Source of the DNA: a virus
IMG/VR virus record: IMGVR_UViG_3300017963_005353
Location: 19,526-83,525 of that record
DNA: 64,000 bases
Direction: 5' to 3' (one strand)
Shown: positions 1 to 64,000 of the stretch, piece after piece
How positions within the stretch are numbered: the stretch's first letter is position 1
How the letters are laid out: each line of letters opens with the position of its first letter
Notes under the pieces: model-generated
What the model was told of the DNA's origin: nothing
The model's input: the letters and a program-made list of their open reading frames with translations, nothing else
The model's database searches: none
Program-made: the position numbers and the translations under genes

Positions 1-195
1 GAAGAAGCCCGCGTGCTGTCTGAGATGGCGTACAAGTACGACAAGGCATCCAAGACCTTGCGCTATCGCCCGCTGCCCATGCCGGCGTGGATGGCGGCCG
101 GTAAGGGGGAGCGCAAGACGTTCCGAATCCATAGAGACTACCTCCCCAAGGGAGAGGTCGTTGATCTGAGTAAGATGGCCCAGGGGAGCCGGTGA
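1..195 (+). CDS. Partial C-terminal end of a tail-region protein
   Basis: The reading frame is open from the first base and ends at a TGA at 193-195, so the start lies outside the window. The visible 64 residues are basic and hydrophilic and match no family I recognise. It sits directly upstream of a tail-chaperone-like gene and the tape measure, the place where siphoviruses usually encode the major tail protein or a tail completion protein. Its stop overlaps the next start (TGATG). Confidence 0.6.
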   Translation, partial: EEARVLSEMAYKYDKASKTLRYRPLPMPAWMAAGKGERKTFRIHRDYLPKGEVVDLSKMAQGSR

Positions 196-662
196 TGATT
201 TTCCGCAATGCACTGGCAAGGTTTCGACGCGCCAGAAACAACCACACAAATGGCTCGCCGTCCGTACAAATCGGCGACGAGCTCATCACTGTGCGTCCCC
301 TGGGCATCGAAGATACGATCAGGATCGCCATGCTGCTGGCCCCCTATCTGGTGAAATTTCAAAGCCACCTGCCACAGATAGCGACTGCGGTGGCCGGCGA
401 CAGGTTGCGGGTCTTGGGTGAGCGGTCCACGCTCCGGGCGTTCGTGGCGGCGATGATGGACGACACAGACCGCTTGCCCGGCGATGTGGTTAAAATGTTG
501 GCCCTTTTCCTGGGGCGCGAGCCTGGATGGGTGGCAGAGAACGCCACGGCCCATCAACTCGTGGCGGCCATACCGGCGATCGACAAGGCAAACGACCTGG
601 CCCGCTTGATTCACAGCACGGGGATGCTCGGCTTTGTCCCTGGAGATGACGACCATGGCTAA
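195..662 (+). CDS. Tail assembly chaperone-like protein
   Basis: A 155-residue protein between the partial tail gene and the tape measure gene. It has a basic N-terminus followed by a predicted helical body; a phrase near residue 28 (IGDELITVRPLGIED) resembles tail assembly chaperones of the lambda gpG / gp14 type, which bind the tape measure during tail assembly. That assignment comes mostly from position. GTG at 192 is an alternative start; ATG at 195 gives a one-base overlap with the upstream stop. The stop overlaps the tape measure start. I saw no obvious slippery heptamer for a gpG-gpGT style frameshift. Confidence 0.5.
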   Translation: MIFRNALARFRRARNNHTNGSPSVQIGDELITVRPLGIEDTIRIAMLLAPYLVKFQSHLPQIATAVAGDRLRVLGERSTLRAFVAAMMDDTDRLPGDVVKMLALFLGREPGWVAENATAHQLVAAIPAIDKANDLARLIHSTGMLGFVPGDDDHG

Positions 663-3099
663 AAAAGGCGATACGGTCATTGAAAAACTGTTGGTCAGCA
701 TCGAGGCTGATATGGACAAGCTCCTGGAGCAAGCCAAAAAGGGCACTGAGGAAATCGAAGACGAGCTTGACGACATGGAGGGCAAGGGCAAGAGTGCGTT
801 CAAAGGCATAGGAGCCGCCGCTGCCAAATTTGCTGCCATTACCACCATCGTCCAAAAAGGACTTTCGCTCATCCTCGACACAATAGGCAAAGTTGCCAAG
901 GCGGGCATTGACTTTTTCAAAAACATGGTTGCCGAGGGGGTCCAGGCGAACATTGTTTTTGAGGACTATACCACACAGTTCACGACCCTGCTCGGGTCAG
1001 CAGACGCCGCCTATGAACGGATACGCGAGCTAACCATCTTTGCCGTAAAGACGCCCTTTGAACTGCCTGGTATTGTGGAGGCGTCTCGTGTGCTCCAGGT
1101 ATTCGGGGGAACCACACTGGCAACCGGCGACAACCTGACCATGGTGGGAGACATTGCGGCTGGCGTGGGCCGGGAGTTTAGTGAGGTTGCCTTGTGGGTC
1201 GGGCGTGTCTACGATGCCATGCAGTCAGGCCGTCCGTTTGGCATTGCTGCCTCACGGCTCCAGGTTATGGGTGCCATGACCGGCACCGCTCGCAACGAGC
1301 TCGAACGGATGCAGCAGGAGGGGGCAAGCGGGGCCGAGATGTGGGAGCGGTTCAACGAGCTCGTCGGCGACCGATGGGCGGGCAACATGGACCGGCTCTC
1401 TCGCACGTTGACCGGTCTCATCTCGAACATCAAAGACTTTGTGCAAAACCTGTTGCGGGTCGCCGGCCTACCCCTTTTTGAAGAACTCAGGGAGGACGCT
1501 GCCCAACTCCTGGCGGTGCTGGAGGAAAAGCGCCCCGAATTGGAGGCCATCGGGGAAGCGTTGTTTGAGATCGTGGCGAACGTGGCCGATTTCCTGGCGA
1601 CCGAGTTCATCGACCAGATCCAAAATCTTGACACCGACAACCTGCTCAAGATGACCGAGAGCCTGTGGAGTGCCGCCGAGCAAGCCCGGACCCTACTAGA
1701 GATCATCTTGCTTCTGGGAGAAGGGGTCAAACCGGTTGAGGCATTGGTGTGGGCATTTGATACACTTAACGATGCTCTAAGCCTGGCGCTAGAGCTCACT
1801 ACCGACTTTGCCAGGGCCACCATCGACGATGTGGATGTGTTGGCGCGGCTAGATGAGATTCTGGCGGAACACGATGCACGGGTTGAGGCACACAACAGGC
1901 GCAAGGAAGAGTCGGTTGAAGTTACCAAACAGGCCACCAAAGCCTTTGAGGAAGAGGCGGGCGCCCTGGAGCAGGTGACAGACGCCGAGCGGGATGCCAT
2001 CATGGGATTTGCCGAGAGCCTGATGGACCTGCAAGATGACGTCAACAAGCGGTTGGCCGACCTGGAGAAAGCCCACCTCAAGCGCATGGGCGAGATTGTA
2101 GCCGAGACCGCCAAGCGCAAAGCGGAGGCCCAGGCAGACGCCGAGAAAGACATTCTCAAGGTAGAGGAAGAGACACGGCGGGCGCGGGAGGAAGAGGCAG
2201 AGGACTATCACAGGGAGGAGCGCCGGTCAGAAGAGGACCACCAGACCGATATGCGCCGGCTCCGGCTTCAATACATGATGGACATGGCGGACGCGGTGCG
2301 AAGCCGGGACGCCAGGGCCATCGTGGAACTCCGCCGCAACTTCAAGGCGGAAAAACAGGAGCGGGAAGAGGACCACCGCACCCGCCAGCGACGGGAACGG
2401 GAGGACTATGAAAACCGGCTCCGGGACCTGGAGGAAAACGAGCGGCGGCGCAAGCAGGAGATCCAAGCCAGCCTGAGAGAGCAGCTTGCCGACCTGGACG
2501 CCGCCCAGCGGGAGGCGCTTGCCAAAGAGCGAACCAGCCACGCCGAACGTCAGGCAGAGCTCAACCGGGCCATGATGGAACGGTTGCAGACTATCGCCAA
2601 GGAATTGGCCGATGAGGACAGCATAAACGAGGAGGGTGCCCGCAAGATACTGGAGACACTCAACAAGACGTTTGGCGTGGGAGGGAGCATTGACGCTCTG
2701 ATGGAGGGCTTTGCTGCCCGGCGTCGGCAGCGCATGATCGTGCGCGTTACGTTTGAGCCAGAAGCGGCCACGCCCACAGTGTATTCCCCTCCTGCCAGTG
2801 CTGGCCCACCCGGATACAAGCAACCGGGGATGGGCGGATATGCTGGCAGTTTTCAGGCGGGTGGAGCGGTCATCGCCCGTCAACCTACCATCGCACAGTT
2901 TGGGGAGGTGCCAGAGCTGGCAACCTTCACGCCTCTGTCTCAGTTGGGCGGGGGACGGGGAGGTGCACAAACGCTCGACATCAACCTGAAACTGAGCGGG
3001 ACGGCTCCACCAGGTATCCGGAGTGCCGACAGGGACCACATCGCGGCCGTGCTCATGCAGGCCCTCCGCGAGTCGGGGGTTTTAAGGAGTCTGGGATGA
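655..3099 (+). CDS. Tail tape measure protein
   Basis: About 814 residues. It sets tail length and is packed inside the tail tube. Evidence: hydrophobic Ala/Gly-rich segment near residues 45-75, a middle part with typical tape-measure phrases (LQVFGGTTLATGD, LSRTLTGLISNIKDF), then a very long charged coiled coil from about residue 420 to 650 rich in Arg and Glu. The C-terminal tail is Gly/Pro rich. GGAG at 642-645 lies 9 bases before ATG 655, so I prefer 655 over ATG 646 or TTG 634. The coiled coil gives long spurious open frames on the opposite strand. At the rule-of-thumb 0.15 nm per residue the tail would be near 120 nm. Confidence 0.9.
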   Translation: MAKKGDTVIEKLLVSIEADMDKLLEQAKKGTEEIEDELDDMEGKGKSAFKGIGAAAAKFAAITTIVQKGLSLILDTIGKVAKAGIDFFKNMVAEGVQANIVFEDYTTQFTTLLGSADAAYERIRELTIFAVKTPFELPGIVEASRVLQVFGGTTLATGDNLTMVGDIAAGVGREFSEVALWVGRVYDAMQSGRPFGIAASRLQVMGAMTGTARNELERMQQEGASGAEMWERFNELVGDRWAGNMDRLSRTLTGLISNIKDFVQNLLRVAGLPLFEELREDAAQLLAVLEEKRPELEAIGEALFEIVANVADFLATEFIDQIQNLDTDNLLKMTESLWSAAEQARTLLEIILLLGEGVKPVEALVWAFDTLNDALSLALELTTDFARATIDDVDVLARLDEILAEHDARVEAHNRRKEESVEVTKQATKAFEEEAGALEQVTDAERDAIMGFAESLMDLQDDVNKRLADLEKAHLKRMGEIVAETAKRKAEAQADAEKDILKVEEETRRAREEEAEDYHREERRSEEDHQTDMRRLRLQYMMDMADAVRSRDARAIVELRRNFKAEKQEREEDHRTRQRREREDYENRLRDLEENERRRKQEIQASLREQLADLDAAQREALAKERTSHAERQAELNRAMMERLQTIAKELADEDSINEEGARKILETLNKTFGVGGSIDALMEGFAARRRQRMIVRVTFEPEAATPTVYSPPASAGPPGYKQPGMGGYAGSFQAGGAVIARQPTIAQFGEVPELATFTPLSQLGGGRGGAQTLDINLKLSGTAPPGIRSADRDHIAAVLMQALRESGVLRSLG

Positions 3100-3464
3100 G
3101 CGGAACCTACAAATTGGACGGCGAGTTTTTCCCGGTCAACCCTATTGCCAAACGCTGGCGGCGTGAGGACGTGGGAAGCAGCGGAGAGGCGGAAACCATC
3201 TACTCCGGGTTTTGGCAAATCGAGCTTGATTTTCCCATGCTGGAAATGGAGGATGAGGCTGATTGGTTCTATGACAAATGGATCGCTGGCGGGTTGCATG
3301 AGGCCCAATTGCCCCATCCCCGAGATGGCACGCTGACCGGCTTCACGTCGGTGAATCTGAAGTCCTGGGAGTTTGAGTTCACCGACGTGGATGCCGATGC
3401 CTGGGCAGATGGGCCGCGCATGGTCTTGTCGCATATCAACATGGGAGCTACCGGGAACGTCTGA
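3096..3464 (+). CDS. Distal tail-like protein
   Basis: A 122-residue protein that begins by overlapping the tape measure stop (ATGA) and ends overlapping the next start. Gene order (tape measure, short protein, large tip protein) is that of siphovirus distal tail or tail-tip connector genes. The N-terminus (YKLDGEFFPVNPIAKRW) and a DSWEFEF-like beta-rich body suit a small all-beta tail protein. Function is inferred from position only. Confidence 0.5.
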   Translation: MSGTYKLDGEFFPVNPIAKRWRREDVGSSGEAETIYSGFWQIELDFPMLEMEDEADWFYDKWIAGGLHEAQLPHPRDGTLTGFTSVNLKSWEFEFTDVDADAWADGPRMVLSHINMGATGNV

Positions 3465-6400
3465 TGCCTGAACTTTCACCACTGAGGTTTTACCTCATCA
3501 TTCACAAACCGGAGACCATCTTTGCCGGGCGGGTCAACGGGGACCCGACAGACCCTTACATGAGCATCACCTATGATGGCGTGACGACCAGTGCCGGACC
3601 CGTGGCCGGGCAGACCGTTTGGTTCGGCACGACGGCCGGCGGGCGCGAGCGGGGGATTCTCCGACTGCGAACGTCGAGCATTGCCACGGGCACAACGTCG
3701 GGCACCCTGAGCGTTGCCGAAAGCGACGACGTGGGGCCACAAATTGCAGACAATGACCACATCACCATCAAAGAGGAATTTCGCCTGTGGCCCATCTATC
3801 CCCGCGCAGTCCAGATCAGCGACGTGGATGCGGTGATGTATGAAGATTGGGATACCGTTTGGACCGACCAGACCGTTGACTGGCGACCGGTGGCCGTGGC
3901 AGGCCCGCCGGCGGTGGGTTGGCTAGAGGCCGGTCAGTGTGTGCTCCATTTTGTAGGGGATCGCTCTTTCGCGCTCGCCCCTGGAGCCACACTCAGCACG
4001 CACCTGTGGACCGCCGACGGGAGCGCGGAGGGCACCAGTGCCAGCCAGGGAACGACCGGCACGCCTGTGTCATTCACCTGGACAGAGGCGGGGGATTACC
4101 TGGTCAGCCTCCAGGAGACGGACAGCAATGCCAACGCCCAAACCAATTACACCAGGGCGTACGTGATCGATCCGGCCAGTCCCACCGACGTGGCGTTCGT
4201 GGACTTTGACGCCTACAACGACCACGGCGACCTGGAGGCGGGCGGTTGGGAGTGCTCGTTCACCGTGCGCGACGATTGCAGCATCACCGATTTTCCAGAG
4301 GGTGCCCAGGTCGTGCTCGTGGCCCGGGGCGACCTGACGACGCCGACCGCAAGCTGGCCCAACCGGGAGAACGTGCTGTTCGTGGGCTATCTCCTGGGCA
4401 ACACCGTGCGTCAAAATCCTGAGACGGGGCATGTCTCTTTCAGGGCAGGCACCATAGACGCGCTCATGTCGCAGTGTACCATGTGGCCGGTGAGCTTGAG
4501 AGACACCAAGGGACCATTTGAATGGATGACCTGCGAGAATCTCACGGTTGATCGCGCGTTGTCCTATCTGTGGCACTACCGGTCGACGCTCTCACTCATG
4601 GCGAGTATCCAGCGGTGCAGCTACACGCCAGAACTCGCTTCCCAGGACTTTCCACCTGAAAACCTGCTCGCTGCCACGCGCTCGCTGATGGAGGACGCCT
4701 TTGGGCGGGTGTGCTCCACACATCAGTCGGTGCTCTATCATTTCCTGGACCATCAGCTTATGCTCGATTCTGAGCGGGCAAGTGCAGTCACGCGCAAGAC
4801 CCTGAGCAAGAGTGTGTGGGTGGACACCGTGGACATTGAGGAGCGGGCGGATTACATGTGGCCTACGGACATTTTCAAAGCCAACGGTGTGTACTACCCG
4901 GGGGATGAGAGCAAGGTGGTGACGTTTTTTTCGGAAGCCCCTGGAGACGCGCCCAAAGCCTATGGACGGGAGGAAGGCAAGAGCGGGCTCATACTCGACA
5001 CACAAGCCAACCTCAACACCCGCTGCGGGCGGATGCTCGGGCAGCGGACACTGCGCTATCCCACCATGCGGGCTCTGTTTTTCAACGAGGGATCGTTCGG
5101 GCTCGCTCCCCAAGACGTGTTCCCGGCTAATGTGGAGCCGGCTGACAACTATCGGGGGCTGGATTGGGATCCGTCCCTGTTGGTGAAACGGGTCAATCGC
5201 ACGTTTGACAATGAGCATGGCTTGATCCGGGTCGAGGTGGAGTTTGAGCCCATCGCTACGGGCACGGCAGACGGAGCAACTGTGACCATGCCGGCAGAGC
5301 CTCCAGAACCGGAACGACCCAAGTGGGACGCCCCCCCAACGACGCCATGGACGCCCCCCGCAAACCCTATTGCGGAGGCAGCGGCTGCGGCTGATGGGAC
5401 CATGGGGCCATACTGGACCGACGATGGGGGTACATCGTGGGCAGCCCGCAATAATGGCCTGCTGACGACCCAATTGGATTTCAGTGATCTAATATGGGAC
5501 CCCTGGTGGCGGGACAAGACGGGCGGGCACAATCCGGAGCAGGCGATCGTGATCGGTTGCGGTGGGGGGTTCATTGCCAAAAGTGAGGATGCAGGCAAGA
5601 ATTGGGTAGACATGACGCCCAACCTGGGAGATCCGCCCAACAGTTGGGGAGACGCCACGGCCCCCACAGTCACGGACCTGACATTTGTGCAGATCCATGG
5701 CGACATTCACAACCGGGACATATTCTATGCCCTGGCGGAGTGGGAGAGCACCGGTTCAGCCTGGCGGGGTTGGCTTCTGTACACCGATGACAGTTTTCGG
5801 ACGGCCAGCTATACCGCCCTGAGCGCGTTGCCCTCCGGTTACGTTCCGGGGGCTACCTACACATTTGACTTCCCTACCAACGGGCAACAGAGTTGGGCGG
5901 CAAACTCAGCCTGGATAGCTGGGGCTTACCCCGACCCGACGTTTGTATATGCCGCGTCGCCCTGTGACAATGCCGTTCAATGGTTCCAAAACACTCAGAT
6001 CGCGGTTGGTGCAGATAACGAAAAACGCATCCCGATTTATTATCCCTACCGGATGACGTTCACCAGTTCGACCATTGAGTTTCGACGGCCGGCCAAAGCC
6101 CTGTTGACCGAGCGGGGTCGTTACCGATTATACACCAGTCCAGATTTGAGCACATGGACACAAGTGGGAACAACCCAGGGCACGCAAGGTAGCGCAATTT
6201 GCGAAACGCTGACGCTCAACGTGGCCGTCACCGGTTCCTATGTGATGGTGCACCACAACACCTATGGAAACCTTTGCGTGCCCGATGATGCGGTGCTGAC
6301 ATCCATCCAATTCGTAGACCTGACCATCGAGGGAGGTGTGGGGGCAGACATTCGGCCCATCCGCATGGACCTCGACACGGAGGCCGGGGCTCAACTCTAT

Positions 6401-7024
6401 GTGACTGTGTGGTATGATGACAATCTGTGCGTGCAACGCTGGAATGTTCCTGGGATGACCCTGGGAGGCACGGCCAGCTTTGGAGGGGCAACAGCAACGG
6501 AGCTTACAAACCGCACGAAATGGGTGGCCCCCCACTGCCCACACAAACCAGGGACAAGTGACTTTGGCGATCATCTTTATATCTACGGGCGGTTTGACCA
6601 CACAGGAGGCGTATCGCACCTGGCATACTCCACAGACAGCGCGGCGTCGTTTGCTCAAATCGGAAATTCTGCCTGGGGCACAGGCACGACCGCCTGGGTC
6701 GGAGCCCTGGAGACGCCGGCAGCATTGAACGTCTTGGCCTTTCTCAACAGCGTCTCGCCCGCCGAGCTTTGGGAAACGACCGATCACGCCGCCTGGTCCA
6801 AACTGAGCAACCTGCCTTTCAACGTGGACCCGGCCGGCGTCTCCAGACATTGGGGAAGTACCGCCGATCTGTTGATCGCCAACAGGGGGAGCACACCGGC
6901 CACCGGCACCGCAGCAGCGCAACAGGCCGACCCATACACGGGGGTTTGGACTGCGGCTGACGGGGCGAACCTGCCCAAAGCGGCTGACGGGGGCAGTGGG
7001 TTCCCGGCTATCGTCTGGGTATAA
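3464..7024 (+). CDS. Large tail-tip protein with PKD-like and Asp-box repeats
   Basis: 1186 residues. The N-terminal part probably anchors to the tail tip. Around residues 170-235 there is a PKD/Ig-like stretch (SFTWTEAGDYLVSLQETD). A Pro-rich hinge near residue 615-645 separates it from a C-terminal half with sialidase-type Asp-boxes (TDDGGTSW, SEDAGKNW and weaker copies), so this half is likely a beta-propeller. Such propellers bind or cleave glycans, which fits host-surface recognition. No catalytic residues could be assigned. It is followed after two bases by the fibre gene. Confidence 0.65.
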   Translation: MPELSPLRFYLIIHKPETIFAGRVNGDPTDPYMSITYDGVTTSAGPVAGQTVWFGTTAGGRERGILRLRTSSIATGTTSGTLSVAESDDVGPQIADNDHITIKEEFRLWPIYPRAVQISDVDAVMYEDWDTVWTDQTVDWRPVAVAGPPAVGWLEAGQCVLHFVGDRSFALAPGATLSTHLWTADGSAEGTSASQGTTGTPVSFTWTEAGDYLVSLQETDSNANAQTNYTRAYVIDPASPTDVAFVDFDAYNDHGDLEAGGWECSFTVRDDCSITDFPEGAQVVLVARGDLTTPTASWPNRENVLFVGYLLGNTVRQNPETGHVSFRAGTIDALMSQCTMWPVSLRDTKGPFEWMTCENLTVDRALSYLWHYRSTLSLMASIQRCSYTPELASQDFPPENLLAATRSLMEDAFGRVCSTHQSVLYHFLDHQLMLDSERASAVTRKTLSKSVWVDTVDIEERADYMWPTDIFKANGVYYPGDESKVVTFFSEAPGDAPKAYGREEGKSGLILDTQANLNTRCGRMLGQRTLRYPTMRALFFNEGSFGLAPQDVFPANVEPADNYRGLDWDPSLLVKRVNRTFDNEHGLIRVEVEFEPIATGTADGATVTMPAEPPEPERPKWDAPPTTPWTPPANPIAEAAAAADGTMGPYWTDDGGTSWAARNNGLLTTQLDFSDLIWDPWWRDKTGGHNPEQAIVIGCGGGFIAKSEDAGKNWVDMTPNLGDPPNSWGDATAPTVTDLTFVQIHGDIHNRDIFYALAEWESTGSAWRGWLLYTDDSFRTASYTALSALPSGYVPGATYTFDFPTNGQQSWAANSAWIAGAYPDPTFVYAASPCDNAVQWFQNTQIAVGADNEKRIPIYYPYRMTFTSSTIEFRRPAKALLTERGRYRLYTSPDLSTWTQVGTTQGTQGSAICETLTLNVAVTGSYVMVHHNTYGNLCVPDDAVLTSIQFVDLTIEGGVGADIRPIRMDLDTEAGAQLYVTVWYDDNLCVQRWNVPGMTLGGTASFGGATATELTNRTKWVAPHCPHKPGTSDFGDHLYIYGRFDHTGGVSHLAYSTDSAASFAQIGNSAWGTGTTAWVGALETPAALNVLAFLNSVSPAELWETTDHAAWSKLSNLPFNVDPAGVSRHWGSTADLLIANRGSTPATGTAAAQQADPYTGVWTAADGANLPKAADGGSGFPAIVWV

Positions 7025-7026
7025 TC

Positions 7027-9495
7027 ATGGCAGACTATGAGGATCTGAGAACAGCATTGCGCTGGCTCCTGTTGAGCCAGGTGGCGCCGATGCCACGCTA
7101 CATGCGCGGCCTGCTCGGAAACGGGCAGGGCAAGGTCGCCGTTCCCGACCGGCCCGGGTTCTGCTACGTTCGCCCGTCGCGCTCGACCGACGACGTGATC
7201 GAGGTGTTCAACAAAGAGGTCTCAGGTGGAGATGGGACCCCGGTACTGGTGGGAGAACTGCCCTGGCAGCCCGGCCTCACCCAGATCGTGAGCGTGGATT
7301 GGGAGACCTACATACAGGTTGGTTGGGGCGATGGCTATGCTGGCGTTGCTCTCCACGGTAAGACCCACGAATGGAACGATGGGTTTGTGGGCACAGATGC
7401 CTTCAACGTGTTCAGGCGTCAAATTGCGCCCATGCGGACCTACCCTGTGGGGAGCGGTTCGCACTCGGTCAACATTGCTCCCTATGACTACATCTATGCT
7501 GGTTCGCCCATCTCGTGGTGCGGGCTACCCGGTCTCGACCTATCCCCGGCTGTGCCAGCAACAGGCACCGCCCGGCTCATGCTCACTTATCTGGACATGG
7601 AAAGCAATGTTGCCGGCGTGGTGACCGGTAGCATCGACGTGGATTCCGATGCCATAGAGCTTTCCCGCCCTGCCCTCCCGACTGGCACCTGGGCACCATC
7701 CGCTTACGTCAAACTCTATGGGGGGCAGCCCGGCATTTTGGAGCGGGACATTTCAGACGCCCGCCAGTTGTGGGCGGGTATGTCTGCTACGCCTTCCGGG
7801 CCGGCCGGTGGTGACTTGACCGGCTCCTATCCTAACCCGCTCGTCGTTGGATTAGATGGACAACCTATCCGCAGCACAACACCCGCTGAAGGCTACGGCC
7901 TGATGTATACGGGGAGCGCCTGGAGCCCCATCCCATGGCCGGGCACAACCGGGCCGGCCGGCGGTGACCTGACGGGCACCTACCCCAATCCGACTGTAAT
8001 AGGACTACAGACCTACCCGGTGCTCGACACTGTTCCGGCGGCGGGTTATGGTCTGATGTATACCGGTAGCATGTGGCGACCGATTCCCTGGCCGAGCGGT
8101 GGAGGGAGCCCCACAGGGCCAGCCGGGGGCGATCTGACGGGCACCTACCCCAATCCGCTTGTGGTGGGACTGTACGACCGGGAACTCTCGGCGGTTGCTC
8201 CCGGTGATGGGGATGCCTACATTTTCGATATAGGCACCAGTCTATGGACACCTGGCGACCACGGTGACCTGGGCGGCCTGGCAGATGACGACCACGCACA
8301 ATACCTGCTCGTAGATGGTACACGGGCCATGACCGGGGAATTGGAAGCGGATCTCGGGATCTCCATACCCACGGGGCAAGACCTCTGGCTCAACGATGGT
8401 GAGGATACGGGTATCGCGTGCCCTTCCCCGTATAACGACCGATTGCGCCTCACGATGGGCGGCAGCGGTATCGTGGATTTCTACGTCACCGGCTCCTATT
8501 TGCATGAGCACCTGCTGACCAACAGCGGCGGTTGGCAGTTGCGCGGTTATGATGCAGGCGGCAGCACGAAGCTCATGATTTTGGCACTTCCTGATACTAC
8601 TGTCCAGCTTCATTATGACGGGGCAACCAGGCTCAACACGTCTGCCGATGGCCTCCTGCTCCCGGCGACGACACGAATCGATTTCAACAGCAGCGACGAT
8701 AGCATCCGGGCGAGCGCCGCCGGTCAGTTGGATTTCGAGATCGCCGGCACGGACGTGGGATATTTTGAGGCAGACGGGCTCAACATCGAGGGTCGAATAC
8801 TCAAGACCGTCTGGTTTTTCCCAGGTCTGACGAGTGAATATGTAACCGGGCAATATTTCAACGATAACGATGCCTCTTACCCTGCCGGCTGGACAGAGGA
8901 TGATGCCGCAGCCGCAACCAACACCAACACATATTATGGATTCTGGTATTTGCGTGGGACATCGTCTGAAACGAGTTGGCAGTATAGCTATGATACGAGC
9001 TTTGATCTGGAGAACGATGCAGGGGCCAATGATTGGACTGCGTGGCTGTTTGGCCCGATTTTTTGGCAGGATGGGCAATATGGTGCCGACCTCGATTACC
9101 TGTTTGGCGTGTATGGTTCGACGGGCGGCGTCATGGACATCAACACATACAACCGTGTCCGGCTACATTGGGACAGCGGCACGAGCGTGTGGCAAATCCA
9201 AGGGGAGACACGGGCCGGGGCAACGGACAGCGAAACAGCCTCAGGTTATAGCACTTTCACTTTCTTGTTGCATCAGCCTATCTGGATAATAATGGTCATC
9301 CGGAACAACGCGGGGAGTAAGACGTGCAGGAACTATATCCAGACCGCCCCATTTGAGTACGTTGGCACCATCATGAGCAACGTGAATGAATCAACGACGT
9401 GGGGCAACCTGCACCTCATGTTGGAGATGGATCGTGGTGCGGGTATCAACAACACCCTGTATATCGGCATGTGGGACAGCTTCGATATGTCGTAA
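7027..9495 (+). CDS. Tail fibre / receptor-binding protein
   Basis: 822 residues. The middle (residues ~258-385) holds three copies of a phrase around GPAGGDLTGTYPNP, each followed by a YGLMYTG-W-PIPWP unit or a variant; this repeat is common in phage tail fibres. A HGDLGGLADDDHAQYLL segment, also typical of fibres, follows. The C-terminal 200 residues have no repeats and resemble a carbohydrate-binding jelly-roll in composition (many Trp, Tyr, Asp). It is the last large structural gene of the tail cluster, so it is the best receptor-binding candidate. Confidence 0.8.
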   Translation: MADYEDLRTALRWLLLSQVAPMPRYMRGLLGNGQGKVAVPDRPGFCYVRPSRSTDDVIEVFNKEVSGGDGTPVLVGELPWQPGLTQIVSVDWETYIQVGWGDGYAGVALHGKTHEWNDGFVGTDAFNVFRRQIAPMRTYPVGSGSHSVNIAPYDYIYAGSPISWCGLPGLDLSPAVPATGTARLMLTYLDMESNVAGVVTGSIDVDSDAIELSRPALPTGTWAPSAYVKLYGGQPGILERDISDARQLWAGMSATPSGPAGGDLTGSYPNPLVVGLDGQPIRSTTPAEGYGLMYTGSAWSPIPWPGTTGPAGGDLTGTYPNPTVIGLQTYPVLDTVPAAGYGLMYTGSMWRPIPWPSGGGSPTGPAGGDLTGTYPNPLVVGLYDRELSAVAPGDGDAYIFDIGTSLWTPGDHGDLGGLADDDHAQYLLVDGTRAMTGELEADLGISIPTGQDLWLNDGEDTGIACPSPYNDRLRLTMGGSGIVDFYVTGSYLHEHLLTNSGGWQLRGYDAGGSTKLMILALPDTTVQLHYDGATRLNTSADGLLLPATTRIDFNSSDDSIRASAAGQLDFEIAGTDVGYFEADGLNIEGRILKTVWFFPGLTSEYVTGQYFNDNDASYPAGWTEDDAAAATNTNTYYGFWYLRGTSSETSWQYSYDTSFDLENDAGANDWTAWLFGPIFWQDGQYGADLDYLFGVYGSTGGVMDINTYNRVRLHWDSGTSVWQIQGETRAGATDSETASGYSTFTFLLHQPIWIIMVIRNNAGSKTCRNYIQTAPFEYVGTIMSNVNESTTWGNLHLMLEMDRGAGINNTLYIGMWDSFDMS
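7798..8170 (+). repeat. Three in-frame fibre repeats
   Basis: Coding repeats starting at about 7798, 7951 and 8116 (spacing 153 and 165 bases), each encoding GPAGGDLTG(S/T)YPNP. They are diverged at DNA level, so they are old protein repeats rather than recent duplications. Copy number could vary by recombination. Confidence 0.8.
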
Positions 9496-9509
9496 AGGAG
9501 AAAAAGGCA

Positions 9510-9905
9510 ATGAGAGCGACTATAACGCTCAAAGACCTTGAAACCATCTCAGGGGCACTGAACCGGTTGGCAGCGAAGGAACTGCCCATCCGGTTGGCCT
9601 TCAAGGTGTCCATGCTCATGAAAGCCTTCGGGCCGGGCATCCAGGCTTTCCAGGAGGCGCACACGGAACTGGTCAGCCGGTTCGCCACGCGCAAGCACAA
9701 CCAGTTGATCGTCGAAACGCCAAACATCCCGTTTTTCAACGCCGAGCGCAGTGCACTCTATGCAACCGAAACCACCGTCAAATTTGATCCCCTGCCCCTG
9801 GACGACCTGGTGGACAGCGGGATCACCATCTCGGCGATTGATTTGGGAGCCCTTGAGATGCTCTTGTCCACAGGGGAAGAAAAAAAGAAAGAGGCCGATG
9901 CCTGA
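9510..9905 (+). CDS. DUF1617-like phage protein
   Basis: 131 residues starting at ATG 9510, preceded by AAAGGAG at 9494-9500. The pattern TLKDLETISGALNRLAAKELP followed by a lysine/glutamate-rich helix and a beta-rich C-terminus resembles DUF1617 proteins that occur near the tail-lysis boundary of many phages; their role is unknown. Its stop overlaps the following start by eight bases. Confidence 0.55.
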   Translation: MRATITLKDLETISGALNRLAAKELPIRLAFKVSMLMKAFGPGIQAFQEAHTELVSRFATRKHNQLIVETPNIPFFNAERSALYATETTVKFDPLPLDDLVDSGITISAIDLGALEMLLSTGEEKKKEADA

Positions 9906-10458
9906 TTCAATCCTGGAGTTTCTGTCCAAAAACGGGCTCAACCTGCTGACCCTGGCACTGGTCCTGGTTTCGCTGTTCAAAGACCAGATCCGGTCATTTG
10001 TACAGTCACGTCTCGACCTGGCGACCAAGCAAAAGGAGCAAGAAGCGTCTGTGGAGGCCAAGGCATGGCAGCGCGTGTTTCAAAACGGGATGAAGGCAGA
10101 CGGGTACGTCGAGCGGTTATTGCTCCAGCAAGAGCACCACATGGCGCAAATGAGGGAGCGGGATACCCACATCGAACGATTGGCGACCATCACCGTGGAA
10201 GCGGTGCGAGACTCGGTTTCCGTGATGGACAGTGCCATGCAACAGCAGCAGGCGTCGAACCAGGCCATGATGACTATGTTGGCACAGTTCGAGGAAACCT
10301 TGATCTCCCTGCGGGAGCATACCGCCGCCATGGGGGTCGTGGTCAGCCTGTACTTGCACGACCGACAGGGCGTCACCTGGGACGAGCTTTTGGCAGCGGT
10401 AAGAAAAGACGAGACGATTGACCAAGGGGAAATCCCACAAACGGACAAGGAGGCATGA
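9898..10458 (+). CDS. Membrane-anchored coiled-coil protein
   Basis: 186 residues. An N-terminal hydrophobic segment (about residues 13-30, LNLLTLALVLVSLF) is followed by a long Gln/Glu-rich helical region likely to form a coiled coil. It lies between fibre genes and a second single-span membrane protein, a position where holin, spanin-like or lysis-accessory genes often occur. No family could be assigned. Confidence 0.5.
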   Translation: MPDSILEFLSKNGLNLLTLALVLVSLFKDQIRSFVQSRLDLATKQKEQEASVEAKAWQRVFQNGMKADGYVERLLLQQEHHMAQMRERDTHIERLATITVEAVRDSVSVMDSAMQQQQASNQAMMTMLAQFEETLISLREHTAAMGVVVSLYLHDRQGVTWDELLAAVRKDETIDQGEIPQTDKEA

Positions 10459-10461
10459 CAA

Positions 10462-10980
10462 ATGTTGCAAACGTGGTTGGACCAATTGTTGAACAGTCCA
10501 TTCGGACCCATCGCCGTCACCCTGGGTATCGGCGGGCTCCTGATCCTGCTGGCTTATGGCGTCTATCAGTTCAACCTCTACCTGATCAGGAAGGGGACGC
10601 ACCCGGCCATCGTGGAGGCGCTGAACAAGGCCATTGCCCTGGCGTGGCAGGCGAGCGAGCGGGCCATCGACGGCGGCATGGACCGGCTGCATGGGCTGGA
10701 CAAAAAGAAAATCGCGGACAGCCTATACGACACGGGTGGGGATCTTCTGATGCATCTCCAACTAAAGTTCTTGCCCATCGCCATCGACCTGCGGCGGTTC
10801 ATCACCCGCGAGCAGTGGGCGGAGTTCGTGCAGGCGCGGTTCGACGACATGACGGGCGAGCTCCAGGAGATCCTCGACCGGATGGAAGAGGAGGGGCCGC
10901 CCTGGGCGGAAGAGATCGCCATCGCCCATTCTGTGCCGCGCCCGTCAGGGGGCTCTCTACCTGGGCCATGGAACCAATGA
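10462..10980 (+). CDS. Single-span membrane protein, holin-like by position
   Basis: 172 residues with one strong membrane segment near residues 15-38 (VTLGIGGLLILLAYGVYQF), then a charged helical domain ending in a basic C-terminus. Phage holin LL-H type proteins have a similar layout (N-terminal membrane helix, AL(D/N)-rich cytoplasmic helix around 'VEALNKAIALAWQ'), so a holin is plausible. No endolysin lies next to it, which weakens the call. Confidence 0.45.
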   Translation: MLQTWLDQLLNSPFGPIAVTLGIGGLLILLAYGVYQFNLYLIRKGTHPAIVEALNKAIALAWQASERAIDGGMDRLHGLDKKKIADSLYDTGGDLLMHLQLKFLPIAIDLRRFITREQWAEFVQARFDDMTGELQEILDRMEEEGPPWAEEIAIAHSVPRPSGGSLPGPWNQ

Positions 10981-11366
10981 GGGTCGCCGCATCCGAGCAA
11001 GTTTTCGAGACGGCAAACCTAATATGGCTCGACGTGCACGGGGGCCTGATGTTCATGGTCCACGAGTATGGCACGTGGATTGGCTGCCCGGACAGATGGG
11101 CGGGACAGGCGTATGACCCGATCCAGGTGGGAGAGGGCCGATCGGCTGTGGTGCGCGGCTTTGGCTACCTTTTCCACCTGGCACGGGATGGGCGGTCGAT
11201 CGTCTCGCTGGGGCAAACTGGGCAGCCGATCTCAAAAGAGCAGGGATACAAGGCAGGCGTTGAAGAGCACGACGATGGTTGGACCATGACAGACAGCTAT
11301 GGGCGGGTGCTGGAGCTTAGGGTCAAACAGGGCGTTGCCCTGTGGAGCGCCTCTCACTGGCCTTAG
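10977..11366 (+). CDS. Unknown 129-residue protein
   Basis: Starts at ATG 10977 (ATGA overlap with the previous stop); ATG 10968 in the same frame is possible. Beta-rich with many Gly, Trp and His residues; no recognised motif. A longer reading upstream in this frame is only a shadow of the membrane protein gene. It closes the tail/lysis operon: 53 bases later a new Shine-Dalgarno starts the sugar genes. Confidence 0.45.
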   Translation: MRVAASEQVFETANLIWLDVHGGLMFMVHEYGTWIGCPDRWAGQAYDPIQVGEGRSAVVRGFGYLFHLARDGRSIVSLGQTGQPISKEQGYKAGVEEHDDGWTMTDSYGRVLELRVKQGVALWSASHWP

Positions 11367-11419
11367 AACGGAACCGCCCTGCGGCCCTGACAACAAACGA
11401 CACTAAAGGAGGTGCAACT

Positions 11420-12679
11420 GTGGAAGATCCAAGAATCTCTGTTATTGGCCTGGGCAAGTTGGGCACGCCCATGGCCGTGGCAATGGCGGCGCGGGGGTAT
11501 ACCGTCATTGGCACCGACAAAAACCCCCAGACGGTAGCAGCGTTCAAGGGAGGCTGGCTGCCACGGTCCCCAAAGGAGGAGCCCGGCCTGGCCGAGGCCC
11601 TGGCAGCGGCCAACGGACGATTGGCCGTCACGGACAGCACGGCTGACGCCGTGGCGAACACCGATGTAACGTTCATCATCGTGCCCACACCGAGCGGGGA
11701 CGATGGCACGTTCGTCAACGATTACGTTCTGGCGGCCTGCTGCGGGGTGGCCCAGGGCATGGCCCGCAAAGACGCTTGGCACTTGGTCGTGCTCACGTCC
11801 ACGGTCATGCCCGGCTCTGCCCCACTCATCATACAGGCTTTGGAGCAAACCGGTCTCAAGCAGGGCGAGCACTTTGGCTACTGCTACTCCCCTCTGTTCA
11901 TCGCCCTGGGCAACGTGCTAAACGGGTTTCTGCAACCCGACATGATCCTGGTCGGTGCGGCCAGCCCGCTTGCCGGCGCCGAGCTCTCGGAGCTATACCG
12001 TGGCATATGTAAGGACTGCCCCCCCATAGTGTTGACAGACCCACTAACGGCCGAGTTTGCCAAGCTCTTGCTCAACTCCTTCCTGACCACAAAGATCACC
12101 TTTGCCAACTACATCGGCTGGATCGCCCATGAGACAGGAGCAAAGGCAGCAGACATCACCAGGCTGATCGGGCTCGACAGTCGTGTGAGCCCGAAGTTTT
12201 TCTCCCATGGGCCGCCCTTTGGCGGTCCCTGCTTTCCCCGCGACAACGTGGCCCTGGCAGCCTACCTGGGAGAGCACGACCTCTCCAACTGCTTTCCCCT
12301 GTGTGTGGACGATTTGAACTTTGAGGGCGCAATGCGGCTGGCGAATGTGGTAGAGGAGCACTCAGGGCGAGATGGAACCGTCGCCATCCTGGGCATGAGC
12401 TACAAGACCGGCTCCCCGGTGATGAACGATTCTCCATCACTCATCGTCCAGGAGTTCTTGGACGTCAGGGGGATCAACGTGGTCACGACCGACCCGTGGT
12501 TGGATGGCCCATCCCCGGAGGAGGCCATACAGGGGGCGGACGTGGTGCTGGTCATGCACAGGGACGAGCGGTACACACGGCTGCCGTTCGAACCCGGGCA
12601 GGTCATCGTTGACCCATGGAACCAGTTTGAGTACCAGCCCCCAGGCACCCACCTGGTCAAGATTGGAGGCGGCCCGTGA
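11420..12679 (+). CDS. UDP-glucose/GDP-mannose dehydrogenase family enzyme
   Basis: About 419 residues from GTG 11420, chosen because AGGAGGTG at 11408-11415 precedes it. Enzymes of this family oxidise the C6 hydroxyl of a nucleotide hexose twice to a uronate with NAD. A Rossmann motif VIGLGKLG opens the protein (residues 8-15), and the catalytic cysteine sits in FGGPCFPRD near residue 271. The C-terminal domain contains GMSYKTGSPVMNDSP, the family's usual dimer and sugar-binding region. The adjacent epimerase works on GDP-mannose, so this could be a GDP-mannose or a UDP-glucose dehydrogenase; the sequence alone does not decide. Confidence 0.85.
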   Translation: MEDPRISVIGLGKLGTPMAVAMAARGYTVIGTDKNPQTVAAFKGGWLPRSPKEEPGLAEALAAANGRLAVTDSTADAVANTDVTFIIVPTPSGDDGTFVNDYVLAACCGVAQGMARKDAWHLVVLTSTVMPGSAPLIIQALEQTGLKQGEHFGYCYSPLFIALGNVLNGFLQPDMILVGAASPLAGAELSELYRGICKDCPPIVLTDPLTAEFAKLLLNSFLTTKITFANYIGWIAHETGAKAADITRLIGLDSRVSPKFFSHGPPFGGPCFPRDNVALAAYLGEHDLSNCFPLCVDDLNFEGAMRLANVVEEHSGRDGTVAILGMSYKTGSPVMNDSPSLIVQEFLDVRGINVVTTDPWLDGPSPEEAIQGADVVLVMHRDERYTRLPFEPGQVIVDPWNQFEYQPPGTHLVKIGGGP

Positions 12680-13659
12680 AAACCAAAGTTCTCGTCACCG
12701 GTGCAGGTGGATTTATTGGGTCCCACCTGGTCCGAAGGCTCAAGCGTGCAGGGTTTTGGGTGCGCGGGGTAGACCTGAAAAAGCCGCAGTGGTCGGTCTC
12801 GCTGGCCGACGATTTTTGGGTTGCCGACCTGCGCGACCCGGGCGTCGCCATGCGGGCGTTCAGTGGTATGCAGGATGCCTACTGCCTGGCGGCGGACATG
12901 GGGGGCATGGGGTTCATCAGCACGAACCATTGTACCGTTCTTCGGCACAATGCCCTGATCAACGTCAACTCCGCTGCGGCTGCTGCCGGGACCGGCCTGG
13001 CCCGGATGTTCTACTCCAGTTCCGCTTGTGTGTACCCTGAGTGCCTGCAAATGGAGACGGGGATCGTCGGCCTTAGGGAGTGTGATGCCTGGAAAGGGCG
13101 ACCGGATACCGCCTATGGCGTGGAGAAGCTGTTTGGCGAGGAGGTCTTTCGCCGGTTGGCCGGCGAGCATGGCGTAGACGTTCGGATCGCCCGGTTCCAC
13201 AACATCTATGGCCCACAGGGTAGCTGGAACGATGGGCGGGAAAAACTGCCTGCCGCTGCCTGTCGCAAGGTGGCCCTGGCGAAACTGAGCGGGAATCACA
13301 CTGTAGAGGTCTGGGGCGACGGGCAGGCCACCAGGAGCTTTTGCTACATCGACGACTGCCTGGACATGGTGCTCGGGCTCATGGATTCCGACCACGACCA
13401 ACCGATCAACGTAGGCTCTGACCGGGAGGTGAGCGTAGACGACATGTACCATATCGCCGCGCTTGCTGCCGGTATCGAGGTGGAGCTCAGGCATGTGGAA
13501 GGACCACAGGGGGTCCGGGGACGTAACGCTGACCTGGCCCTGGCCCGAAAGATCCTAAAATGGAATGGGGGCACTCCCCTCGAGGATGGCATGGCCCAGA
13601 CTTACCGGTGGATCGAGGCACAGGTCAGGGCATGGAAAGGGGGAGGAGAGGGGTGTTAG
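12676..13659 (+). CDS. GDP-mannose 3,5-epimerase
   Basis: 327 residues, extended SDR fold. It should convert GDP-D-mannose to GDP-L-galactose or GDP-L-gulose. N-terminal TGAGGFIGSHL binds NAD. The diagnostic phrases of plant and bacterial GMEs are all there: AADMGGMGF, SSACVYPE with the catalytic Cys at residue 118, YGVEK with Tyr147 and Lys151, RFHNIYGPQGSW, GREK with the second catalytic acid/base Lys190, VWGDGQATRSF, and GPQGVRGRNAD. Start overlaps the dehydrogenase stop by four bases, so the pair is co-translated. In plants this enzyme feeds ascorbate and cell wall synthesis; here it most likely feeds glycosylation. Confidence 0.92.
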   Translation: MKTKVLVTGAGGFIGSHLVRRLKRAGFWVRGVDLKKPQWSVSLADDFWVADLRDPGVAMRAFSGMQDAYCLAADMGGMGFISTNHCTVLRHNALINVNSAAAAAGTGLARMFYSSSACVYPECLQMETGIVGLRECDAWKGRPDTAYGVEKLFGEEVFRRLAGEHGVDVRIARFHNIYGPQGSWNDGREKLPAAACRKVALAKLSGNHTVEVWGDGQATRSFCYIDDCLDMVLGLMDSDHDQPINVGSDREVSVDDMYHIAALAAGIEVELRHVEGPQGVRGRNADLALARKILKWNGGTPLEDGMAQTYRWIEAQVRAWKGGGEGC

Positions 13660-13671
13660 ACACCAACTAAA

Positions 13672-13691
13672 AGTTAGAAATGGTTAGAAAT
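13672..13691 (+). promoter_or_regulatory. Tandem 10-bp direct repeat upstream of the 13.7-kb promoter
   Basis: Two adjacent copies of RGTTAGAAAT at 13672-13681 and 13682-13691, one helical turn apart, 24 bases before the -35 box. A related pair (period 11) lies upstream of the divergent promoters near 56.9 kb, which suggests an activator or UP-like element. Confidence 0.5.
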
Positions 13692-13714
13692 TGTCCCATT
13701 CTGCCCTGTTTGTC

Positions 13715-13743
13715 TTGACAAAACGGGGCAGTTATGTTATACT
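13715..13743 (+). promoter_or_regulatory. Sigma70-type promoter
   Basis: TTGACA at 13715-13720, 17-bp spacer, TATACT at 13738-13743, in the gap between the epimerase and the next gene. The -35 is the right centre of an imperfect dyad: CTGCCC-GTTTGTC on the left against GACAAAAC-GGGCAG on the right (13701-13731). The start codon at 13782 lies about 32 bases downstream of the expected start point. Confidence 0.8.
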
Positions 13744-13781
13744 GTAGTTGTGGACAGAATCACCGTTTGAGGAGACCAGAC

Positions 13782-14357
13782 ATGACCAGAGAAGAGACAC
13801 AAAGCAACAACATCCTTTCCGCATTGATCTTGGCAGTATCCAGAGGCTCCGGGCATTGGCGGGATCGCCAGCCCTTCCAGGCGTTCAAGCTCTTTAGCTC
13901 TGGAAAGTTTGAGCAAGTGGACGAGGCCAATTTCGACGCCGCCATTGAGTTCATGCGCGAGCGCCGGTTCCAGCCTTTTGGTTTCTGGATTCATGGAGGC
14001 CCGGCCATCGCCTTCTCTGTCGGGGCCAACGCCGTGGTTCAAGCCTGGCGCAAGGCGCATGGCGACGACCCGATCATGGCCGCCCCGCTCGCCTTCCATA
14101 GGCGCGACTGGTGGGAGGCCAAAAGGGGCCGGTCGGGATATGTCGGCACCAGCGCGATCGTGGTCGGGAATTGGGTGATCGCACCGACCAGGACCGGGGC
14201 AGAGATCGCCCGGCTGAGAAGCCAGTATCCCGGTTACGCCGGCGACCTGGCGCTCGTTCCTCTCTATGTCATCAGGCGCGAGCACGACGAGCGATGCGAG
14301 CGGGAGATCCGGGCCGGTGGGCGGGGCGCACTTGCCTGGGCCAGCACCAGAGGATGA
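13782..14357 (+). CDS. Unknown 191-residue protein
   Basis: Start ATG 13782 has GAGGAGA at 13769-13775; an upstream in-frame ATG at 13734 lies within the promoter and cannot be used. Composition is that of a soluble alpha/beta protein (Trp-rich, phrases GFWIHGGPAIAFSVG and AIVVGNWVIAP). I recognise no family. First gene behind its own promoter, followed after six bases by a small gene. Confidence 0.55.
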   Translation: MTREETQSNNILSALILAVSRGSGHWRDRQPFQAFKLFSSGKFEQVDEANFDAAIEFMRERRFQPFGFWIHGGPAIAFSVGANAVVQAWRKAHGDDPIMAAPLAFHRRDWWEAKRGRSGYVGTSAIVVGNWVIAPTRTGAEIARLRSQYPGYAGDLALVPLYVIRREHDERCEREIRAGGRGALAWASTRG

Positions 14358-14363
14358 CAGACA

Positions 14364-14549
14364 ATGACCAGGAGAGCCGTGAGGATCAGGTGGCAAATGG
14401 GACCGGAGGACTATGGGTCCCTCGCCAATCAGGTCGTGACCAACATCCACATTGATGACCAGGGGTACGCCTTTGGCTCGTGGAACGGTCGCCTTGTGGG
14501 GGCCTACCACGTGGACAGCTTTGTGTGGTACGTGATCGACTGGCTGTAG
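14364..14549 (+). CDS. Small unknown protein (61 aa)
   Basis: Follows the previous gene after six bases and is probably co-translated. Basic start, then a beta-rich acidic/aromatic end (HVDSFVWYVIDWL). No family. Its stop directly abuts the A-run of the terminator that serves the opposite strand. Confidence 0.5.
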   Translation: MTRRAVRIRWQMGPEDYGSLANQVVTNIHIDDQGYAFGSWNGRLVGAYHVDSFVWYVIDWL

Positions 14550-14618
14550 AAAAAAACAGAGCCGGCGCATCGGGAGTATCAACTCACCCCCTTGGCCGGC
14601 TCTCGTCAGAGGAGGGAC
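14549..14618 (-). ncRNA. Candidate ~70-nt small RNA
   Basis: A minus-strand promoter (14625-14653) predicts a start near 14618 and an intrinsic terminator ends at about 14550. Nothing coding of useful length lies between. The transcript would be a short leader followed by one long hairpin and a U-tract. It may be a regulatory RNA or simply a promoter remnant running into the terminator. Confidence 0.4.
14550..14603 (-). terminator. Rho-independent terminator
   Basis: On the minus strand AGAGCCGGC (603-595) pairs perfectly with GCCGGCTCT (566-558), with an inner GGGGGT/ACTCCC stem, followed by GTTTTTTT. It ends the long minus-strand biosynthetic operon. Confidence 0.85.
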
Positions 14619-14624
14619 AAATCT

Positions 14625-14653
14625 ATTCTACCACAGGTTGTCTACTCTGTCAA
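14625..14653 (-). promoter_or_regulatory. Sigma70-type promoter at the end of the minus-strand operon
   Basis: Reading the minus strand: TTGACA at 14653-14648, 17-bp spacer ending in TGTGG, TAGAAT at 14630-14625. It belongs to the same promoter family as the others in this window (extended -10, ACA-N12-TGT in the spacer). The -35 overlaps the last codons of the 14642 gene. Confidence 0.6.
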
Positions 14654-15121
14654 ATTGAGCCCTGTACTTGTCATACAGGACAAGTGCATGGGACAACCGC
14701 CCTCTAGCGAGCAAAAAGGACAATCCCCGCACTCCCCGATCCACGCCCACTGCCCAGGAATCCCATCGTTCTCCAGGCAACAGAGCATCATTTGAAACTG
14801 GCTTTGCACCACCCACCCTTGCCTCTCGACGTGCTTCAGGTGCCCGTCGAAAGGCTCCGGGTCTTGCTCGAGGGCGAACCCGAGCTCGGCCTGTAGCCCA
14901 TGCCCATGCCATGCCCGGCCCACCGCCCCGGTCGGTACGTGGAGCTCAGGCGGGGGCGTCACGTCCAGCAGGGGCACGTCGCCATCCGTGTCAAGATAAA
15001 GCGTCCACGTGTTTCGCCCCGTCAGCTTGTGGAACACGAACACGACGCCCTTGTCTGACCCCAGGGCATCGGGGTAGTGCAAGGCAAAGCCCCGCTCGAA
15101 ATTGACTTGAAACGCCCTCAC
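14642..15121 (-). CDS. Unknown 159-residue protein
   Basis: Start GTG 15121 is preferred since GGGAGGTG lies just upstream and a promoter about 25 bases before it. Acidic beta-rich N-terminal half, Cys-rich end (CCLEN, CGDCPFCSLEGGC) that may bind zinc. Last gene of the long minus-strand operon. Family not recognised. Confidence 0.5.
   Translation of the reverse strand: MRAFQVNFERGFALHYPDALGSDKGVVFVFHKLTGRNTWTLYLDTDGDVPLLDVTPPPELHVPTGAVGRAWHGHGLQAELGFALEQDPEPFDGHLKHVERQGWVVQSQFQMMLCCLENDGIPGQWAWIGECGDCPFCSLEGGCPMHLSCMTSTGLNLTE
14660..14687. repeat. 28-bp element, copy 1 (hairpin-forming)
   Basis: CCCTGTACTTGTC then CAGGACAAGTGC with three variable bases between; ACTTGTC pairs with GACAAGT. 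26 of 28 bases equal the copy at 53766-53793. Here it lies within the end of the 14642 gene, just upstream of a minus-strand promoter. Confidence 0.6.
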
Positions 15122-15143
15122 TGGAATCACCTCCCTGGCTATA

Positions 15144-15171
15144 ATTCTACCAGGATAATGGAGGGCGTCAA
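15144..15171 (-). promoter_or_regulatory. Probable promoter
   Basis: Minus strand: TTGACG at 15171-15166, 16-bp spacer, TAGAAT at 15149-15144. A second TTGACA at 15178-15173 does not have the right spacing. It would restart transcription for the 14642 gene. Confidence 0.5.
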
Positions 15172-16553
15172 GTGTCAAGTTCCCCTTGGGGAGCACTCCA
15201 GGTGAAAATCGTCTGTACCTTGTCCACGGCCGGCTCCCTACCCAGGGCGGCCAGCATCTCCGGGTAGCCCAGGTAGTCGTTGGGAATCTCGATCCCCGGC
15301 ACCCACTCGATGCGCTCCCGCTGGACCAGGCCGGCATCGGTCAGCCACGCCTCGATGATAAACCCGCCGATGACAACGTGCCAGCCTTTGCGCTTGGTCA
15401 GGGAGTTTGTCCCTTCGAAGCAGCCGCATTGCATCCCGGTGATGGGGCCGAAAACGCTCCAAAACGCGGTATGCAGGTGCCCGGCCAGCACGAACCGCAG
15501 GCTTGGGTTTTCCTTGAGCCCGTAGATCAGATTCATGAGCTCGCCGAAACTGTATTGCTCGATCCCCTTTTGCAGCTTGTAGGAAATGGCGTAGGCCCTG
15601 CCCCCGGTCATGTGCCACAGGCGGACGCTTGCCCGGTCTGTCAGGGGCACATCGGCCACGTCATACCCCAGGTAGACCACGTCGTCTCTGGACAAGGCAA
15701 AGACCTTCACGATGTCAGCCCCGCCCAACTTGAGATACGAAAAGTCGTGGTTTCCCCCGATGACATAGTAGGTCAAGCCTTCCAGGTGAGGGAGAGTCAT
15801 GTCGAGCACGATCAATTGCTGGTCTGCCCCCACCGCCCACAGGTCGTTTAACTGCCCCCTGTAGACGTTGTGCCCCGCCACCAGGTCGCCGGGCACAAAG
15901 ATGTGCCGGATACCGGCATCGTAACAGCACTGGATAAACGCCCGGGTATTGGTGATCTGTTGGGCGGTGCTGCCGGCGTGCAGGTCGGTGGCAACCCCAA
16001 AGGGGCAGTAATGCCCCGTCATTTCAGCCAGGGGAGTGGGGATCTGCTGCGCCACGTCTACAGTTGGGGCCGTCTCGGTGTCGAGCCGGACCGTGGTTTC
16101 CGTGGCGACGATGGGGAACCCCTCTGCTGCCAGTTCATCCACTATCGCCCTAATAGTCGGCTCCGAGCGGTCAAACTGGCGCGAGAGTTGCTCGAGCGTC
16201 ACATTCTCGTTCTTGATGATCCCCCTGATCTCCTCTTTCAAAAGCGCGTGGGTGTCCACGGCCTCATCGGGGGGGATCTCCAGGGGGACGACCGGTGCCC
16301 CGCTTGGCTTGGGGGCATCGTCCTGTTTGCCGTTCAGGTGTGCCTTGCCTGGCGGCTTGGCATACCCGTATCTGCGCCTTGCCCGTGTTACCGCTATCTT
16401 GGTGGCTTTGACGCCCGCTTTTTGGAGCATCTCGGCCACCTCCCGGTCAGAGTGGGTGCGATAAACTTTTCCGAGCCACTGGTGGAGAGCGATGACCTGC
16501 TCCCCGTGCCTTATAGTGGCTTCCCAATCAACGCCTTCCTTTCGTGTGAGCAT
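15168..16553 (-). CDS. Calcineurin-like metallophosphoesterase with N-terminal helix-turn-helix regions
   Basis: 461 residues. Residues 10-65 and 105-145 look like two DNA-binding helical domains (AEMLQKAGVKATKIAVTRAR; LEQLSRQFDRSEPTIRAIV). The C-terminal part has metallophosphoesterase motifs: DLHAGS near 190, GDL near 222, GNHD near 268 and AGHLH near 360, all metal ligands. Such phage proteins probably hydrolyse phosphodiesters in nucleic acid, but the substrate is unknown. Its start overlaps the end of the glycosyltransferase gene by 26 bases, so it belongs to the same operon although its function looks unrelated. Confidence 0.8.
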   Translation of the reverse strand: MLTRKEGVDWEATIRHGEQVIALHQWLGKVYRTHSDREVAEMLQKAGVKATKIAVTRARRRYGYAKPPGKAHLNGKQDDAPKPSGAPVVPLEIPPDEAVDTHALLKEEIRGIIKNENVTLEQLSRQFDRSEPTIRAIVDELAAEGFPIVATETTVRLDTETAPTVDVAQQIPTPLAEMTGHYCPFGVATDLHAGSTAQQITNTRAFIQCCYDAGIRHIFVPGDLVAGHNVYRGQLNDLWAVGADQQLIVLDMTLPHLEGLTYYVIGGNHDFSYLKLGGADIVKVFALSRDDVVYLGYDVADVPLTDRASVRLWHMTGGRAYAISYKLQKGIEQYSFGELMNLIYGLKENPSLRFVLAGHLHTAFWSVFGPITGMQCGCFEGTNSLTKRKGWHVVIGGFIIEAWLTDAGLVQRERIEWVPGIEIPNDYLGYPEMLAALGREPAVDKVQTIFTWSAPQGELDT

Positions 16554-17361
16554 CCCTAGTCCCTCCTTGCTTTTCTGTGATGTTTAGGTTTGCGCTCATG
16601 GTCCACAGGCACGAATCGGTTGTCCCCTCCCCATGCCTGGGGCGCTCGGTTTGCCAAAGGTTGTTGTTGTAGTACCACAGCGCGTCCGGGGTCTGTGGGC
16701 TGTCTGCTTGGTGAACGGCCAGCACCGCGTCTGTGGCGTCCACGGTCTCAAACGCCTTGCGGCCGGCGGTCAACAGCAGGTAATTGTCCCATGCGGCCTT
16801 GCCGACGATGTAGGGGGCCAGGTCGGGCACCGTTCCCCTCCTGAACAAAAACCAGTCGAGCCCCGCCGGGCCGTGCAATGCCCCTGTGGACCTGGCATAC
16901 TGCTCTAGCCTCTCTTGCCAACGTGCCCCGAAATTGAGTGTCTGCCCAGTCAAGGTGGGCACATCCCATCGCTGCCCGACAACCATGAAGGGCGCGATCG
17001 TGAACCTGGCGTGCACCGCTTCTACCATCTCCATAAAGCCTCTGACCAGGATGATGTCGGCGTTGATATAGCATGCCAGGGAAGTAGTTGCCATGGCCTG
17101 GGCGTCTCTGAAAAGGGCGTGAAGGTAGGGAGGACCGTTTCGGTGCCGGGCCACGCCTGGGCGATGCAAGACCTCAAGCTCGCCGGTCATGCGTCGTGAG
17201 CCATAATCGTCGCCAAACACAACGATGGTCGGGCGCGGGTGAAGGAGGGTCCAACTTTTTATGGCGTTCCACTGTGCCGCCGCGTCATCGCCTCGCCAGG
17301 GCTTGCACGTGGTAAAGAGTGTGACGTTAGATTTCAATTTCAACGATGTCGGCATTGGCAA
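16528..17361 (-). CDS. GT-A type glycosyltransferase-like protein
   Basis: 277 residues. N-terminal beta strand/loop (NVTLFTTCKPWRG), then CYINADIILV near residue 95, where NAD takes the place of the usual DxD nucleotide-sugar and metal site. The C-terminal half holds aromatic residues and a GLDWFLFRRG loop, as in several uncharacterised glycosyltransferases of plants and bacteria. Overlaps the neighbour genes on both sides. Probably acts in the same surface or virion glycosylation pathway. Donor and acceptor unknown. Confidence 0.6.
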   Translation of the reverse strand: MPMPTSLKLKSNVTLFTTCKPWRGDDAAAQWNAIKSWTLLHPRPTIVVFGDDYGSRRMTGELEVLHRPGVARHRNGPPYLHALFRDAQAMATTSLACYINADIILVRGFMEMVEAVHARFTIAPFMVVGQRWDVPTLTGQTLNFGARWQERLEQYARSTGALHGPAGLDWFLFRRGTVPDLAPYIVGKAAWDNYLLLTAGRKAFETVDATDAVLAVHQADSPQTPDALWYYNNNLWQTERPRHGEGTTDSCLWTMSANLNITEKQGGTRDAHTKGRR

Positions 17362-18244
17362 AGCCCCAATTTTCGTCGTTCGGCGTCCGGCTTTTCCCGG
17401 TCCGGAGCATCAGCTTTTTCCAGGGCTCAAATTCGGTCAACAGGTTGATGACCGGATAGGGGTATTCGGCCTTAACAGCGTCGAGCCCCACGAGTGCCTT
17501 GTCGTGGCACAGGTGGTACATGGGATGAGGGATGCAGTGCTCCCCATATCCCTCGGCACGGGCCATGAAGAGCAAAAGGCTATCAATGTGGGGGCTCCAG
17601 CGTCCTAATTCCGGGTAGCCCTTGAGGGCTGCCCAGGCGTCCCGGTGCAACATGGTAAAATCCCCACAGGCATCGGTGAAAACATCGTCCTTTCCGGGAG
17701 GTGCGTTGTGCTCCTCCGTTACATGCTCTCGCAAAGCCTCCAGCCATACGTCCACCATATAAGGATTGAGCAATTCGGGTGGATCGGAGACCCGTCGCAG
17801 GTTTGTGTCAAAGCGGGGGGCTCGATAGTACAGCCTCTCGTCCAGGTGCCCCTTGGCGTCAGCGGTTGCCAGCCATGCCACCAATTCGTGAGAGTAGAGC
17901 AGGTCGGCGTTGGTGCACAGCACCCACTTGCCTCTTGCCCGCCTAATCCCGCAGTTCTTGGCCTGCATCTGAAAGAACGGTATGATGTGGGAGTTCTCAA
18001 CCTGATCGTGGACCTCTTTGGGCACCAACAAGATCCGGATTTTGGCCTGCTTGCCCTTCGGCCAGCGAATGGCGTCTTTGAGCAACGGGCGGTCAGGGGG
18101 CGGGTTCCATTCCACGACCACAAGCTCCATGTCGAGCCCGTGCTTTTGTGCCTGCCACGTTATACCGGAGATGAATGCCTGGTTGCGATGCAGGCTGTCC
18201 CCATCATAGGCGTCATTGCGGGTCGCTGTCACGATGCTGATCAT
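17327..18244 (-). CDS. Family 2-like glycosyltransferase
   Basis: 305 residues. Starts MISIVTATRND, the typical first strand of GT-A enzymes; a metal-binding TNADLLY lies near residue 112; a DFTMLHRDAW segment near residue 200 is the usual acceptor loop. Transfers a sugar from an activated nucleotide donor. Second of three glycosyltransferases in the operon. Confidence 0.7.
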   Translation of the reverse strand: MISIVTATRNDAYDGDSLHRNQAFISGITWQAQKHGLDMELVVVEWNPPPDRPLLKDAIRWPKGKQAKIRILLVPKEVHDQVENSHIIPFFQMQAKNCGIRRARGKWVLCTNADLLYSHELVAWLATADAKGHLDERLYYRAPRFDTNLRRVSDPPELLNPYMVDVWLEALREHVTEEHNAPPGKDDVFTDACGDFTMLHRDAWAALKGYPELGRWSPHIDSLLLFMARAEGYGEHCIPHPMYHLCHDKALVGLDAVKAEYPYPVINLLTEFEPWKKLMLRTGKSRTPNDENWGFANADIVEIEI

Positions 18245-18410
18245 TCGTTAGCTCCTGTGGGAATGGCGAGCGGATAATGGTTCCTTCGGTCGGGTCGTAA
18301 CGCACGACCTCCAGCCCCGTCTTACCGGTGGCCACGTGTATGGCGAAAATAGGTTCGTCGTCGGTCAGCACCAGATTAAGACCATCTCGAATTTGCTTCC
18401 AGGTCATCAT
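18213..18410 (-). CDS. Small unknown protein (65 aa)
   Basis: Start ATG 18410 shares one base with the stop of the methyltransferase gene (TGATG), and the end overlaps the glycosyltransferase start. Acidic alpha/beta peptide (TWKQIRDGLNLVLTDD). The longer upstream extension is a shadow of the methyltransferase gene. No family. Confidence 0.45.
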   Translation of the reverse strand: MMTWKQIRDGLNLVLTDDEPIFAIHVATGKTGLEVVRYDPTEGTIIRSPFPQELTNDQHRDSDPQ

Positions 18411-19318
18411 CACCCTATCCTCAAAGGCATCGGCTTCATAAGCCCCACGCGCTTGAGGCTTGGGTCTGCCACGGCGTCGATGAGCAAATGCCAGCCAAAA
18501 TGCCGTTCCAGCCAGCGAAAGACCGGGGGTGGGATCCGCTGCCAGTACCACTCTTTGACGTATTCCCCTCTGATGTAGGCGGGGATTTGATACGGGAAAA
18601 TGTGGTCAACGCGCATCCTTGTGACCCTGAGCCCGTGGTCCTCCAGGTAGAGACGGGCCTGTCGCTGGGTGTAGGTTCGCGTGATGGGACAGCCGGTCTG
18701 GGCCTCCGAATGTCGGGCCACGATCCGGTCGAGCGTTGCCAAGGGCAGGACCAGCCGCAACAGGTTCCATCCCCTGAGCAAGATCCAAAGCACCTTCCAT
18801 GAGACCTTGTGGTACAGCATCAGTTTCATGGTACTGTCAGGCCCCATGTACTCACGCAGGTTATAAAGTGCCGCCTGGGGATAGGGCGTGTGGTGGAGCA
18901 CCCCGAACGAGTATACCAGATCAAACGGTTCTTCTGGGGGGAAATAACGGGTGAGCTCCTCCAGAGGGAGCGTCATAAAGCGGATACTGCCCATCGTGTG
19001 TGTGACAACCGCCCGCTTTCTTGCGATCTCGATGGATTTCGGGGACAGATCCACGGCGACTACCTGGGCGCCCGCCTCAGCAAACGAGAGTGCCATAGTG
19101 CCAATGCCACAACCGGCGTCGAGCACCCTCTTGCCCTGCCACCTATCGAACTCGCTAAAGTCAACAATGTGGGGCTCGACCCGATATTTCCGGGCGGTCA
19201 CTGCCCGGCTGTACGCCAAGGGGTCGGTGTCAACGTCAATGTCGCCCCCGTGCCGCACGTTGCAGGGCCTTGCATCCCAATAGTCTCGCACGTCAACGAT
19301 GGTCGGGTGTCGTCTCAT
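18410..19318 (-). CDS. Class I SAM-dependent methyltransferase
   Basis: 302 residues. Motif I VLDAGCGIGTMALSFAE near residue 65, AVDLSPKSIEIA (motif II acidic residue) next, and a post-motif YSFGVLHHTPYP. These mark a UbiE/Coq5-like small-molecule methyltransferase. The C-terminal 100 residues are hydrophobic and basic and may contact membrane or a lipid-linked sugar. Likely O- or C-methylates the sugar product. Overlaps both neighbours by four bases or fewer. Confidence 0.8.
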   Translation of the reverse strand: MRRHPTIVDVRDYWDARPCNVRHGGDIDVDTDPLAYSRAVTARKYRVEPHIVDFSEFDRWQGKRVLDAGCGIGTMALSFAEAGAQVVAVDLSPKSIEIARKRAVVTHTMGSIRFMTLPLEELTRYFPPEEPFDLVYSFGVLHHTPYPQAALYNLREYMGPDSTMKLMLYHKVSWKVLWILLRGWNLLRLVLPLATLDRIVARHSEAQTGCPITRTYTQRQARLYLEDHGLRVTRMRVDHIFPYQIPAYIRGEYVKEWYWQRIPPPVFRWLERHFGWHLLIDAVADPSLKRVGLMKPMPLRIG

Positions 19319-20193
19319 CTGTCTAGCCCTCCTGCCAGCACTTTGATAACCCGGTTTCTAAACTCCCTGTCAATGCCCCCGGGGTCATTTGCGGGGTTGA
19401 ACGGGTCGAACCACGGGTGCACCAGGAGCAAGTCAAGCATAAATTCATCCTCCGGTTGCTCTCCCCTGGCTTGCTCCACAAGCTGTCCAAAGGGCGTTGT
19501 GACTGACTGCCCGTCAGCACACAGCCCGCGCAAGAGCTTGTCGGGTGTGTACACCGCCCCCCTGTAGATCACCAGGTCGCCCCGTTCCTCTTTGCGGGGA
19601 GGCACCTGCCCGCCCGGAAAGAGAAAGGCCCGCTGCCTGGGATCCTCACCTTTTTTGATGACAAAGGGTCGTTCAAAGGGCTCGACGTGCATGGCGATGC
19701 TGCTGTAGCGTTTTTCAATGATGCGCCACAGGAGCTCGTCAAAGTTCAATGGGTCGCCTGTCTCGATGTCAATGTAGTAATAGCCCAAGTAAACGTCCAG
19801 CAAACGAAACCGGTTTGGGGCTTCGGGTATGGGAACGAATATGACCGTTGTGGCATGGGTGAGGCTGGTCTGGTGGTGGCCGTAGACGTATTCACAGGCC
19901 GGCAGGCCAATGCCCCGCAAGCAGGCGGCGAATATCCGGGCTGCCCCTCCACACCACGTACCCGCCTGCTCCCCAATGACCCGTTGAAACATGGTGGCGG
20001 CCGGCAGGTCGGGCGGCATGTTCGTGTGAGTGCCGGGGTAGGTCATGCGCCGGCCGAGCCAATGCCACAGGCAAAGGGCTGTTTCCCAGGTATCGAAGGG
20101 ATCGGTCATGCACAATTCTTGCAGCCCAGGGACAACAGCCTTGAGATAGTGCCCCAAGGTGTGTTCGTCTGTGATTTGCTCCAGGCTGATCAC
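19315..20193 (-). CDS. Transglutaminase-like (Cys-His-Asp) protein
   Basis: 292 residues. AGTWCGGAARIFAACLRGIGLPA around residue 95 gives the nucleophilic Cys, THATTVIF the His and LLDVYLGYYYID the Asp, so the full triad of the transglutaminase/peptidase-like fold is present. In other carbohydrate clusters such proteins occur next to glycosyltransferases and may act as peptidases or acyl/amide transferases. Exact reaction unknown. Confidence 0.65.
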   Translation of the reverse strand: MISLEQITDEHTLGHYLKAVVPGLQELCMTDPFDTWETALCLWHWLGRRMTYPGTHTNMPPDLPAATMFQRVIGEQAGTWCGGAARIFAACLRGIGLPACEYVYGHHQTSLTHATTVIFVPIPEAPNRFRLLDVYLGYYYIDIETGDPLNFDELLWRIIEKRYSSIAMHVEPFERPFVIKKGEDPRQRAFLFPGGQVPPRKEERGDLVIYRGAVYTPDKLLRGLCADGQSVTTPFGQLVEQARGEQPEDEFMLDLLLVHPWFDPFNPANDPGGIDREFRNRVIKVLAGGLDR

Positions 20194-21194
20194 TGGTTTC
20201 TCCTGTGCAAGCTCTGGGCGCGTTCAATGGCCCGTTCCCACTCTGCCATGACAGGCTCCCGGCCAAACCGTTCCCGGGCCAGGGCTTTTGTCCTGTAGCT
20301 CATCCTGACGGCCCGATCGTAATCGTCGATCAGCCCTTGCGCTCTCGCCGTCAACTCTTGCAGGTTGCGGCAAACATAGCCCGTCACGCCGTCTCGAATG
20401 TGCGCCCTGTAGTCGTGTTGCTTCATGCCAACCACCAGGCAAGGAAGGCCGACCGCCAGGGCCTCGGTGAACGATAGCGACAGGTGCCGGCTCGATGCGT
20501 CACAGTCCAGGTTGACGTAGCAACGAAATGCCGCCATTTCCCCGGCGAGCTCCAGGGACGAGCGGTAGCGGTCCGCCGCGTCGAGGTGGAATCCCGGCAC
20601 GCTCTCGGTCAGTGCCAGCCAGTCGCGCAACCGTGGCTGGCTCTCCGGCCCGCCCCGCCATTTGTACGCACCGGCCAGCACGAAAAGAGCCCGGTTGTCC
20701 TGCCCCGTCCATTCCTGCTCGAAATACCAATCCCCAGGATACCAGGGCACAAAATAGGCATCGCGCACGCCGGCGGCGGTCCACTGGTCGGCAGCGACAA
20801 TGGAATCGGTTGCCACGACTGACCGGGCGAACATCTCCCTGTCCTGGGGCTCCAGGGGGATTGTGTGGGGCGTGTACCATGAAACCTTGATAATGCGGGG
20901 CACATCAAGCTCCCAGGACATTTCCCTCCAGGGGGGTTCCCATCCCCGCGCTTCCCAGGTGTCGATGACCACATCGTATTGCTGCCAATTTGCCCCATCC
21001 AGGGGTATCCAGGTGGTCTCGAAGCCAAGCTCTGGCCCCTCTTTCAGCAGCCGGGCTTTGTTGCTCTCCAGCTTGCTATGTGCCCCTCCATCCCCATGGG
21101 GAGCGGGAATCACGATCACGTCAAGCTCCCCAAACAGGGCGGCGGTTTTCTCGATGACCGAGACGTGAGCAGGGTACATCATGGCAACTTTCAT
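20190..21194 (-). CDS. GT-B glycosyltransferase (group 1-like)
   Basis: 334 residues. Starts with MKVAMMYPAHV and a KWRGGPESQ region near the middle; LSLSFTEALAVGLPCLVVG (residues ~245) is the donor-binding Glu region of GT4-like enzymes. HIRDGVTGYVC supports this. Transfers sugar to a lipid, protein or polysaccharide acceptor. Third glycosyltransferase of the operon. Confidence 0.75.
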   Translation of the reverse strand: MKVAMMYPAHVSVIEKTAALFGELDVIVIPAPHGDGGAHSKLESNKARLLKEGPELGFETTWIPLDGANWQQYDVVIDTWEARGWEPPWREMSWELDVPRIIKVSWYTPHTIPLEPQDREMFARSVVATDSIVAADQWTAAGVRDAYFVPWYPGDWYFEQEWTGQDNRALFVLAGAYKWRGGPESQPRLRDWLALTESVPGFHLDAADRYRSSLELAGEMAAFRCYVNLDCDASSRHLSLSFTEALAVGLPCLVVGMKQHDYRAHIRDGVTGYVCRNLQELTARAQGLIDDYDRAVRMSYRTKALARERFGREPVMAEWERAIERAQSLHRRNQ

Positions 21195-21203
21195 AGCGAT
21201 CTC

Positions 21204-21467
21204 CTAACGCACTGGCGACCCGGTTTGTGGGTTGTCGTTGCTCTCTGTTACCCAAAGCACAGACCACCACGCCCAAACGATCCATGCCAGCCCGATGCTG
21301 ACAAAAAGGGCAACGCCGGCCGCTCCCTCTTTCCAGTTTTCCAGGGCGTTCATACCCAGGGCAACCAGGACAAAAAAGAGGACTGTCGCCGAGCTTGCAA
21401 TGGTGACTTTTACGGGCAGCACCCGTTTGTTCCAAAATGCTTTTATTTTATCCATCGTACCATCCAT
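21204..21467 (-). CDS. Two-helix small membrane protein
   Basis: 87 residues (or 83 from ATG 21455) with two hydrophobic segments near residues 22-40 and 50-68 and a basic N-terminus. Overlaps the end of the sulfotransferase-like gene. Possibly an anchor or transporter accessory for the glycan pathway. No family. Confidence 0.55.
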   Translation of the reverse strand: MDGTMDKIKAFWNKRVLPVKVTIASSATVLFFVLVALGMNALENWKEGAAGVALFVSIGLAWIVWAWWSVLWVTESNDNPQTGSPVR

Positions 21468-22248
21468 ATCCCAGGCGCAGCATGATGTCCTTGAAGTGGG
21501 TCAAAAAGATGCGCCTGTGCCATTCGCTCCAACCATCCCACCTCTTTGCAGGGAGGGGATCGTACAGCCAGCCGTGTTCATCCCACAAGCCATGTGGGGG
21601 CAGGTTCAAGGTCTCTTTTTCAACGCTGACGGGGTTTGGGAGCATGGTCTCGCGCACGATCCGAACGTGCTCCAGGTTCCAGGATACTTGTGTAAGGTGT
21701 TCCATGAGCCTCTGGAAATATCGCCCGTCAGTGCCGATGGACTGGTCAAGCGTCTCAATCTTGACCAGGGGCCAATCCTGGGGACGAACGTCCATCAGCC
21801 AGCGGTGCAACCGGGCAAGTTCAACCGTGTAACCTTCAAAGTGGTCCTCTTCGGTTTTCATGGGTCGGCCCAGGTGTTTTTCAACCGTTGCGACGTGTTG
21901 TGTCAGGTCGGGCGTGTTGGGGCCAGGCTGAACCAGGCTGTTCCAATACTGCACGGTCTTTTTCCCCACCACCTCGATGGGATTACGGACGAACCGGGCC
22001 ACGCGCCCATGCTCGGCACAGTATTTGACCACGCCCCCCGATTTGATAAACCCCAGGCTCTTGAACGCGCCTTGCTTGCGCTCGCGCTCGATGTAGTCCA
22101 CAAGCGATTCACCCGGTTTTAGTTCGGGCGAATACTTGTCGTTTGTCGGAGCTTCTGCCCAGGCCCACACGTCAGGGTGTGCCCGGCAGATGGACATGAA
22201 CCAAAAACCCCCACAGTGGCCCAGGTTGACTTGCGCCCAGACTTTCAT
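21448..22248 (-). CDS. Sulfotransferase-like protein
   Basis: 266 residues from ATG 22248, which overlaps the upstream stop (ATGA). NLGHCGGFWF near the start sits where the PAPS 5'-phosphosulfate loop is expected, and ARFVRNPIEVVGKK near residue 95 resembles the 3'-phosphate loop (RNPxE). The loop is not canonical, since the usual Ser/Thr at the end of the 5' loop is missing. It may transfer sulfate to a sugar, or be a relative with another role. Confidence 0.55.
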   Translation of the reverse strand: MKVWAQVNLGHCGGFWFMSICRAHPDVWAWAEAPTNDKYSPELKPGESLVDYIERERKQGAFKSLGFIKSGGVVKYCAEHGRVARFVRNPIEVVGKKTVQYWNSLVQPGPNTPDLTQHVATVEKHLGRPMKTEEDHFEGYTVELARLHRWLMDVRPQDWPLVKIETLDQSIGTDGRYFQRLMEHLTQVSWNLEHVRIVRETMLPNPVSVEKETLNLPPHGLWDEHGWLYDPLPAKRWDGWSEWHRRIFLTHFKDIMLRLGYGWYDG

Positions 22249-22430
22249 CGGCAGCTCCCCAGGATGGCGACAAGGCTTTGCAGCATGCTCGAATCTGACA
22301 GCATAATAAGGGTAAGAAAGGCAAGAAGAAAATCGCACAGCATGGTGATGGCGACCAGGGCACCAATTGGAAGATCGTCGCTGCTCAGTTTGGTGATAGA
22401 CAAAAATAAACCTGCACAGATGGTCAACAC
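22245..22430 (-). CDS. Small membrane protein (61 aa)
   Basis: Starts at GTG 22430 inside the end of the carbamoyltransferase gene and ends overlapping the sulfotransferase start. Two hydrophobic stretches (LTICAGLFLSI and LVAITMLCDFLLAFLTLIML). One of three tiny membrane proteins in this operon. Confidence 0.5.
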   Translation of the reverse strand: MLTICAGLFLSITKLSSDDLPIGALVAITMLCDFLLAFLTLIMLSDSSMLQSLVAILGSCR

Positions 22431-24121
22431 GGCTCTCCCTCCTTCTCGAGCATGAACCAGCGCCCAAAGGCCAGGGTATCAATGCCCGACTGCTCAAATG
22501 TCTGCATGGCGTCGTAAGGGCTGCTGACGATGGGCTCCCCTCTCAGGTTAAACGACGTGTTCATAAGTAGGGGCACGTGGGTCAGGCGGTGAAACTCAGT
22601 GAGGATTTCAAACAAAAAGGGATTCTCGGTTTCGCTGACCGTTTGAATACGGCTCATCCCGTTGACGTGTACGACGGCCGGCACATGGTCGGGGTTGTAT
22701 GCTTGATGGGTGAGCATCATGTGGGCAGCGGATGGGCTGTTGAATGTCTCGAACCAGTATTTGGCATGTGTGTCCATCACAACCGGTGCAAACGGGCGGA
22801 AAGCCTCTCGAAACTTGACCTTGGCGTTCATGCGGTCTTTCATGCGGGCGTCTCGGGGGTCGGCCAGGATGGTGCGGTTGCCCAACGCCCGGTTGCCCCA
22901 TTCGTCTCTGCCCTGGTAGAGAGCCACGATCTTACCCTGGGCGAGTTGTCGTGCAATTTCTTGGGCATTTGATTCCTGTTGCGGGAACCAAGAACAATCT
23001 GCCAGGGTTTGTTCAATTATCCGGTCAGGATAGTCGATCCCCAGGTAGGGCGTGAAGGGATACCGACGCACGTTTGTTGGTGCACAATCGGCCAGATCGC
23101 CTATGATCGCCGCTCCCATGGCACAACCGGCGTCCCCTGCGGCCGGCTGTATCCACAGGGTCAGGTCGGGATTGCAGCGCAGTATCATGGCGTTCAACAC
23201 GCAATTGAGCGTCACGCCACCGGCCATGCACAGGTTTCGGTGGTTGCCCTGGCCCAGGAACAGTTGCACCATCCTGAGCACCGTCGTTTCCAGCGCATAT
23301 TGGACCGCTGCCGCCAGGTCCATGTGTTCCTGCTCGATGGGACCGCCCGGTTTTCGTGGGGGCACGCCCAACAGCTTTTCCAGGGCGGGCGTGTGGTGAC
23401 AATGGGGATTACACCAGTCGAAATACTTCTGGTCAAGCCCAAACGACCCATCGGCGTTGAGCAAGAGGATATTTTCCAGCAAGCGGTCAGCAAGCGGAAA
23501 CGCATCGCCCATGGCCGCCAGGCCCATGACCTTGAACTCCCCGTTGTTGGACCGGAAGCCCAGGTAGTTCGTCATGACCGAGTAGAGCAACCCTAGCGAG
23601 TGGGGAAAACTGATGGACTGGATCCGGTGCAAGTTGTTCCCTTCACCATTCCATACCGTCAACGTGTCCCACTCCCCAACGCCATCGATCACGAGCACCA
23701 ACGCCCGCTCAAAGGGAGACGTGAAAAACGTGGCAGCAGCGTGGCTCCTGTGGTGCTGCGCGTTGTAAATCGGTCCATTGTAACCGAGCAACCGCATGTG
23801 TGTCTCAATGCCCCGCTTGTGGTGATAGTGATAGGGTATCACATTGCGCCAATAATTCCAGGTGCCCGGCCAGCCATCGCGGGCCTGGGCGACAACACGC
23901 TCAAACTTAAAGTCGGGATCTTCGTGGAAGAAAACCTGGTCCACGTCGTCCCATTTCCAGCCACAATGCAGGAGCGCAGCTTGCAAGGCCAGTTGGGGGA
24001 ACCTGGCGTCGTGCTTGACACGGCTCAATCGCTCCTCCTGTATGGCAAACCGTATCTCGCCATTCTCTATCGCCACGACCGCCGAGTCGTGGTAAAAGCA
24101 CGACACGCCAATGGTTCTCAT
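22424..24121 (-). CDS. NodU/CmcH/TobZ-family O-carbamoyltransferase
   Basis: 565 residues, full length for the family. Uses carbamoyl phosphate and ATP to carbamoylate a sugar hydroxyl via carbamoyl-adenylate. N-terminal Kae1/YrdC-like fold starts with MRTIGVSCFYHDSAVV; the metal-binding HHRSHAAATFFTSPF lies near residue 120; a nucleotide region NLCMAGGVTLNC is near 300; C-terminal NTSFNLRGEPIV is typical. Known relatives decorate Nod factors, cephamycin and tobramycin. Here the substrate is probably the cyclic or pseudo-sugar made by the neighbours. Confidence 0.9.
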   Translation of the reverse strand: MRTIGVSCFYHDSAVVAIENGEIRFAIQEERLSRVKHDARFPQLALQAALLHCGWKWDDVDQVFFHEDPDFKFERVVAQARDGWPGTWNYWRNVIPYHYHHKRGIETHMRLLGYNGPIYNAQHHRSHAAATFFTSPFERALVLVIDGVGEWDTLTVWNGEGNNLHRIQSISFPHSLGLLYSVMTNYLGFRSNNGEFKVMGLAAMGDAFPLADRLLENILLLNADGSFGLDQKYFDWCNPHCHHTPALEKLLGVPPRKPGGPIEQEHMDLAAAVQYALETTVLRMVQLFLGQGNHRNLCMAGGVTLNCVLNAMILRCNPDLTLWIQPAAGDAGCAMGAAIIGDLADCAPTNVRRYPFTPYLGIDYPDRIIEQTLADCSWFPQQESNAQEIARQLAQGKIVALYQGRDEWGNRALGNRTILADPRDARMKDRMNAKVKFREAFRPFAPVVMDTHAKYWFETFNSPSAAHMMLTHQAYNPDHVPAVVHVNGMSRIQTVSETENPFLFEILTEFHRLTHVPLLMNTSFNLRGEPIVSSPYDAMQTFEQSGIDTLAFGRWFMLEKEGEPC

Positions 24122-24291
24122 CTGTGCCAGCCCCTCCTATCTTGCACGGGAAACAACAGACCGAGCCCCAGGTAGAGCACAGCCAGGAGCAAGGTTGCTA
24201 GGCAAGCGGGTAGACGATGACGCTTTCGCCCGGATTGGCGGGCACGTGCATGTTCTCCAGGGTCCATGAAAGAGAACGGGTGAATAACCAT
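24118..24291 (-). CDS. 57-residue single-span membrane peptide
   Basis: Short gene filling an otherwise empty 180-base gap. ATG 24291 follows AGGAGG by nine bases; the stop overlaps the carbamoyltransferase start (ATGA). Residues 15-26 are strongly basic and residues 29-47 hydrophobic (LATLLLAVLYLGLGLLF). Start signal, overlap and topology all support a real gene that normal length cutoffs miss. Confidence 0.6.
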   Translation of the reverse strand: MVIHPFSFMDPGEHARARQSGRKRHRLPACLATLLLAVLYLGLGLLFPVQDRRGWHR

Positions 24292-24303
24292 GTCAAGAGC
24301 CTC

Positions 24304-25137
24304 CTAACAGTCCAGTTCATGTTTCAACGACCTCCACAAAATTTCAGCCATCCACGGATAGGCATCAGGCTCCGGGTGCCCCATGTCCTGGAAATAGGGC
24401 ACACCCTGGGCGAGTGTGTTGACCGCCATTCCCGCCCACATGTTGCACAGGGGCACATCTAACGCCTCTGCTGCCCGGCGGCAAACTTCGTTGCGCTTCA
24501 ATATCTTGTCCAGGTGTTTGGCGGCTGTAGCGTGAAAATCATCGTTGCCCCAGAACCGGCGCAAACAGCCCTCCAGGTGGGCGTTGCCGGGCCGTTCCCG
24601 GGAGCCACCGGCTGAGGGGAGAATATAAGAGGTCCAGTCCTCCTTGATCGTAAGCTCATTGAGCAGGCTAGGCATGGTCACAAACATGGGGCCGGGCAGG
24701 TCGGCAACCCGTTTCCACAAGCCGAGGTCTCGATCCCAACCTTGCCAACCGTGCCAGCCGGGCAGGGTGACGTTGTGGTCTATGGCGATCTCGGCGTTTC
24801 TCCGCTCCATCAGATCCACAAGCTCGTGAAACCGTATGCCCTCCACGCCCCCGTTGAAAAACTGGATGGACGGACAAAACTTCTCGAGCATGTCTACCCA
24901 GGTGCGCCGACCCTGTCCAAATACCACCGAGTCGCCCCACACCACAGCCAGGGGGCGGCTATAGTCTCGATCCTGGAGCGAGCGGAAACCCAGGTCGTTC
25001 ATGCGAAAAAGAGTGACAGCATCCTTGTAGCAGACGCGCACGTTCCGGGCGGTCTCCATTGCCACAGGGTCCCAATAGTGGCTTTTGGTGAATCGCCCGT
25101 CCGTTTCGCCTTTCCACATGCAGACTTTATCAGCCAT
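24304..25137 (-). CDS. SGNH/GDSL-like hydrolase
   Basis: 277 residues from ATG 25137, which overlaps the upstream stop. VVWGDSVVFGQG near residue 67 has the nucleophile Ser block, FFNGGVEGI the Gly block and DMGHPEPDAY near the end the catalytic Asp-His block. Members remove or transfer acyl groups on sugars. Probably acts on an acetylated glycan or intermediate of the pathway. Confidence 0.65.
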   Translation of the reverse strand: MADKVCMWKGETDGRFTKSHYWDPVAMETARNVRVCYKDAVTLFRMNDLGFRSLQDRDYSRPLAVVWGDSVVFGQGRRTWVDMLEKFCPSIQFFNGGVEGIRFHELVDLMERRNAEIAIDHNVTLPGWHGWQGWDRDLGLWKRVADLPGPMFVTMPSLLNELTIKEDWTSYILPSAGGSRERPGNAHLEGCLRRFWGNDDFHATAAKHLDKILKRNEVCRRAAEALDVPLCNMWAGMAVNTLAQGVPYFQDMGHPEPDAYPWMAEILWRSLKHELDC

Positions 25138-25870
25138 GCTTGTGCCCTTCCTTGAGCCACCATTCGGCTGCGCTTGCATCGAGCAGGTTGTGAATATCCC
25201 GGCCGGCAAGCCAGGTGCGAACGATAGGCTTGCACTTTTCGCCCATCCACCACCAGGGGCTCACCGTGTCGTCCTTATGCCCCGCGCACCTGGCACGAAA
25301 GGCCCACAACCCTTGGTCGAAATAGTAGGCCAGGGGATAACTCTGACGGTTTGTAGATTGTTCCGGCGATGCTCCCGCAAGGTGCTCCCGCCCAGGGTAA
25401 ACAGTCAAAAGCCCGTTCTCACCTATGGCGAGCGACCGCAAGGGGTGATCGTCCTGTGCCTGCCACACACTCATCACGCTGTCCAATGTGGGATCATCCT
25501 CCAGCATCTCCAGGGCGCGATCCACGAGCGGGGCGTCAATCATCACCCCGTTGCCGATCATGATGACCACGTTTTCCAGGGCGTTGTGCTGTTCCCAAAC
25601 CTTTCTCACGGCAAAGGCAATGGCGTCTCCGTGGTTTGCATCCGGGGCGGTGAGCACTTCTGGCTCCCAGATGGTTTGTGCGCCATATTCACCGGCCAGG
25701 GCCGCGATGATATTGGAATCGGTGAGGCAAAACACACCTTCCACTCGATCAGCCGTTGCGGCAGCGGCTAGAGCATAGATCACGCAGGGAAGGCCGGCGA
25801 TGGGCATGATGTTCTTCCGGGGGATGCTCTGGCTCTGGCCTTTTGCAGTGATGATCGCCGCGTTTTTCAT
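25130..25870 (-). CDS. CMP-sugar synthetase (NeuA/KdsB-like cytidylyltransferase)
   Basis: 246 residues. AIITAKGQSQSIPRKNIMPIAGLP at the N-terminus is the CTP-binding signature of acylneuraminate and KDO cytidylyltransferases (split here as AIITAKG, QSQSIPRKN). It activates a sugar acid or related alcohol as a CMP derivative. Because it stands next to a sugar-phosphate cyclase and oxidoreductases rather than a sialic acid synthase, the substrate is probably not a normal sialic acid. Confidence 0.8.
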   Translation of the reverse strand: MKNAAIITAKGQSQSIPRKNIMPIAGLPCVIYALAAAATADRVEGVFCLTDSNIIAALAGEYGAQTIWEPEVLTAPDANHGDAIAFAVRKVWEQHNALENVVIMIGNGVMIDAPLVDRALEMLEDDPTLDSVMSVWQAQDDHPLRSLAIGENGLLTVYPGREHLAGASPEQSTNRQSYPLAYYFDQGLWAFRARCAGHKDDTVSPWWWMGEKCKPIVRTWLAGRDIHNLLDASAAEWWLKEGHKHG

Positions 25871-26847
25871 GCTGCCCCCTTTTGCAAACTGAAAGCCAGT
25901 TGCATGGCTCGTTTGGCATCTACAATGGACGCCATAGCAACGGGTTTTCCAGATTCAACCGCTTGACGAAACAGGTTCACTTCCCTGTGGAACGAATTGT
26001 TTGTCTCAAAAGTTTTTGTTTCAATGTCGGCGCTGGCGTCTCTCGGAATGGCAACGTAAGTGGCAGGGCTGTACCGCCCGGAGGGGGAGCAAAACCCGTT
26101 CAACTGAACGTTGCCGTTTGACAGGCCAATCTCGATACCATAGGACGGTTGGCTTGAGGCAGAAAAGTGGACAGAGGCCGATATGCCGGTTTTTGATCTC
26201 AGTAATGCGAATACGTTGTCGTCTACGGGGCAAGGGAAATGGTGGGTATCTACCAGGGAGGTCAAGCCCTGCAAGGTCTCGAACTCCTCACCGGTGAACC
26301 AGTAGAGGAGGTCCAGCACATGTATGCCCAGGTCGAGCAAAACACCGCCCCCTGACAGGAGCGGGATCTGTCGCCATAGGCCGGTGTGCCCGCTCGAGGT
26401 GTATTGCGCCCTGATCCATAGAGGTGTTCCATACCGGTGCTCCTGGATCGCCCGTTTCGCCAAAAGGACATGCTCATGCCAGCGGTGGTTAAAGCCGAAC
26501 ATGAGCACCAGGCCTGGATGAGACCCCAGGGTATCATCCATCAGTCTCAAGTCTGACAAGTTGCGACCTGGGGGCTTTTCGCAAAATACATGCTTGCCCT
26601 GGTCCAAGGCCCAGGCCACAACCGAGGCTTGCACGTTGTTGAACGCACAGGCAAACACGGCGTCAATGTCTCGGCGGGCGCACAGATCACGGTAGTCTGT
26701 GTGAAACTGTGAAGGAGCAATCATATGAAATCTCCCCAACTGCCTGGGGTCAATGTCGCAGACGGCGCCAATCTCAATGCCTACCTGCTGGCAGCATTGG
26801 GCGCGGATTTGTCCCATTTTGCCCAGGCCCACAATACCGACCCTCAC
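25867..26847 (-). CDS. Gfo/Idh/MocA family oxidoreductase
   Basis: 326 residues. N-terminal NAD(P) site GIVGLGKMG, then the family's EKPPG loop near residue 93 with the conserved lysine. Enzymes of this group oxidise or reduce sugars and inositols. First gene behind the 26.87-kb promoter, overlapping the CMP synthetase by four bases. Confidence 0.85.
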   Translation of the reverse strand: MRVGIVGLGKMGQIRAQCCQQVGIEIGAVCDIDPRQLGRFHMIAPSQFHTDYRDLCARRDIDAVFACAFNNVQASVVAWALDQGKHVFCEKPPGRNLSDLRLMDDTLGSHPGLVLMFGFNHRWHEHVLLAKRAIQEHRYGTPLWIRAQYTSSGHTGLWRQIPLLSGGGVLLDLGIHVLDLLYWFTGEEFETLQGLTSLVDTHHFPCPVDDNVFALLRSKTGISASVHFSASSQPSYGIEIGLSNGNVQLNGFCSPSGRYSPATYVAIPRDASADIETKTFETNNSFHREVNLFRQAVESGKPVAMASIVDAKRAMQLAFSLQKGAA

Positions 26848-26865
26848 GGAAACCTCCTTGCCATA

Positions 26866-26894
26866 ATTATACCTGTTTGGCCGCTTTGCGTCAA
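26866..26894 (-). promoter_or_regulatory. Internal promoter of the biosynthetic operon
   Basis: Minus strand: TTGACG at 26894-26889, 17-bp spacer, TATAAT at 26871-26866. It overlaps the end of the cyclase gene and would boost the downstream half of the operon. Spacer lacks the TTTTGT half of the common dyad. Confidence 0.6.
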
Positions 26895-27979
26895 GCCCCC
26901 AGGAATTCAGCGATCTCAGTTGTGCTCAGTTCGGTTTCAAACATCTCGCCCGGCCCGTGAGTGAGGATAGCGTTGACCACGCCCGGCTTGTTGCCCCGTT
27001 TTTTGTCCTGACCGAGAGCTTGAATCAAAGACTGGCCGGTCGGGAAGTCCACTCTAGAGCAAAACCCATGATAGACATTCCTGGCAATCTGTGTCATTTC
27101 ATGGCAGGTATCACGGCTCAGGTAGCCCTTTTCCCAGGAGATCTCACAGGCGATCTCAATGCCCCCGGCGACCGCGATGCCGTGGGGGATCTGTGGGTCA
27201 ACCGCCTCGATGGCATGGCCGAATGTATGCCCCCAATTGAGCAGTCGGCGCACGCCTGTGTCTCGCTCGTCTTGCATGATGTATTCGCGCTTGATCTGGA
27301 GCGTTGCCCTGGCAGCCTTGACAAGCTCATCGTGTGCATACTCCAGATCAGGGTCGAGCATGTTGCCCAAGGTGTCTTTGACCCATTTGTACCACTGTCC
27401 ACCCTGCACCATGAAAAAGTGGAGCATCTCGCCTATCCCTGATAGTTGCTCCAGGTGGGGGAGCGTCAGGAGAAATGAGCGGTCGATCAACACCACTTCA
27501 GGCGGCCAGATGGTGCCAATGATGTTTTTGTAGCCGCCCAGGTTGATGCTCGTTTTGCCCCCTATACAGCTATCGGCCTGGGCGAGCAAGGTCGTGGGGA
27601 AATAGACCCACTTGATGCCCCGCATATACACGCTGGCCGCAAACCCGCCCAGGTCCATAAGCGAGCCCCCACCGACGACAAAGAGCCTGTTTTGGCGGGA
27701 GACGCCCTTTTCCAGGAACTCTGTTAGCAGGGAAACAACGTGGGTCAGGGTTTTTATCTGTCTACCCAGGCCCTCGAATGGTGGGCAGATAAAGGCTCTC
27801 TCAGCCTGTATGAGATCGTCAATCTGCTCTGAGTATCCATGGTAGATTGCGGGGTCGATCATCACCGGGTCCCCAGGGGCGATCAGGCTTTCCAGTGCAT
27901 CGAGCCAATTGCCGGTTTCTTGTATGGTGTAGTCTTGCACCTGGCTTGAGATTGCCAGCTTGAACTCATTGTCGGACAT
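26891..27979 (-). CDS. Dehydroquinate-synthase-like sugar-phosphate cyclase
   Basis: 362 residues. Start ATG 27979 has GGAGGG seven bases upstream. NAD loop GGGSLMDLGGF near residue 103; PTTLLAQADSCIGGKTSIN is close to AroB; metal ligands are all present: Glu in GIGEMLH, His in NWGHTFGHAIE, His in PHGIAVAGG. The canonical AroB NHPxGKN is replaced by NLGGYKN, so it may be a relative such as a valiolone- or inosose-type cyclase. It turns a sugar phosphate into a carbocycle, and is the key clue that this operon makes a pseudo-sugar. Confidence 0.8.
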   Translation of the reverse strand: MSDNEFKLAISSQVQDYTIQETGNWLDALESLIAPGDPVMIDPAIYHGYSEQIDDLIQAERAFICPPFEGLGRQIKTLTHVVSLLTEFLEKGVSRQNRLFVVGGGSLMDLGGFAASVYMRGIKWVYFPTTLLAQADSCIGGKTSINLGGYKNIIGTIWPPEVVLIDRSFLLTLPHLEQLSGIGEMLHFFMVQGGQWYKWVKDTLGNMLDPDLEYAHDELVKAARATLQIKREYIMQDERDTGVRRLLNWGHTFGHAIEAVDPQIPHGIAVAGGIEIACEISWEKGYLSRDTCHEMTQIARNVYHGFCSRVDFPTGQSLIQALGQDKKRGNKPGVVNAILTHGPGEMFETELSTTEIAEFLGA

Positions 27980-28703
27980 TGTGAAACCCTCCATCTATAG
28001 TGATATTCTGTCCTGTGATGTACGTGTTCTCGTCGGAGCACAGCCAAACAACCAACCTGGCAATCTCCACTGGTTGAGCAAACCGACCAAGTGGGATCTG
28101 CAAGGCAAGTTCTCTTTGTTTCTGGGTCGTCAGGGTGCGGTCGGTGAGCTCTGTCTGAGTGAATCCAGGGCTGACCATGTTCACCAGCACCCCATGGGGA
28201 GCCATATCAGCGGCCATGGCTCGGATCATGCCCGCCAGCCCCGCCTTGGTGGCAGCGTACACACTCCGCCCCGTCTTACCGGTCTCTGCCCAGATGGAGC
28301 CAATGTTGACAATATGCCCACCATGCCCTTGGCGTTGCATGACCCGACACGCAGCCCTGGCGATGCTGAATGGGGCAATCAGATTGACGCGCATAAGCAT
28401 GTTGATCGTGTCGGTTTCGATTTTCCAGATGGGGGCATTGACGTTGGTGCCAGCGTTTTGGACCAGCACGTCTAACCGGTCGAGAGTATGTAAAAAGCCC
28501 TCACACATTTGCAGAATGTGTTGGGCGTTGTTGAAATCACATCTCACATACCTGTCGAGCCATGCTGGACATTTGGGAAACCTGATCTTTCCGGTGCCAA
28601 TAACCCGCGCTCCCCTCCCTTGGAGTTGGCTGGCGATGGCTTTACCTATACCCCTGGTCGCCCCGGTGACGATTGCCGTTTTACCGGTAAAATCCAGGCT
28701 CAT
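27966..28703 (-). CDS. Short-chain dehydrogenase/reductase
   Basis: 245 residues, classical length. TGATRGIG cofactor loop, NAGTN, Ser in GSIWAE and catalytic YAATK (Tyr and Lys) are all present; VSPGF follows. Oxidises or reduces a hydroxyl on a sugar or cyclitol. Ends overlapping the cyclase start. Confidence 0.85.
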   Translation of the reverse strand: MSLDFTGKTAIVTGATRGIGKAIASQLQGRGARVIGTGKIRFPKCPAWLDRYVRCDFNNAQHILQMCEGFLHTLDRLDVLVQNAGTNVNAPIWKIETDTINMLMRVNLIAPFSIARAACRVMQRQGHGGHIVNIGSIWAETGKTGRSVYAATKAGLAGMIRAMAADMAPHGVLVNMVSPGFTQTELTDRTLTTQKQRELALQIPLGRFAQPVEIARLVVWLCSDENTYITGQNITIDGGFHNVRQ

Positions 28704-29182
28704 GGTGCCCTCGCTGATTCCAGGGCGATCTCGTTGGCCTCGGGATTGGGGAACATCATAGACAACAGACTTGCCGCATCCTCGAAAAAGGAATCGTCCT
28801 CGGCCACCTCACCGGCCATCTTTTGCACAGCCCGGCCTAGGGCAACCGCCCGGCCCAGGGCATAGCAGAACTGGCGGGGTTCGGCCTCGGCCCGATCGTG
28901 GTACGGGGCAAAGGCCAGGGAATGACGCGCCCGCTCGAACACGGCAACGCCACAGAATTTGTCGCCCTGTGGGGTCGTCAGCAGGCAATAGGTTGCCCCG
29001 CCCATAGGGGAAACGTGGGCCGGTCTGGATTCGCGATCCTCCTTGCCGTTGCGGTAGTACCGCCTCAAGAGCCAGGGGCCTTCGGCTGAAACATCACTGA
29101 CCTGCCGGTAGTGGAAAAACCGCACGTCAATGCCCCGCTGTTGCAGAGCCTCCACCTCGGTGCCGACTTTCGATACTTTCAT
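28700..29182 (-). CDS. Unknown 160-residue protein
   Basis: ATG 29182 overlaps the preceding stop (TAATG). Soluble, with basic middle and an Ala-rich helical end. No family. Its stop overlaps the SDR start by four bases, so it is translationally linked to the sugar pathway, although composition (YRQVSDVSAEGPWLLRRYY) gives no function. Confidence 0.5.
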   Translation of the reverse strand: MKVSKVGTEVEALQQRGIDVRFFHYRQVSDVSAEGPWLLRRYYRNGKEDRESRPAHVSPMGGATYCLLTTPQGDKFCGVAVFERARHSLAFAPYHDRAEAEPRQFCYALGRAVALGRAVQKMAGEVAEDDSFFEDAASLLSMMFPNPEANEIALESARAP

Positions 29183-29448
29183 TATTCTGTCCTTTCTTCT
29201 TGTAGTTCGTCTCTGACAAACGGGTCGGGATGGGTGCTCATGGACTGTGGGGGATGTGATTGACCAGCGGTGAACAACCACAGCTTTCCCCACAACAGGA
29301 ACATGATCCTATCTTTCCACGAGCCTTTCCAAAGGGCAACCCGGAGTCTGCCGGTGTCGTGAACGGGTAGGGGTTGCTCTGGCGATGGCGACATGTGTTC
29401 CGGCACCATCATGGTTCGCGTGGTTCCTGAAAAATTGACCGGCTTCAT
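29182..29448 (-). CDS. Unknown 88-residue protein
   Basis: Basic and Pro-rich, with a short Trp-rich hydrophobic piece (MFLLWGKLWLF) in the middle that may touch a membrane. Lies 13 bases after the Pro/Thr-rich protein gene and overlaps the next gene. Weak Shine-Dalgarno. Function not known. Confidence 0.4.
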   Translation of the reverse strand: MKPVNFSGTTRTMMVPEHMSPSPEQPLPVHDTGRLRVALWKGSWKDRIMFLLWGKLWLFTAGQSHPPQSMSTHPDPFVRDELQEERTE

Positions 29449-29461
29449 TTTCTCATCCTTA

Positions 29462-29905
29462 TCAAGGCATCAACAGGGGCGATACAAGTGAAATTGTGGT
29501 CGCTGTCGGCGTCCGGGTTGGAGGTGCTGGTGTGCTGGTCGGTGTGTATGTTGGGAGATGGGGATCGGGTTGGGTTGGATAGGGTGTGTGGGTAGGAATA
29601 AGTGTGAAGGTGGGAATGACGATGGGTGTGTGAGTATGGCGACAAGTGGGAGATGGGGCGGGCGTGTATGGGGCCTGGGTGGGCTGCGGGGTCGGTGTGC
29701 GGGGATCAAACGGGCATCGGTCGAACCAGTCCGCCTGATCCCTGTTCGTCGCCCCTGTTGATCTCTTTATCTCTTGTGTCAGTGTGGCGATAGACTTGTC
29801 ATCCTCTTGGAGCGGGATGGCCGGGCTCACCACGAAAAAGGCCAGCACAGCCAGGAATACAGCAATGCACACTTTGCCTCCTCTAGGGAGCTTGTTCTGG
29901 GTCAT
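29462..29905 (-). CDS. Membrane-anchored Pro/Thr-rich protein
   Basis: 147 residues. N-terminal signal-anchor (CIAVFLAVLAFFVVSPAIP), then a short acidic domain, then about 80 residues made mainly of Pro, Thr, His and Tyr (TPTPQPTQAPYTP-like). Such linkers occur on exported bacterial proteins and are frequent O-glycosylation sites. In this operon it could be the exported acceptor of the glycan. Codon bias makes the DNA GT/AC-rich on the strands. Confidence 0.55.
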   Translation of the reverse strand: MTQNKLPRGGKVCIAVFLAVLAFFVVSPAIPLQEDDKSIATLTQEIKRSTGATNRDQADWFDRCPFDPRTPTPQPTQAPYTPAPSPTCRHTHTPIVIPTFTLIPTHTPYPTQPDPHLPTYTPTSTPAPPTRTPTATTISLVSPLLMP

Positions 29906-29914
29906 GCTTGCACC

Positions 29915-30883
29915 TCACACTACAAACTGCCATGAGTTACCGAGCAAAGTGGGCTCTTTCCTGCCCTCCAGGATAGCCTTCACACCCTCGACGGCTTGCC
30001 TTTCCATCTCCTGGCGCGTCTCGGCCGTCCACGATCCCAGGTGCCGGGTCAGGACCACATTTGGAAAAGCGGCCAACTGTCCCTGGTAGGGCTCTTGCTC
30101 GAACACGTCCAGCGCGGCGCCGGCGATGAGCCGTTCCTCCAGGGCCTTGACCAGAGCCTCTTCGTCCACCAGCCCACCCCTGGCAGTGTTGACCAGGTAG
30201 GCAGTCTCTTTCATGCGTGTGAGCTCATCGCGCCCGATCCAGCCCAGGGTTTCGTCGGTCAAGGGGAGATGGAGCAGCAAAAAATCTGACCGCCCGATCA
30301 ACTCATCCTTTGACACATACGTTAGGGCTGTACGCGCAGCCAGGTTTGTGTCTGGGGCCTTGTCATGTCCAAGCAGTTCGACATACCAGGGAAACAACAG
30401 CCTGGCGACCCTGGAGCCCACCTGTCCTACGCCAGCAATCCCGATGGCCTTGCCCCGAAGTAGGCTGCCAGCGAACGAAACAGCCGGGGGCCACTCGCCA
30501 CACCTGACCGCCCGGTCCGACAGGGAAATGCGCCGGGCCACGTCAACCATGAGCCCAATGGTGAGCTCTGCCACAGCAATGGCCGGGGCAGTGGGTGTGT
30601 TGAGCACCTTGATCCCCATTTGCTCACAAAGTTTCAGGTTCACGTTGTCTGTGCCGGTGCCGACCCTGGCGATGACTTTCAGTTGATTGTTGCCACTGAG
30701 CAGGGCTTCGTTCACAGGCTCAGTGCCAGCAATGTACCCATCGCAGTCCATCAGGGCGGCCCGCAATTCGTCGGGCCGCAGCTTGTCAAAGGTGGGTTCG
30801 TCAGGATAGAGCACCTCGAAACCGTAGCTTGTCAAAAAGGCCCGGGCCTCAAGTCCGACCCGGGTGTTGATCAGGATTCGCAT
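29915..30883 (-). CDS. D-isomer-specific 2-hydroxyacid dehydrogenase (SerA-like)
   Basis: 322 residues. NAD loop GIAGVGQVGSRV near residue 148; catalytic Arg in NTARGGLVDEEAL, Glu in ALDVFEQEP and His in TRHLGSW. It oxidises a 2-hydroxyacid with NAD or the reverse. In the context of CMP-sugar synthesis, it probably supplies or reduces an acid precursor instead of serving serine synthesis. Confidence 0.85.
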   Translation of the reverse strand: MRILINTRVGLEARAFLTSYGFEVLYPDEPTFDKLRPDELRAALMDCDGYIAGTEPVNEALLSGNNQLKVIARVGTGTDNVNLKLCEQMGIKVLNTPTAPAIAVAELTIGLMVDVARRISLSDRAVRCGEWPPAVSFAGSLLRGKAIGIAGVGQVGSRVARLLFPWYVELLGHDKAPDTNLAARTALTYVSKDELIGRSDFLLLHLPLTDETLGWIGRDELTRMKETAYLVNTARGGLVDEEALVKALEERLIAGAALDVFEQEPYQGQLAAFPNVVLTRHLGSWTAETRQEMERQAVEGVKAILEGRKEPTLLGNSWQFVV

Positions 30884-30885
30884 GG

Positions 30886-31404
30886 CTATTTCCCTCTGAG
30901 TTCCACACTCAAGGCAGTCAAGAGCCTGTCAACCGCCCAATTCGCAAAGGCTCTCCGGTCGTCCCAGTCAATGGTCGCCGTGGCGGGGTTGGCCTCCCGG
31001 TCGATGCCCACCAGGGCAGCAGAAATGCTTTCGCCATCTGGATAGGCAAGTGAGACGGTCGAATCATCGGGGGGCATGTCGGGATCGAACAGGAGAAAAT
31101 CAGGATGCAGGGCTCCCGACTTGAGGGCCTCTGTCAATTCATGGGCGTGCTCGCGCCCAACTGCCCCTTCCCACTTGGCACAATCGGGGCATACGTTCGC
31201 CCCAGGCAGCAGGTCGTGGGTCCAGCGCCCACACTCACAGCACCGGAACAGGCCAAGCCCCGCCAGGCCCTCTTTGACAACCCGGACCAGGAAGCGCCAG
31301 GGGTCCTCTTCCAGGGATTCAACCAGGTATTGCTCCAGGTTCCATTTCGTGCCCACCAGGGCAACTTCCAGCTTTTGCATCACTGTCGTCTGTCTCTCTG
31401 TCAT
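30886..31404 (-). CDS. Zinc-ribbon protein of unknown function
   Basis: 172 residues from ATG 31404 (AAAGGAG upstream). CCECGRW and CPDCAKW around residues 55-80 form a CxxC...CxxC zinc ribbon; the rest is acidic. It follows the nuclease gene. Possibly a nucleic acid or protein adaptor; no family recognised. Confidence 0.5.
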   Translation of the reverse strand: MTERQTTVMQKLEVALVGTKWNLEQYLVESLEEDPWRFLVRVVKEGLAGLGLFRCCECGRWTHDLLPGANVCPDCAKWEGAVGREHAHELTEALKSGALHPDFLLFDPDMPPDDSTVSLAYPDGESISAALVGIDREANPATATIDWDDRRAFANWAVDRLLTALSVELRGK

Positions 31405-31436
31405 GTCGTGTCTGCTCCTTTCTTTTGGTAGATTTG

Positions 31437-32063
31437 TTAGCTCCTGCATCGGCCACAGGTGCAATCGGGCGGCTCCCCGCTGTCCCAAGCGGCCAGTACC
31501 ATCTTGGCCTTGGCGTCCAACGCTCGGCCGATGTTCTCGTCCGGGTAAACGTCGAACGTCCAAAACGGACAATGCTCCTGCCTGTCATTGGGAATGTCGC
31601 GGGCCATGTAGACCAGGACTGCGGATTGCCAGGGGCCATGCTGTAGGTATGCCTGGACCTGGGCGTGGTGGGTGTCGGGGAACACATTGTCTATGCGGAG
31701 GCGGGTGAAGGCTTGCCAGGTGACGGTCTTGATCTCGATGAGCAGTTGCCCGTCAAGGGTTTGAAAATCCACATGGCCCTTGTACCGGGCGTCAAACCCG
31801 GCGACGAGCTCCCCAGGGGGATACCGCTCGATCTCGGCCTGGAGCAGTTCGCCAATCGCGCCTTCTAGCATCACCCCAAGCCAGCTACGCCAATGCTCCC
31901 CATCGCGCAGGTCGGGACGGGGATTGGTCAACTCTCGGTACAATTGGCGGGGACAGTATCCGATCCTGGACATGCCCAGGTAGTCACGCTGGCGGACAAA
32001 ACCCGACTGATTGCGGATGGCCTCGACCAGGGCCGCTTTCAAATCTCTGGCTTGTCTGATCAC
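31437..32063 (-). CDS. Cas4/RecB-like PD-(D/E)xK nuclease with Fe-S cysteines
   Basis: 208 residues from GTG 32063, since the promoter lies at 32087-32115 and GAGAGGAG precedes this codon. GHVDF...LLIEIKTV gives the PD-(D/E)xK catalytic Asp, Glu and Lys. A lone Cys in SRIGYCPRQLY near the N-terminus plus CTCGRC at the C-terminus match the one-plus-three cysteine cluster that binds 4Fe-4S in Cas4 and AddB. No CRISPR array or cas1 is near, so a phage exonuclease for recombination or replication is most likely. Confidence 0.75.
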   Translation of the reverse strand: MIRQARDLKAALVEAIRNQSGFVRQRDYLGMSRIGYCPRQLYRELTNPRPDLRDGEHWRSWLGVMLEGAIGELLQAEIERYPPGELVAGFDARYKGHVDFQTLDGQLLIEIKTVTWQAFTRLRIDNVFPDTHHAQVQAYLQHGPWQSAVLVYMARDIPNDRQEHCPFWTFDVYPDENIGRALDAKAKMVLAAWDSGEPPDCTCGRCRS

Positions 32064-32086
32064 GCTGATGCTCCTCTCTGCCCCCA

Positions 32087-32115
32087 ATTATACCCTAAAA
32101 CGGCTGTTTTGTCAA
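32087..32115 (-). promoter_or_regulatory. Promoter of the nuclease/biosynthetic operon
   Basis: Minus strand: TTGACA at 32115-32110, 17-bp spacer, TATAAT at 32092-32087. The spacer dyad is ACAAAA-N6-TTTTAG, one base from the ideal. It starts just inside the end of the ParB-like gene. Confidence 0.85.
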
Positions 32116-32624
32116 AGTGCCGGATCGTATTTGACCCATGCTTTGGAATAAGGCTGCCCAGCAAAAAGACCCGCCAGCCCCGTCATCTGTTTTAATCGCA
32201 AGACCTCTTCAGCCTCCATGCCCAATTCCTTGGCAATGTCAATATCTGTCCAGCCAAGTTTTATCAGCTTAGTAACCAGCATTGACATCAAGTCTACGTT
32301 ATGGACTCCCCGTGCCCGATTCATTTCGATGGTGGCGGCCATCCGTTCTTTCATGTCCTTATCAATAACGACAACGGGGATCTCTTTGCATTTGAACCTG
32401 TCGCGTAGAAGCACAAACCGATGGAAGCCGTCCACAACTATATAGATATCCTGAATCTCATCATAAAAAACCGTGATCGCGTACACAAGCCCGTTGTTTT
32501 CGATAGACCGTGCCAGGAGTTCCATTTCCGGGGTGGCAACACGGTTTGGGTTGTAATCATTGGCGATCACTTTTTCAGTCGGCACAAACTTTGGTGCCAT
32601 ACAGGGAAAAGAAATCTTCGTCAT
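32112..32624 (-). CDS. ParB/sulfiredoxin-fold protein, IbrB-like
   Basis: 170 residues from ATG 32624 (ATGA overlap with the previous stop). NDYNPNRV, ELLARSIENNGL and IVVDGFHRFVLL are the ParB/Srx nuclease-domain signatures; a helical HTH-like tail follows (WTDIDIAKELGM). Pairing with a PAPS-reductase-like gene is the layout of IbrAB. In E. coli IbrAB affects expression of surface-protein genes. Whether it binds DNA or hydrolyses nucleotide here is unknown. Confidence 0.75.
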   Translation of the reverse strand: MTKISFPCMAPKFVPTEKVIANDYNPNRVATPEMELLARSIENNGLVYAITVFYDEIQDIYIVVDGFHRFVLLRDRFKCKEIPVVVIDKDMKERMAATIEMNRARGVHNVDLMSMLVTKLIKLGWTDIDIAKELGMEAEEVLRLKQMTGLAGLFAGQPYSKAWVKYDPAL

Positions 32625-33718
32625 AGTATTTCCATCCATTTCTCTAACGGGTTCTCTTTCTTCTTGACATTTGCGACCGGGACGTTGTTCTCCCAGTCAT
32701 TGATCTGTAACTGATGTACCTGTTGTCGATATACTCTCTCGTTTTCATTTTGCCCGGCAAACCTCTTGATAAATACCTCCCTTGTTTCTTGTGGGATTGG
32801 CAGTGTATCGAGCAGAAAATCCCGATATGCTTTCCAGGTCTCGAAGCCGTGCGGCAACTTTCGTGCAGCAAAGACCTGAGGCGATTTCCCATACCGCGCT
32901 GCAATGTGAACCCCCTTGACGCGCCGCACGATTCTCTCATAAGTATCGGGCTCAAACTCTTGCAGCGTCGCAAGGCATTTGTAAGCCTTCTCGTGGATGA
33001 GATTGGATACCCGCATCTCCGGGATATTGAACCCCTTCACGTACATCCAGTCATAGACGGGGTTGTATCTCAATTTCTCTGTCCCAATAAACGTCCAGAC
33101 ATCCTCAAATGTCCAGTCATAGATTGGGTACAGTTTCATGCACTCGCCACCGGTCGTCCTGGACGACCAATTGACACCTGGAATGGCTGGATTGCGCGTC
33201 ACTGCGCTGTACCGATTCAGGCTTTCCTCAGAACGCAACCCCACCAGACTACATGAGTTTGGCCCCCAGTTGTTATCTACCCACTCCATGATGCGGTAGA
33301 ATCTATCTACCGGCAACGGATCTTTAATGGAAATGTCCACCTTCGGATGTATCCAATCAGCGCCAGGTTCCCAAGCATAGAGCCACTCATCTTCATACGA
33401 GGTGGCGTTCGTCATCCTGCAAGGAACCTGGTACCAGCAGGGCACGATGAGTTCCTTAGCCATAATGTCCTTGATGATCTCGATTGTGGCAGCATATTCT
33501 GCCTCCTGATCGAGGAAAAAGACGTTGATTTTCCTGCCGCGCCTGATGGCCTCACGGTGGGCCAATTCAAACAGCACCGTGCTGTCTTTGCCGCCAGAAA
33601 TGCTAACACTGATCGTTTCGAAAGTATCAAAAATCCATTCGATGCGCTCTGTGGTAGCCTCCACGACGGTTTTTTGGAGATAGAGTTTACACGCATTGGG
33701 GCTATGTCCTAGTTGCAC
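32621..33718 (-). CDS. PAPS reductase-fold (PP-loop) protein, IbrA / DUF3440-like
   Basis: 365 residues from GTG 33718, with AAAGGAG upstream. SGGKDST at residues 41-47 is the PP-loop that adenylates substrates. The long C-terminal half (LVGLRSEESLNRY, YPIYDWTFEDVW) matches the DUF3440 family rather than true PAPS reductases. Relatives in DNA phosphorothioation (DndC) use this fold to activate sulfur transfer, so a nucleic-acid modification role is conceivable. Confidence 0.75.
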   Translation of the reverse strand: MQLGHSPNACKLYLQKTVVEATTERIEWIFDTFETISVSISGGKDSTVLFELAHREAIRRGRKINVFFLDQEAEYAATIEIIKDIMAKELIVPCWYQVPCRMTNATSYEDEWLYAWEPGADWIHPKVDISIKDPLPVDRFYRIMEWVDNNWGPNSCSLVGLRSEESLNRYSAVTRNPAIPGVNWSSRTTGGECMKLYPIYDWTFEDVWTFIGTEKLRYNPVYDWMYVKGFNIPEMRVSNLIHEKAYKCLATLQEFEPDTYERIVRRVKGVHIAARYGKSPQVFAARKLPHGFETWKAYRDFLLDTLPIPQETREVFIKRFAGQNENERVYRQQVHQLQINDWENNVPVANVKKKENPLEKWMEIL

Positions 33719-34784
33719 GATAGAGCTCCTTTGTCAATCCATCTATTTGTCGCAACTCGTGGTCGAGTTGTTCAAATAGATACCTATCAACTTTCATGTC
33801 GCTCCTGAAGTGGAAAACCTTGCACTTAGGGGATAACAAAGATTCAACGTCTAAGAGGAAATAGCTCTTGACGATTGGCGATTCAAAATAGACACAGTTC
33901 TGGTATTCTATCTTGGGTATGGGCAAGCCCAACTGTCCGACTTTTGGCTTGGGCCTCGGCATGCCCTGCTGATATGACGTGACCCTAAGCTGCTTTATCC
34001 CTGCATCGCGCAGCTTTTTTCGTAACCTCTTGGCATAAGTACCGAGGTTAGTCAAGATAAGCGTTCTGCCACGCAATGTATTTAGAAGCTCGATAAGCCG
34101 ATCCGAACGGCTATCAAACGCATGGGTCAAATCGGCAAGCCGCGTCACTATCGGCTGCGGTGTGGTATATTGAGCAAAGAGTTGCTCTTTTTTCTCCGCG
34201 TAAGCTTGACGCTCGCTGCCTGTTGATTCAACTTCAATGAGTTCCCTGTTCTGACACAGAAAGGCTGGATAGGTTATTTGGCAAGCACGCTTCATTTTGT
34301 CGGCCACGATGTCAAAATCATGAGAAGAATGAACGGTGCCGCTGGTGTCTTGCTCATAGTAGTTTTCGCGCCAAGCGTAATAATGAGCATATCCCAGAAT
34401 GGCGCGGCCCAGGTAGGCCAGTGGGACATAGAGGTATTGAATGTCCAACGTGAACGGCACGATGTCCACGATGGCCTTGTGCCCGATTTGCATTGACAGC
34501 CGCTTGAGCCGGGCGAATTTTGTTGAAGTGATCTTTGGATACCGGGACGGGTTCTCTAGAATGAGAACGCTATCTTCATTCGTGATGGAATTGATGTATA
34601 ACCATTCATCGCGTTTGGAAATGTCTTCAAACGTGACGGGATGTACATGCTCAAGCTGTGGCCGCTCTGCCTCCCTGTTTTTGGGATAGACATAGATTGC
34701 CGTGCTGCCCTTGGCGCGGCGCAGAAAATCTCGGATGAATTTATCTTTTTCCTCTCTACTTTTGGAATATAGGGCGGCAATCAT
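33702..34784 (-). CDS. SNF2-helicase-like paralogue without catalytic motifs
   Basis: 360 residues from ATG 34784 (ATGA overlap; ATG 34808 also possible). By eye it aligns along its whole length with the neighbouring SNF2 helicase: VLILENPSRYPK stands where the helicase has FVIVDESSYIK, DIVPFTLDIQYLY where it has LTGTPLTQGVVDLY, and ILGYAHYYAWRENY where it has ILGYNSFYSFAHNH. It has neither a Walker A, a DExx, nor a final HRIGQ box. It is therefore probably an inactive partner or regulator. The alignment is mine, without a search. Confidence 0.6.
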   Translation of the reverse strand: MIAALYSKSREEKDKFIRDFLRRAKGSTAIYVYPKNREAERPQLEHVHPVTFEDISKRDEWLYINSITNEDSVLILENPSRYPKITSTKFARLKRLSMQIGHKAIVDIVPFTLDIQYLYVPLAYLGRAILGYAHYYAWRENYYEQDTSGTVHSSHDFDIVADKMKRACQITYPAFLCQNRELIEVESTGSERQAYAEKKEQLFAQYTTPQPIVTRLADLTHAFDSRSDRLIELLNTLRGRTLILTNLGTYAKRLRKKLRDAGIKQLRVTSYQQGMPRPKPKVGQLGLPIPKIEYQNCVYFESPIVKSYFLLDVESLLSPKCKVFHFRSDMKVDRYLFEQLDHELRQIDGLTKELYRATRT

Positions 34785-35179
34785 AACTCTAGCCTCATCC
34801 AATGCCATTTGCCACGGATATACAATTCTGTGAACCCACGGGCCTCATAATGTTTCACGCGGCCAGGCCTGACCGCCACCTTGAGATGCGACAGCCCAAG
34901 CGACCTTGCCAACCCGATGCGCCGCTCTATCAATTCTCTGGCGATTCCCCGCCGCCTGAATTCTGGAAAGACATAGAGGTGGCAAAGCATTTTTCTCTTT
35001 GTCTTCAAAGCAGCGAATCCAGCAACGTCGGGGCCAGATATTGCCACAATCCAATAGGTAGAATCATCGCTGGACATGATCCCGCCAAGCTCTGAACGAA
35101 TCCCAGGATCGTAGCCATATCTACCTATATATTGCCACAAAGCATTGTCATTGTGATGCAAAGTGAGATATTTTATCAC
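34781..35179 (-). CDS. GNAT-family acetyltransferase
   Basis: 132 residues. LYVFPEFRRRGIARELIERRI is the acetyl-CoA pyrophosphate loop (R-x-x-G-x-A) of GNAT enzymes, with the final YEARGFTEL strand. Transfers acetyl from acetyl-CoA to an amine. It sits between the helicase and the dead helicase paralogue with overlapping ends. Substrate unknown, perhaps protein or modified base. Confidence 0.75.
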   Translation of the reverse strand: MIKYLTLHHNDNALWQYIGRYGYDPGIRSELGGIMSSDDSTYWIVAISGPDVAGFAALKTKRKMLCHLYVFPEFRRRGIARELIERRIGLARSLGLSHLKVAVRPGRVKHYEARGFTELYIRGKWHWMRLEL

Positions 35180-36192
35180 AGTTTTCTTACCAGTTCTCTG
35201 ATCTTCTCTTTGCCGCCATCCTTGACCCTATCGATTTCCCGTTTGAAAGCGCTGACGACACTTCCTTTTTCTTGCATGGCCCTGGCAATCCGAATATCAA
35301 TGCTGTCGTTGCAAACGATATCGATGTAGGTCACAGGCCGATCTTGTCCAATGCGGTGACAGCGATCCTCCGCCTGCAACCGCTCAGAATATTTAAAGCT
35401 ATTGCTGTAAAAAATCACATGGTTGGCCTCATTAAGCGTGAGACCATGCCCCCCGCTGGATTGAGTGGCGACCAGGAATCGCGCACCATCTCTGAACCGT
35501 GCAATCTCAGCGTTGCGCTCTTGTTCACCGAGGCCGCCATGAAATTGGGCGACTGCACCTCGGCCATATTCATCTGCCAGCGCCGCAACGATTTGGCAGA
35601 TACTATAACGGTATTTGCTCCAAACAATGATCTTTTCGCTCGCAGGAATATTGGCGACAATGTTCAACAAAACGTCGATCCGTTCGTGACCGCCAAATTC
35701 TAGAAGCTCAAATTGCGGTTCCCGAGACCTGTTTCTGGAAAAGGGGCTGTCCAACCGCCGATTCCAGAATCCACACGTGATCTGTTGCAGGGCGTTGAAC
35801 AGCCTGAAGATCACATAGCTGTCCAGGCCATCACTGTCTGGTATATCCATGAGCAACTCCCACTTGGCCCGTTCGTAATTCTCTCTCTGCTCATCGGTCA
35901 TGGAAAAATAGCGGGCGTCGTAGAGCTTTGGCGGCAAGTCCAGGCACTCATCTTTCGTTATTTGATACACGTATGGGCCTATCTTCGCCGCCAGCCAGCC
36001 CGTGTTGTGTGCTCGGACGATCAGGCCGGGATATTTCTCACTGTATTCCAGGTGATTGTGGGCAAATGAGTAGAACGAATTATAACCTAAAATCTTTGGG
36101 GACAAAAAGCGCATTTGGGCATAGAGATCGACAACGCCTTGAGTTAAGGGGGTCCCGGTCAGGATGGCCCGATACCGCGCTCGTTGAGCCAT
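35176..36192 (-). CDS. SNF2-type helicase, C-terminal part (frame-broken)
   Basis: As written begins at ATG 36192 (MAQRARYRAILTGTP), but the frame is open up to 36315 and codes for the Walker B region FVIVDESSYIKGHNAKRT upstream of this ATG. Motif III LTGTP, motif V SSGGHGLTLNEANHVIF and motif VI AEDRCHRIGQ identify the C-terminal RecA lobe of SNF2 ATPases. It is the continuation of the 36266-36901 frame after a +1 shift near 36301. Either the gene is broken, the sequence has an indel error, or frameshifting makes the full protein. Confidence 0.85.
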   Translation of the reverse strand: MAQRARYRAILTGTPLTQGVVDLYAQMRFLSPKILGYNSFYSFAHNHLEYSEKYPGLIVRAHNTGWLAAKIGPYVYQITKDECLDLPPKLYDARYFSMTDEQRENYERAKWELLMDIPDSDGLDSYVIFRLFNALQQITCGFWNRRLDSPFSRNRSREPQFELLEFGGHERIDVLLNIVANIPASEKIIVWSKYRYSICQIVAALADEYGRGAVAQFHGGLGEQERNAEIARFRDGARFLVATQSSGGHGLTLNEANHVIFYSNSFKYSERLQAEDRCHRIGQDRPVTYIDIVCNDSIDIRIARAMQEKGSVVSAFKREIDRVKDGGKEKIRELVRKL

Positions 36193-36265
36193 GTAGGTAA
36201 TACGCTTGGTGCGCTTGGCATTATGGCCCTTGATGTAGCTCGATTCGTCTACAATAACGAATGAG

Positions 36266-36901
36266 TCAGGGCCAATGATTTGATTGGTTTGCCAATACCA
36301 TTCTGTCGCTTGAGCTCATCGATTCTATGCCCACGATGTACCAACGAGTCGTGGGCTCATACAATGGCATCTTGCCGTCGAGGATGGCGATCGCACTGTC
36401 TGGTGTGTCAGTATGTTTCTGTATCTCATAGCGTATGGTCTCTTTGAGCGAAACGGGACAGAACCACACCACATTGCTAATGCGGCCCCGGCGCAGATGG
36501 GCCAATTCGATGGCGACGCGCGTCTTGCCTGTCCCCATCTCCATGAACAGGCCACAAACCCGCAGGCCAAGCAGCTTGTCCACGGCCCGCTGTTGGAAAT
36601 CATAGAGGCTCGTCTTTAAGTTCATCATGTTTTCAATGTCTGGGTTCGCAAATTCTACGCAATATCCGCCCTCAATCAAGGTGTGCCCGGTTTCCGCACA
36701 TCGATGCGCTGGATCTCCAGCCAATTTACCGATCTTTCTCTGCCAGCGCTTATTGGAGTGGCTCCAATAAAATCCGAGCCCCTTGATTAGAGTGCGGAAA
36801 TCGTCACGATATTCGGGGAATCTGACAAAGACGGTTTCCTCGGCTATTGACAGCATCGCTACCGTTTTTGTCTTTGGAGAGGGGGGCTTGATGATTGACA
36901 C
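36266..36901 (-). CDS. SNF2-type helicase, N-terminal part (frame-broken)
   Basis: 211 residues ending at a stop soon after IESMSSSDR. An N-terminal HARP-like or SF2 accessory region precedes a Q-like motif (LYDFQQRAVDKLL) and Walker A MEMGTGKTRVAIEL near residue 120. The frame fails before the Walker B box, which is found in another frame (see the C-terminal part). Together the two parts would give about 575 residues, a normal phage SNF2 helicase. First gene behind the 36.97-kb promoter. Confidence 0.8.
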   Translation of the reverse strand: MSIIKPPSPKTKTVAMLSIAEETVFVRFPEYRDDFRTLIKGLGFYWSHSNKRWQRKIGKLAGDPAHRCAETGHTLIEGGYCVEFANPDIENMMNLKTSLYDFQQRAVDKLLGLRVCGLFMEMGTGKTRVAIELAHLRRGRISNVVWFCPVSLKETIRYEIQKHTDTPDSAIAILDGKMPLYEPTTRWYIVGIESMSSSDRMVLANQSNHWP

Positions 36902-36954
36902 TTTATCTTCCTGTTCTCTTCTGTTCTGTCTATAAACCGTCCAAATTCACCATT

Positions 36955-36983
36955 ATTATACCACAACGTGTTGATTCTGTCAA
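36955..36983 (-). promoter_or_regulatory. Promoter of the helicase-IbrAB module
   Basis: Minus strand: TTGACA at 36983-36978, 17-bp spacer ending TGTGG, TATAAT at 36960-36955. Divergent to the 37000 promoter, with 16 bases between the two -35 boxes. Confidence 0.85.
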
Positions 36984-36999
36984 ATAAAACCGCCCTGAT

Positions 37000-37028
37000 T
37001 TGACACCATAGACTTGTTGTGGTATAAT
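37000..37028 (+). promoter_or_regulatory. Promoter of the plus-strand membrane-protein operon
   Basis: TTGACA at 37000-37005, 17-bp spacer ending TGTGG, TATAAT at 37023-37028, extended -10 TGG. Same family as its divergent neighbour. Confidence 0.85.
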
Positions 37029-37079
37029 AACGTTGTAACTTCTTGGGCGATCCAGCACGATTTCAAGCGAGGGAGTACC

Positions 37080-37283
37080 ATGCCAGACTATAAAAATGTC
37101 GCAATACCCTTAAGCCTACATAGACGGGTAGCAATTCTCACCGCGAGACTTGGTAGGACAATCGGCGGGAAAGGGGGCATTGCTGCGGAGCTTTTGGAAA
37201 ATTGGTTAGACGAGAACAGACAAGAGGAGAGACGAGATGCACCAACTATTGAGCGAGATCGAGGGGCTGCTGATCCTGACTAA
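37080..37283 (+). CDS. Small RHH-like putative regulator
   Basis: 67 residues from ATG 37080; earlier in-frame ATG 37014 lies in the promoter. GCGAGGGAG stretch upstream (37067-37075) acts as ribosome site. Strand-helix-helix pattern (YKNVAIPLSLHRRVAILTARL, split here; GGIAAELLENWLDE) suits the ribbon-helix-helix or Arc/CopG fold. Could autoregulate the operon. The C-terminus overlaps the next gene by 47 bases. Confidence 0.5.
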   Translation: MPDYKNVAIPLSLHRRVAILTARLGRTIGGKGGIAAELLENWLDENRQEERRDAPTIERDRGAADPD

Positions 37284-37563
37284 CATGCTTGTGGCTTTCA
37301 TTGGCGGCGTGCTGTTCCTCACGGGATGGCACATGACGGGAAAGCCCCGGTGCAGGGCCATGGCGATGGTGCAGGAGATGTCGCCGTTGCTGGCCCGGAT
37401 CGAGCGGGCCGTGCGGGAAGGCAACCAGGGCGTCACGGTATTGCGCGGGCGCGTTCTACCAAACGGTCGGGCGTACATGTCGCACGGGGAGACCTTCAGT
37501 CTCCCCAGGGGCGTCGTACTCGAACCGGGGCGCGAGGTCGTGTTGTCGGCGGGGGCGGTATGA
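37237..37563 (+). CDS. Single-span membrane protein
   Basis: 108 residues. Hydrophobic segment near 10-32 (LLILTNMLVAFIGGVLFLTGW), then a basic amphipathic helix and a beta-rich tail. AGAGGAGAG just upstream. No family. Ends overlapping the next start. Confidence 0.5.
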   Translation: MHQLLSEIEGLLILTNMLVAFIGGVLFLTGWHMTGKPRCRAMAMVQEMSPLLARIERAVREGNQGVTVLRGRVLPNGRAYMSHGETFSLPRGVVLEPGREVVLSAGAV

Positions 37564-38384
37564 TCCAAGACAGTCTTGAAAAGATGGGAAAGAGATTCGG
37601 GGAGTTGGCAAACTCCCTGTCGCAAAGAGCACCGCTGTTCGGCGTGTTCGCCTTTTCCGCGTGCTCGGTGCACGCCCTGGCGCACATGCTTTTGAAATAC
37701 GCCCGGCACGACACGCCCTTGTTTTGGGGTGCCAGCGCAATGATCGAATTGGCGACCGCGTGGTTGGCAACGCGCATCGTCGAGCAGGTGCGAGAGGCTA
37801 CCCGGTCAGTCGGTGGCCGGTATGGGACCACAAAGCAAAACCGGCGTTTCGCCATCTTCGCCCTAATCGTCTACTCTTCGCTGGCGGCACCGAGTTTTGC
37901 CACGAGCGTGGTCGCCAATTACATGGAGTTCAGCGACAACGGTCTCCTGGCGTTCCTGTTCCCGGTCCTGACCATTGCCTGTGCGGTAGGCGCGGCCATG
38001 CCGGGGATCATCAGCGCCCGCAAACAGAAGGAGAAAGCCGAAGAGGAACAGTCGAAACGGGACGATGCAGCGCAAAAAGCCGAAGAGGAACAGTCGAGGG
38101 CCGCAAAGGCCGCGCAAAAGGCCATACAAGAGGCCGAAGAAAGCGCGAAGAAACGCGAAAAAACAGCGCAAACGCTAGAAGATTTGGGACGAACGACCGA
38201 CTTCCTCCGCCAATTGGTCGCAGACCCGGCGCAAAGCCGCGCAGATTTGGCGCAAACGCTGGACGTCGCTCCGCAAACGGTCTCTTACCATCTGCAAAAG
38301 GCCGAAGAGGCGGGGCTCATTGACAGGAGCAATGGGGAGGTTAAGTTTGCTGATGGGGTAGTTGAATTGTTGGCAGCGAAATGA
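37560..38384 (+). CDS. Multi-span membrane protein with coiled coil and C-terminal winged helix
   Basis: 274 residues. Four hydrophobic segments in the first 160 residues (ACSVHALAHMLL, ASAMIELATAWLA, FAIFALIVYSSLAAP, LLAFLFPVLTIACAV). Then a long Ala/Glu/Lys coiled coil (residues ~165-215), then a winged-helix domain (SRADLAQTLDVAPQ, TVSYHLQKAEEAG). Layout suggests a membrane-tethered DNA-binding protein with a spacer rod. The SpdB/DUF2637 family of actinobacterial plasmids has a related layout, but the match is weak. Confidence 0.5.
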   Translation: MIQDSLEKMGKRFGELANSLSQRAPLFGVFAFSACSVHALAHMLLKYARHDTPLFWGASAMIELATAWLATRIVEQVREATRSVGGRYGTTKQNRRFAIFALIVYSSLAAPSFATSVVANYMEFSDNGLLAFLFPVLTIACAVGAAMPGIISARKQKEKAEEEQSKRDDAAQKAEEEQSRAAKAAQKAIQEAEESAKKREKTAQTLEDLGRTTDFLRQLVADPAQSRADLAQTLDVAPQTVSYHLQKAEEAGLIDRSNGEVKFADGVVELLAAK

Positions 38385-38899
38385 GCGAGCACAAGCGGGC
38401 AACGATCACAACCATCTTTTGCATCACAATTCTGGTCTTTTTGGTCGCATGGGACCAGCCGGAAGTGGATGCAATTGCCCTCGTCAATCTGGAGCGCGAG
38501 CAGCGCGGGTTACAACCGCTCCTGCTCAACGCATCCCTGATGCACGCCGCTGATGGCCATTCCCGGGACATGGCAACTAACGGCTTTCTCGGTCACACAG
38601 GCAGCGACGGGTCAACGCCTTGGGAACGGATGAGACGTGAGGGTTATACGGACTGGTTTGCCGCCGGCGAGGTGATTGTAGTAGCTGCGACAGCCAAGGC
38701 CGCGGTCTACCATCTCATGCAGGATCAGGCACACAGGGACATTCTGCTAAAGCCGGTGTTCAACGAAATGGGGGTTGGATACGTCCACGACCCCAACAGT
38801 CCCTATAGGCATTATTGGACCATGGACCTGGGCGGGCGCCATTTGTGTGAGAATTGTAACATCAAAACCTATTTACCAACAGTGAGGAAAAAGGGCTGA
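38381..38899 (+). CDS. CAP/SCP-domain secreted protein
   Basis: 172 residues. Signal/anchor near residues 8-24, then a CAP (PR-1/SCP) domain: LVNLEREQRGLQPL, HSRDMATNGFLGHTG, HRDILLKPVFNEMGVGYV, YWTMDLG. Bacterial CAP proteins are extracytoplasmic and their function is mostly unknown. C-terminal basic tail. In a phage this may act on the host envelope. Confidence 0.75.
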   Translation: MSEHKRATITTIFCITILVFLVAWDQPEVDAIALVNLEREQRGLQPLLLNASLMHAADGHSRDMATNGFLGHTGSDGSTPWERMRREGYTDWFAAGEVIVVAATAKAAVYHLMQDQAHRDILLKPVFNEMGVGYVHDPNSPYRHYWTMDLGGRHLCENCNIKTYLPTVRKKG

Positions 38900-38900
38900 C

Positions 38901-39971
38901 ATGTTTGGACAGGATAGCGGCGGCCAGAAAGGGGGCGGGGGATTCATGCCCTTTTTCTCCCCATGGTATTTCGTGGGGCGGATGCTCGGCGGCGGCCCGA
39001 CCGAAAAAGTAGATCACAATCCCGTCACGCAGATTCTTATCCCGGCCTTGCGTGCCCTGATGGGCGGGGCGGGGATCTGCATCATCATCGTGGGCTACAT
39101 CTCGGCGTCCTACGTCTGGCACGCCAATGTTGCGCTCACCGACCTGGGCAGGATGGCGTTGCCGGCGCTCGTGTTTGGGCTGCCTGCTATCATCGGGGCG
39201 GCAATCGGGCTGCTCAACCCGTCACCCGAGCGGTATTGGGGCTCCAGGCAAAGCATGTTCTTCCTGTTCGGCCTGGGCTCTGCCGGTCTGTGTTGGGCCT
39301 TTGGCGGGCTCGCTCTGAAAGATCCGCAGGGGATTCTCTTCTGGGAGGTCGTCAAGACAAGCTGTTTCATCGGCCTGGCGGTCGTGGGATTTCTCCTGGC
39401 GATCTGGGGCATTGTGGAACAGTTGATCGTCTACCAGATGACCGAGAGCCAGAAAGTGGGCTGGAGTGTTATCAAAGGGCGACTGGACGAAAAGATTCCC
39501 ACAGGTATTGCCCAGGAGGTCGAGGGCGAGCCGGTCATTCAGGAATGGCGTATCAGTGTCACCATGATACCCAAGAACGAGAACGGGACGAACGGCCGGC
39601 CCATCGGTCCCAAGCTCTTGCACTTTGACCCGGACATTGTGCGAGACGATGAGGTGGCATTTTGGGCGGCGTCGGTGCTCAAGGGGGCCGCCCTGTCATA
39701 TGCTGAGTGGGTGGACAAAGGGAAATTCGGGAGAAGGCAGTATGATCACATCTGGGAGGTGCTGGCGGAGAAGCGATACGCTGCCAAGCGCGGGTCTGCC
39801 CGCAACGCCCGGTGGTATCTCACCGATGAGGGCAAGCGGGTGCTCGCCCTGTGGTTGACAGCTTTCGATGGATGGGACAGGGGAGAAACCGATACTGGAG
39901 ACCTGGAGCTTTCAGATGAGCAATTTGACTACGAAGGGGAATGGGAGCTTGACGAATACGACGCGCCCTAG
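38901..39971 (+). CDS. Multi-span membrane protein with C-terminal winged-helix-like domain
   Basis: 356 residues. Hydrophobic segments near residues 50-75, 85-105, 115-135 and 145-175. Cytoplasmic C-terminal half (from ~180) ends with a winged-helix-like stretch: FGRRQYDHIWEVL, GSARNARWYLTDEGKRVLALW. Second membrane protein with a possible DNA-binding end in this operon. Gap of only one base from the CAP gene. Function unknown. Confidence 0.5.
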   Translation: MFGQDSGGQKGGGGFMPFFSPWYFVGRMLGGGPTEKVDHNPVTQILIPALRALMGGAGICIIIVGYISASYVWHANVALTDLGRMALPALVFGLPAIIGAAIGLLNPSPERYWGSRQSMFFLFGLGSAGLCWAFGGLALKDPQGILFWEVVKTSCFIGLAVVGFLLAIWGIVEQLIVYQMTESQKVGWSVIKGRLDEKIPTGIAQEVEGEPVIQEWRISVTMIPKNENGTNGRPIGPKLLHFDPDIVRDDEVAFWAASVLKGAALSYAEWVDKGKFGRRQYDHIWEVLAEKRYAAKRGSARNARWYLTDEGKRVLALWLTAFDGWDRGETDTGDLELSDEQFDYEGEWELDEYDAP

Positions 39972-40012
39972 TCCTGACCGACTAGGACAGGGCCCTGAGT
40001 TCGACATAACTT

Positions 40013-40037
40013 ATGTGTGTATGTATATGTGTGTGTG
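40013..40037. repeat. TG/TA-rich simple sequence
   Basis: Short alternating TG-TATG-TG run in the 120-base gap between two membrane genes. Possibly a weak -10 or Z-DNA-prone tract; no convincing promoter found. Confidence 0.4.
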
Positions 40038-40091
40038 AACTGTCGGCCTCTACATAGGTATGTAAGGCCAGAGAGTAGGGGAGAGGTTGCA

Positions 40092-40589
40092 ATGAGACAG
40101 ACAGCAACAGCACAAGCCCAACCGCAAGAGCAGTTGACCGGTGTACAGCCCCTGCCCGGCGGCCAGGGGTATCTCGATTTTCAACGCCAGGAATGGAAGT
40201 GCCCTGGATGTGGCATGGTCAACAGCATGGAAGTCTACACCTGCCCAGGGTGTGGCGTGTCTGCCCTGGACATACTGGAGAGGCTCAACAAGCCACAAGG
40301 CAAACTGAGCAGGAAACGGGCCGGGCGACCTATCGGCCTCAAGGCCGGGTTCAAGTTTGTCATCGGCGCGGCGTGGCTGGTCGCACTCATTGTCACGGCC
40401 TATCTATTGCTGGCGCTCTCGCCGGTCATCATCTACCTGGCACCGGCGTTCCTGGTGCTGACGGTGTTGGTGTGCATCATGTACCCAAGCAAGAGGAAGA
40501 AAAAGGCGGCCGCCAAGGATTTGCAGGAGAAGCTCAGCCAGGGATTGATCGAATTGGCGGCACTGATTGAAGAGCAAGCAGGACTATAG
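40092..40589 (+). CDS. Zinc-ribbon membrane protein
   Basis: 165 residues from ATG 40092 (GGGGAGAGG upstream). WKCPGCGMVNSMEVYTCPGCG near residue 40-60 is a two-CxxC zinc ribbon, followed by two membrane segments (VIGAAWLVALIVTAYLLLAL; IIYLAPAFLVLTVLVCIM) and a basic tail. Role unknown. Confidence 0.55.
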   Translation: MRQTATAQAQPQEQLTGVQPLPGGQGYLDFQRQEWKCPGCGMVNSMEVYTCPGCGVSALDILERLNKPQGKLSRKRAGRPIGLKAGFKFVIGAAWLVALIVTAYLLLALSPVIIYLAPAFLVLTVLVCIMYPSKRKKKAAAKDLQEKLSQGLIELAALIEEQAGL

Positions 40590-40608
40590 CGAAAGGAGAG
40601 ACGAGAAC

Positions 40609-40920
40609 ATGGAACTTTATCAAGTGGTCATTGTCGGATTGGTTGGACTGCTGTTGACACTCATGCTCCTGGAGAATGAGCGCGTCAACAAGATTGTTTG
40701 GGATGACCTGATAGAGACGGGCTATCACATCGAATCGGTACTCCACCCAAGCCGCTGGAAATTTCTACCGGCAGATCAGGTCACAATGCTCGAGCTGCCA
40801 GCGGGCGATGGGTTTCCGGCTTGTCGGTGGGGTGTCTCGAAACCCGATCCAAACGCCCGGTGGGCCATAAGCTCAGAGCCTTACGACATTGATAGCCCGT
40901 ATTATGGGCATAGAAACTAG
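40609..40920 (+). CDS. Single-span small membrane protein
   Basis: 103 residues from ATG 40609 (AAAGGAG upstream). One membrane segment at residues 5-22, remainder soluble and beta-rich. No family. Confidence 0.5.
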   Translation: MELYQVVIVGLVGLLLTLMLLENERVNKIVWDDLIETGYHIESVLHPSRWKFLPADQVTMLELPAGDGFPACRWGVSKPDPNARWAISSEPYDIDSPYYGHRN

Positions 40921-40930
40921 GAGGGAAACC

Positions 40931-41266
40931 ATGAAAAAGTTGATTGTGGTACTATCGGTGGTATCACTGTTGCTCCTGTCCGGCTGTCAGGACATCGCAG
41001 CGGCTCTGACCGAGCGGCAACGCTTGGAGATGGAGACGGCACGCCAGGAGGCAGCCGCAGCCCAGGCGCGGGCTTTGGAGGCTCAAGCCAGGGCCGATCA
41101 GGTCAAAAACGAATGGGACGGCCGGGCGTTCTTTGTGGGGGTCCTGAGCACAGCGGGGATGCCCTACTATTTCGGCTCCCTGTGTTTTCTCGCCGGCCTG
41201 TTCATGTTTGTGGCGATCGCGTTCCCAGAGGTCTTTAGGCGGGGGAGGGAGCAAGATGCAAGGTAG
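40931..41266 (+). CDS. Lipoprotein with coiled coil and membrane segment
   Basis: 111 residues from ATG 40931 (AGGAGGG upstream). Signal peptide with lipobox LLSGC at residues ~16-20, then a short Glu/Ala/Gln coiled coil and a membrane helix near the end (LCFLAGLFMFVAIAF). It has the layout of Rz1-like or envelope-spanning accessory proteins, but no spanin partner is seen. The upstream in-frame ATG at 40889 would bury the signal. Confidence 0.6.
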   Translation: MKKLIVVLSVVSLLLLSGCQDIAAALTERQRLEMETARQEAAAAQARALEAQARADQVKNEWDGRAFFVGVLSTAGMPYYFGSLCFLAGLFMFVAIAFPEVFRRGREQDAR

Positions 41267-41471
41267 AACCCTTTTGATTCTGGCTGCTTTGCTGCTGTTC
41301 GCTCCGCCCCTGTTGTTCACCTGCATCAGCCTGTTTTTGCTGTTCATGGTGCTGACCGAACCCTGGGGTTGGCTTGCCCTGTTCCTGCTCCTGGCGCTCC
41401 CCCTGGGGACATTGCTGGTGGGGCTCATCATTCGCTATGGGGGGACGATCAAATGGCCGGTTGGCAGGTAA
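41256..41471 (+). CDS. Two-span small membrane protein
   Basis: 71 residues from ATG 41256 (GGGGGAGGG upstream), nearly all hydrophobic, with two membrane segments. Overlaps both neighbours. Unknown. Confidence 0.5.
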   Translation: MQGRTLLILAALLLFAPPLLFTCISLFLLFMVLTEPWGWLALFLLLALPLGTLLVGLIIRYGGTIKWPVGR

Positions 41472-42013
41472 TTGAGGAGCGGGTTCTGGTTGATCAACCG
41501 CCCTGGCTCACGGTCAGGGAACAAGATATCAAGTTTCCCGGGGGCCAAATCCTACAAAACTACATTTTGCTCGACGAACGGGACGGCTGCCTGGTCTTTG
41601 CCGTCACCCAGGATGGGCGAGCTATCCTCCTGGAGCAATACCGCCACGGGCGGGGCACTCGTGAAGTGGGGCTCCCGTCAGGCTTTCTCGACGAGGGGGA
41701 AGATCCGCTCGCTGCGGCAAGGCGGGAGCTCATGGAAGAAACGGGCTATGCTGGTCACAATTGGACGTCTCTGGGGGCACTGTTCACCAACAGCAACAGG
41801 GGACGTCAATTGTTTCACTTTTTCTTGGCTCGAGATGTGAGGCTAGTCCAGGGACCAGAGCGCGAGGTCAGTGAGAGAGATATAACGATCAGCCTGATGC
41901 GCCTGGATGAACTCAAGGCGTACTTGGCACAATCCAACGGCGACATTGGCATGGCGGCCATGGCCGGGATTCTCCTGGGCTTGGCGGAACTAGAGAGGGA
42001 AAGGGAAAGATGA
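41453..42013 (+). CDS. Nudix hydrolase
   Basis: 186 residues from ATG 41453. The Nudix box G-x5-E-x7-RELxEETGY is complete (GFLDEGEDPLAAARRELMEE around residue 78). Overall pattern (LLEQYRHGRGTREVGLPSG) resembles ADP-ribose pyrophosphatases. Hydrolyses nucleoside diphosphate derivatives. In phages such enzymes may clear ADP-ribose-like signals or nucleotide sugars. Confidence 0.85.
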   Translation: MAGWQVIEERVLVDQPPWLTVREQDIKFPGGQILQNYILLDERDGCLVFAVTQDGRAILLEQYRHGRGTREVGLPSGFLDEGEDPLAAARRELMEETGYAGHNWTSLGALFTNSNRGRQLFHFFLARDVRLVQGPEREVSERDITISLMRLDELKAYLAQSNGDIGMAAMAGILLGLAELERERER

Positions 42014-42354
42014 ACGCTGGAAAACTATGGGCGGCGATCAAAGCGTTGCTCAAGATGGATCGCTGCGTCTTTTGTCGAAAACGAAGGCGCGATGGGGAAG
42101 AGCTCTCGTTTGTCCGGAGGTGGAACGCCTATTGGGGAAAGAGGCATCACTATCACGAAAGTTGCCTTCGTGACGTCGTGAGCGACCCAGAGGGCCACGG
42201 TCACAGGAAAGTTGATCTCGTGCTTGACATTTACAATTGTAAAAAGCATGAAGAGCAGCAGGAGAGGCTCAATGCCGAGTGGCAGGAGATGAAGCTTCGA
42301 CAGATCAGGGCCATTCGGGCTCGGACATCTCAAGATGGCAAAAAGCGACCTTGA
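42010..42354 (+). CDS. Small zinc-binding protein
   Basis: 114 residues. CVFCRKRRR and HHYHESCLRD give a CxxC and His/Cys set that likely binds zinc; the C-terminal half is a charged helix. ATGA overlap with the Nudix gene. Function not known. Confidence 0.5.
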   Translation: MNAGKLWAAIKALLKMDRCVFCRKRRRDGEELSFVRRWNAYWGKRHHYHESCLRDVVSDPEGHGHRKVDLVLDIYNCKKHEEQQERLNAEWQEMKLRQIRAIRARTSQDGKKRP

Positions 42355-42578
42355 GGCCAAACTGGCCAAACAGATCGCCAAGGCCGGCCTCCCGGCCGGC
42401 GTGAATGAAGCTCCCCAACCTGTGGCCGGGGAGCTCTCAGTGAAGGGGCCAAGGGCTGACTAGCTCCGACAAACACGGGTCCATCTTCCCCCATGAGCCC
42501 TGCCAGTTTTCTTACACGTTCTTGCTGGAGAGCATCAAAGGTCTCATTTGCATTGTCTCGGTCAGCTCGTCTTTTCAT
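42330..42578 (-). CDS. Possible 82-residue protein downstream of the helicase loader
   Basis: Starts with an ATGA overlap on the loader stop, which supports translation. First 40 residues look ordinary (DNANETFDALQQERVRKLAG); the rest is Arg/Pro-rich as in an antisense shadow. Region also holds two hairpins (42382-42397, 42409-42435) where the two operons converge. Confidence 0.35.
   Translation of the reverse strand: MKRRADRDNANETFDALQQERVRKLAGLMGEDGPVFVGASQPLAPSLRAPRPQVGELHSRRPGGRPWRSVWPVWPQGRFLPS
42335..42463 (+). CDS. Possible 42-residue ORF at the end of the plus-strand operon
   Basis: ATG 42335 overlaps the previous gene by 20 bases, TAG at 42461-42463. The peptide (SDLEAKLAKQIAKAGLP...) has protein-like helical composition. 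No clear ribosome site. It competes with the minus-strand 82-residue frame for the same DNA, so only one of the two is likely real. Confidence 0.3.
   Translation: MAKSDLEAKLAKQIAKAGLPAGVNEAPQPVAGELSVKGPRAD
42382..42435. other. Two hairpins between convergent operons
   Basis: GGCCGG (382-387) pairs with CCGGCC (392-397); AGCTCCCC (409-416) pairs with GGGGAGCT (428-435). No U-tract on either strand, so they are not canonical terminators, but their position between convergent operons fits transcript ends or mRNA protection. Confidence 0.4.
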
Positions 42579-43300
42579 CCGGTATACTCCTGGGCCTCGT
42601 TGAGCACCAGCACACTACCCCTGTGGCTGATACGAGACCTGATCCGATCCTCCAACTCACTGATGGGACAATTGCTGGTGAACAAAGTTGGCTTGTCCCG
42701 CTCCAACCTGTGATCCACGAGCAGGTACATTTGCTCGTCTGTCCAGGCGGTGCGCTTCTCCACGCCCAGGTCGTCCACGATCAGGATGGGCACCGCCTGG
42801 AGCTTTGCCATGAGCGTGTTGACGGTCTCGTCCTCCCGGTCGTAACAGCCGCGCAGCATCGCCAGGAGTTCGACTGCCTTGCAAAAGAGCACAATCTCGC
42901 CCTTGCCGATCAGGTAGTTTGCAGCAGCGGCGGCCAGGTGGGTTTTACCGTTGCCCTTTGTCGGAGAATGGATCGTGAGGAAACCCTGGGGCTCTTGCGC
43001 CCATGCCAGTGCCGCGTTGAAGGCTTTCGTGGCGTATTTCGTCTCAGGGCCGTTCGTGTCGAACGTGTCAAACGTGCAGGTGGTCAGCCGGCCGTGCAGG
43101 GCAGACAGTCGGGACATGGATTGCCCCTCCATTTCCCTGGCGCGAACGAGCCCACAGGGACACGCCCGGAGGCCCTCTTCGGTGTACAGGTAGCCCATGC
43201 CCAGGCAGCGGTCGCACACCTGGCCGGTGCCGTTGCAGCGGGGACAGGAGAGGTCGAGTTGTCCGAGTGCCTGGCAGCGGGGGCAGCGTGTTTGGGTCAT
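42575..43300 (-). CDS. DnaC/IstB-like helicase loader
   Basis: 241 residues. N-terminal zinc motifs (CPRCNGTGQVCDRCLGMG, DnaJ-like), then an AAA+ domain: Walker A SPTKGNGKTHL near residue 110, Walker B ILIVDDLG near 172, sensor FTSNCP near 207. Loads the replicative helicase. Lies at the end of the replication operon, in the same order (initiator, then loader) as lambda O-P, though four genes separate them. Confidence 0.85.
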   Translation of the reverse strand: MTQTRCPRCQALGQLDLSCPRCNGTGQVCDRCLGMGYLYTEEGLRACPCGLVRAREMEGQSMSRLSALHGRLTTCTFDTFDTNGPETKYATKAFNAALAWAQEPQGFLTIHSPTKGNGKTHLAAAAANYLIGKGEIVLFCKAVELLAMLRGCYDREDETVNTLMAKLQAVPILIVDDLGVEKRTAWTDEQMYLLVDHRLERDKPTLFTSNCPISELEDRIRSRISHRGSVLVLNEAQEYTG

Positions 43301-43812
43301 TGCGCCCGCTCCGGCTCTTCAGTCTGATCCCGCCCAAAAAACTCGGACGCCCACATGAAATGACACCCGGCGTTCTCGGCGGCTTGCCTATCACTCTCCA
43401 TATCACCGACGTATAGTGTTTCATCTGGCGTCAGAGACCAGGATCTCATCAGTCGTTGGAGCATAAGGGGTTCTGGCTTCCGACACTTACAGTCCGCACC
43501 TGGGGCATGGGGACAAATCTGAAGAGCGCCTGTTGGGGGCCAACCATCGAAGACTTCCACAGCCATATCTTTGAGCAATTGATAAGCCATCTCTTCGGTC
43601 ATGTAGCCGAGGGCAATCCCGGCCTGATTGCTGGCGATTCCATACGCAATTCCACCAGCGTGAGGGGTGCCCCAAGGGATTCTTGCCAGGGTTGCTCTAA
43701 CATTGGGCAATAGCTCCCACTCATCTGGTGCATTAGGACATGGCTGTCCTTCCACTGTACAACGGCGCAATGTACCATCTGCATCAAAGATGATTAATTT
43801 GTAGTCTTTCAT
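43297..43812 (-). CDS. HAD-superfamily phosphatase (GmhB-like)
   Basis: 171 residues. FDADGTL motif I, ASNQ motif II, CPHAPGADCKCRKPEP with three Cys and a His for zinc as in GmhB, and VGDMESDRQAA motif IV. GmhB removes phosphate from heptose bisphosphate; related phage enzymes are DNA 3'-phosphatases. Being in the replication block, end-processing is possible. Confidence 0.75.
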   Translation of the reverse strand: MKDYKLIIFDADGTLRRCTVEGQPCPNAPDEWELLPNVRATLARIPWGTPHAGGIAYGIASNQAGIALGYMTEEMAYQLLKDMAVEVFDGWPPTGALQICPHAPGADCKCRKPEPLMLQRLMRSWSLTPDETLYVGDMESDRQAAENAGCHFMWASEFFGRDQTEEPERAQ

Positions 43813-44441
43813 TGTCTAATCTCCTTAAATGTAACGACCCATACCCAAGGGTTGGTCTCCCAGCCAAAACCACGCTTGGCGTTCAGGCTGTTCCACAGAT
43901 TCACAAACAAAGGAATATGCCAACTTCCATACTCTTCAGGGGTAGGCAAAACATTAGGGTCGGGCGGGTGATGGAGATTACAACCCTCGGCAAATACGTC
44001 TTCTTCGGTGATATTCTGCAATCTCTCTACCCTCACGCCCGCCACCTCTAGCGTGAGCCGGGACGCCCAGCGGGGCATGTGGATGGATGGTCGCCATTTG
44101 CCGCGCAAAGGATTGATGCCATCGCAAGAATCCGCACGATAGTAGATCGTGCTTTTTGGAAAGTCGGGATTGGCGGTCAGGAACTCCAATTTGCGCGGGG
44201 GTAGCCTGTCCAGTCGTTGGCTCCTCGCCCACGCTTCTCTTACCCAAAGCTGATCGCCTGGCACGCCATAAGGACATTTGAGATGTGTCCCATCCCCATC
44301 GCGCCATTCTCGGTCGTCCACATAGAATAGAAGCGATGGGCACTTTGGCTGTGGCTTTATCACTCGTCGCGTCTGCGTTTTCTTGCCCTCCAAAATGGCC
44401 CGTACCATCGGGGCTGAAAACAGAATCGGGTGTTCGTTCAT
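43809..44441 (-). CDS. ASCH/PUA-like phage protein
   Basis: 210 residues. HPILFSAPMVRAILEGKKTQ TRR is the hallmark start of a common phage protein family with the ASCH (RNA-binding-like) fold; W-x-N-P-W-V-WVVTF close to the C-terminus matches. Function unknown. Overlaps the HAD gene by four bases. Confidence 0.7.
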   Translation of the reverse strand: MNEHPILFSAPMVRAILEGKKTQTRRVIKPQPKCPSLLFYVDDREWRDGDGTHLKCPYGVPGDQLWVREAWARSQRLDRLPPRKLEFLTANPDFPKSTIYYRADSCDGINPLRGKWRPSIHMPRWASRLTLEVAGVRVERLQNITEEDVFAEGCNLHHPPDPNVLPTPEEYGSWHIPLFVNLWNSLNAKRGFGWETNPWVWVVTFKEIRQ

Positions 44442-45293
44442 TCAAATCTCCAATCTTGTGAACAGCTTCGCTTGATGCAGTCTATTTCTATTCAGTGCTT
44501 CAGTAGTGCGCGGCGACAGCCACACGCTCTCGATCCGCTTGCCGCCGCTGGTCTGTGCTTCCTTGTCGAACCGCTGCCAGCCATGGGCCTCGTAAAGCTC
44601 AGTGTACAATGGGCAGGCGTAGCCAGAAATGACAACGTAGCCTTGGCATTGGCGCAATAAGGTGGCAGCCTGAGCATGTTGGGCGACAGACCAGTCAAAA
44701 ATGTAGCGCCCCTGTCTCTCCCGTTCATCAGGGACATAAGGTGGGTCTAAATAATGCAGTGCGGCGGGATTGTCATATCGCCTTACGATCACATCGTAAT
44801 CATCGTGTTCGATCTGTACAGCTTGGAATCTCTCAGCTACTAATGACAAATGAGATATATTAAGCAAATCCTGTGGCCAATCCACTCCGTTTCTCGATGA
44901 TATATCTGTGATCGTCCGCCACCCGCCCCATTTTCCGCCAATGCCCATCCAGCACCATGAAAAGAAGCGCCTCGCTCTCTCTATTTCATCTTCGCAAGGC
45001 TCAAGGCTCAATTCATACCCGACTCTGGCCCACGGCGTCAACCGAATCTTACGGATCAATTCGTCTAGCCTATCTCTCAGCACGCGAAAGAAGTTGACCA
45101 CGTTGCCGTCAAGGTCGTTATAGGTTTCCAGCGGCGACCGTGGCTTTTGCAGCAGCACCGAGGCTGCTCCGCCGCATGGCTCGACGTAGTTCTGGTGTGG
45201 CGGAAAGAAGGAGATGATCCATGGCGCAAGCCGCCACTTTCCACCGTAGTAGCGCAATGCTGGTCGCTTCGGTGCATCTGGTGCTACCTTCAT
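44442..45293 (-). CDS. D12-class DNA adenine N6-methyltransferase
   Basis: 283 residues. SAM site YYGGKWRLAPWI at residue ~15; FVEPCGGAASVLL and catalytic DPPYVP near residue 185 define the D12 (Dam) class. Members usually methylate GATC. Its neighbour holds a cluster of four GATC sites in 40 bases, so the enzyme may mark the origin, or protect from restriction. Confidence 0.85.
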   Translation of the reverse strand: MKVAPDAPKRPALRYYGGKWRLAPWIISFFPPHQNYVEPCGGAASVLLQKPRSPLETYNDLDGNVVNFFRVLRDRLDELIRKIRLTPWARVGYELSLEPCEDEIERARRFFSWCWMGIGGKWGGWRTITDISSRNGVDWPQDLLNISHLSLVAERFQAVQIEHDDYDVIVRRYDNPAALHYLDPPYVPDERERQGRYIFDWSVAQHAQAATLLRQCQGYVVISGYACPLYTELYEAHGWQRFDKEAQTSGGKRIESVWLSPRTTEALNRNRLHQAKLFTRLEI

Positions 45294-45294
45294 A

Positions 45295-46353
45295 TCAAAC
45301 CTCCAATCTCGGCGGTGGCTCTTCCCGCTCTACCGCCACATTCTGATCTGGCCTACGCTCCAGGTCCAGGTCGGTCAGTCCATGCTCCATACCCCATTCG
45401 AGGAGGGGGGCCAGGAGCGATGACAAGCCCCTGAGCGGATCTCTCCTGTGGGCAAACAGACTGTCGGGCGTTGGATTCATCCAGGCGATGTTGCCCGGTA
45501 TCCACACACGGCGACCGTTGTCTTTGTTCAAAGCATAGGCGACAATCGCCCTACCCCACTGGTGCAATGCCCAGGCCAGTGTCTCGGCATTTGTGCCCCT
45601 GAGCTCTGCCAACCTTCGGAGCTCACGCGCCCAAGCCGTTTCTTCTGCTGAGGTCAGGTTGGCACGCTGGCGACCGATCAGATGGCACCATTGGGTCAGC
45701 GGGCCGTCTTTGTAGGCATCAGCACCGCCGGCCGTCTCAGGGACTGTGAAGGAGGTGGCGTCATTGGCTTTTCTGGCATGGGCAAGGAGCATACCCTCGG
45801 CAGGGTCTTTTCCAAACCTGGCTACTTGTCGTTCTTTCTGATTTTCCTGTTTTTGGGTTGGGGGGGAGGGTATAATTGACGGATCTTCTAACGGATCAAT
45901 GACGGATCTTGACGGATCATGCGACATAGCTGTGTCACTTATTTGGCCCTGGGTGTCACTTACCGTGGACAAATCTTGTTCATCCACAGTAGAAATGTCA
46001 CTTATCTGCTCCTGCACACTAAGTGACATTTTGTCACTTAGTGATTGGCCGGTGAACGCGACAACCCGTTTGTCGGCTTCCCTAAACCGCTGCTTGGTCA
46101 ATCCGACTAGTACCACATAAACATTGCCGCTGTTGCGACGATGAACGGCAGCAAGCTCTTCGGTTTCCTCAAGGCGTTGAATCAGCCGCTTGGTTTGTCG
46201 TTTGGACATTCGGATTTTTTGGGCCAGTGTATCAATGCTGGGCCAGCAAAATCCATTATCATCAGCAAAATCAGCGAAGGCGAGTAATAGCAGTAAGGGA
46301 GAACCCTTCATTTTGCTTTGTTCCCAAACGCGATTCATGCAGGCAATACTCAT
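45295..46353 (-). CDS. Replication initiator with N-terminal winged helix (lambda O / DnaD-like)
   Basis: 352 residues from ATG 46353 (AAAGGAAC upstream). N-terminal helix-turn-helix region (ADDNGFCWPSIDTLAQKI, RMSKRQTKRLIQRL) is that of phage replication initiators; a low-complexity Ser/Asp/Gln linker spans residues ~110-160; a helical C-terminal domain follows. The linker DNA contains the iterons described separately, as in lambda O. Binding these is the expected first step of phage replication. Confidence 0.75.
   Translation of the reverse strand: MSIACMNRVWEQSKMKGSPLLLLLAFADFADDNGFCWPSIDTLAQKIRMSKRQTKRLIQRLEETEELAAVHRRNSGNVYVVLVGLTKQRFREADKRVVAFTGQSLSDKMSLSVQEQISDISTVDEQDLSTVSDTQGQISDTAMSHDPSRSVIDPLEDPSIIPSPPTQKQENQKERQVARFGKDPAEGMLLAHARKANDATSFTVPETAGGADAYKDGPLTQWCHLIGRQRANLTSAEETAWARELRRLAELRGTNAETLAWALHQWGRAIVAYALNKDNGRRVWIPGNIAWMNPTPDSLFAHRRDPLRGLSSLLAPLLEWGMEHGLTDLDLERRPDQNVAVEREEPPPRLEV
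45879..46043. other. Putative replication origin (iterons inside the initiator gene)
   Basis: Four ACGGATC repeats at 879-885, 891-897, 902-908 and 912-918 (each with GATC), and five TGTCACTTA iterons at 45933-45941, 45954-45962, 45996-46004, 46020-46028 (inverted) and 46032-46040. The last two form a perfect 12-bp arm dyad around a TTT. Spacings of 21 and 42 bases are whole helical turns. TCATCCACA at 45980-45988 is one base from a DnaA box. Confidence 0.7.
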
Positions 46354-46390
46354 GTTGCTTGTTCCTTTCAAAACACGGTTGGTCTTTGTT

Positions 46391-46969
46391 TCATTCCGTG
46401 TAGGTCGCAATCATCCATTGCACGTCTTTTTCGTCCAGGGCAAACCACTCCCCCTTTGACCTTTTAGCTGAAAACCTGTTATGGAGGACGGTTTCAGTAG
46501 CAACACAATCATCAACAAATGCTGTATGAACGAGTGCTGTGTCGTACGGTATCATTTTATCAATTTGTGCCACGCGCTCCCTTGGCTCCTGTGTGGTCCG
46601 TCCAATCTTAAACAGGTCGTTGCAGCGTAGCAGGTAGATATATCCAGGGATTGGTTTATTGTTATTTGGTTCTCTTGGTGATATGCCCCATCTTTTTTCA
46701 AGGGTTTCATTGTCGGCCACGCTTATGTACCAAGCACTATCATAAAAAATGTACAAGGTACATACTTCTGCCAGAGCAACTTCCTTGACTAATGGGAATT
46801 GGTCCAGAATTCTAGCTGCTATGGCTTGCTTGCTATTTGGAAGGTTTTGACGATCCCAGCAAAAGCGAAAGCTTTCTCTGGCAGGACAGTCGGTTAGCTT
46901 TCCAGTATTACATTCTGTACAAAGCCAATCCGTTTTCTCCTTATAACGATCGAGTTGTCGCCCCCCCAT
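46391..46969 (-). CDS. T5orf172-like GIY-YIG superfamily protein
   Basis: 192 residues. N-terminal zinc motif (CTECNTGKL...CPARESFRFC), then a T5orf172 domain: GYIYLLRCNDLFKIGRTTQ, with conserved GRT and Arg, and a VLHNRFSAKRSKGEWF end. Related domains are DNA-binding or nicking. Near the origin it may have a replication or mobility role. Confidence 0.7.
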   Translation of the reverse strand: MGGRQLDRYKEKTDWLCTECNTGKLTDCPARESFRFCWDRQNLPNSKQAIAARILDQFPLVKEVALAEVCTLYIFYDSAWYISVADNETLEKRWGISPREPNNNKPIPGYIYLLRCNDLFKIGRTTQEPRERVAQIDKMIPYDTALVHTAFVDDCVATETVLHNRFSAKRSKGEWFALDEKDVQWMIATYTE

Positions 46970-46970
46970 T

Positions 46971-47240
46971 TTAGTCTAGGAGGGTGCCAACAAAGCTCAC
47001 TCCTCGGGCATTGGGTATGTTAAATACACCGCTTAATTCTGTTTCTATTATGTAAGCAACTCTATCGGCGGGCAATATGGTAGCTGAACAGAATGGGCAC
47101 TCCTCGAGAGGTAGTTTTTCTAGCTTATCTAGGGCCGCATCAATGAGGGGCAAGCTGCGGCGTATTTCCTTCCTGACCTCTGTTTCATAGGCAATCAGTT
47201 TGCGACGGTAAGCTTTGACACTTGCGATGCAGTCATTCAC
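46971..47240 (-). CDS. Unknown 89-residue protein
   Basis: Begins at GTG 47240 with AGAAAGGAA upstream. N-terminal charged coiled coil, then CPFCSA that may bind zinc. First gene behind the long structured leader, so it would be the first gene under its control. No family. Confidence 0.5.
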   Translation of the reverse strand: MNDCIASVKAYRRKLIAYETEVRKEIRRSLPLIDAALDKLEKLPLEECPFCSATILPADRVAYIIETELSGVFNIPNARGVSFVGTLLD

Positions 47241-47253
47241 GTCATTTCCTTTC

Positions 47254-47414
47254 TAAAAACAAAGACGCACTCTGTCCCGTGTCGGTTTGCCGGCTGGCGG
47301 GCTCCTGGGATAGAAAAGGCTTGGATACAGGAATACGGCAACCGGCACGAGACAAAATGCGCCTCTGCTTTTCTATCCTTCTATTGGGAGGCCGCCAGCA
47401 TCCCCGCTTGTTAT
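47254..47414 (-). ncRNA. Structured leader / candidate attenuator RNA
   Basis: Predicted RNA from about 47414. Hairpin 1: 399-387 with 305-293 (12 of 13 pairs) and 378-368 with 318-308 (11 perfect pairs). Hairpin 2: 363-336 with 292-264, 27 of 28 pairs (four G-U, one mismatch, one bulged A), followed immediately by UUUGUUUUU. The A-C mismatches seen on the plus strand become G-U pairs only on the minus-strand RNA, which supports this orientation. Hairpin 2 segment lies in the loop of hairpin 1, so the two are interlocked or alternative. Confidence 0.7.
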
Positions 47415-47420
47415 GATACA

Positions 47421-47449
47421 ATTATACCACAAACGGGGATCCCTGTCAA
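47421..47449 (-). promoter_or_regulatory. Promoter of the structured leader and replication operon
   Basis: Minus strand: TTGACA at 47449-47444, 17-bp spacer, TATAAT at 47426-47421. Spacer contains GGGATCCCC (with a GATC) then GTTTGTGG. Lies just downstream of the stop of the 47451 gene. Confidence 0.85.
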
Positions 47450-47450
47450 A

Positions 47451-47651
47451 TCAAGATCGAACAAAGGACACCACGATGCGGTGATAGTTCTGGCGGATCG
47501 CCCCATCGTATGTCCATTGGTCAAGCTTCCCACGCTCTTTCAGCAGGTTCTCGGCAAATTCCCTTGCTTGACCAAATAGCAGATCTTCATTAACCCCTGT
47601 CTGTTCAACGGTCAGTTTCAGTATTTCTGTCTCATATGCGATTCTCAACAT
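47451..47651 (-). CDS. Unknown 66-residue protein
   Basis: Start ATG 47651 with GGAGGAAATC close by. Helical, soluble; C-terminus RIVVSFVRS. Ends two bases upstream of the -35 box of the next promoter. No family. Confidence 0.45.
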   Translation of the reverse strand: MLRIAYETEILKLTVEQTGVNEDLLFGQAREFAENLLKERGKLDQWTYDGAIRQNYHRIVVSFVRS

Positions 47652-47913
47652 GATTTCCTCCATCTGTAAATAATGGCCGAAACCACGCACCGGGCATATT
47701 CTCATCTATCCAGCACAAAGCAATATCCTTTATCGATAGCCATAGGACACTCGTAAACTGCGACGGATATTCTTCAGTCTTATCATCCCATCGCCCTTCC
47801 ATATGCTTGAAATCTTCCTGTTTTACGGCTTGTTCCATAATGGCCGTTGCTTGGTCCTCGAAAAGCCCGTGCTCGAAGAGCATTTCTTCCATCTTTTCAC
47901 GGATAGTTGTCAT
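47632..47913 (-). CDS. Unknown 93-residue protein
   Basis: Acidic helical N-terminus (REKMEEMLFEHGLFEDQAT), then a beta-rich tail with ALCWIDENMPGAWF. Such short phage proteins are common next to clamp genes. Overlaps the next gene by 20 bases. Confidence 0.5.
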   Translation of the reverse strand: MTTIREKMEEMLFEHGLFEDQATAIMEQAVKQEDFKHMEGRWDDKTEEYPSQFTSVLWLSIKDIALCWIDENMPGAWFRPLFTDGGNHVENRI

Positions 47914-47937
47914 TGTCGTCTCCTTGTGATTTTCTCC

Positions 47938-49086
47938 TCAATTCGGCATACTTCTCAAGCTCATAGGCATGAGCACATGCCTGAAGCTGTCGCCCTCCAC
48001 ACCGGCCGGCCTCATCAGCGCCGGGCTCGTGCTCTCCGTCGTGAGCAACTCCACGTGCTCGCTGCTCATCACGCCCAGCGCCTCCAGGAAAAACCGGGCG
48101 TTGAACGCGATGTCCAACTCGCGGTCCTTGTCCCCATGGGCCTCGACCTGGGCAGGGATGGTGGCGTTTGTGCCGCCCATCTCGTCGGTATTGGCTATGA
48201 CCGTCAGGTGGTCGTCCCGTATCTCCAGGCGCATGATCTCGGCCTGGAGCCTGGCGAAAATGCGGGCCGTCTTGCAGACGCGCTCCAGGTCGGCAGTCTT
48301 GACCACCGTTTTCATGTCGTACCCGGAGGGGACGATTTGGTTGTAGTCCGGGAACTTGCCAGCGATGGCTTGCGCCACCAGGTCCACGGAGGCCATACGG
48401 AAGGCGATCCGGGTGTCGGTGTCAACGTAGATTTGCACCTCCTCGTCTCTGGGTATCCTGAGCTTGGAAAAGCCCCACGCCGGCACGATCACCGCCTGCG
48501 GCTCCCAGGCTTTGCCGTCGAAGTGCTCTTTCACGACCGACAGACGAAACCCGTCGGCGGCGGCCATCGTGAGTTCGTCCCCGTCGAATCTCATCAGCAC
48601 GCCGGTCAAGGTCGGGCGTCCGCTGTCACGATCCGCCGTGGCGATCAGGCACCGGCCCGTCATGGTTTCCAACACATCGCCCGGCAATGTGGCGAGGTGG
48701 CTCCCCTGGGCGAACTCTGGGGCCAGGGGGAACTCCTCGGCGGGGACGCACTGGATCGTGGCTTTGTTGTTGGCGCATTGGACAGAGAGTTCGCTTTGGG
48801 CGAGGTTGAGCTCAAAGTCAACGCGCTCTTTGGGCAGGCTGTTCACCAGGTCCAGGAACAGCTTGGCGGGCACGGTCGTCTCGCCGGGCGCGTCCACTTT
48901 TTTCGCCCCGACCCTGCAATCCAGCCTAATCTCCAGGTCGGTGCCGGCCAGCGTCACATGGTCGGATTCGGTCGCTTGCAGATAGACGTTGCTCAGGACC
49001 GGGGGATGATAGGCTCCCCGCTCAATGGCCGGAGAAACGGTTCTCAGGCCGGCGGCCAGGTTCTCTTGCAACACTTGGAATTTCAT
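47938..49086 (-). CDS. dnaN: DNA polymerase III beta subunit (sliding clamp)
   Basis: 382 residues, full length for three-domain beta clamps. MKFQVLQENLAAGLRTVSPAI start, VLSNVYLQATESDHVTLAGTDLEI in domain 1, AADGFRLSVVKEHF in domain 2 and the C-terminal MPMSLRS ending match DnaN. It tethers the polymerase to DNA. A phage-coded clamp suggests its own or a host replicase uses it; no polymerase gene is in the window. Confidence 0.9.
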   Translation of the reverse strand: MKFQVLQENLAAGLRTVSPAIERGAYHPPVLSNVYLQATESDHVTLAGTDLEIRLDCRVGAKKVDAPGETTVPAKLFLDLVNSLPKERVDFELNLAQSELSVQCANNKATIQCVPAEEFPLAPEFAQGSHLATLPGDVLETMTGRCLIATADRDSGRPTLTGVLMRFDGDELTMAAADGFRLSVVKEHFDGKAWEPQAVIVPAWGFSKLRIPRDEEVQIYVDTDTRIAFRMASVDLVAQAIAGKFPDYNQIVPSGYDMKTVVKTADLERVCKTARIFARLQAEIMRLEIRDDHLTVIANTDEMGGTNATIPAQVEAHGDKDRELDIAFNARFFLEALGVMSSEHVELLTTESTSPALMRPAGVEGDSFRHVLMPMSLRSMPN

Positions 49087-49112
49087 GTCATGTCCTTTCT
49101 GTCTGTGATTGA

Positions 49113-50159
49113 TTACTTTGTCGTCGCCAGCTCAAAATATCGGCGCCCAAGGTCCGTCGGCACGTCGTCCTCGATCAGGAGCGTGTTTTCTGGAAATAAC
49201 TTCTTGTTCCCCGAAGGCCACCAGGCCCACAGAGCGATCCCCAGGTCGTTGTCCATCAGCCAGGGGATGAGCTCGTCCATCAACCGTAAGCCCTCCTCAG
49301 TGGGACAGGGGACCTCCCAGGAGGGCAGGCCAAACTCGGTCAGCCAGTATTCGCGCCCGCTCTCCCACCGCCAATGCTTTCCGTTCTGGGCGTTGAGCCA
49401 ACCAATCCACCGCTCCAGCTTTTGGACCTCCTCGTTGAGTCGGAAGCCGGGCCGGGGATAGTGATGAATGGGGAAAAAGTCAACGCGCATCGGTGTGCCA
49501 CCTGATAGGGCCATGAACTCTATCCACACGGAGGCCAGGAACTCGCGGGTGTGATATCCTGCCGGCCCGTAGCTCCCGATCCGTGCGGTTGGATCGCACT
49601 GGCGCACCAGGGCGTAAGCATCTCGATACCAGCGGGCATATTGGGCCGGGGTAAGACCATCGCCGACCGGATCGGGATCGTTGGTCTCGTTCCCCACGAT
49701 GTAGGCTTTCCCCGGGTGCGCTTTCATCCAGGCGCACAAAGCCTCGCCGTCGAGCCAGCCAATGTCCACATCCGCTATGAAAAGCGGCCTGGCGCACAAG
49801 TCGGGCTTGCCGTCGAACCGATAGGCCCCCAGGCACCAACGGCTCGCATTTCTCGAGCGGTGCGCGGTCCGGAGGAAGATCACAGGGCTATCCTCCTCTT
49901 GCGACCGCCATTGCCTGGCGTGGAACCGCCCATCGTTGGGAAAACCCAGGAGGGCCATTTCTTCCAGGCTGTGCTCTGCTATGCCAAATCGCTTGTCGGG
50001 TGTGGCGTGGGCGTTTGTGCACAGAGGGAGCCAGGCGAGGTGCTGGACGGTCTGGAATCGGGCGAGCCTGGGTCCCTTGGTCGGGAATGAGGCAAGGGCC
50101 GCAAGCAGGAGCAGGAGGACGGTGATGAAGGCTTTGGCGGGTGATGGGTCTCGTTTCAT
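49113..50159 (-). CDS. Exported clan-A glycoside hydrolase-like protein
   Basis: 348 residues. Signal anchor at residues 9-26 (AFITVLLLLLAALASF). TIM-barrel-type pattern with the acid/base Glu in IVGNETND (residue 158) and the nucleophile Glu in WLTEFGLP (residue 275), as in GH5/GH39-type clan A enzymes. Would cleave a polysaccharide outside the cytoplasm: biofilm, capsule or wall. It lies within the replication block, not in the tail cluster. Confidence 0.7.
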   Translation of the reverse strand: MKRDPSPAKAFITVLLLLLAALASFPTKGPRLARFQTVQHLAWLPLCTNAHATPDKRFGIAEHSLEEMALLGFPNDGRFHARQWRSQEEDSPVIFLRTAHRSRNASRWCLGAYRFDGKPDLCARPLFIADVDIGWLDGEALCAWMKAHPGKAYIVGNETNDPDPVGDGLTPAQYARWYRDAYALVRQCDPTARIGSYGPAGYHTREFLASVWIEFMALSGGTPMRVDFFPIHHYPRPGFRLNEEVQKLERWIGWLNAQNGKHWRWESGREYWLTEFGLPSWEVPCPTEEGLRLMDELIPWLMDNDLGIALWAWWPSGNKKLFPENTLLIEDDVPTDLGRRYFELATTK

Positions 50160-50172
50160 TGTGGCGGCTCCA

Positions 50173-50463
50173 TCAGCGGGTTGCGCTTCTCGCGTCGAGG
50201 CACAAGCCTGCCATTTTGCTTGACGGCATGACGTTGATTAGGCCAACGGTGAACAGGCGCTTGACTTCCCCAACCTGGGCAGCGGTGAGCTCGCCAAAGA
50301 ACTTGATTTGGCTTTCAGGGAGGCCAAATTGGTCGGCATAGTGCCGCTTTTTCCCATCGGCCCGTTCTGCCCGCAACCGCTCCCCGGCACATGCCAAGCA
50401 GCCCTTGCCGCCACAGAAACGACAGTCAGCGTAAGCCCCAGGCTTTTGGAACATGCTTCTCAC
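50173..50463 (-). CDS. Small zinc-finger protein
   Basis: 96 residues from GTG 50463 with AGGAGGAG upstream (or ATG 50454). DCRFCGGKGCLACAG is a DnaJ-like two-Cys-pair zinc motif. Remainder is basic and helical. Overlaps the previous gene. Confidence 0.5.
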   Translation of the reverse strand: MRSMFQKPGAYADCRFCGGKGCLACAGERLRAERADGKKRHYADQFGLPESQIKFFGELTAAQVGEVKRLFTVGLINVMPSSKMAGLCLDARSATR

Positions 50464-51089
50464 GTTGTCTCCTCCTGTCTCGCCTGGATGATACGAGCCC
50501 GGCAATCTGCAATCTCGGAAACAATCCACAGGGCAACGTCCAGGGGTAGCGATCTCACATCCAGGTGCGCTCTTTCCCCATCACTGTTGATCGCCACCTC
50601 GACGTGGCCGCTTGGCAGGTCGCCATCTCTGTGGCGGAAATACGCCTTGCACCCATCCACACTTGAGACGCCAGCTTGCTCGAACATGGCAAGTATCTCT
50701 TTCAGCCGGGCCAGTTCGGCCAGCTTCTCCTCGCGCTTGCGAACCATCTCGGCGTACTGCTGTCCATAGTCTGGCAGAAACCGGCGCTCGATGTCCCGTG
50801 CCAGGTCCCCGGGATCGCGGTTTGGATTGCATGTGATCCGAGGGGCATCAAGACCGTGGTTATGGGGGTCAAAGAGATGGTTGTATTTTGGTCCTTGCAC
50901 CGGCATGGGCCACATGCCCGTCACCACTAGCCGCTGGTCCTGGATTCGCAAGCGTATCCCACGATCACCATCGTGCAAGATGGCGTAATAGTGCTCGGTG
51001 CTCTCATCGGGCGAATACTGCCAGTCTTGCGGCATATGGTCGGCAATTTGCTTTGCCAGGTTGTGGATCGATAGGCCGTTGTCTGTCAT
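50460..51089 (-). CDS. Unknown 209-residue protein
   Basis: Start ATG 51089 overlaps the preceding stop. N-terminal beta-rich domain (GIRLRIQDQRLVVTGMWP), then a coiled coil near residues 115-145 (MVRKREEKLAELARLKEIL), then a compact alpha/beta end. No family. Confidence 0.5.
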   Translation of the reverse strand: MTDNGLSIHNLAKQIADHMPQDWQYSPDESTEHYYAILHDGDRGIRLRIQDQRLVVTGMWPMPVQGPKYNHLFDPHNHGLDAPRITCNPNRDPGDLARDIERRFLPDYGQQYAEMVRKREEKLAELARLKEILAMFEQAGVSSVDGCKAYFRHRDGDLPSGHVEVAINSDGERAHLDVRSLPLDVALWIVSEIADCRARIIQARQEETT

Positions 51090-51292
51090 GTCTTGTCCCC
51101 ATTTTTCTTGCTCTCCAGGTCGGCTGCGGTAAGCGGGCCGGCCAGCACCGCGCCGCCGTTGCGCCTCACCTCTTGCGGCTCGTGTCCGAATCGCTCGACA
51201 AACATGGCCCGTGCCCGGTCGTCTGTGGTACTGGCACTGTAGGCTTGCCAAGACAGGTCTTTGTGTTCCTTTGGTAGCTGTAATTGTTTCAT
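51086..51292 (-). CDS. Unknown 68-residue protein
   Basis: From ATG 51292. Soluble, charged, with RARAMFVERFGHEPQEVRR. Overlaps the next start by four bases. No family. Confidence 0.45.
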   Translation of the reverse strand: MKQLQLPKEHKDLSWQAYSASTTDDRARAMFVERFGHEPQEVRRNGGAVLAGPLTAADLESKKNGDKT

Positions 51293-51297
51293 GCTGC

Positions 51298-51801
51298 TTA
51301 CCCGTCTGTTTCTATCTTTTCTATGATGGCGTCCCACTCGTCAGCGATGGCTTGCATTTCGGTTTCATGCTCTCGATGGGCCCAATAGCCGATGGCTTGT
51401 GCCCGCTCGGTCAAGGTGTTCAATGCCTTTGCGATCTTGGGCGGCCCGATGAGCACGTGCTGCGGATCCGCACAAGAGGCGCGCCCAGCGATGAGCAGGA
51501 CGGCCAGCGGCCAGTGTTCGAGCCATGTCCGCTCTGCTAGGCGGTGGACAGATGCGCTGCTCAAGAATCTCTCAGTCGTTTCGCCGGCCTCATAGAATCC
51601 GGCGATCCCTTCTTTCTCGCTCAACGCCTCAGCCTCTTCCGCTGTCATCTGCCGGGTCAGCACCACAGAGTCACAACCCCGCGCCTGGAGCTTGCCCATC
51701 CAGTGCGTGGCCCCGATGGACATGCCTCGCCAGGTATAGACGTGGGCGTAGACTACTCGCACCCGCAAGTGTTCCGCGCTAAACCCTCTCACATCTGCCA
51801 T
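51298..51801 (-). CDS. Unknown 167-residue protein
   Basis: Mixed alpha/beta protein. RVRVVYAHVYTWRG, RGCDSVVLTRQMTAEEAEAL and a C-terminal helical, acidic tail. No recognised motif. Preceded by a long intercistronic hairpin. Confidence 0.5.
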   Translation of the reverse strand: MADVRGFSAEHLRVRVVYAHVYTWRGMSIGATHWMGKLQARGCDSVVLTRQMTAEEAEALSEKEGIAGFYEAGETTERFLSSASVHRLAERTWLEHWPLAVLLIAGRASCADPQHVLIGPPKIAKALNTLTERAQAIGYWAHREHETEMQAIADEWDAIIEKIETDG

Positions 51802-51826
51802 TACTCATCTTCTGATCCAAATGATT

Positions 51827-51888
51827 GGCCGGTGCTCCCTCACCGAAGGGATGCGCTTTGCAGAGGTGAGGGAGCCCTGAACCCGGCC
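51827..51888 (-). other. Intercistronic stem-loop
   Basis: GCTCCCTCACC (834-844) pairs perfectly with GGTGAGGGAGC (865-875), and outer GGCCGG (827-832) with CCGGCC (883-888). No U-tract follows, so it is not a usual terminator; an mRNA processing or stability element is likely. Confidence 0.6.
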
Positions 51889-51890
51889 TT

Positions 51891-53189
51891 CTAAAAGGGA
51901 ATGTCAAATTCTTCTTGCTCAGGCGGATTGTCGTCAAGCTCGCCATCACCGTTCACGCTCTCGTTATAGGCTGCCTGGATAAAGATCCATGCTTCTTTGA
52001 CGGTGGTGCGAGTGGCCCAATCCTCGCCAATCTCATCTACCAGAAAGTCTACCACTGCCTGGGTGCCGTCAAACTCAAAGACCTCTTGGGCCTTCTCGAG
52101 AAAGCTCCCATCGTCCAGGTTGAGCCCGTCCACAAAGCCGGGGATTTCAATGTCTCCACCATCCGGGGCGTTCTCTTCCAAAGTTGCCCACAGGTCGCGC
52201 AGGCCGAACTTTGCCCAACCGGGGTCCATCTCTTCGTTCAACGCCTGGATCACGTGTTCCCTGCTGATGTAGCCCAACTGCTCACAAGCCGCGTCATGGA
52301 ACGACCAGTCGGCAATGTTTACGCTGTCCAGCCACAACATGGGATCGTCTTGCCAGTCGCTATCACCATTCGGCTCCTGGGCCTCATCGCCGCTTTGCCC
52401 CTGGGGATTGTCGTCAGGCTTTGCCACAGGCATAGTAAATCCGGGCGTGGCCTCTTGCTGAATCTCCTGGAACAACCGGGTGGCCCATTCCTCGGTGGGC
52501 TCGATGGAGATGAGCGACTTTTCCTCTCTGTACCGCTTGCCATCGGGCCGGCTGGTCGTGATTTCCTGCCACCGTCGCCTGAGCACCAGCGGGATACCCT
52601 TCAGGCTCCCGCGCAACTGGTACAGGCCGTTCAACTGGCGCGTGATGTTGCGCCGGTCATTCCATGAGCCGGTGCGGACCTCCATGTACACGACCCGGCG
52701 CAATGCAGGCACCATGACCCGCAGCCGGCAGTTGAGCTTGGGAAAAACGTGCTTGATCGAGTTGTCCTTGGTTGACCGGTAGGTGTAGGCAGGGCTCTCC
52801 CCATCCCACACGGCAGGCTCGCCCGTTTGCATGTCCAGGCCGTTGCGGACGATCACTTTCATCTCGTGGGGATCGAACCAGTAGAGGATCTCGCTGGTGT
52901 CGGGCTCGACCAGCATCACGCGGATGCCTTTTCCCGTATAGGCTTCCATCCCGCTCCACCAGACCCGATCCGGCTCATCGAACGGGAATGTGACCTCGAT
53001 CTCGGTCGGCTGCTTGCCAAAGACTTGCTCGAACAGGGCGGCACTCTCTTCCTCGCCCCGTTGAAACACAGCCCGAAAGTGCTCGCCAAGGTCGGGGCCT
53101 ATCTTCCCTCTCTGCTTGGCGGCCCCCTTGCGGATTTGTCCGATGCAGTCAAAGCCCGCATCGGTATAGGGGTCATTGCTCATGGTCAT
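51891..53189 (-). CDS. Gp3-like / recombination-directionality-factor-like protein
   Basis: 432 residues from ATG 53189 (ATG 53183 also possible). FGKQPTEIEVTFPFDEPDRV, WKRY-like WWSGMEAYTGKG, CRLRVMVPALRRVVYMEVRTGS and NITRQLNGLYQLRGSLKGIPL resemble the large phage Gp3-like family, annotated as RDF-like or replication associated. The C-terminal 150 residues are acidic and helical. Precise role unknown; no integrase is in the window. Confidence 0.5.
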   Translation of the reverse strand: MTMSNDPYTDAGFDCIGQIRKGAAKQRGKIGPDLGEHFRAVFQRGEEESAALFEQVFGKQPTEIEVTFPFDEPDRVWWSGMEAYTGKGIRVMLVEPDTSEILYWFDPHEMKVIVRNGLDMQTGEPAVWDGESPAYTYRSTKDNSIKHVFPKLNCRLRVMVPALRRVVYMEVRTGSWNDRRNITRQLNGLYQLRGSLKGIPLVLRRRWQEITTSRPDGKRYREEKSLISIEPTEEWATRLFQEIQQEATPGFTMPVAKPDDNPQGQSGDEAQEPNGDSDWQDDPMLWLDSVNIADWSFHDAACEQLGYISREHVIQALNEEMDPGWAKFGLRDLWATLEENAPDGGDIEIPGFVDGLNLDDGSFLEKAQEVFEFDGTQAVVDFLVDEIGEDWATRTTVKEAWIFIQAAYNESVNGDGELDDNPPEQEEFDIPF

Positions 53190-53212
53190 TGTCCTACTCC
53201 TCTCTGGCCTCA

Positions 53213-53404
53213 TTATACTGGCAACTCCCAGGCTGTGATTCTCAGGCTTTGAGAATCGTGGTCGGTCACCTCGTCCAGTCTTTCACAAATGGCGATCAGT
53301 GCCCAAGCAATAGCAAGGCTGGCGTTGGTCTTGCCTTCTTGTACTTCTGCCCTCTTGGCGAAATATTTCGCTTGATTCAATGCCTCTGGTGTATATTCGG
53401 GCAT
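53213..53404 (-). CDS. Small unknown protein (63 aa)
   Basis: GAGAGG upstream. Helical (SLAIAWALIAICERLDEV). No family. Confidence 0.45.
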   Translation of the reverse strand: MPEYTPEALNQAKYFAKRAEVQEGKTNASLAIAWALIAICERLDEVTDHDSQSLRITAWELPV

Positions 53405-53421
53405 CCTCTCTCACCTCCTCT

Positions 53422-53715
53422 CTAATCTCCATACAAATCTGCCATGGCTTCAGCAGTGGTCATGGACTCCGGTTGTGGTAGCCAGGGGAAAAGCTCTCTC
53501 AGGAGGGGGTCGTGGACGATCTCCACGAATTCGACCCGCTGCTGGTGCAACCTGCGCTCCAGGTAGCCTTTTCTCCAGGCTCCAAAGTGGGACGGGTCGG
53601 CGGCACAAACGATTGACCACGCTCCAGTCTCAGGGTCTCGCTCGAGCCTCAAATTGCTGTGGCAGACCCGGCAGACGTAGTTGTCGATGTAGTACCGCAA
53701 TGATTTTGCTGCCAT
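53422..53715 (-). CDS. Zinc-finger-like small protein
   Basis: 97 residues. CRVCHSNLRL and a later Cys (IVCAADPSHFG) suggest a degenerate zinc ribbon; helical C-terminus. First gene of the P(53.9 kb) operon. It has a 163-base leader with the hairpin element. Confidence 0.5.
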   Translation of the reverse strand: MAAKSLRYYIDNYVCRVCHSNLRLERDPETGAWSIVCAADPSHFGAWRKGYLERRLHQQRVEFVEIVHDPLLRELFPWLPQPESMTTAEAMADLYGD

Positions 53716-53765
53716 CTTGTCCCTCTCTGGTCTTTGGGTCCGGGCGGGATACTAGAGGATTGCCA

Positions 53766-53793
53766 CCCTGTACTTGTCGTCCAGGACAAGTGC
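53766..53793. repeat. 28-bp element, copy 2 (hairpin-forming)
   Basis: CCCTGTACTTGTC, three bases, CAGGACAAGTGC; ACTTGTC pairs with GACAAGT. 26 of 28 bases equal to 14660-14687. Lies in the 5' leader of the 53715 gene. Confidence 0.6.
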
Positions 53794-53884
53794 CCTCTCC
53801 CCAGGCTGCTATGCCAGTGTGTCGGCTTCCATCAGCCCCCATGTCCCATGCTCCCTCTCCCGAGCGGACCCGTATCATGGTTAG

Positions 53885-53913
53885 ATTATACCACAAAAGC
53901 CCTGTTCTGTCAA
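53885..53913 (-). promoter_or_regulatory. Divergent promoter, minus side
   Basis: Minus strand: TTGACA at 53913-53908, 17-bp spacer ending TGTGG, TATAAT at 53890-53885. Spacer dyad ACAGAA-N6-TTTTGT is nearly ideal. Drives the large replication operon. Confidence 0.85.
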
Positions 53914-53944
53914 GCGAAACACACAACCAATTTTAGCTCTCGGT

Positions 53945-53973
53945 TTGACAGAACACAGATTTTATGGTATCAT
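53945..53973 (+). promoter_or_regulatory. Divergent promoter, plus side
   Basis: TTGACA at 53945-53950, 17-bp spacer with ACAGAA-N6-TTTTAT, TATCAT at 53968-53973. Drives the Cro/C1-like gene 20 bases downstream. Confidence 0.8.
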
Positions 53974-53993
53974 AATGACAAGGAGGATACACC

Positions 53994-54275
53994 ATGCCGA
54001 TCACGATCCAATTGCAACGCCACATGCAGGAACACGAAAACGATCACAATGTCAGGTACACCATCCGGGAGTGGGCCAAGGTGCTCACCACCTGGGCAGA
54101 GGACAATCACCCTGAGGTGGCTGAGCCCGGTCTGAGCGTGAACTTTTTGCACCGCATGAAGCACAACGAGGTGGACTACCTGTCGCTGGAAAAGCTGGGC
54201 CTGTTGTGTGAGTTCTTCGATTGCACGCCCAACGACCTGCTCTGGCAGTCCAACGGTGATGAATCCCCGCAATAA
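53994..54275 (+). CDS. Cro/C1-type HTH regulator
   Basis: 93 residues from ATG 53994 (AGGAGG upstream). The helices RYTIREWAKVL, LSVNFLHRMKHNEV and LSLEKLGLLCEFFDCTPNDLLW match the XRE/Cro-C1 fold, with the last phrase highly typical. Divergent from the main replication promoter as in phage immunity regions. Best candidate for the repressor that reads the ACARAA-N6-TTTTGT dyad shared by the promoters, though it would then repress its own promoter as well. Confidence 0.75.
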   Translation: MPITIQLQRHMQEHENDHNVRYTIREWAKVLTTWAEDNHPEVAEPGLSVNFLHRMKHNEVDYLSLEKLGLLCEFFDCTPNDLLWQSNGDESPQ

Positions 54276-54303
54276 AAAAGGGGCGGGTGATTAGCCTGCC
54301 CCA
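54275..54303 (-). terminator. Rho-independent terminator
   Basis: Minus strand: GGGGCAGG (303-296) pairs with CCCGCCCC (288-281), followed by a T6 run (280-275). Ends the small-gene operon coming from 56.8 kb. On the plus strand it lacks a U-tract. Confidence 0.75.
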
Positions 54304-54317
54304 TCTCTGGACCGTTT

Positions 54318-54524
54318 CTACAGTCCCATCCCCATGGGGATCTCCTGCTCGGGATGCTGTACTATTTGCACCCGCTCCACTCCCAGGTCAACCCCCACGA
54401 CCGTGTTGGTCTCCAATGCGTCGGCCGCAGCGGTCAATGCCTTGTCCTCTGGGGAGCCGCGCCTGTAATCCAGGGCGATCTCTCGCAGCAGTGCCGCAAC
54501 TTCCATAGAGCTCATTCTGCTCAT
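54318..54524 (-). CDS. Small unknown protein (68 aa)
   Basis: Helical N-terminus (MEVAALLREIALDYRRGSPE), then a beta-rich end with ERVQIVQHPEQE. Last gene before the terminator. No family. Confidence 0.45.
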   Translation of the reverse strand: MSRMSSMEVAALLREIALDYRRGSPEDKALTAAADALETNTVVGVDLGVERVQIVQHPEQEIPMGMGL

Positions 54525-54555
54525 CTTGCCACCCTCCCTTTCTATTCTCTACTGA

Positions 54556-54789
54556 TCATGCCGGTGCCAGGGCGCACTCCAGCATGGGATTAACGAACAC
54601 GACCTCGGCCTGGCGAAAGGCTTCCACGATCTGTCGGGCCTCTCGTTGTGTCAACCGGAAAGCTGCTGCGATGGTTGCCACGTCAACCGGCCCAAACCGG
54701 TCGAGGTAGTCCAACACCTCGCACTCTAACCTGGCCCGCTCAAACAATGTTTCCCGGTGCCGCTCTCCTTGTCCTCTGATACCGCCCAT
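54556..54789 (-). CDS. Small winged-helix-like protein
   Basis: 77 residues. LECEVLDYLDRFGPVDVATIAAAFRLTQRE is the shape of a winged-helix DNA-binding domain, continuing to a short VVFVNP wing. Likely a small transcription factor. It sits among the P(56.8 kb) genes. Confidence 0.5.
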   Translation of the reverse strand: MGGIRGQGERHRETLFERARLECEVLDYLDRFGPVDVATIAAAFRLTQREARQIVEAFRQAEVVFVNPMLECALAPA

Positions 54790-54810
54790 CAGGTCCCTCC
54801 CTCCCCTCGT

Positions 54811-54987
54811 CTATCGCCTCGCTCGTTTCCTTGCTTTCCTGGCCGCCTTGCGCTTCTTGCGTCGGTTATCTCTCTGTTGGTCGCCTGCCCGCTTCTTGGC
54901 CCTTGCCTTGCGTCGCTTGTCCTGGAGGAACTGGCGCATGTACGTCCTGTACGCGGCCAGGGTTTCTGCTGTCTGGGGAATATTCAT
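54811..54987 (-). CDS. 58-residue highly basic protein
   Basis: ATG 54987 to TAG 54811, just after the 54994 gene stop. Almost half of the C-terminal 38 residues are Arg or Lys (RRKKRKAARKARKRARR). Probably binds nucleic acid or ribosome. Too short for standard cutoffs. Confidence 0.55.
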   Translation of the reverse strand: MNIPQTAETLAAYRTYMRQFLQDKRRKARAKKRAGDQQRDNRRKKRKAARKARKRARR

Positions 54988-54993
54988 GGGGTT

Positions 54994-55398
54994 CTAGTCC
55001 AGCACATTGACTTCTTCATACCCGCATTTGCACCATATGCGATAGATGGGGTATCCATCATCTGTGCGGCGCACCCGCTTTTCATGCATGAGCTTATCGC
55101 AGACTGGGCAATGCTGGTGAAACCTTCGGGGATGAACGACATAGCCACACACATTGCAATAGTAACAGGTCAAGAATTCCCAGGAAACCATGACATGATA
55201 ATCTGCTCGCTCAATGTTATTGTTACGCTGGATTTCGTCTTGGGTTGCTCCAGTGTTGAGCCTGGCAGCAGACTGGCGCCAGCGCTTTTGTGTGTCGCTG
55301 GCCCTGCCGAATGGATCGCATTTGATTTTGTCACCGGGTCCCCATTCCAGACCAAGTGTTTTCACGGCGTCGTCAATGTTTCTGATTCCGTTGTTCAT
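54994..55398 (-). CDS. Zinc-ribbon protein
   Basis: 134 residues from ATG 55398 (ATGA overlap). CYYCNVCGYVVHPRRFHQHCP at residues ~80-100 and a second CxC near the end (WCKCGYEE) form a zinc-binding domain. The basic N-terminal extension seen upstream is a shadow of the preceding gene. Confidence 0.5.
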   Translation of the reverse strand: MNNGIRNIDDAVKTLGLEWGPGDKIKCDPFGRASDTQKRWRQSAARLNTGATQDEIQRNNNIERADYHVMVSWEFLTCYYCNVCGYVVHPRRFHQHCPVCDKLMHEKRVRRTDDGYPIYRIWCKCGYEEVNVLD

Positions 55399-55703
55399 TC
55401 TTCTTTTCCTTCTCGCAGTTCTTTTCTTGCCCGCTTGATACGTTCGACTTGCGCCCCGGTCAGCCTGTCGCTGTGGTCCAGCACCTTGGTCAGCCGGCCG
55501 ATGTTGGTGTCCGGGTCGCCATTGTCCCACCCCTCGGCCACCTGCTCGATTACAGAGGCCAACTGTGGCTCTTGCTCACTGAGGTCTTTGGCGATGGCCC
55601 GCAGCATCGTGGGGAATATGATGATGATTTGGGGCCTATCGTCTGCCCACTCGTATGGGCGGGGGGCAAACAGGCGGTTACCATAGCTCACTCGGGTTTT
55701 CAT
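55395..55703 (-). CDS. Unknown 102-residue protein
   Basis: From ATG 55703. RPYEWADDRPQIIIIFPTML, then a charged C-terminal helix. No family. Overlaps the zinc-ribbon gene. Confidence 0.45.
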   Translation of the reverse strand: MKTRVSYGNRLFAPRPYEWADDRPQIIIIFPTMLRAIAKDLSEQEPQLASVIEQVAEGWDNGDPDTNIGRLTKVLDHSDRLTGAQVERIKRARKELREGKEE

Positions 55704-55716
55704 GCCGTTGCCCCTG

Positions 55717-56016
55717 CTAGTCGCTGCCCTCGGCACGGGCCAGGGCAGCGAGGGCTTTGTCTCGGACCTGCCGCGCTCGCTCTGAGTGCTCATCTTGAAT
55801 ATTTGCCCAAGCCAGCAAGATTTTCAGCGCCCCCGCCAGCTCGTCCGCTTGGCGGCGGAGGGTGGTGAGTTGCTGGCTATGATTACCATTAAGGAAGTGG
55901 ATGCGCTCCGCCGCTTCAGCAGGTCTGTCGTGGTCACTGTCTGTTATCCACCTACCATCGGGGGTATAAAAGCCCACCGTCCACAAACTCGGTTCACTCT
56001 GTCTATAAACGTACAT
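55717..56016 (-). CDS. Unknown 99-residue protein
   Basis: From ATG 56016 (one-base overlap with the previous stop). N-terminal beta hairpin (SLWTVGFYTPDGRWITDSD), then an Ala/Arg-rich helix (LTTLRRQADELAGALKILL). No family. Confidence 0.45.
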   Translation of the reverse strand: MYVYRQSEPSLWTVGFYTPDGRWITDSDHDRPAEAAERIHFLNGNHSQQLTTLRRQADELAGALKILLAWANIQDEHSERARQVRDKALAALARAEGSD

Positions 56017-56222
56017 CACTCTCCCTCCTGTTCCCTGTAGCAATCAGGGCAGAGATAGGTTGATACGTATGCCAGGCCATTCCACCGGACGCTGACCTGG
56101 AATCCTGCCTCCTCTGCCAAGGTTATGGCCTCTTGCCTGATCGTGCTGCCCGGGGCGGTGTTTCCACATTCGTCACAGATGACTTGGTAGAATTTGGCTG
56201 TCGTGGATTTTTCGTCTATCAT
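56016..56222 (-). CDS. Small zinc-ribbon protein
   Basis: 68 residues from ATG 56222, since AGGAGGAA precedes it. ICDECGNTAPG...LCPDCY gives two CxxC pairs. An in-frame extension upstream to 56387 is possible but lacks a ribosome site. Confidence 0.55.
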   Translation of the reverse strand: MIDEKSTTAKFYQVICDECGNTAPGSTIRQEAITLAEEAGFQVSVRWNGLAYVSTYLCPDCYREQEGE

Positions 56223-56427
56223 GGCAGGTTCCTCCTGGGGTGTCCCTCCCTGCGGGGAGGTCAATTCTGAGCTTGCTTTGCCACTCTTGCCCGCCCCGGA
56301 GCTTACCACGTTCGCTCCGGCTGCTCCTCTTTTGGTGTCGTGGTCGGGCTGGCGGGCAGGAAAGGCAAAGCCCTTGCTGTTACCCATCCTGTGGGGCAAT
56401 CAGATTATAAATCTTGCTTCTTGGATA

Positions 56428-56805
56428 CTACCCGCGATCAACGTATTTCAGTGTCCATCCCTCGCTGACTAACCTATCGATGACTACTATTGTACCGTCT
56501 TCGCTATAACGAGAGATGCCGCGAATCTCGGCGCTGTCGTCCGAGTAGATCGTGCATTGCAACCGGGTGTGCTTGATCGCTTCGGTATATTGGCGCTCAA
56601 TTGCGGCCAGAACCTTTGCATCCCTAGCCGCCTTGTACGTTAGCCAATCCTGATCGTGGATGTGGCGATGCACACATTCACTGCCGTAGATACCGCCATC
56701 CTCGGTGTGGTACTCATAGCGCAAGGCGATGCCACAATCGTCGCAACTCTGGCCTCGCTTGCCTGAACCGTTGTCTATGATGGTAATAATCTTGGTCTTG
56801 GTCAT
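56428..56805 (-). CDS. Zinc-binding small protein
   Basis: 125 residues from ATG 56805 (GAGGAGG upstream, promoter 22 bases away). SCDDCGIALRYEYHTEDGGI and the GSECVHRHIHD segment give Cys/His ligands; C-terminal half is alpha/beta. First gene of the P(56.8 kb) operon. Homologues occur in actinophage and Chloroflexi genomes as unknowns, from memory only. Confidence 0.5.
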   Translation of the reverse strand: MTKTKIITIIDNGSGKRGQSCDDCGIALRYEYHTEDGGIYGSECVHRHIHDQDWLTYKAARDAKVLAAIERQYTEAIKHTRLQCTIYSDDSAEIRGISRYSEDGTIVVIDRLVSEGWTLKYVDRG

Positions 56806-56826
56806 GGGGTTGCCTCCTCTAAACAG

Positions 56827-56855
56827 ATTATACCACAAAACTGCTCTTTTGTCAA
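56827..56855 (-). promoter_or_regulatory. Divergent promoter, minus side, best operator dyad
   Basis: Minus strand: TTGACA at 56855-56850, 17-bp spacer ending TGTGG, TATAAT at 56832-56827. The spacer carries a perfect dyad ACAAAA-GAGCAG-TTTTGT that begins inside the -35 box. Confidence 0.85.
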
Positions 56856-56888
56856 GCAAAACAAGAGGCAAAAAGGGGATTGGTGTGG

Positions 56889-56909
56889 ATTTCTAACCTT
56901 TTTCTAACC
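56889..56909. promoter_or_regulatory. Tandem GGTTAGAAA repeats between divergent promoters
   Basis: On the minus strand two copies of GGTTAGAAA at 909-901 and 898-890 (period 11), shared with 13672-13691. They lie 34 bases before the minus promoter's -35 and 23 before the plus promoter's -35. Confidence 0.5.
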
Positions 56910-56932
56910 TTCTTATTGTGGGTCGGGAAAGG

Positions 56933-56961
56933 TTGACGGGGAGCCTGTTTTATGCTAAAAT
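56933..56961 (+). promoter_or_regulatory. Promoter of the packaging operon
   Basis: TTGACG at 56933-56938, 17-bp spacer, TAAAAT at 56956-56961. Weaker than the other family members. About 60 bases before the ParB-like gene. Confidence 0.6.
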
Positions 56962-57026
56962 AGGGAGAACAGGTTTATTGCCGCCTGGGATGATACCACC
57001 ATACATACTACATAGGGGCTCAACAC

Positions 57027-57818
57027 ATGACCGAGCAATCGGCCCTTGCAGGAATCGATCCATCTCTTCTCGAGTTCAACGATCCTCCACAAATCCTGTG
57101 GGTCAGGGTACAAGATGCCATCAACCTGATCTGGCGCGACAACCCCAAACTCCACGACATTGGAGGGTTGTCCAGGAGCATGGTTGAGCACGGATACAAA
57201 GAGCCGGCCATATTCAGTGCCCGGCTCTTTAGGGTTACACAGGACGAGGCAGACGGCGAGCCCCAGGGGGCGTTCGTCGTGGGCAACGGGCGCATCGAGG
57301 CACTGACCCGACTGGAACGAGGTGGCGACGTTGACCTGCCCCGGGGACTGGCCGTCGAGCCTGAGACCGGCGCGTGGGTCGTGTGGATCATCGCCGGCAC
57401 CGATGCCAAGAGCCAGGCCATGGCTCAGGCGTATGGCGTGGACTCGAACTTGCTGGGCATGATGGGCGGCTCGATGTCGCATGTGGACATGTCTCGGGTA
57501 TGGGACGAGCGGGCATACCTTCGACTGCTGGACGACCTGGCCCGCCAGGATGCCCTACCAGTCTCGATGGACGGGGACGATTACGAGTTGCTCAAGGCGG
57601 TGCTAGAGGGAGAACTACCCGGCCAGGGCAGCACAACGGATCAATCTGGCTCGCAAGACCCATGGCCTGAGATCAGGCTGCGGGTTGACCCGGAGACGTT
57701 CGTGCTCTATACCCGGCTGATGGGACAGGCCGAGGGTGCAGACGAGGTTGCTCAATTTCGCAACGTTTTGCTCCTGGCGAAAGACTACCTGGAGCAAATG
57801 GAAGGTGCGAAACCGTAA
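57027..57818 (+). CDS. ParB/Srx-like protein of the packaging operon
   Basis: 263 residues. NPKLHDIGGLSRSMVEHGYKE then VVGNGRIEALTRL is the ParB-like nuclease-domain signature; a Gln/Gly linker and an alpha/beta tail follow. Second ParB-like protein in the window and unlike the 32-kb one. Often found upstream of terminase genes in phages; role unclear. Confidence 0.7.
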   Translation: MTEQSALAGIDPSLLEFNDPPQILWVRVQDAINLIWRDNPKLHDIGGLSRSMVEHGYKEPAIFSARLFRVTQDEADGEPQGAFVVGNGRIEALTRLERGGDVDLPRGLAVEPETGAWVVWIIAGTDAKSQAMAQAYGVDSNLLGMMGGSMSHVDMSRVWDERAYLRLLDDLARQDALPVSMDGDDYELLKAVLEGELPGQGSTTDQSGSQDPWPEIRLRVDPETFVLYTRLMGQAEGADEVAQFRNVLLLAKDYLEQMEGAKP

Positions 57819-58021
57819 GATAATCGGGGCCGAAAAACGCGCCCTGTAATCGTTTCTGCCAGCGAATTTGTTTTATTCTCTCGAACAGAAAAGGCGCACA
57901 AAAATGCCTTAAATCCATCCTTGCACCACAACAGGTAGTGGTGGGCGGGAGTTGAGGCACAAGGCTGCGCTGAAAATATCCCTTGAGAGCCGCTGGACGG
58001 CCATAGCGTTAGGAGGATTTT
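57819..58021 (+). other. Intergenic 203 bases before the head/packaging genes
   Basis: No confident gene here. GGAGG at 58012-58016 is the ribosome site of the next gene. The region might hold a cos or pac site or a late promoter, but I see no convincing box. Purely positional note. Confidence 0.4.
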
Positions 58022-58402
58022 ATGGCTGACCAGCCGGACCTGCAATACAAGAGGGAGTTCCAAAACGCGGGAGTGCTCACATCACGGATGCCGTGGGAGG
58101 GCATTGGCTCCAGCACGATCACCGTCAGCGGAACGGCCACGTCTATCACCGCTACGGCCTTTGGCTGGACGGGCACCATGGTGGCCGATGCCCAGGTCGT
58201 CGCTTTGTCGTGTGCCAACACGGGCACCAGCGCCGGCGTGCGGTTTTTCTGGGACGGCAGTGTGCCCACCCAGATGAATGGCCATCTCGTCATGAACGAC
58301 GAGAAACCGTTCTACCTGTATGGCGTGATCAACATCGAGCGCCTGCAATTCATCAGCGAGGATGGATCGCCCGTGGCATTGACCGTCACACTGGAGCGGT
58401 AG
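58022..58402 (+). CDS. Unknown 126-residue structural-like protein
   Basis: Starts ATG 58022. Ser/Thr/Gly-rich beta protein (STITVSGTATSITATAFGWTG). Looks like a small decoration or virion protein, but its place upstream of the small terminase is unusual. No motif. Confidence 0.45.
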   Translation: MADQPDLQYKREFQNAGVLTSRMPWEGIGSSTITVSGTATSITATAFGWTGTMVADAQVVALSCANTGTSAGVRFFWDGSVPTQMNGHLVMNDEKPFYLYGVINIERLQFISEDGSPVALTVTLER

Positions 58403-58406
58403 CACG

Positions 58407-59141
58407 ATGACCGAGAAAGCTGAGAGTTTCAAATGGGATGCCAACGAACCGCTTGGACGGGCGGCGGGTGAACGGGCCAAGACCAACCGGGCGCTCAATG
58501 ATTACTACCTGATGGGCGCTGGTCGGTCGATCCGTAAGCTGTGCGCTCTCTATAGAGAACGGTATCAGGCCGCAATCGAGGGGGAATCGAAAACGGGCTT
58601 TCCGCCCACGCGCCGGTTGACCACGCTGTTGAATTGGTCGAGACATTTTCACTGGCAGGAACGCGTCAAGGCGGCCATGGCCCAGGCCGATGCAGAGCGC
58701 CGGCGCATACGACTTGAGCGACAGGCCGAGGTAGACGAGGCCGATTGGGCGACGGGTGAGGAACTCCGGGAACTGGCCCAACAGATATTGGCCGAGGGAC
58801 CCAAGTACCTCAAGACGACGCGCCGGTTGGTCAAGGGGCAGCAGGAGATCGTCACCGGGGCGGACGGCAAGCAATACGTTGTGCAAAAAGAGCCCGACCG
58901 GGAGATCATCACCGTGGCCCTCAACGCCCCGGTCGCCATCCGGGCGGCCAAGCTTGCCAGCGACCTACAGCGGGCCGCAGCCGGTACCACCGGGCGGGAC
59001 AGGCATGAGACGTGGAACGTGGACTTGTCCACATTGACGACCGACCAGCTTACCCGTCTCGCCGCTGGAGAGGATTTGATCAATGTGCTCCTTGCGGCTG
59101 GCAGCGGCAGCGGAACTGGAGCGCCGGCAGAGGATAGCTGA
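58407..59141 (+). CDS. Terminase small subunit
   Basis: 244 residues. Basic N-terminal helical DNA-binding half (IRKLCALYRERYQAA, RLTTLLNWSRHFHWQ), then a helical oligomerisation part. Position right before the large subunit and its length fit. It recognises the packaging site. Confidence 0.7.
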   Translation: MTEKAESFKWDANEPLGRAAGERAKTNRALNDYYLMGAGRSIRKLCALYRERYQAAIEGESKTGFPPTRRLTTLLNWSRHFHWQERVKAAMAQADAERRRIRLERQAEVDEADWATGEELRELAQQILAEGPKYLKTTRRLVKGQQEIVTGADGKQYVVQKEPDREIITVALNAPVAIRAAKLASDLQRAAAGTTGRDRHETWNVDLSTLTTDQLTRLAAGEDLINVLLAAGSGSGTGAPAEDS

Positions 59142-60714
59142 TCGCCCAGAGCTTGACCTGCGAACCTACCAGCACGACCCGGTGGGTTTTGCAGAAGAGG
59201 TCCTGGGCTCCGAATTGACAGATGATGTCAAGACCATTCTTGTCAGCGTGCGCGATGCACAGGTTACCGTCGCGCAATCTGCGACAGACGTGGGCAAGAC
59301 CCATGGGGCGGCGCACGCTGCGATTTGGTTTTACAAGGTCTTTCCAGACAGCCAGGTTTTTACTGCGGCGGCCCCGCCGCTGCCAAACCTCCGACGGTTG
59401 CTATGGGGTGAGATTGGGAAGATCGTCAGGGCACGGCCGGCGCTGTTCGCCAATGATGTGTTGAGGATCATGAACATCGCGCCGCCCATGCCGCAGGGAG
59501 TCGAGCCGAGCCATTTCGTGACCGGTCTCACCATCCCCTTGTCAGGGACGCCAGAGGAGCGGGAGGCGAAGTTCTCAGGAAAGCACGCGCCCCACATGCT
59601 TTTCATCGTGGACGAGGGCGATGCGGTGCCAGAGGAGATCTACAAGGGCATAGAGGGCTGCATGTCGGGCGGGCACGTTCGCCTGCTCATCATGCACAAC
59701 CCCAGGCGCAAGGCCGGCCCGGTGTACATCATGCAACGGGACAACCTGGCTAAAGTGGTGCAATTGTCTGCTTTTGACCACCCGAACGTCAAAACGGGGC
59801 GAAACGTGATACCGGGAGCCGTCTCAAGGGACGTGACAGTCAGGCGCGTCAATCTGTGGACCGACCCGCTTGCCGAGAGCGAGCGCCCAGACAATGAGTG
59901 TTTCAAGGTCCCTGATTTTCTGGCCGGTTGCACGGCGAACATGCCCGATGGGAGCCAATCGGAACCGCTGACGGCCGGCTGGCGACGGGTGCGGGTGGCT
60001 GCCTTTTGGTACATGGTGCTTGGGGTTTACCCGCCCCAGGCAGAGCAGCAACTCATCAGCGAATCGTGGGTCTCTGAGGCCCGGTCCAGGTGGGACATGT
60101 ACGTGGCCCGCCACGGGCGAAAGCCCCCCCAGGGAGTGAGGCCCATAGGCGGGCTCGACGTGGCGGAATTTGGCACGGATGAAAACTGCTATTGCGTCCG
60201 TTACGGGGGATGGGTGGCCCCCCTCGACAGGTGGTCGGGTCTCGACCCGGATGCGACGGCGATCCGGGCGACCAGGAAGCACCAGGAGATTGGCGCACAA
60301 GTGACTTTTGTGGACGCCCTGGGGGTCGGGGCCGGCGTTGCCCCAAGAATGAACCGGTTGGATCCTGATACAGAGGCTTATGGCGTCAAGGTCAGCGAGA
60401 GCCCAACCGAGCAGGCCAAAGACGTCCAGGAGATATATGGGGAGTTCGCTCAACTGCGGGACCAACTTTACTGGCGCGTCCGTGAGTGGCTCCGCACCGA
60501 CCCAGGGGCGATGCTCCCACCCGACGACAGGCTGACCGAATCGCTGACCTGTCCGACCTATGAGACCGATTCAAAAGGCCGGATCAAGGTCAGCAAGAAA
60601 GCGGATATGCGGGAGATGTTGGGCCGGTCGCCCGATGACTTGGACGCGCTGGCGTTGACGTTTGCCGATGTGTCAGATCGGCAGTGGCGAGACATTGAGT
60701 TTATCCGGTATTGA
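59083..60714 (+). CDS. terL: Terminase large subunit
   Basis: 543 residues. Walker A-like QSATDVGKTHGAA near residue 68, Walker B MLFIVDEGD near 172, then a nuclease domain: GGLDVAEFGTDENC near 350, FVDALGVGAG near 410 and DDLDALALTFA near the C-terminus. Translocates DNA into the head and cuts concatemers. It overlaps the small subunit by 59 bases; a start later than ATG 59083 is possible. Confidence 0.9.
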   Translation: MCSLRLAAAAELERRQRIADRPELDLRTYQHDPVGFAEEVLGSELTDDVKTILVSVRDAQVTVAQSATDVGKTHGAAHAAIWFYKVFPDSQVFTAAAPPLPNLRRLLWGEIGKIVRARPALFANDVLRIMNIAPPMPQGVEPSHFVTGLTIPLSGTPEEREAKFSGKHAPHMLFIVDEGDAVPEEIYKGIEGCMSGGHVRLLIMHNPRRKAGPVYIMQRDNLAKVVQLSAFDHPNVKTGRNVIPGAVSRDVTVRRVNLWTDPLAESERPDNECFKVPDFLAGCTANMPDGSQSEPLTAGWRRVRVAAFWYMVLGVYPPQAEQQLISESWVSEARSRWDMYVARHGRKPPQGVRPIGGLDVAEFGTDENCYCVRYGGWVAPLDRWSGLDPDATAIRATRKHQEIGAQVTFVDALGVGAGVAPRMNRLDPDTEAYGVKVSESPTEQAKDVQEIYGEFAQLRDQLYWRVREWLRTDPGAMLPPDDRLTESLTCPTYETDSKGRIKVSKKADMREMLGRSPDDLDALALTFADVSDRQWRDIEFIRY

Positions 60715-60718
60715 GCTT

Positions 60719-60988
60719 ATGACTGCCCTTTTTGTCCAATCCCTGGCAACCTGGAGACTGACCGCCTTGCTGGTCTACGAGGATGGGCCGACCGGCGTGT
60801 TTCACGCCTTGAGAGCGGCGAGCGAGACGGTGAACGGGCCGTTGCACTGTTTTTGGTGCACGAGCGTCTGGGCTGCGGCTGTGATCGTGTTGGTTGTTCG
60901 CAAGCCTTCCCTGACCTTGTGGCTTGCGCTGTCTGCGGTCGCCATCTTTCTCGAAGAGGCAAAAACGCGGCTCGTTTCGCCTTATTAG
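60719..60988 (+). CDS. DUF1360-like membrane protein
   Basis: 89 residues from ATG 60719. LATWRLTALLVYEDGP, CFWCTSVW and two membrane segments match DUF1360, a phage and bacterial small membrane family of unknown function that often accompanies head genes. Confidence 0.65.
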   Translation: MTALFVQSLATWRLTALLVYEDGPTGVFHALRAASETVNGPLHCFWCTSVWAAAVIVLVVRKPSLTLWLALSAVAIFLEEAKTRLVSPY

Positions 60989-61000
60989 GAGGTCATCGCT

Positions 61001-63577
61001 ATGGCCGAACCCAAGCAAAAATCCCTCACCGTACCGCCCTTTCTCGTGCGGTTTGTTCCCCAATGGCAGACCCCTTTGTGGCTGGAGGCCGAGCGGTGGC
61101 GCAACGTGGTCAGGAATCAGCCCATCGCCATGGACGCCCGGAGCGCGATCGTCACCGACCTGGTGACCACGCCCTGGGAGGTGCGGGCCAAGCAGCCTGG
61201 TGAGCAGGAGAAGCATCAGGCGGCCATAGACTATTACACCGAAGAAGTGTTGAACGACATTGACATGCTGTTCGACACGAAACTGGAGAAAGTGACAGAG
61301 GACCTGCTTGACCTGCCCATCGGCGGCAACGCCGAGTTGGTCAGGTGGCAGCCGGGCAACGATCCCCTCGGTTTCGAGCCCCATCCCCTGGGGCACGTCC
61401 ATCGCATAGTGCCCGTGGATGGGGCAAGCCTCTTTCCGACATATGATCCGCAATTCCCCATGGGGCAGCGCATCAAAGGCGACCCTGTGCGCGTCGTCTA
61501 TTTTGGCCCATCCGAGATGATGCACATGATCCTTGAGGCCCGCCCAGAACTCCAGCGCAAGGGCTATGGCATGGCCCCTCCAGAGCGCATATACCTGGCG
61601 ATGGTACTCCTGTCCCGGGGTGACACCTACTATGCCAACCTCTTGCTCGACACGCCGGAGGCAGGTGTCCTTGACCTGATGGACATGAGCAAGAAGGCGG
61701 CGACCGAGTGGGTGCAGACGTTCCGGACGTTGCTCCAGGGCGTGGATCCGCAGAAGATTGGCATCCTGTACGAGCACGAAAACGCGGCAAACTACATCGC
61801 CTTTGGCCGGCCGCCGACCGAGATGATGTATGACACGACCACGCTCAAGTATGCCCGTGTCGCAGTGTCCGCCTACGGCCTATCGCTGGTAGATGTCAAC
61901 CTGGAGCCTGGCGGGGAGACGCTGGCCGGCGAGATCCGCAAGGAGCAAAAAGCCCGTCGCACCGGTTACGCCCTGGTGAAAGAGAAATGGGCGACATACC
62001 TCAATCGCCTGGTGCTCCCGCCCTACCTACAATTCGTCTGGCTGGAAAAGAGCGAAGAGGCCAGCGTTTTGAAGTACCGGGCGCTGCTATTCGCCTCCAA
62101 TGCCTTCAAGAACCTGGTGGGTTCCAGGATCATGACCCAGGAGGACGCGCTTGAGCAGTTGAAACAGGACGGGCTGGTGACCGTGGAAGCGGAAACCCCG
62201 GATGAGCCTGAGCCGTTGCCTGCGCCGGCGTTTCCCTTTGGCGGGGGTGGGAACCAGGGCCAGCAGGACAAGGTGCCTCCTGAAGAGGGTGGGCACGGGG
62301 AGATGACGGGCCAGGAGACAGGACCTATGGGCAGGGCCGAAACAGACCCGGAAACGGGCGAGGACAAAAAGCCTGTGGTCGCCGGAGATGAGCGGGTCTC
62401 CTCTGTTCCTGAGCGTTCGCCCACTTTCGGCCAGTTGCAGTCCATCATGACCAACGCCTTTGCCGAGGTCTCGCAGGCGGCCGGCGACCCGCAGATCCTC
62501 CGGTTGGTCAAGGCGACGACCCGGGAACTGTTCCCGACCGTGGAGCGGGCGGCCATCGCCCTGAGCGATTATGAGCTCGGCTTTTGGCGCGAACAGCGGT
62601 TGCTCATGTGGTTCAGCGAGCCAAGCGCGTTTGATGACCTGGTGGAGCTTGCCAACAGTGTCCAGTGCGAGTGCCTGGATTGCGGGACTGTCATCGAGTT
62701 GAAAGAAGGGGAGCGCTGCAACGAGACGCCTTGTCCCGATTGCGGGGGCGAGATGAGGCGCAAAGACGGCCCGAGCGTGGGCAGGGCCGCCGCCGTCTTA
62801 CGGGCCGACCAAAGCACGCTCGACCTGTTGGACGAGATGCTCCTGGCCGACCAGTGGTGGACGATGCCGGAGGGCCTGGACGAGCAGTTGTTCTATGTCC
62901 TGACGGAGGCGTTCAGCGAGGGCGCGGCCTGGGCCGGCGAGGAGGCCATGGAGTATCTGTACACCGAGGGGCTTGGGCCGGCACCCATAGGCATTGGGAT
63001 CAACTTCAAGCTGACCAACCCCACCACATTGAGCCGGTTGGAGCAATATTCTGCCCAGCTTGTGACGCGCATCAACGATGGCACGCGGTACTATCTCAAG
63101 CGGATGCTCGTCAGTGGTGTGGAGGAGGGCCTGTCCAGTCCCGGTATCGCCCAGATGATCCGGGACGGGGAGGACGTGGAGGCCGTGCTCAGGGAGGCCG
63201 GGTTCACCGACAAGGTGATCCAACGGGTCAAGAACGAGATCCTGGGCATGAGCGAATACCGCACAAACTCCATCGTCAACACGGAGATCGCCAAGGCAGA
63301 GACAGAGGGGCGCGTAAAGCAGTGGCGGCAGATGGGGCTCACGAAAAAGCGGTGGGTCCACACCGGCTCGACCGGCGCCGACTGTCCCTGCCCGGTTTGC
63401 TCGACGAACATCGAGTATGGGTTCGTGGACATCGATTACCTATTCGACAGCGTGTTTGGGGACGCCAGTATCGAAGGGCCGCCGGCGCACCCGACTGTGT
63501 GCCACTGCCACATCGAGTTTAGCGAAAAGGAACTGGTAGGCAATGCGGAAGATTTGAATGTGTGGATGGGGGAATGA
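61001..63577 (+). CDS. Portal protein fused to MuF-like head morphogenesis domain
   Basis: 858 residues. First ~450 residues are a portal of the Mu gp29 / DUF935-like type (AIVTDLVTTPWEVRA, GETLAGEIRKEQKARR). A zinc ribbon follows near 560-585 (ECLDCGTVIELKEGERCNET, then PCPDCGG), then a SPP1 gp7/MuF domain with NTEIAKAETEGRVKQW, DCPCPVCSTN and a C-terminal PAHPTVCHCHIEF motif. In most phages portal and MuF are two genes. Confidence 0.85.
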   Translation: MAEPKQKSLTVPPFLVRFVPQWQTPLWLEAERWRNVVRNQPIAMDARSAIVTDLVTTPWEVRAKQPGEQEKHQAAIDYYTEEVLNDIDMLFDTKLEKVTEDLLDLPIGGNAELVRWQPGNDPLGFEPHPLGHVHRIVPVDGASLFPTYDPQFPMGQRIKGDPVRVVYFGPSEMMHMILEARPELQRKGYGMAPPERIYLAMVLLSRGDTYYANLLLDTPEAGVLDLMDMSKKAATEWVQTFRTLLQGVDPQKIGILYEHENAANYIAFGRPPTEMMYDTTTLKYARVAVSAYGLSLVDVNLEPGGETLAGEIRKEQKARRTGYALVKEKWATYLNRLVLPPYLQFVWLEKSEEASVLKYRALLFASNAFKNLVGSRIMTQEDALEQLKQDGLVTVEAETPDEPEPLPAPAFPFGGGGNQGQQDKVPPEEGGHGEMTGQETGPMGRAETDPETGEDKKPVVAGDERVSSVPERSPTFGQLQSIMTNAFAEVSQAAGDPQILRLVKATTRELFPTVERAAIALSDYELGFWREQRLLMWFSEPSAFDDLVELANSVQCECLDCGTVIELKEGERCNETPCPDCGGEMRRKDGPSVGRAAAVLRADQSTLDLLDEMLLADQWWTMPEGLDEQLFYVLTEAFSEGAAWAGEEAMEYLYTEGLGPAPIGIGINFKLTNPTTLSRLEQYSAQLVTRINDGTRYYLKRMLVSGVEEGLSSPGIAQMIRDGEDVEAVLREAGFTDKVIQRVKNEILGMSEYRTNSIVNTEIAKAETEGRVKQWRQMGLTKKRWVHTGSTGADCPCPVCSTNIEYGFVDIDYLFDSVFGDASIEGPPAHPTVCHCHIEFSEKELVGNAEDLNVWMGE

Positions 63578-63771
63578 CCATGGATTCTTGCCCTCCCGCC
63601 TGGCTCGAGCGTCTCCGGCGTCGTCTGGAGCACTTGACACCCGGGCGATATTTTGCTATAATAGAGGTCAAGAAACGGGGCGTTATCTACACCCTTTCCC
63701 TGTGGACCCCTGCCAAGGTCGAAGTATTGGACAAGGAGAGCGATTCCTCGACCCCTGATGACGCCCCGTAA
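63574..63771 (+). CDS. Small protein after the portal
   Basis: 65 residues, ATGA overlap with the portal stop. CPPAWLERLRRRLEHLTPGRY then beta-rich YFAIIEVKKRGVIYTLSLW. A strong promoter is embedded in its DNA (63634-63662). No family. Confidence 0.5.
   Translation: MTMDSCPPAWLERLRRRLEHLTPGRYFAIIEVKKRGVIYTLSLWTPAKVEVLDKESDSSTPDDAP
63634..63662 (+). promoter_or_regulatory. Intragenic promoter-like sequence
   Basis: TTGACA at 63634-63639, 17-bp spacer, TATAAT at 63657-63662, both perfect consensus. It is inside the small protein gene and could serve a downstream RNA ending at the 63841 terminator. Confidence 0.6.
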
Positions 63772-63874
63772 CACAAAACTCCATATCGCACCCGCCTAGC
63801 AGCGGGGAGGCGCACAGGAACTTGCTTGACAAGGGAACACGGCGCAAACGAGATGGCTCGTTTGCGCCTTTTTT
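63669..63874 (+). ncRNA. Candidate ~200-nt RNA between promoter and terminator
   Basis: A predicted start near 63669 and a strong intrinsic terminator at 63841-63874. It covers only the end of the 63574 gene. It may be a separate small RNA, or the operon's transcript simply ends here. Confidence 0.4.
63841..63874 (+). terminator. Strong rho-independent terminator
   Basis: GGCGCAAACGAG (841-852) pairs perfectly with CTCGTTTGCGCC (857-868) around ATGG, followed by T6. Confidence 0.9.
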
Positions 63875-63916
63875 ATCCACCACCGACAGCGCAAGCTGCA
63901 AAGGAGAACGGACCGC

Positions 63917-64000
63917 ATGGCGAAGAAAAAGTCAGAACCCTATATCCGCGTCGTGGTTCGCAGGCTCGCCGGCGCCTCCATTCCGGGGGCAGATCCAGAA
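63917..64000 (+). CDS. Partial N-terminus of the next head gene
   Basis: AAGGAGA then ATG 63917; 28 residues are visible, basic at the start (AKKKSEPYIRVVVRRLAG). Continues beyond the window. By position a head maturation or scaffold gene. Confidence 0.5.
   Translation, partial: MAKKKSEPYIRVVVRRLAGASIPGADPE

Follow-up and report, generated by a model that had tools for sequence, protein, structure and literature searches.

The linker of a lambda-O-like initiator gene in this virus probably contains a phage replication origin, in which iterons would be bound by the N-domain of the initiator and a phased array of GATCCGTCA would serve as a second origin element. The window, the whole stretch of DNA that was analyzed, is 64,000 nucleotides long and covers positions 19526–83525 of an 83,525-bp virus record. 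The locus is likely of a known kind, an in-gene origin of the lambda-O/RepA type, with a conserved second array alongside. Judged by comparison with other phages, the GATC repeats of this array are one spelling of a short phased repeat common to many unrelated phages. An earlier note on this DNA had proposed an in-gene origin “as in lambda O”; this is well supported by the O-like family matches, the codon controls, the recurrence of the iterons and the match of the N-domain model.

The initiator gene is encoded on the minus strand at 45295..46353, with its ATG at 46353 and its stop at 45295. The product of 352 residues consists of a winged-helix N-domain (HTH_36, E 1.3e-11 in Pfam), the linker with the putative origin and a C-domain. 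Residues 2–252 match phrog_391, “replication initiation O-like” (E 3e-18), which makes the protein a member of the O-like family, and a further twelve families, of phage initiators or HTH proteins, match as well. Residues 1–100 have a pLDDT of 85 in an AlphaFold model built from the window and locus sequences. When this N-domain model was compared with the PDB using Foldseek, the top match was the N-domain of a plasmid initiator (4pql, E 5.8e-4), with 4pt7 at E 4e-3. No close relatives of the initiator were found in the viral contigs, genome contigs or named phages searched, and the terminase-related records (L004 and L005) contain no match to either the initiator or the methylase.

The genes on this strand follow the order sliding clamp, T5orf172 protein, initiator, D12 methylase, phrog_874 protein, HAD/PNK3P phosphatase and DnaC-like loader. 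The phage DNA polymerase sliding clamp lies upstream (DnaN-like; 47938..49086, minus strand; Pfam 1.2e-25, phrog_947 3.3e-60). A helicase loader encoded in the operon of the initiator is characteristic of in-gene origins of the lambda-O type, and a DnaC-like one is found here at 42575..43300 on the minus strand (phrog_50, 1.5e-46). As the earlier note had stated, a D12-class adenine methylase gene is directly downstream of the initiator: it occupies 44442..45293 on the minus strand, begins 1 nt past the initiator stop and matches MethyltransfD12 (Pfam, 3.3e-19) and phrog_56 (3.9e-60). In three other records (L300, L301 and L308), too, an O-like initiator is directly followed by a gene annotated as a methylase: the label is DNA (adenine) methylase for the Klebsiella and E. 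coli phages among them and DNA methylase for the one from Arthrobacter; therefore, the adjacency of initiator and methylase recurs. A HAD-family/polynucleotide kinase 3′-phosphatase-like gene (43297–43812) separates the methylase region from the loader gene. Elsewhere in the window are a NodU-like carbamoyltransferase gene with both Pfam N- and C-domains intact (22424–24121), two neighboring ORFs that match separate parts of the phage SNF2-type helicase family phrog_62, either a split gene or a frameshift (35176–36901), and a match to the Gp3-like recombination directionality factor family (PF18897, 51891–53213), which hints at a temperate life style.

All of the repeats lie inside the initiator ORF, approximately 300–480 nt into the coding sequence, and the several iterons occupy the central linker of the gene, as in origins of the lambda-O type. 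A pattern search located five copies of TAAGTGACA on the minus strand (TGTCACTTA on the plus strand) at 45933..46040. In the plus-strand spelling the copies start at 45933, 45954, 45996 and 46032, with an inverted copy starting at 46020, and the spacings of iterons on the same face are 21 and 42 bp. Nowhere else in the 83,525-bp record is there an exact copy, and a control search with the backwards pattern gave none. Two of the iterons make up a perfect 12-bp dyad with a 3-bp gap (46017–46028 / 46032–46043), and the five iterons and dyad reported earlier are thus confirmed as exact copies. The near DnaA box reported in the linker is also present: TCATCCACA, at 45980–45988 on the plus strand among the iterons, has one mismatch to TTATCCACA and is DnaA-box-like as read from the sequence.

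The second array, GATCCGTCA, GATCCGTCA, GATCCGTTA, GATCCGTCA, is situated at 45877..45918 on the minus strand with spacings of 10, 11 and 12 bp. It had been described as four ACGGATC repeats 10–12 bp apart; the four copies (45879, 45891, 45902 and 45912) and their spacing stand, but the unit is not 7 bp long, as the gene strand has a 9-bp unit, three times GATCCGTCA and once GATCCGTTA. The four GATC sites of the array fall within 33 bp, the next tightest four in the record spanning 98 bp. Directly beside the array is a G-tract, GGGTTGGGGGGGAGGG, read as a quadruplex-type motif (45855..45870, plus strand), and next to this, on the gene strand, comes an A-rich tract (45830–45854). In 50-bp windows the linker region is about 1–2 sd less stable than the record mean; its A-rich tract is short, and there is no long AT tract. 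The GC-skew check suggested in the earlier note gave no turn at the locus, the skew tracking gene direction instead.

Both sets of repeats were compared with controls that preserve the protein. When codons were redrawn from phage usage with the protein fixed, 5000 draws yielded a maximum of 2 TGTCACTTA and a maximum of 2 ACGGATC. When synonymous codons were shuffled among the positions of the linker, no draw exceeded 3 TGTCACTTA, while four ACGGATC appeared in 0.08% of draws. Because the iterons and the array exceed these codon-preserving controls, both are constrained at the DNA level.

The same iteron is found beside the initiators of other prophages. A scan for paired TGTCACTTA returned many matches unrelated to initiators, and the ones kept were those in which the copies cluster next to an HTH gene. 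Five copies of TGTCACTTA recur directly behind the HTH initiators of other prophages on IMG/VR contigs (L030, L041, L050 and their kin). The prophage family that carries the iteron (L014, L027, L030, L035, L041, L042, L047, L050 and others in IMG/VR) has an HTH initiator of 121–143 residues with four or five GTCTAAGTGACA repeats behind it; in L030 and L041, DnaA boxes lie between the repeats. The contigs L030, L041, L050 and their kin are apparent minimal origin cassettes, and the sequences of these iteron-bearing prophages suggest that they are actinobacterial. A marine initiator (L034) has two iteron copies in its linker. This recurrence beside HTH initiators supports a replication role for the iterons.

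The second array is likewise shared, and by a wider range of initiators. A scan for paired GATCCGTCA found at least 120 contigs, from which 80 loci with 16 distinct spacer types were examined. Repetitive coding sequence aside (e.g., collagen-like), these loci are mostly HTH replication initiators of clearly different families, and in eight initiators with the pair (L060, L064, L081, L085, L104, L106, L108 and L134) it follows iterons that differ between families. No GATCCGTCA pair was found in 369 bacterial genomes, and therefore it is uncommon outside phages; among 143 genomes, phrog_391 had only ten matches.

A further set of initiators was collected through the protein similarity of their N-domains alone, without reference to the motif, and was reduced to 53 representatives. 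Their linkers hold GAACCGTCA, GAACCATCA, TAACCGTCA, GATCCGTCA and similar units at 10–13-bp spacing. The shared consensus is GA(A/T)CC(G/A)TCA, phased at 10–13 bp and typically placed right after the family-specific iterons. Without L217, which duplicates a seed that had been chosen by the motif, a phased [AT]CC[GA]TCA pair is present in 24 of 52 initiators, against 0.56 in a synonymous-shuffle null (sd 0.71, maximum 4 in 300), the motif and its statistics having been devised after the data were seen. The pair occurs in 0 of 439 other ORFs, controls that come from the same loci, and in the antisense orientation the count is also 0. The 61 copies are divided among the three reading frames as 39/16/6 and are mostly spaced 11–12 bp apart; in 61/61 an A precedes W. 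With a relaxed unit, at least one copy is present in the expected interval in 43/53 initiators and a pair one or two turns apart in 28/53, the clean AWCCRTCA pair being absent from about half of the sampled initiators. Chains of at least two GAWCC are found in 33/53 (null 10.9) and of at least three in 10/53 (null 1.2), with 1/444 and 0/444 in control ORFs. Chains of at least three also occur in four phages of a small, hand-picked sample of 18 named phages (null 0.29).

Named carriers of the element include P. aeruginosa PP9W2, Itty13, E. coli mEp460 (GAACCAGTCA), Arthrobacter Polka, SfII and Klebsiella 1 LV-2017. Polka has GAACCGTCC three times at spacings of 11 and 11, and SfII and Klebsiella 1 LV-2017 have the GATC form. 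Among the named phages the element is absent from GF-2, KS9, WCHABP12 and others. The relatives of the methylase (L051–L054) were considered as kin of the locus and set aside, their initiators having other iterons and other second arrays. In two of these (L051 3859–4701; L053 8501–9394) the initiator iterons are followed by other short-period arrays (CAGAGACAGATA and CAGAAT); the slot for a second array is filled by other sequences as well. No description of the second element was found in the part of the open-access literature that was searched.

From the repeats, their constraint at the DNA level, the gene neighborhood and the recurrence of both elements, we infer initiator binding, origin opening and helicase loading. 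The winged-helix N-domain would load on the five TAAGTGACA iterons and the dyad, and the iteron-bound initiator would nucleate opening at or beside the GATCCGTCA array and the adjoining A-rich tract at 45830–45854. The array could be used in one of two ways: the initiator may extend along it, or a host factor may recognize it. The DnaC-like loader would then bring DnaB to the opened origin. The initiators that share the element differ in their iterons, C-domains and partners, a phage DnaB adjoining in PP9W2 and a DnaC-like loader here; as the array is common to them all, something common may read it. A broader and tentative proposal, somewhat less likely than not, is that HTH-type in-gene origins of proteobacterial and actinobacterial phages share a second phased element (GAWCCRTCA / GAACCGTCC, 10–13 bp) that is read by a conserved host replication factor, or through a common property of the initiator filament, to open the origin.

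The earlier note had suggested that methylation could gate initiation. According to that reading, the four GATC sites are targets of the neighboring D12 enzyme or of the Dam of the host, and their methylation state controls initiator binding or strand opening, on the model of E. coli oriC, P1 oriR or V. cholerae oriII. Such an origin is expected to have dense GATC sites, and here all four copies of the array (4/4) hold GATC in the tightest cluster of the record, with the D12 gene immediately downstream of the initiator. There are also precedents, since in V. cholerae oriII the GATC-containing initiator sites bind RctB only if methylated (PMC2865523). P1 oriR has GATC sites 7, 10, 11 and 23 bp apart beside the RepA iterons, and the phage encodes the methylase dmt. 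SfII-like phages retain GATC in both copies of the element with a methylase gene adjoining; both copies contain GATC in Klebsiella phage 1 LV-2017, where an adenine methylase follows the initiator, and in E. coli phage 733R5, where a putative DNA methylase does; these last two preserve GATC even with a neighboring base altered. However, a methylation-controlled origin is also expected to conserve GATC in homologous elements, and GATC is found within only 6/61 copies (~10%), most other phages having GAACC, the commonest version. Phages of Dam+ hosts have both forms (GATC in SfII, GAACC in mEp460), as do phages of Dam− hosts (GATC in the P. aeruginosa phage 5400 family, GAACC in PP9W2). The enzyme had been called “Dam-like”: it does belong to the D12 fold family (PF02086, 3.3e-19) and retains the DPPY motif, but it scores 57.8 bits against the cut-off of 114.85 for the Dam subfamily (TIGR00571), and alignments place GGWRTITDISSRNGVDWPQ where Dam and DpnM have their common target-reading block, R-x-N...FNVPxGRY. 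In F116, MMP7 and Sansa, related methylases have unrelated genes as neighbors, and the L051 methylase is 66% identical, yet GATC is absent from the linker repeats of its initiator. The record as a whole neither avoids nor enriches GATC (435 observed, 435 expected), and a crude motif test gave no association of GATC-type arrays with a nearby methylase-like ORF (1/7 vs 10/36 for non-GATC arrays). Because GATC appears to be one spelling of a widely shared repeat, service as a methylation switch is probably not the main role of the array, and methylation control is a minor possibility and an unlikely one. In the preferred explanation, which we regard as probable, GATC is a side effect of the T variant of the element, not its conserved feature.

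The array could instead be a feature of the protein, an E/D-P-S short linear motif that contacts the helicase or loader, with the DNA repeats as a by-product. The peptide recurs in many initiators, and 39/61 copies read D/E-P-S in frame, but 22/61 are in other frames, including one of the four GATCCGT copies here. The Ser codon of [E/D]PS is TCA in 44/47 cases, against a background of 13% elsewhere in the same genes, and the pairs are lost in codon shuffles that preserve the protein; this reading is quite improbable. Slightly less probable again is that the repeats are no origin but an operator through which the initiator gene is autoregulated. Operators of iteron plasmids contain inverted repeats, which can act as operator and origin both, and the two-iteron dyad resembles them. 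Nevertheless, the repeats are located some 300–480 nt inside the coding sequence, distant from a promoter, and the initiator is of the O-like family with a DnaC-like loader and a clamp in its operon.

Lambda and a handful of other phages are known to have in-gene origins, which have usually been described through their own iterons. A second element across initiators with different iterons offers a sequence signature by which origins may be located in uncultured phages, and poses the direct question of what reads the array. If the broader proposal is true, phage replication origins have in this element a general component that has gone unrecognized, independent of which iterons or helicase-loading partner they use. 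The main reason to invoke methylation at this locus is removed, and the SfII-like phages are best suited to a test of that idea.

The lambda origin within gene O, and those of Stx phages, have been described (PMC7466680). The present locus resembles the lambda origin in having iterons in the middle of the linker of the initiator gene and a helicase-loading partner encoded downstream. Lambda has four palindromic iterons and then an AT-rich tract, whereas here there are different 9-bp iterons and a dyad, and the phased GATCCGTCA array replaces the long AT-rich tract; the loader is DnaC-like, with the methylase gene in between. P1 oriR shares iterons approximately 21 bp apart beside a GATC array of approximately 10–11 bp, a DnaA box and a phage-encoded GATC methylase, but it lies outside the initiator gene and its array unit is GGATCT, not GATCCGTCA. 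In P1 the specificity of the methylase is known. V. cholerae oriII (RctB) also has GATC-containing repeats in an iteron-type origin, although there GATC is in the initiator’s own sites and methylation is required (PMC2865523), whereas the iterons here are without GATC. Plasmid RepA-type initiators (PDB 4pql, 4pt7 and 5kbj) have the closest N-domain fold by Foldseek, an iteron-binding winged helix, at 14% identity (E 5.8e-4) and in plasmids as opposed to a phage. As here, the initiator of SfII, Klebsiella phage 1 LV-2017 and E. coli phage 733R5 is O-like, its family-specific iterons precede GATCCGTCA-type copies, and a methylase gene lies downstream; these phages differ in having two copies 24 bp apart, other iterons and a C-domain of the lambda-O type.

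What the first reader, a model, noticed from the sequence alone, without database searches (positions are those of the whole stretch)
47240..47449. Interlocked two-hairpin leader: attenuator or structured RNA before the replication operon
Downstream of a consensus minus-strand promoter, segments 399-387 and 378-368 pair with 305-293 and 318-308, while 363-336 pairs with 292-264 in a ~28-bp stem followed directly by UUUGUUUUU. Each stem lies in the other's loop, so they exclude each other or form a giant pseudoknot. The minus-strand RNA turns the A-C mismatches into G-U, which supports this orientation. Such a design is typical for ligand- or protein-controlled termination, or for an abundant viral RNA ending at the U-tract.
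Basis: partly seen in the sequence, partly recalled or inferred. Interest (0 to 1): 0.85.

Follow-up and report, generated by a model that had tools for sequence, protein, structure and literature searches.

The report
Interlocked-helix leader RNA in phages
Just before a phage's replication genes lies a strongly promoted RNA in which two long, mutually blocking helices are threaded through each other, and the same undescribed design recurs with different sequences in at least five other phages, most likely as a switch that decides whether transcription stops or goes on.

Summary
On the minus strand, behind a perfect sigma-70-type promoter (47449-47421), 23-bp helix H1 and 27-bp helix H2 interlock. 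H2 is the longest uninterrupted RNA helix in the 83.5-kb phage record: 6 G-U pairs, no A-C, running into UUUGUUUUU. None of 1,000 shuffles comes near.

New: the order promoter - A1 - A2 - B - A2' - A1' - B' - U-rich tail recurs without sequence similarity in related phages. Nine non-redundant cases, this one included, occur in 2.28 Mb, against 1,0,0,0 in four shuffles. Two paralogues in one phage (M1, M2) show nine two-sided compensatory changes, in both interlocked helices. Rfam, phages, plasmids and IMG/VR hold no match to this leader. Downstream genes differ, so replication is not the common theme.

Best reading: a cis-acting attenuator. H1 forms first and topologically blocks terminator H2; H2 becomes more stable than H1 only when the polymerase is near the U-tract. 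Main rival: a stable stand-alone small RNA with leaky read-through. The signal, the transcript and its end are untested.

The parts
47421..47449 (-). promoter TTGACA-17-TATAAT (-35 47449-47444, -10 47426-47421); predicted start near 47414
   Evidence: 12/12 consensus with TG before -10; one of about 12 near-consensus promoters of this phage, several sharing TTGTGG before -10
47400..47440 (.). 12-bp inverted repeat (47400-47411 / 47429-47440) around the -10 box, possible operator
   Evidence: not shared with the other promoters
47391..47407 (-). 5' arm of early helix S0, pairs with 47341-47325
   Evidence: MFE of the first 90 nt -35.7 kcal/mol, z -3.4
47325..47341 (-). 3' arm of early helix S0
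47387..47399 (-). A1, outer 5' arm of H1 (pairs with 47305-47293, one C-C mismatch)
47368..47378 (-). A2, inner 5' arm of H1 (pairs with 47318-47308, 11 bp)
47346..47372 (-). B, 5' arm of H2 (pairs with 47281-47255, 27 bp, 6 G-U); inner extension from 47344-47336
47308..47318 (-). A2', inner 3' arm of H1, inside the H2 loop
47293..47305 (-). A1', outer 3' arm of H1, inside the H2 loop
47255..47281 (-). B', 3' arm of H2, ends in the U-tract UUUGUUUUU (47263-47255)
47247..47252 (-). Shine-Dalgarno-like AAAGGA, unpaired in the H2 state
   Evidence: sequence; pairing probability at most 0.10
46971..47240 (-). first gene downstream, 89 aa, GTG start 14 nt after the U-tract, unknown family
46391..46969 (-). 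second gene, GIY-YIG-like (T5orf172 / MUG113) protein
   Evidence: Pfam E 1.2e-13 and 5.3e-10
45295..46410 (-). third gene, replication initiation (O-like) protein
   Evidence: PHROG 391 E 4.6e-19

Best explanation
A cis-acting transcription attenuator of a new architectural type. The 5' part of the transcript (A1, A2) pairs with A2'-A1' as soon as these emerge, making helix H1. The 5' arm of the terminator hairpin (B) is then caught in the closed loop of H1, and its partner B' emerges last, outside that loop. H2 (B:B'), the U-tract hairpin, can then form only if H1 opens. H1 thus acts as a topological antiterminator: while it stands, the polymerase reads on into the operon; if something keeps A1/A2 from pairing with A1'/A2' (a ribosome, protein or complementary RNA), or if the polymerase pauses long enough for strand exchange, H2 forms and transcription ends near 47254, leaving a stable ~160-nt RNA. 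Shown here: helices, order, non-randomness, recurrence, covariation in two related leaders, stability cross-over at the U-tract. Inferred: that termination is regulated, that H1 is the read-through state, and any signal.
For: Both interlocked helices are far outside chance. Computed order is S0, then H1, then H2; H2 overtakes H1 once RNA to about 47265 is exposed, that is with about 13 nt of B' to go, roughly the length a polymerase hides when on the U-tract. No consensus promoter lies between the U-tract and the initiator gene; the best site there is 9/12, so the genes probably depend on reading through. An SD and start codon follow within about 30 nt of the tail in 7 of 9 cases. Nine cases in real phage DNA vs 1,0,0,0 in shuffles; a second scoring of 513 promoter regions gives the same set. 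M1/M2: 4 of 14 pairs of H1 and 5 of 26 of H2 changed on both sides, so both exclusive states appear to be kept by selection.
Against: No transcript or 3'-end data. H2 is long (27 bp, large loop), not a typical intrinsic terminator, and the U-tails of M1, M2 and M6 are weak. In M5-M8 H1 stays more stable than H2 even at full length, so those may never terminate. No ligand-like conserved core; no common downstream gene. M0 itself has no homologue to test covariation, and a model of M1/M2 does not find it. Nested energy models do not score the pseudoknot.
Confidence: 0.5

Rival explanations
1. A stand-alone small RNA gene. The promoter and U-tract bound an abundant ~160-nt phage RNA whose ends are locked (5' arm in H1 or S0, 3' arm in H2), acting in trans; the downstream gene lives on leaky read-through.
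For: In M3, M5, M6 and M7 A1 begins 6-7 nt after the -10 box, i.e. at the predicted start, so the 5' end is paired; strong promoters; different downstream genes; M5 and M6 lie opposite to late genes next to predicted tape-measure genes (gene identity by inspection).
Against: An SD and ORF follow the tail closely in most cases; no conserved loop motif as expected for a trans target beyond CCAAUAGAA shared by M0 and M2.
Confidence: 0.25
2. A giant H-type pseudoknot that acts as a folded platform, for example binding RNA polymerase (like HK022 put RNA), a phage protein or a nuclease, with both helices present at once.
For: In M3, M5 and M6 the loops (L2 1-3 nt, L1 24-39 nt, L3 11-16 nt) would let both helices stack and coexist.
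Against: In M0 and M1 the loops are too short (L1 -5 and 3 nt) for both full helices; conserved nucleotides are scarce.
Confidence: 0.12
3. A strong operon terminator between two gene blocks, with the interlocked second repeat a by-product.
For: H2 alone looks terminator-like; genes upstream run in the same direction.
Against: The interlocked pairing is itself outside chance and covaries in M1/M2; a consensus promoter right before a plain terminator would be pointless.
Confidence: 0.08
4. A DNA-level element (operator, origin or recombination site) with inverted repeats.
For: Neighbourhood of replication genes; palindrome around the promoter.
Against: G-U without A-C in all nine H2 helices, on the strand of the promoter and the ORF (partly a result of how they were searched); compensatory changes fit RNA pairing.
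Confidence: 0.05

Closest known systems
Fluoride (crcB) and similar transcriptional riboswitches
   Same: An early pseudoknotted or alternative fold competes with a later intrinsic terminator during transcription (PMC11077080; abstract seen)
   Different: No Rfam riboswitch match, no conserved aptamer; here the competing helices share almost no bases and exclude each other by topology
Antisense-controlled attenuators of plasmid replication genes (pIP501 repR; pT181)
   Same: Structured leader with a terminator in front of a replication gene (PMC4981023)
   Different: Those need an antisense RNA from the opposite strand; no plus-strand promoter of 9/12 or better lies in or just beside the leader
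Phage P4 CI RNA and P1/P7 c4 RNA immunity
   Same: Phage leader RNA with internal complementarities that controls termination before an early or replication operon (own knowledge)
   Different: No c4 (RF01695) match; P4 shows no promoter-linked interlocked element by the same descriptor
Type III toxin-antitoxin RNA loci (ToxIN)
   Same: Promoter - pseudoknot RNA - terminator - gene order (own knowledge)
   Different: No tandem repeats seen; the protein right behind M0 has no Pfam or PHROG match
HK022 put RNA
   Same: Structured RNA near strong early promoters (own knowledge)
   Different: put is about 70 nt with two separate hairpins; here interlocked helices and a U-tail

Membership tests
Transcription attenuator (general kind) | terminator-like hairpin with U-tract between promoter and gene | tested here: met
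Transcription attenuator (general kind) | an alternative, earlier structure incompatible with the terminator | tested here: met
   H1 and S0; non-random
Transcription attenuator (general kind) | regulated termination in response to a signal | not testable with these tools
   needs transcription assays
Rfam riboswitch or other described RNA family | match to a covariance model | tested here: not met
   no match at gathering score for the window; E<=5 gives only two sub-threshold miRNA models; in the loci of the other leaders only tRNA/tmRNA models match, elsewhere
Plasmid-type antisense attenuator | antisense promoter over the leader | tested here: not met
   no plus-strand site of 9/12 or better in 47200-47500; nearest 47645-47674
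c4 antisense RNA | RF01695 model match | tested here: not met
Type III toxin-antitoxin RNA | downstream toxin of a known family | tested here: not met
   the 89-aa protein has no Pfam or PHROG hit
The architecture described here (P-A1-A2-B-A2'-A1'-B'-U) | two-part H1 interlocked with H2, promoter upstream, U-rich tail | tested here: met
   M0-M8
The architecture described here (P-A1-A2-B-A2'-A1'-B'-U) | compensatory changes in both helices | tested here: inconclusive
   met for M1/M2, only two sequences; not testable for M0

The most novel reading that the evidence does not exclude
A widespread, undescribed class of phage RNAs that control transcription by topology: an early helix closes a loop around the terminator's 5' arm, so the terminator cannot form although its bases are free. 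The class would be conserved in architecture but not in sequence, which would explain why sequence-based RNA discovery missed it.
Probability: 0.35. Interest if true: 0.85.

Novelty: new variant of a known kind. Interest (0 to 1): 0.62.

Why it matters
Attenuators and riboswitches normally exclude the terminator by sharing bases with it. Here the exclusion is almost purely topological, and the design recurs in several phages with no sequence in common. It gives a concrete test of whether RNA threading can govern termination, a set of nine leaders to compare, and a descriptor that can be run over all phage genomes.

Tried and rejected
Sequence homologues of the leader: none in phages, plasmids or IMG/VR, nor of the 89-aa, GIY-YIG or initiator proteins by peptide pattern in IMG/VR. 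The nearest relative by terminase (71%, G001) is a fragment that matches only structural and sugar-nucleotide genes, not the replication module. A covariance model of M1/M2 finds only themselves and their own reverse strands above noise. blastn of M1, M2, M5, M6 in cultured phages gave nothing of use. Two Salinibacter phages (terminase 42%) have no promoter-linked member; P4 has none. Rejected: coding of the M1 leader (a 39-aa ORF with SD exists, but its paralogue M2 does not keep the frame; read by eye). Set aside: a second promoter between A2 and B in M5-M7; the TGnTAnAAT boxes are there, but in M5 they lie in a local hairpin. A DNA operator shared with other promoters was not found. The plus strand folds less well over the leader itself (-58.5 vs -69.4), though a shifted plus-strand stretch that takes in the promoter palindrome reaches -68.4.

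Full report
Where it is. The window is bases 19526-83525 of an 83,525-bp IMG/VR phage record, 57.6% G+C. The finding lies between a minus-strand block with a beta clamp (47938-49086) and a minus-strand block whose first three genes are an 89-aa protein of unknown family, a GIY-YIG-like protein and a replication initiator; methyltransferase and DnaC-like genes follow.

Check of the observation. The promoter is 12/12 and belongs to a set of about 12 near-consensus phage promoters, several with TTGTGG before the -10 box. H2 is longer than reported: 47372-47346 pairs with 47281-47255 without interruption, 27 bp with 6 G-U and no A-C, the longest uninterrupted helix of the record (next 20 and 17 bp), with an inner extension. 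H1 has 23 bp in three runs. The two are interlocked and share only AAAAG. Against 1,000 dinucleotide shuffles, the weaker of the two stems is -35.5 versus -15.2 +/- 2.5 kcal/mol and the sum -81.7 versus -36.1 +/- 4.2. A third helix, S0 (47407-47391 x 47341-47325), forms before either.

Folding order. Folding growing transcripts gives S0 (-35.7 at 90 nt), H1 (-45.8 at 123 nt), H2 (-68.4 at 162 nt); H2 overtakes H1 when RNA to about 47265 is out. A polymerase hides roughly 14 nt (own knowledge), so the change falls when it stands on the U-tract. The best H1-containing fold at full length is -55.7 to -57.7.

Relatives. The leader has no sequence homologue. Records of relatives were therefore fetched through their methyltransferase, clamp and terminase genes, and searched for structure. 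Long helices were rare, and one stood right after a perfect promoter with TTTGTGG in a 98,979-bp phage record (G010). Its upstream sequence pairs with the helix loop in two runs: the same A1-A2-B-A2'-A1'-B' order. Two more followed in the same phage, then five in other records: M4 in G003 (the methyltransferase relative), M5 in G042, M6 in G044, M7 in G004, M8 in G047.

Nine leaders. M0 window 47399..47255 (-); M1 L113 7989-8111; M2 L113 6216-6335; M3 L113 11740-11849; M4 L002 2386-2499; M5 L139 7862-8000; M6 L161 14849-14982; M7 L003 10749-10896; M8 L165 3539-3674 (all +). First coordinates are where A1 begins, within a few bases. All have a promoter-like site (0-3 mismatches of 12) upstream of A1; in M3, M5, M6 and M7 A1 begins 6-7 nt after the -10 box, hence at the predicted start. 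H2 helices contain 1-6 G-U and no A-C.

Is the recurrence real? The same descriptor on 2.28 Mb of real sequence gives 9 non-redundant hits at score <= -34 with promoter <= 3 mismatches, and 1, 0, 0, 0 in four dinucleotide-shuffled copies. Without the promoter filter real and shuffled hardly differ at that threshold (49 versus 37-49), so the promoter link carries much of the signal. The descriptor was written after seeing M0-M3; M4-M8 came from the scans. A second, mismatch-tolerant score on 513 promoter-downstream regions, each against its own shuffles, puts M1, M6, M8, M7, M0, M3, M4 in the first seven places and M2 tenth. M5's promoter fell outside that filter.

Covariation. M1 and M2 are paralogues (aligned). 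Of 40 pairs, 96% of cells are standard pairs, 9 pairs are changed on both sides, 0 of 500 shuffles reach this, and sliding the partners by 1-3 columns drops it to 0-1. Both helices contribute: 4 of 14 pairs in H1, 5 of 26 in H2. Two sequences are few, and M1/M2 are not detectable sequence homologues of M0: a model built on them does not find it.

Two subgroups. In M0, M1, M2 and M4, H2 is the more stable at full length, overtaking H1 with 7-18 nt of B' to go. In M3 the cross-over comes 2 nt before the end. In M5-M8 H1 stays the more stable. In M3, M5 and M6 the connecting loops would allow both helices to stand together; in M0 and M1 they are too short.

Mechanism. A closed H1 loop around B, with B' emerging last and tied to the polymerase, is a topological block on H2: the bases are free but the strands cannot wind. 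I take H1 as the read-through state and H2 as the terminator. The genes behind probably need read-through, since no consensus promoter follows the U-tract; the best is 9/12. What frees H2 is unknown; candidates are a ribosome on the AUG-CUG-GCG-GCC-UCC-CAA-UAG mini-ORF that covers A1 in M0 (no proper SD), a protein, or an RNA. A stand-alone RNA with leaky read-through is the chief rival.

Known systems. Rfam 15 has no match. Transcriptional riboswitches such as fluoride (PMC11077080, abstract) and antisense attenuators such as pIP501 repR (PMC4981023) work by related principles but differ in the defining parts. Weinberg et al. 2010 (PMC2864571) list c4 and other phage RNAs; none matched. I found no paper that describes this architecture, with the limit that only open-access text is held.

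Verdict. Real, non-random and recurrent; a new architectural variant of a structured leader or attenuator. Function is inferred.

Noticed in passing
window 14661-14685 (-) and 53767-53791 (-): A 25-bp element ACTTGTCCTGNNNGACAAGTACAGG occurs exactly twice (expected 0.01), both near strong phage promoters; possible operator.
   Followed up: partly
window about 14653-14545 (-): Short stand-alone RNA gene: promoter TTGACA/TAGAAT, then a GAGCCGGC...GCCGGCTC hairpin with seven U; a weak 5-6 bp interlocking pairing is possible.
   Followed up: partly
window 36951-37032: Two consensus promoters on opposite strands (36983- and 37000+) inside a 17-bp inverted repeat.
   Followed up: no
window 53885-53973: Divergent near-consensus promoters between an ORF that looks by eye like an XRE repressor (53994-54275 +) and ORF 53422-53715 (-); possible lysogeny-type switch.
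   Followed up: no
window 27747-27799 (+): Second longest RNA helix of the record, 20 bp with 5 G-U.
   Followed up: no
window 11026-11240 (+): Strongest nested fold of the window for its G+C (-92 kcal/mol per 165 nt).
   Followed up: no
L139, L161 and L003, just upstream of B (7925, 14914, 10820): Extended -10 boxes (TGTTATAAT, TGGTACAAT, TGCTAGAAT) between A2 and B in M5-M7; may be a second promoter that starts transcripts without A.
   Followed up: partly
L113 4924-5004: tmRNA-model match with a large internal gap near these leaders in phage G010, and tRNA-like remnants just before M1.
   Followed up: no
L079 6479-6541 (+): A 30-bp hairpin with 7 G-U, preceding small ORFs in another relative; its loop is too short to be interlocked.
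   Followed up: partly
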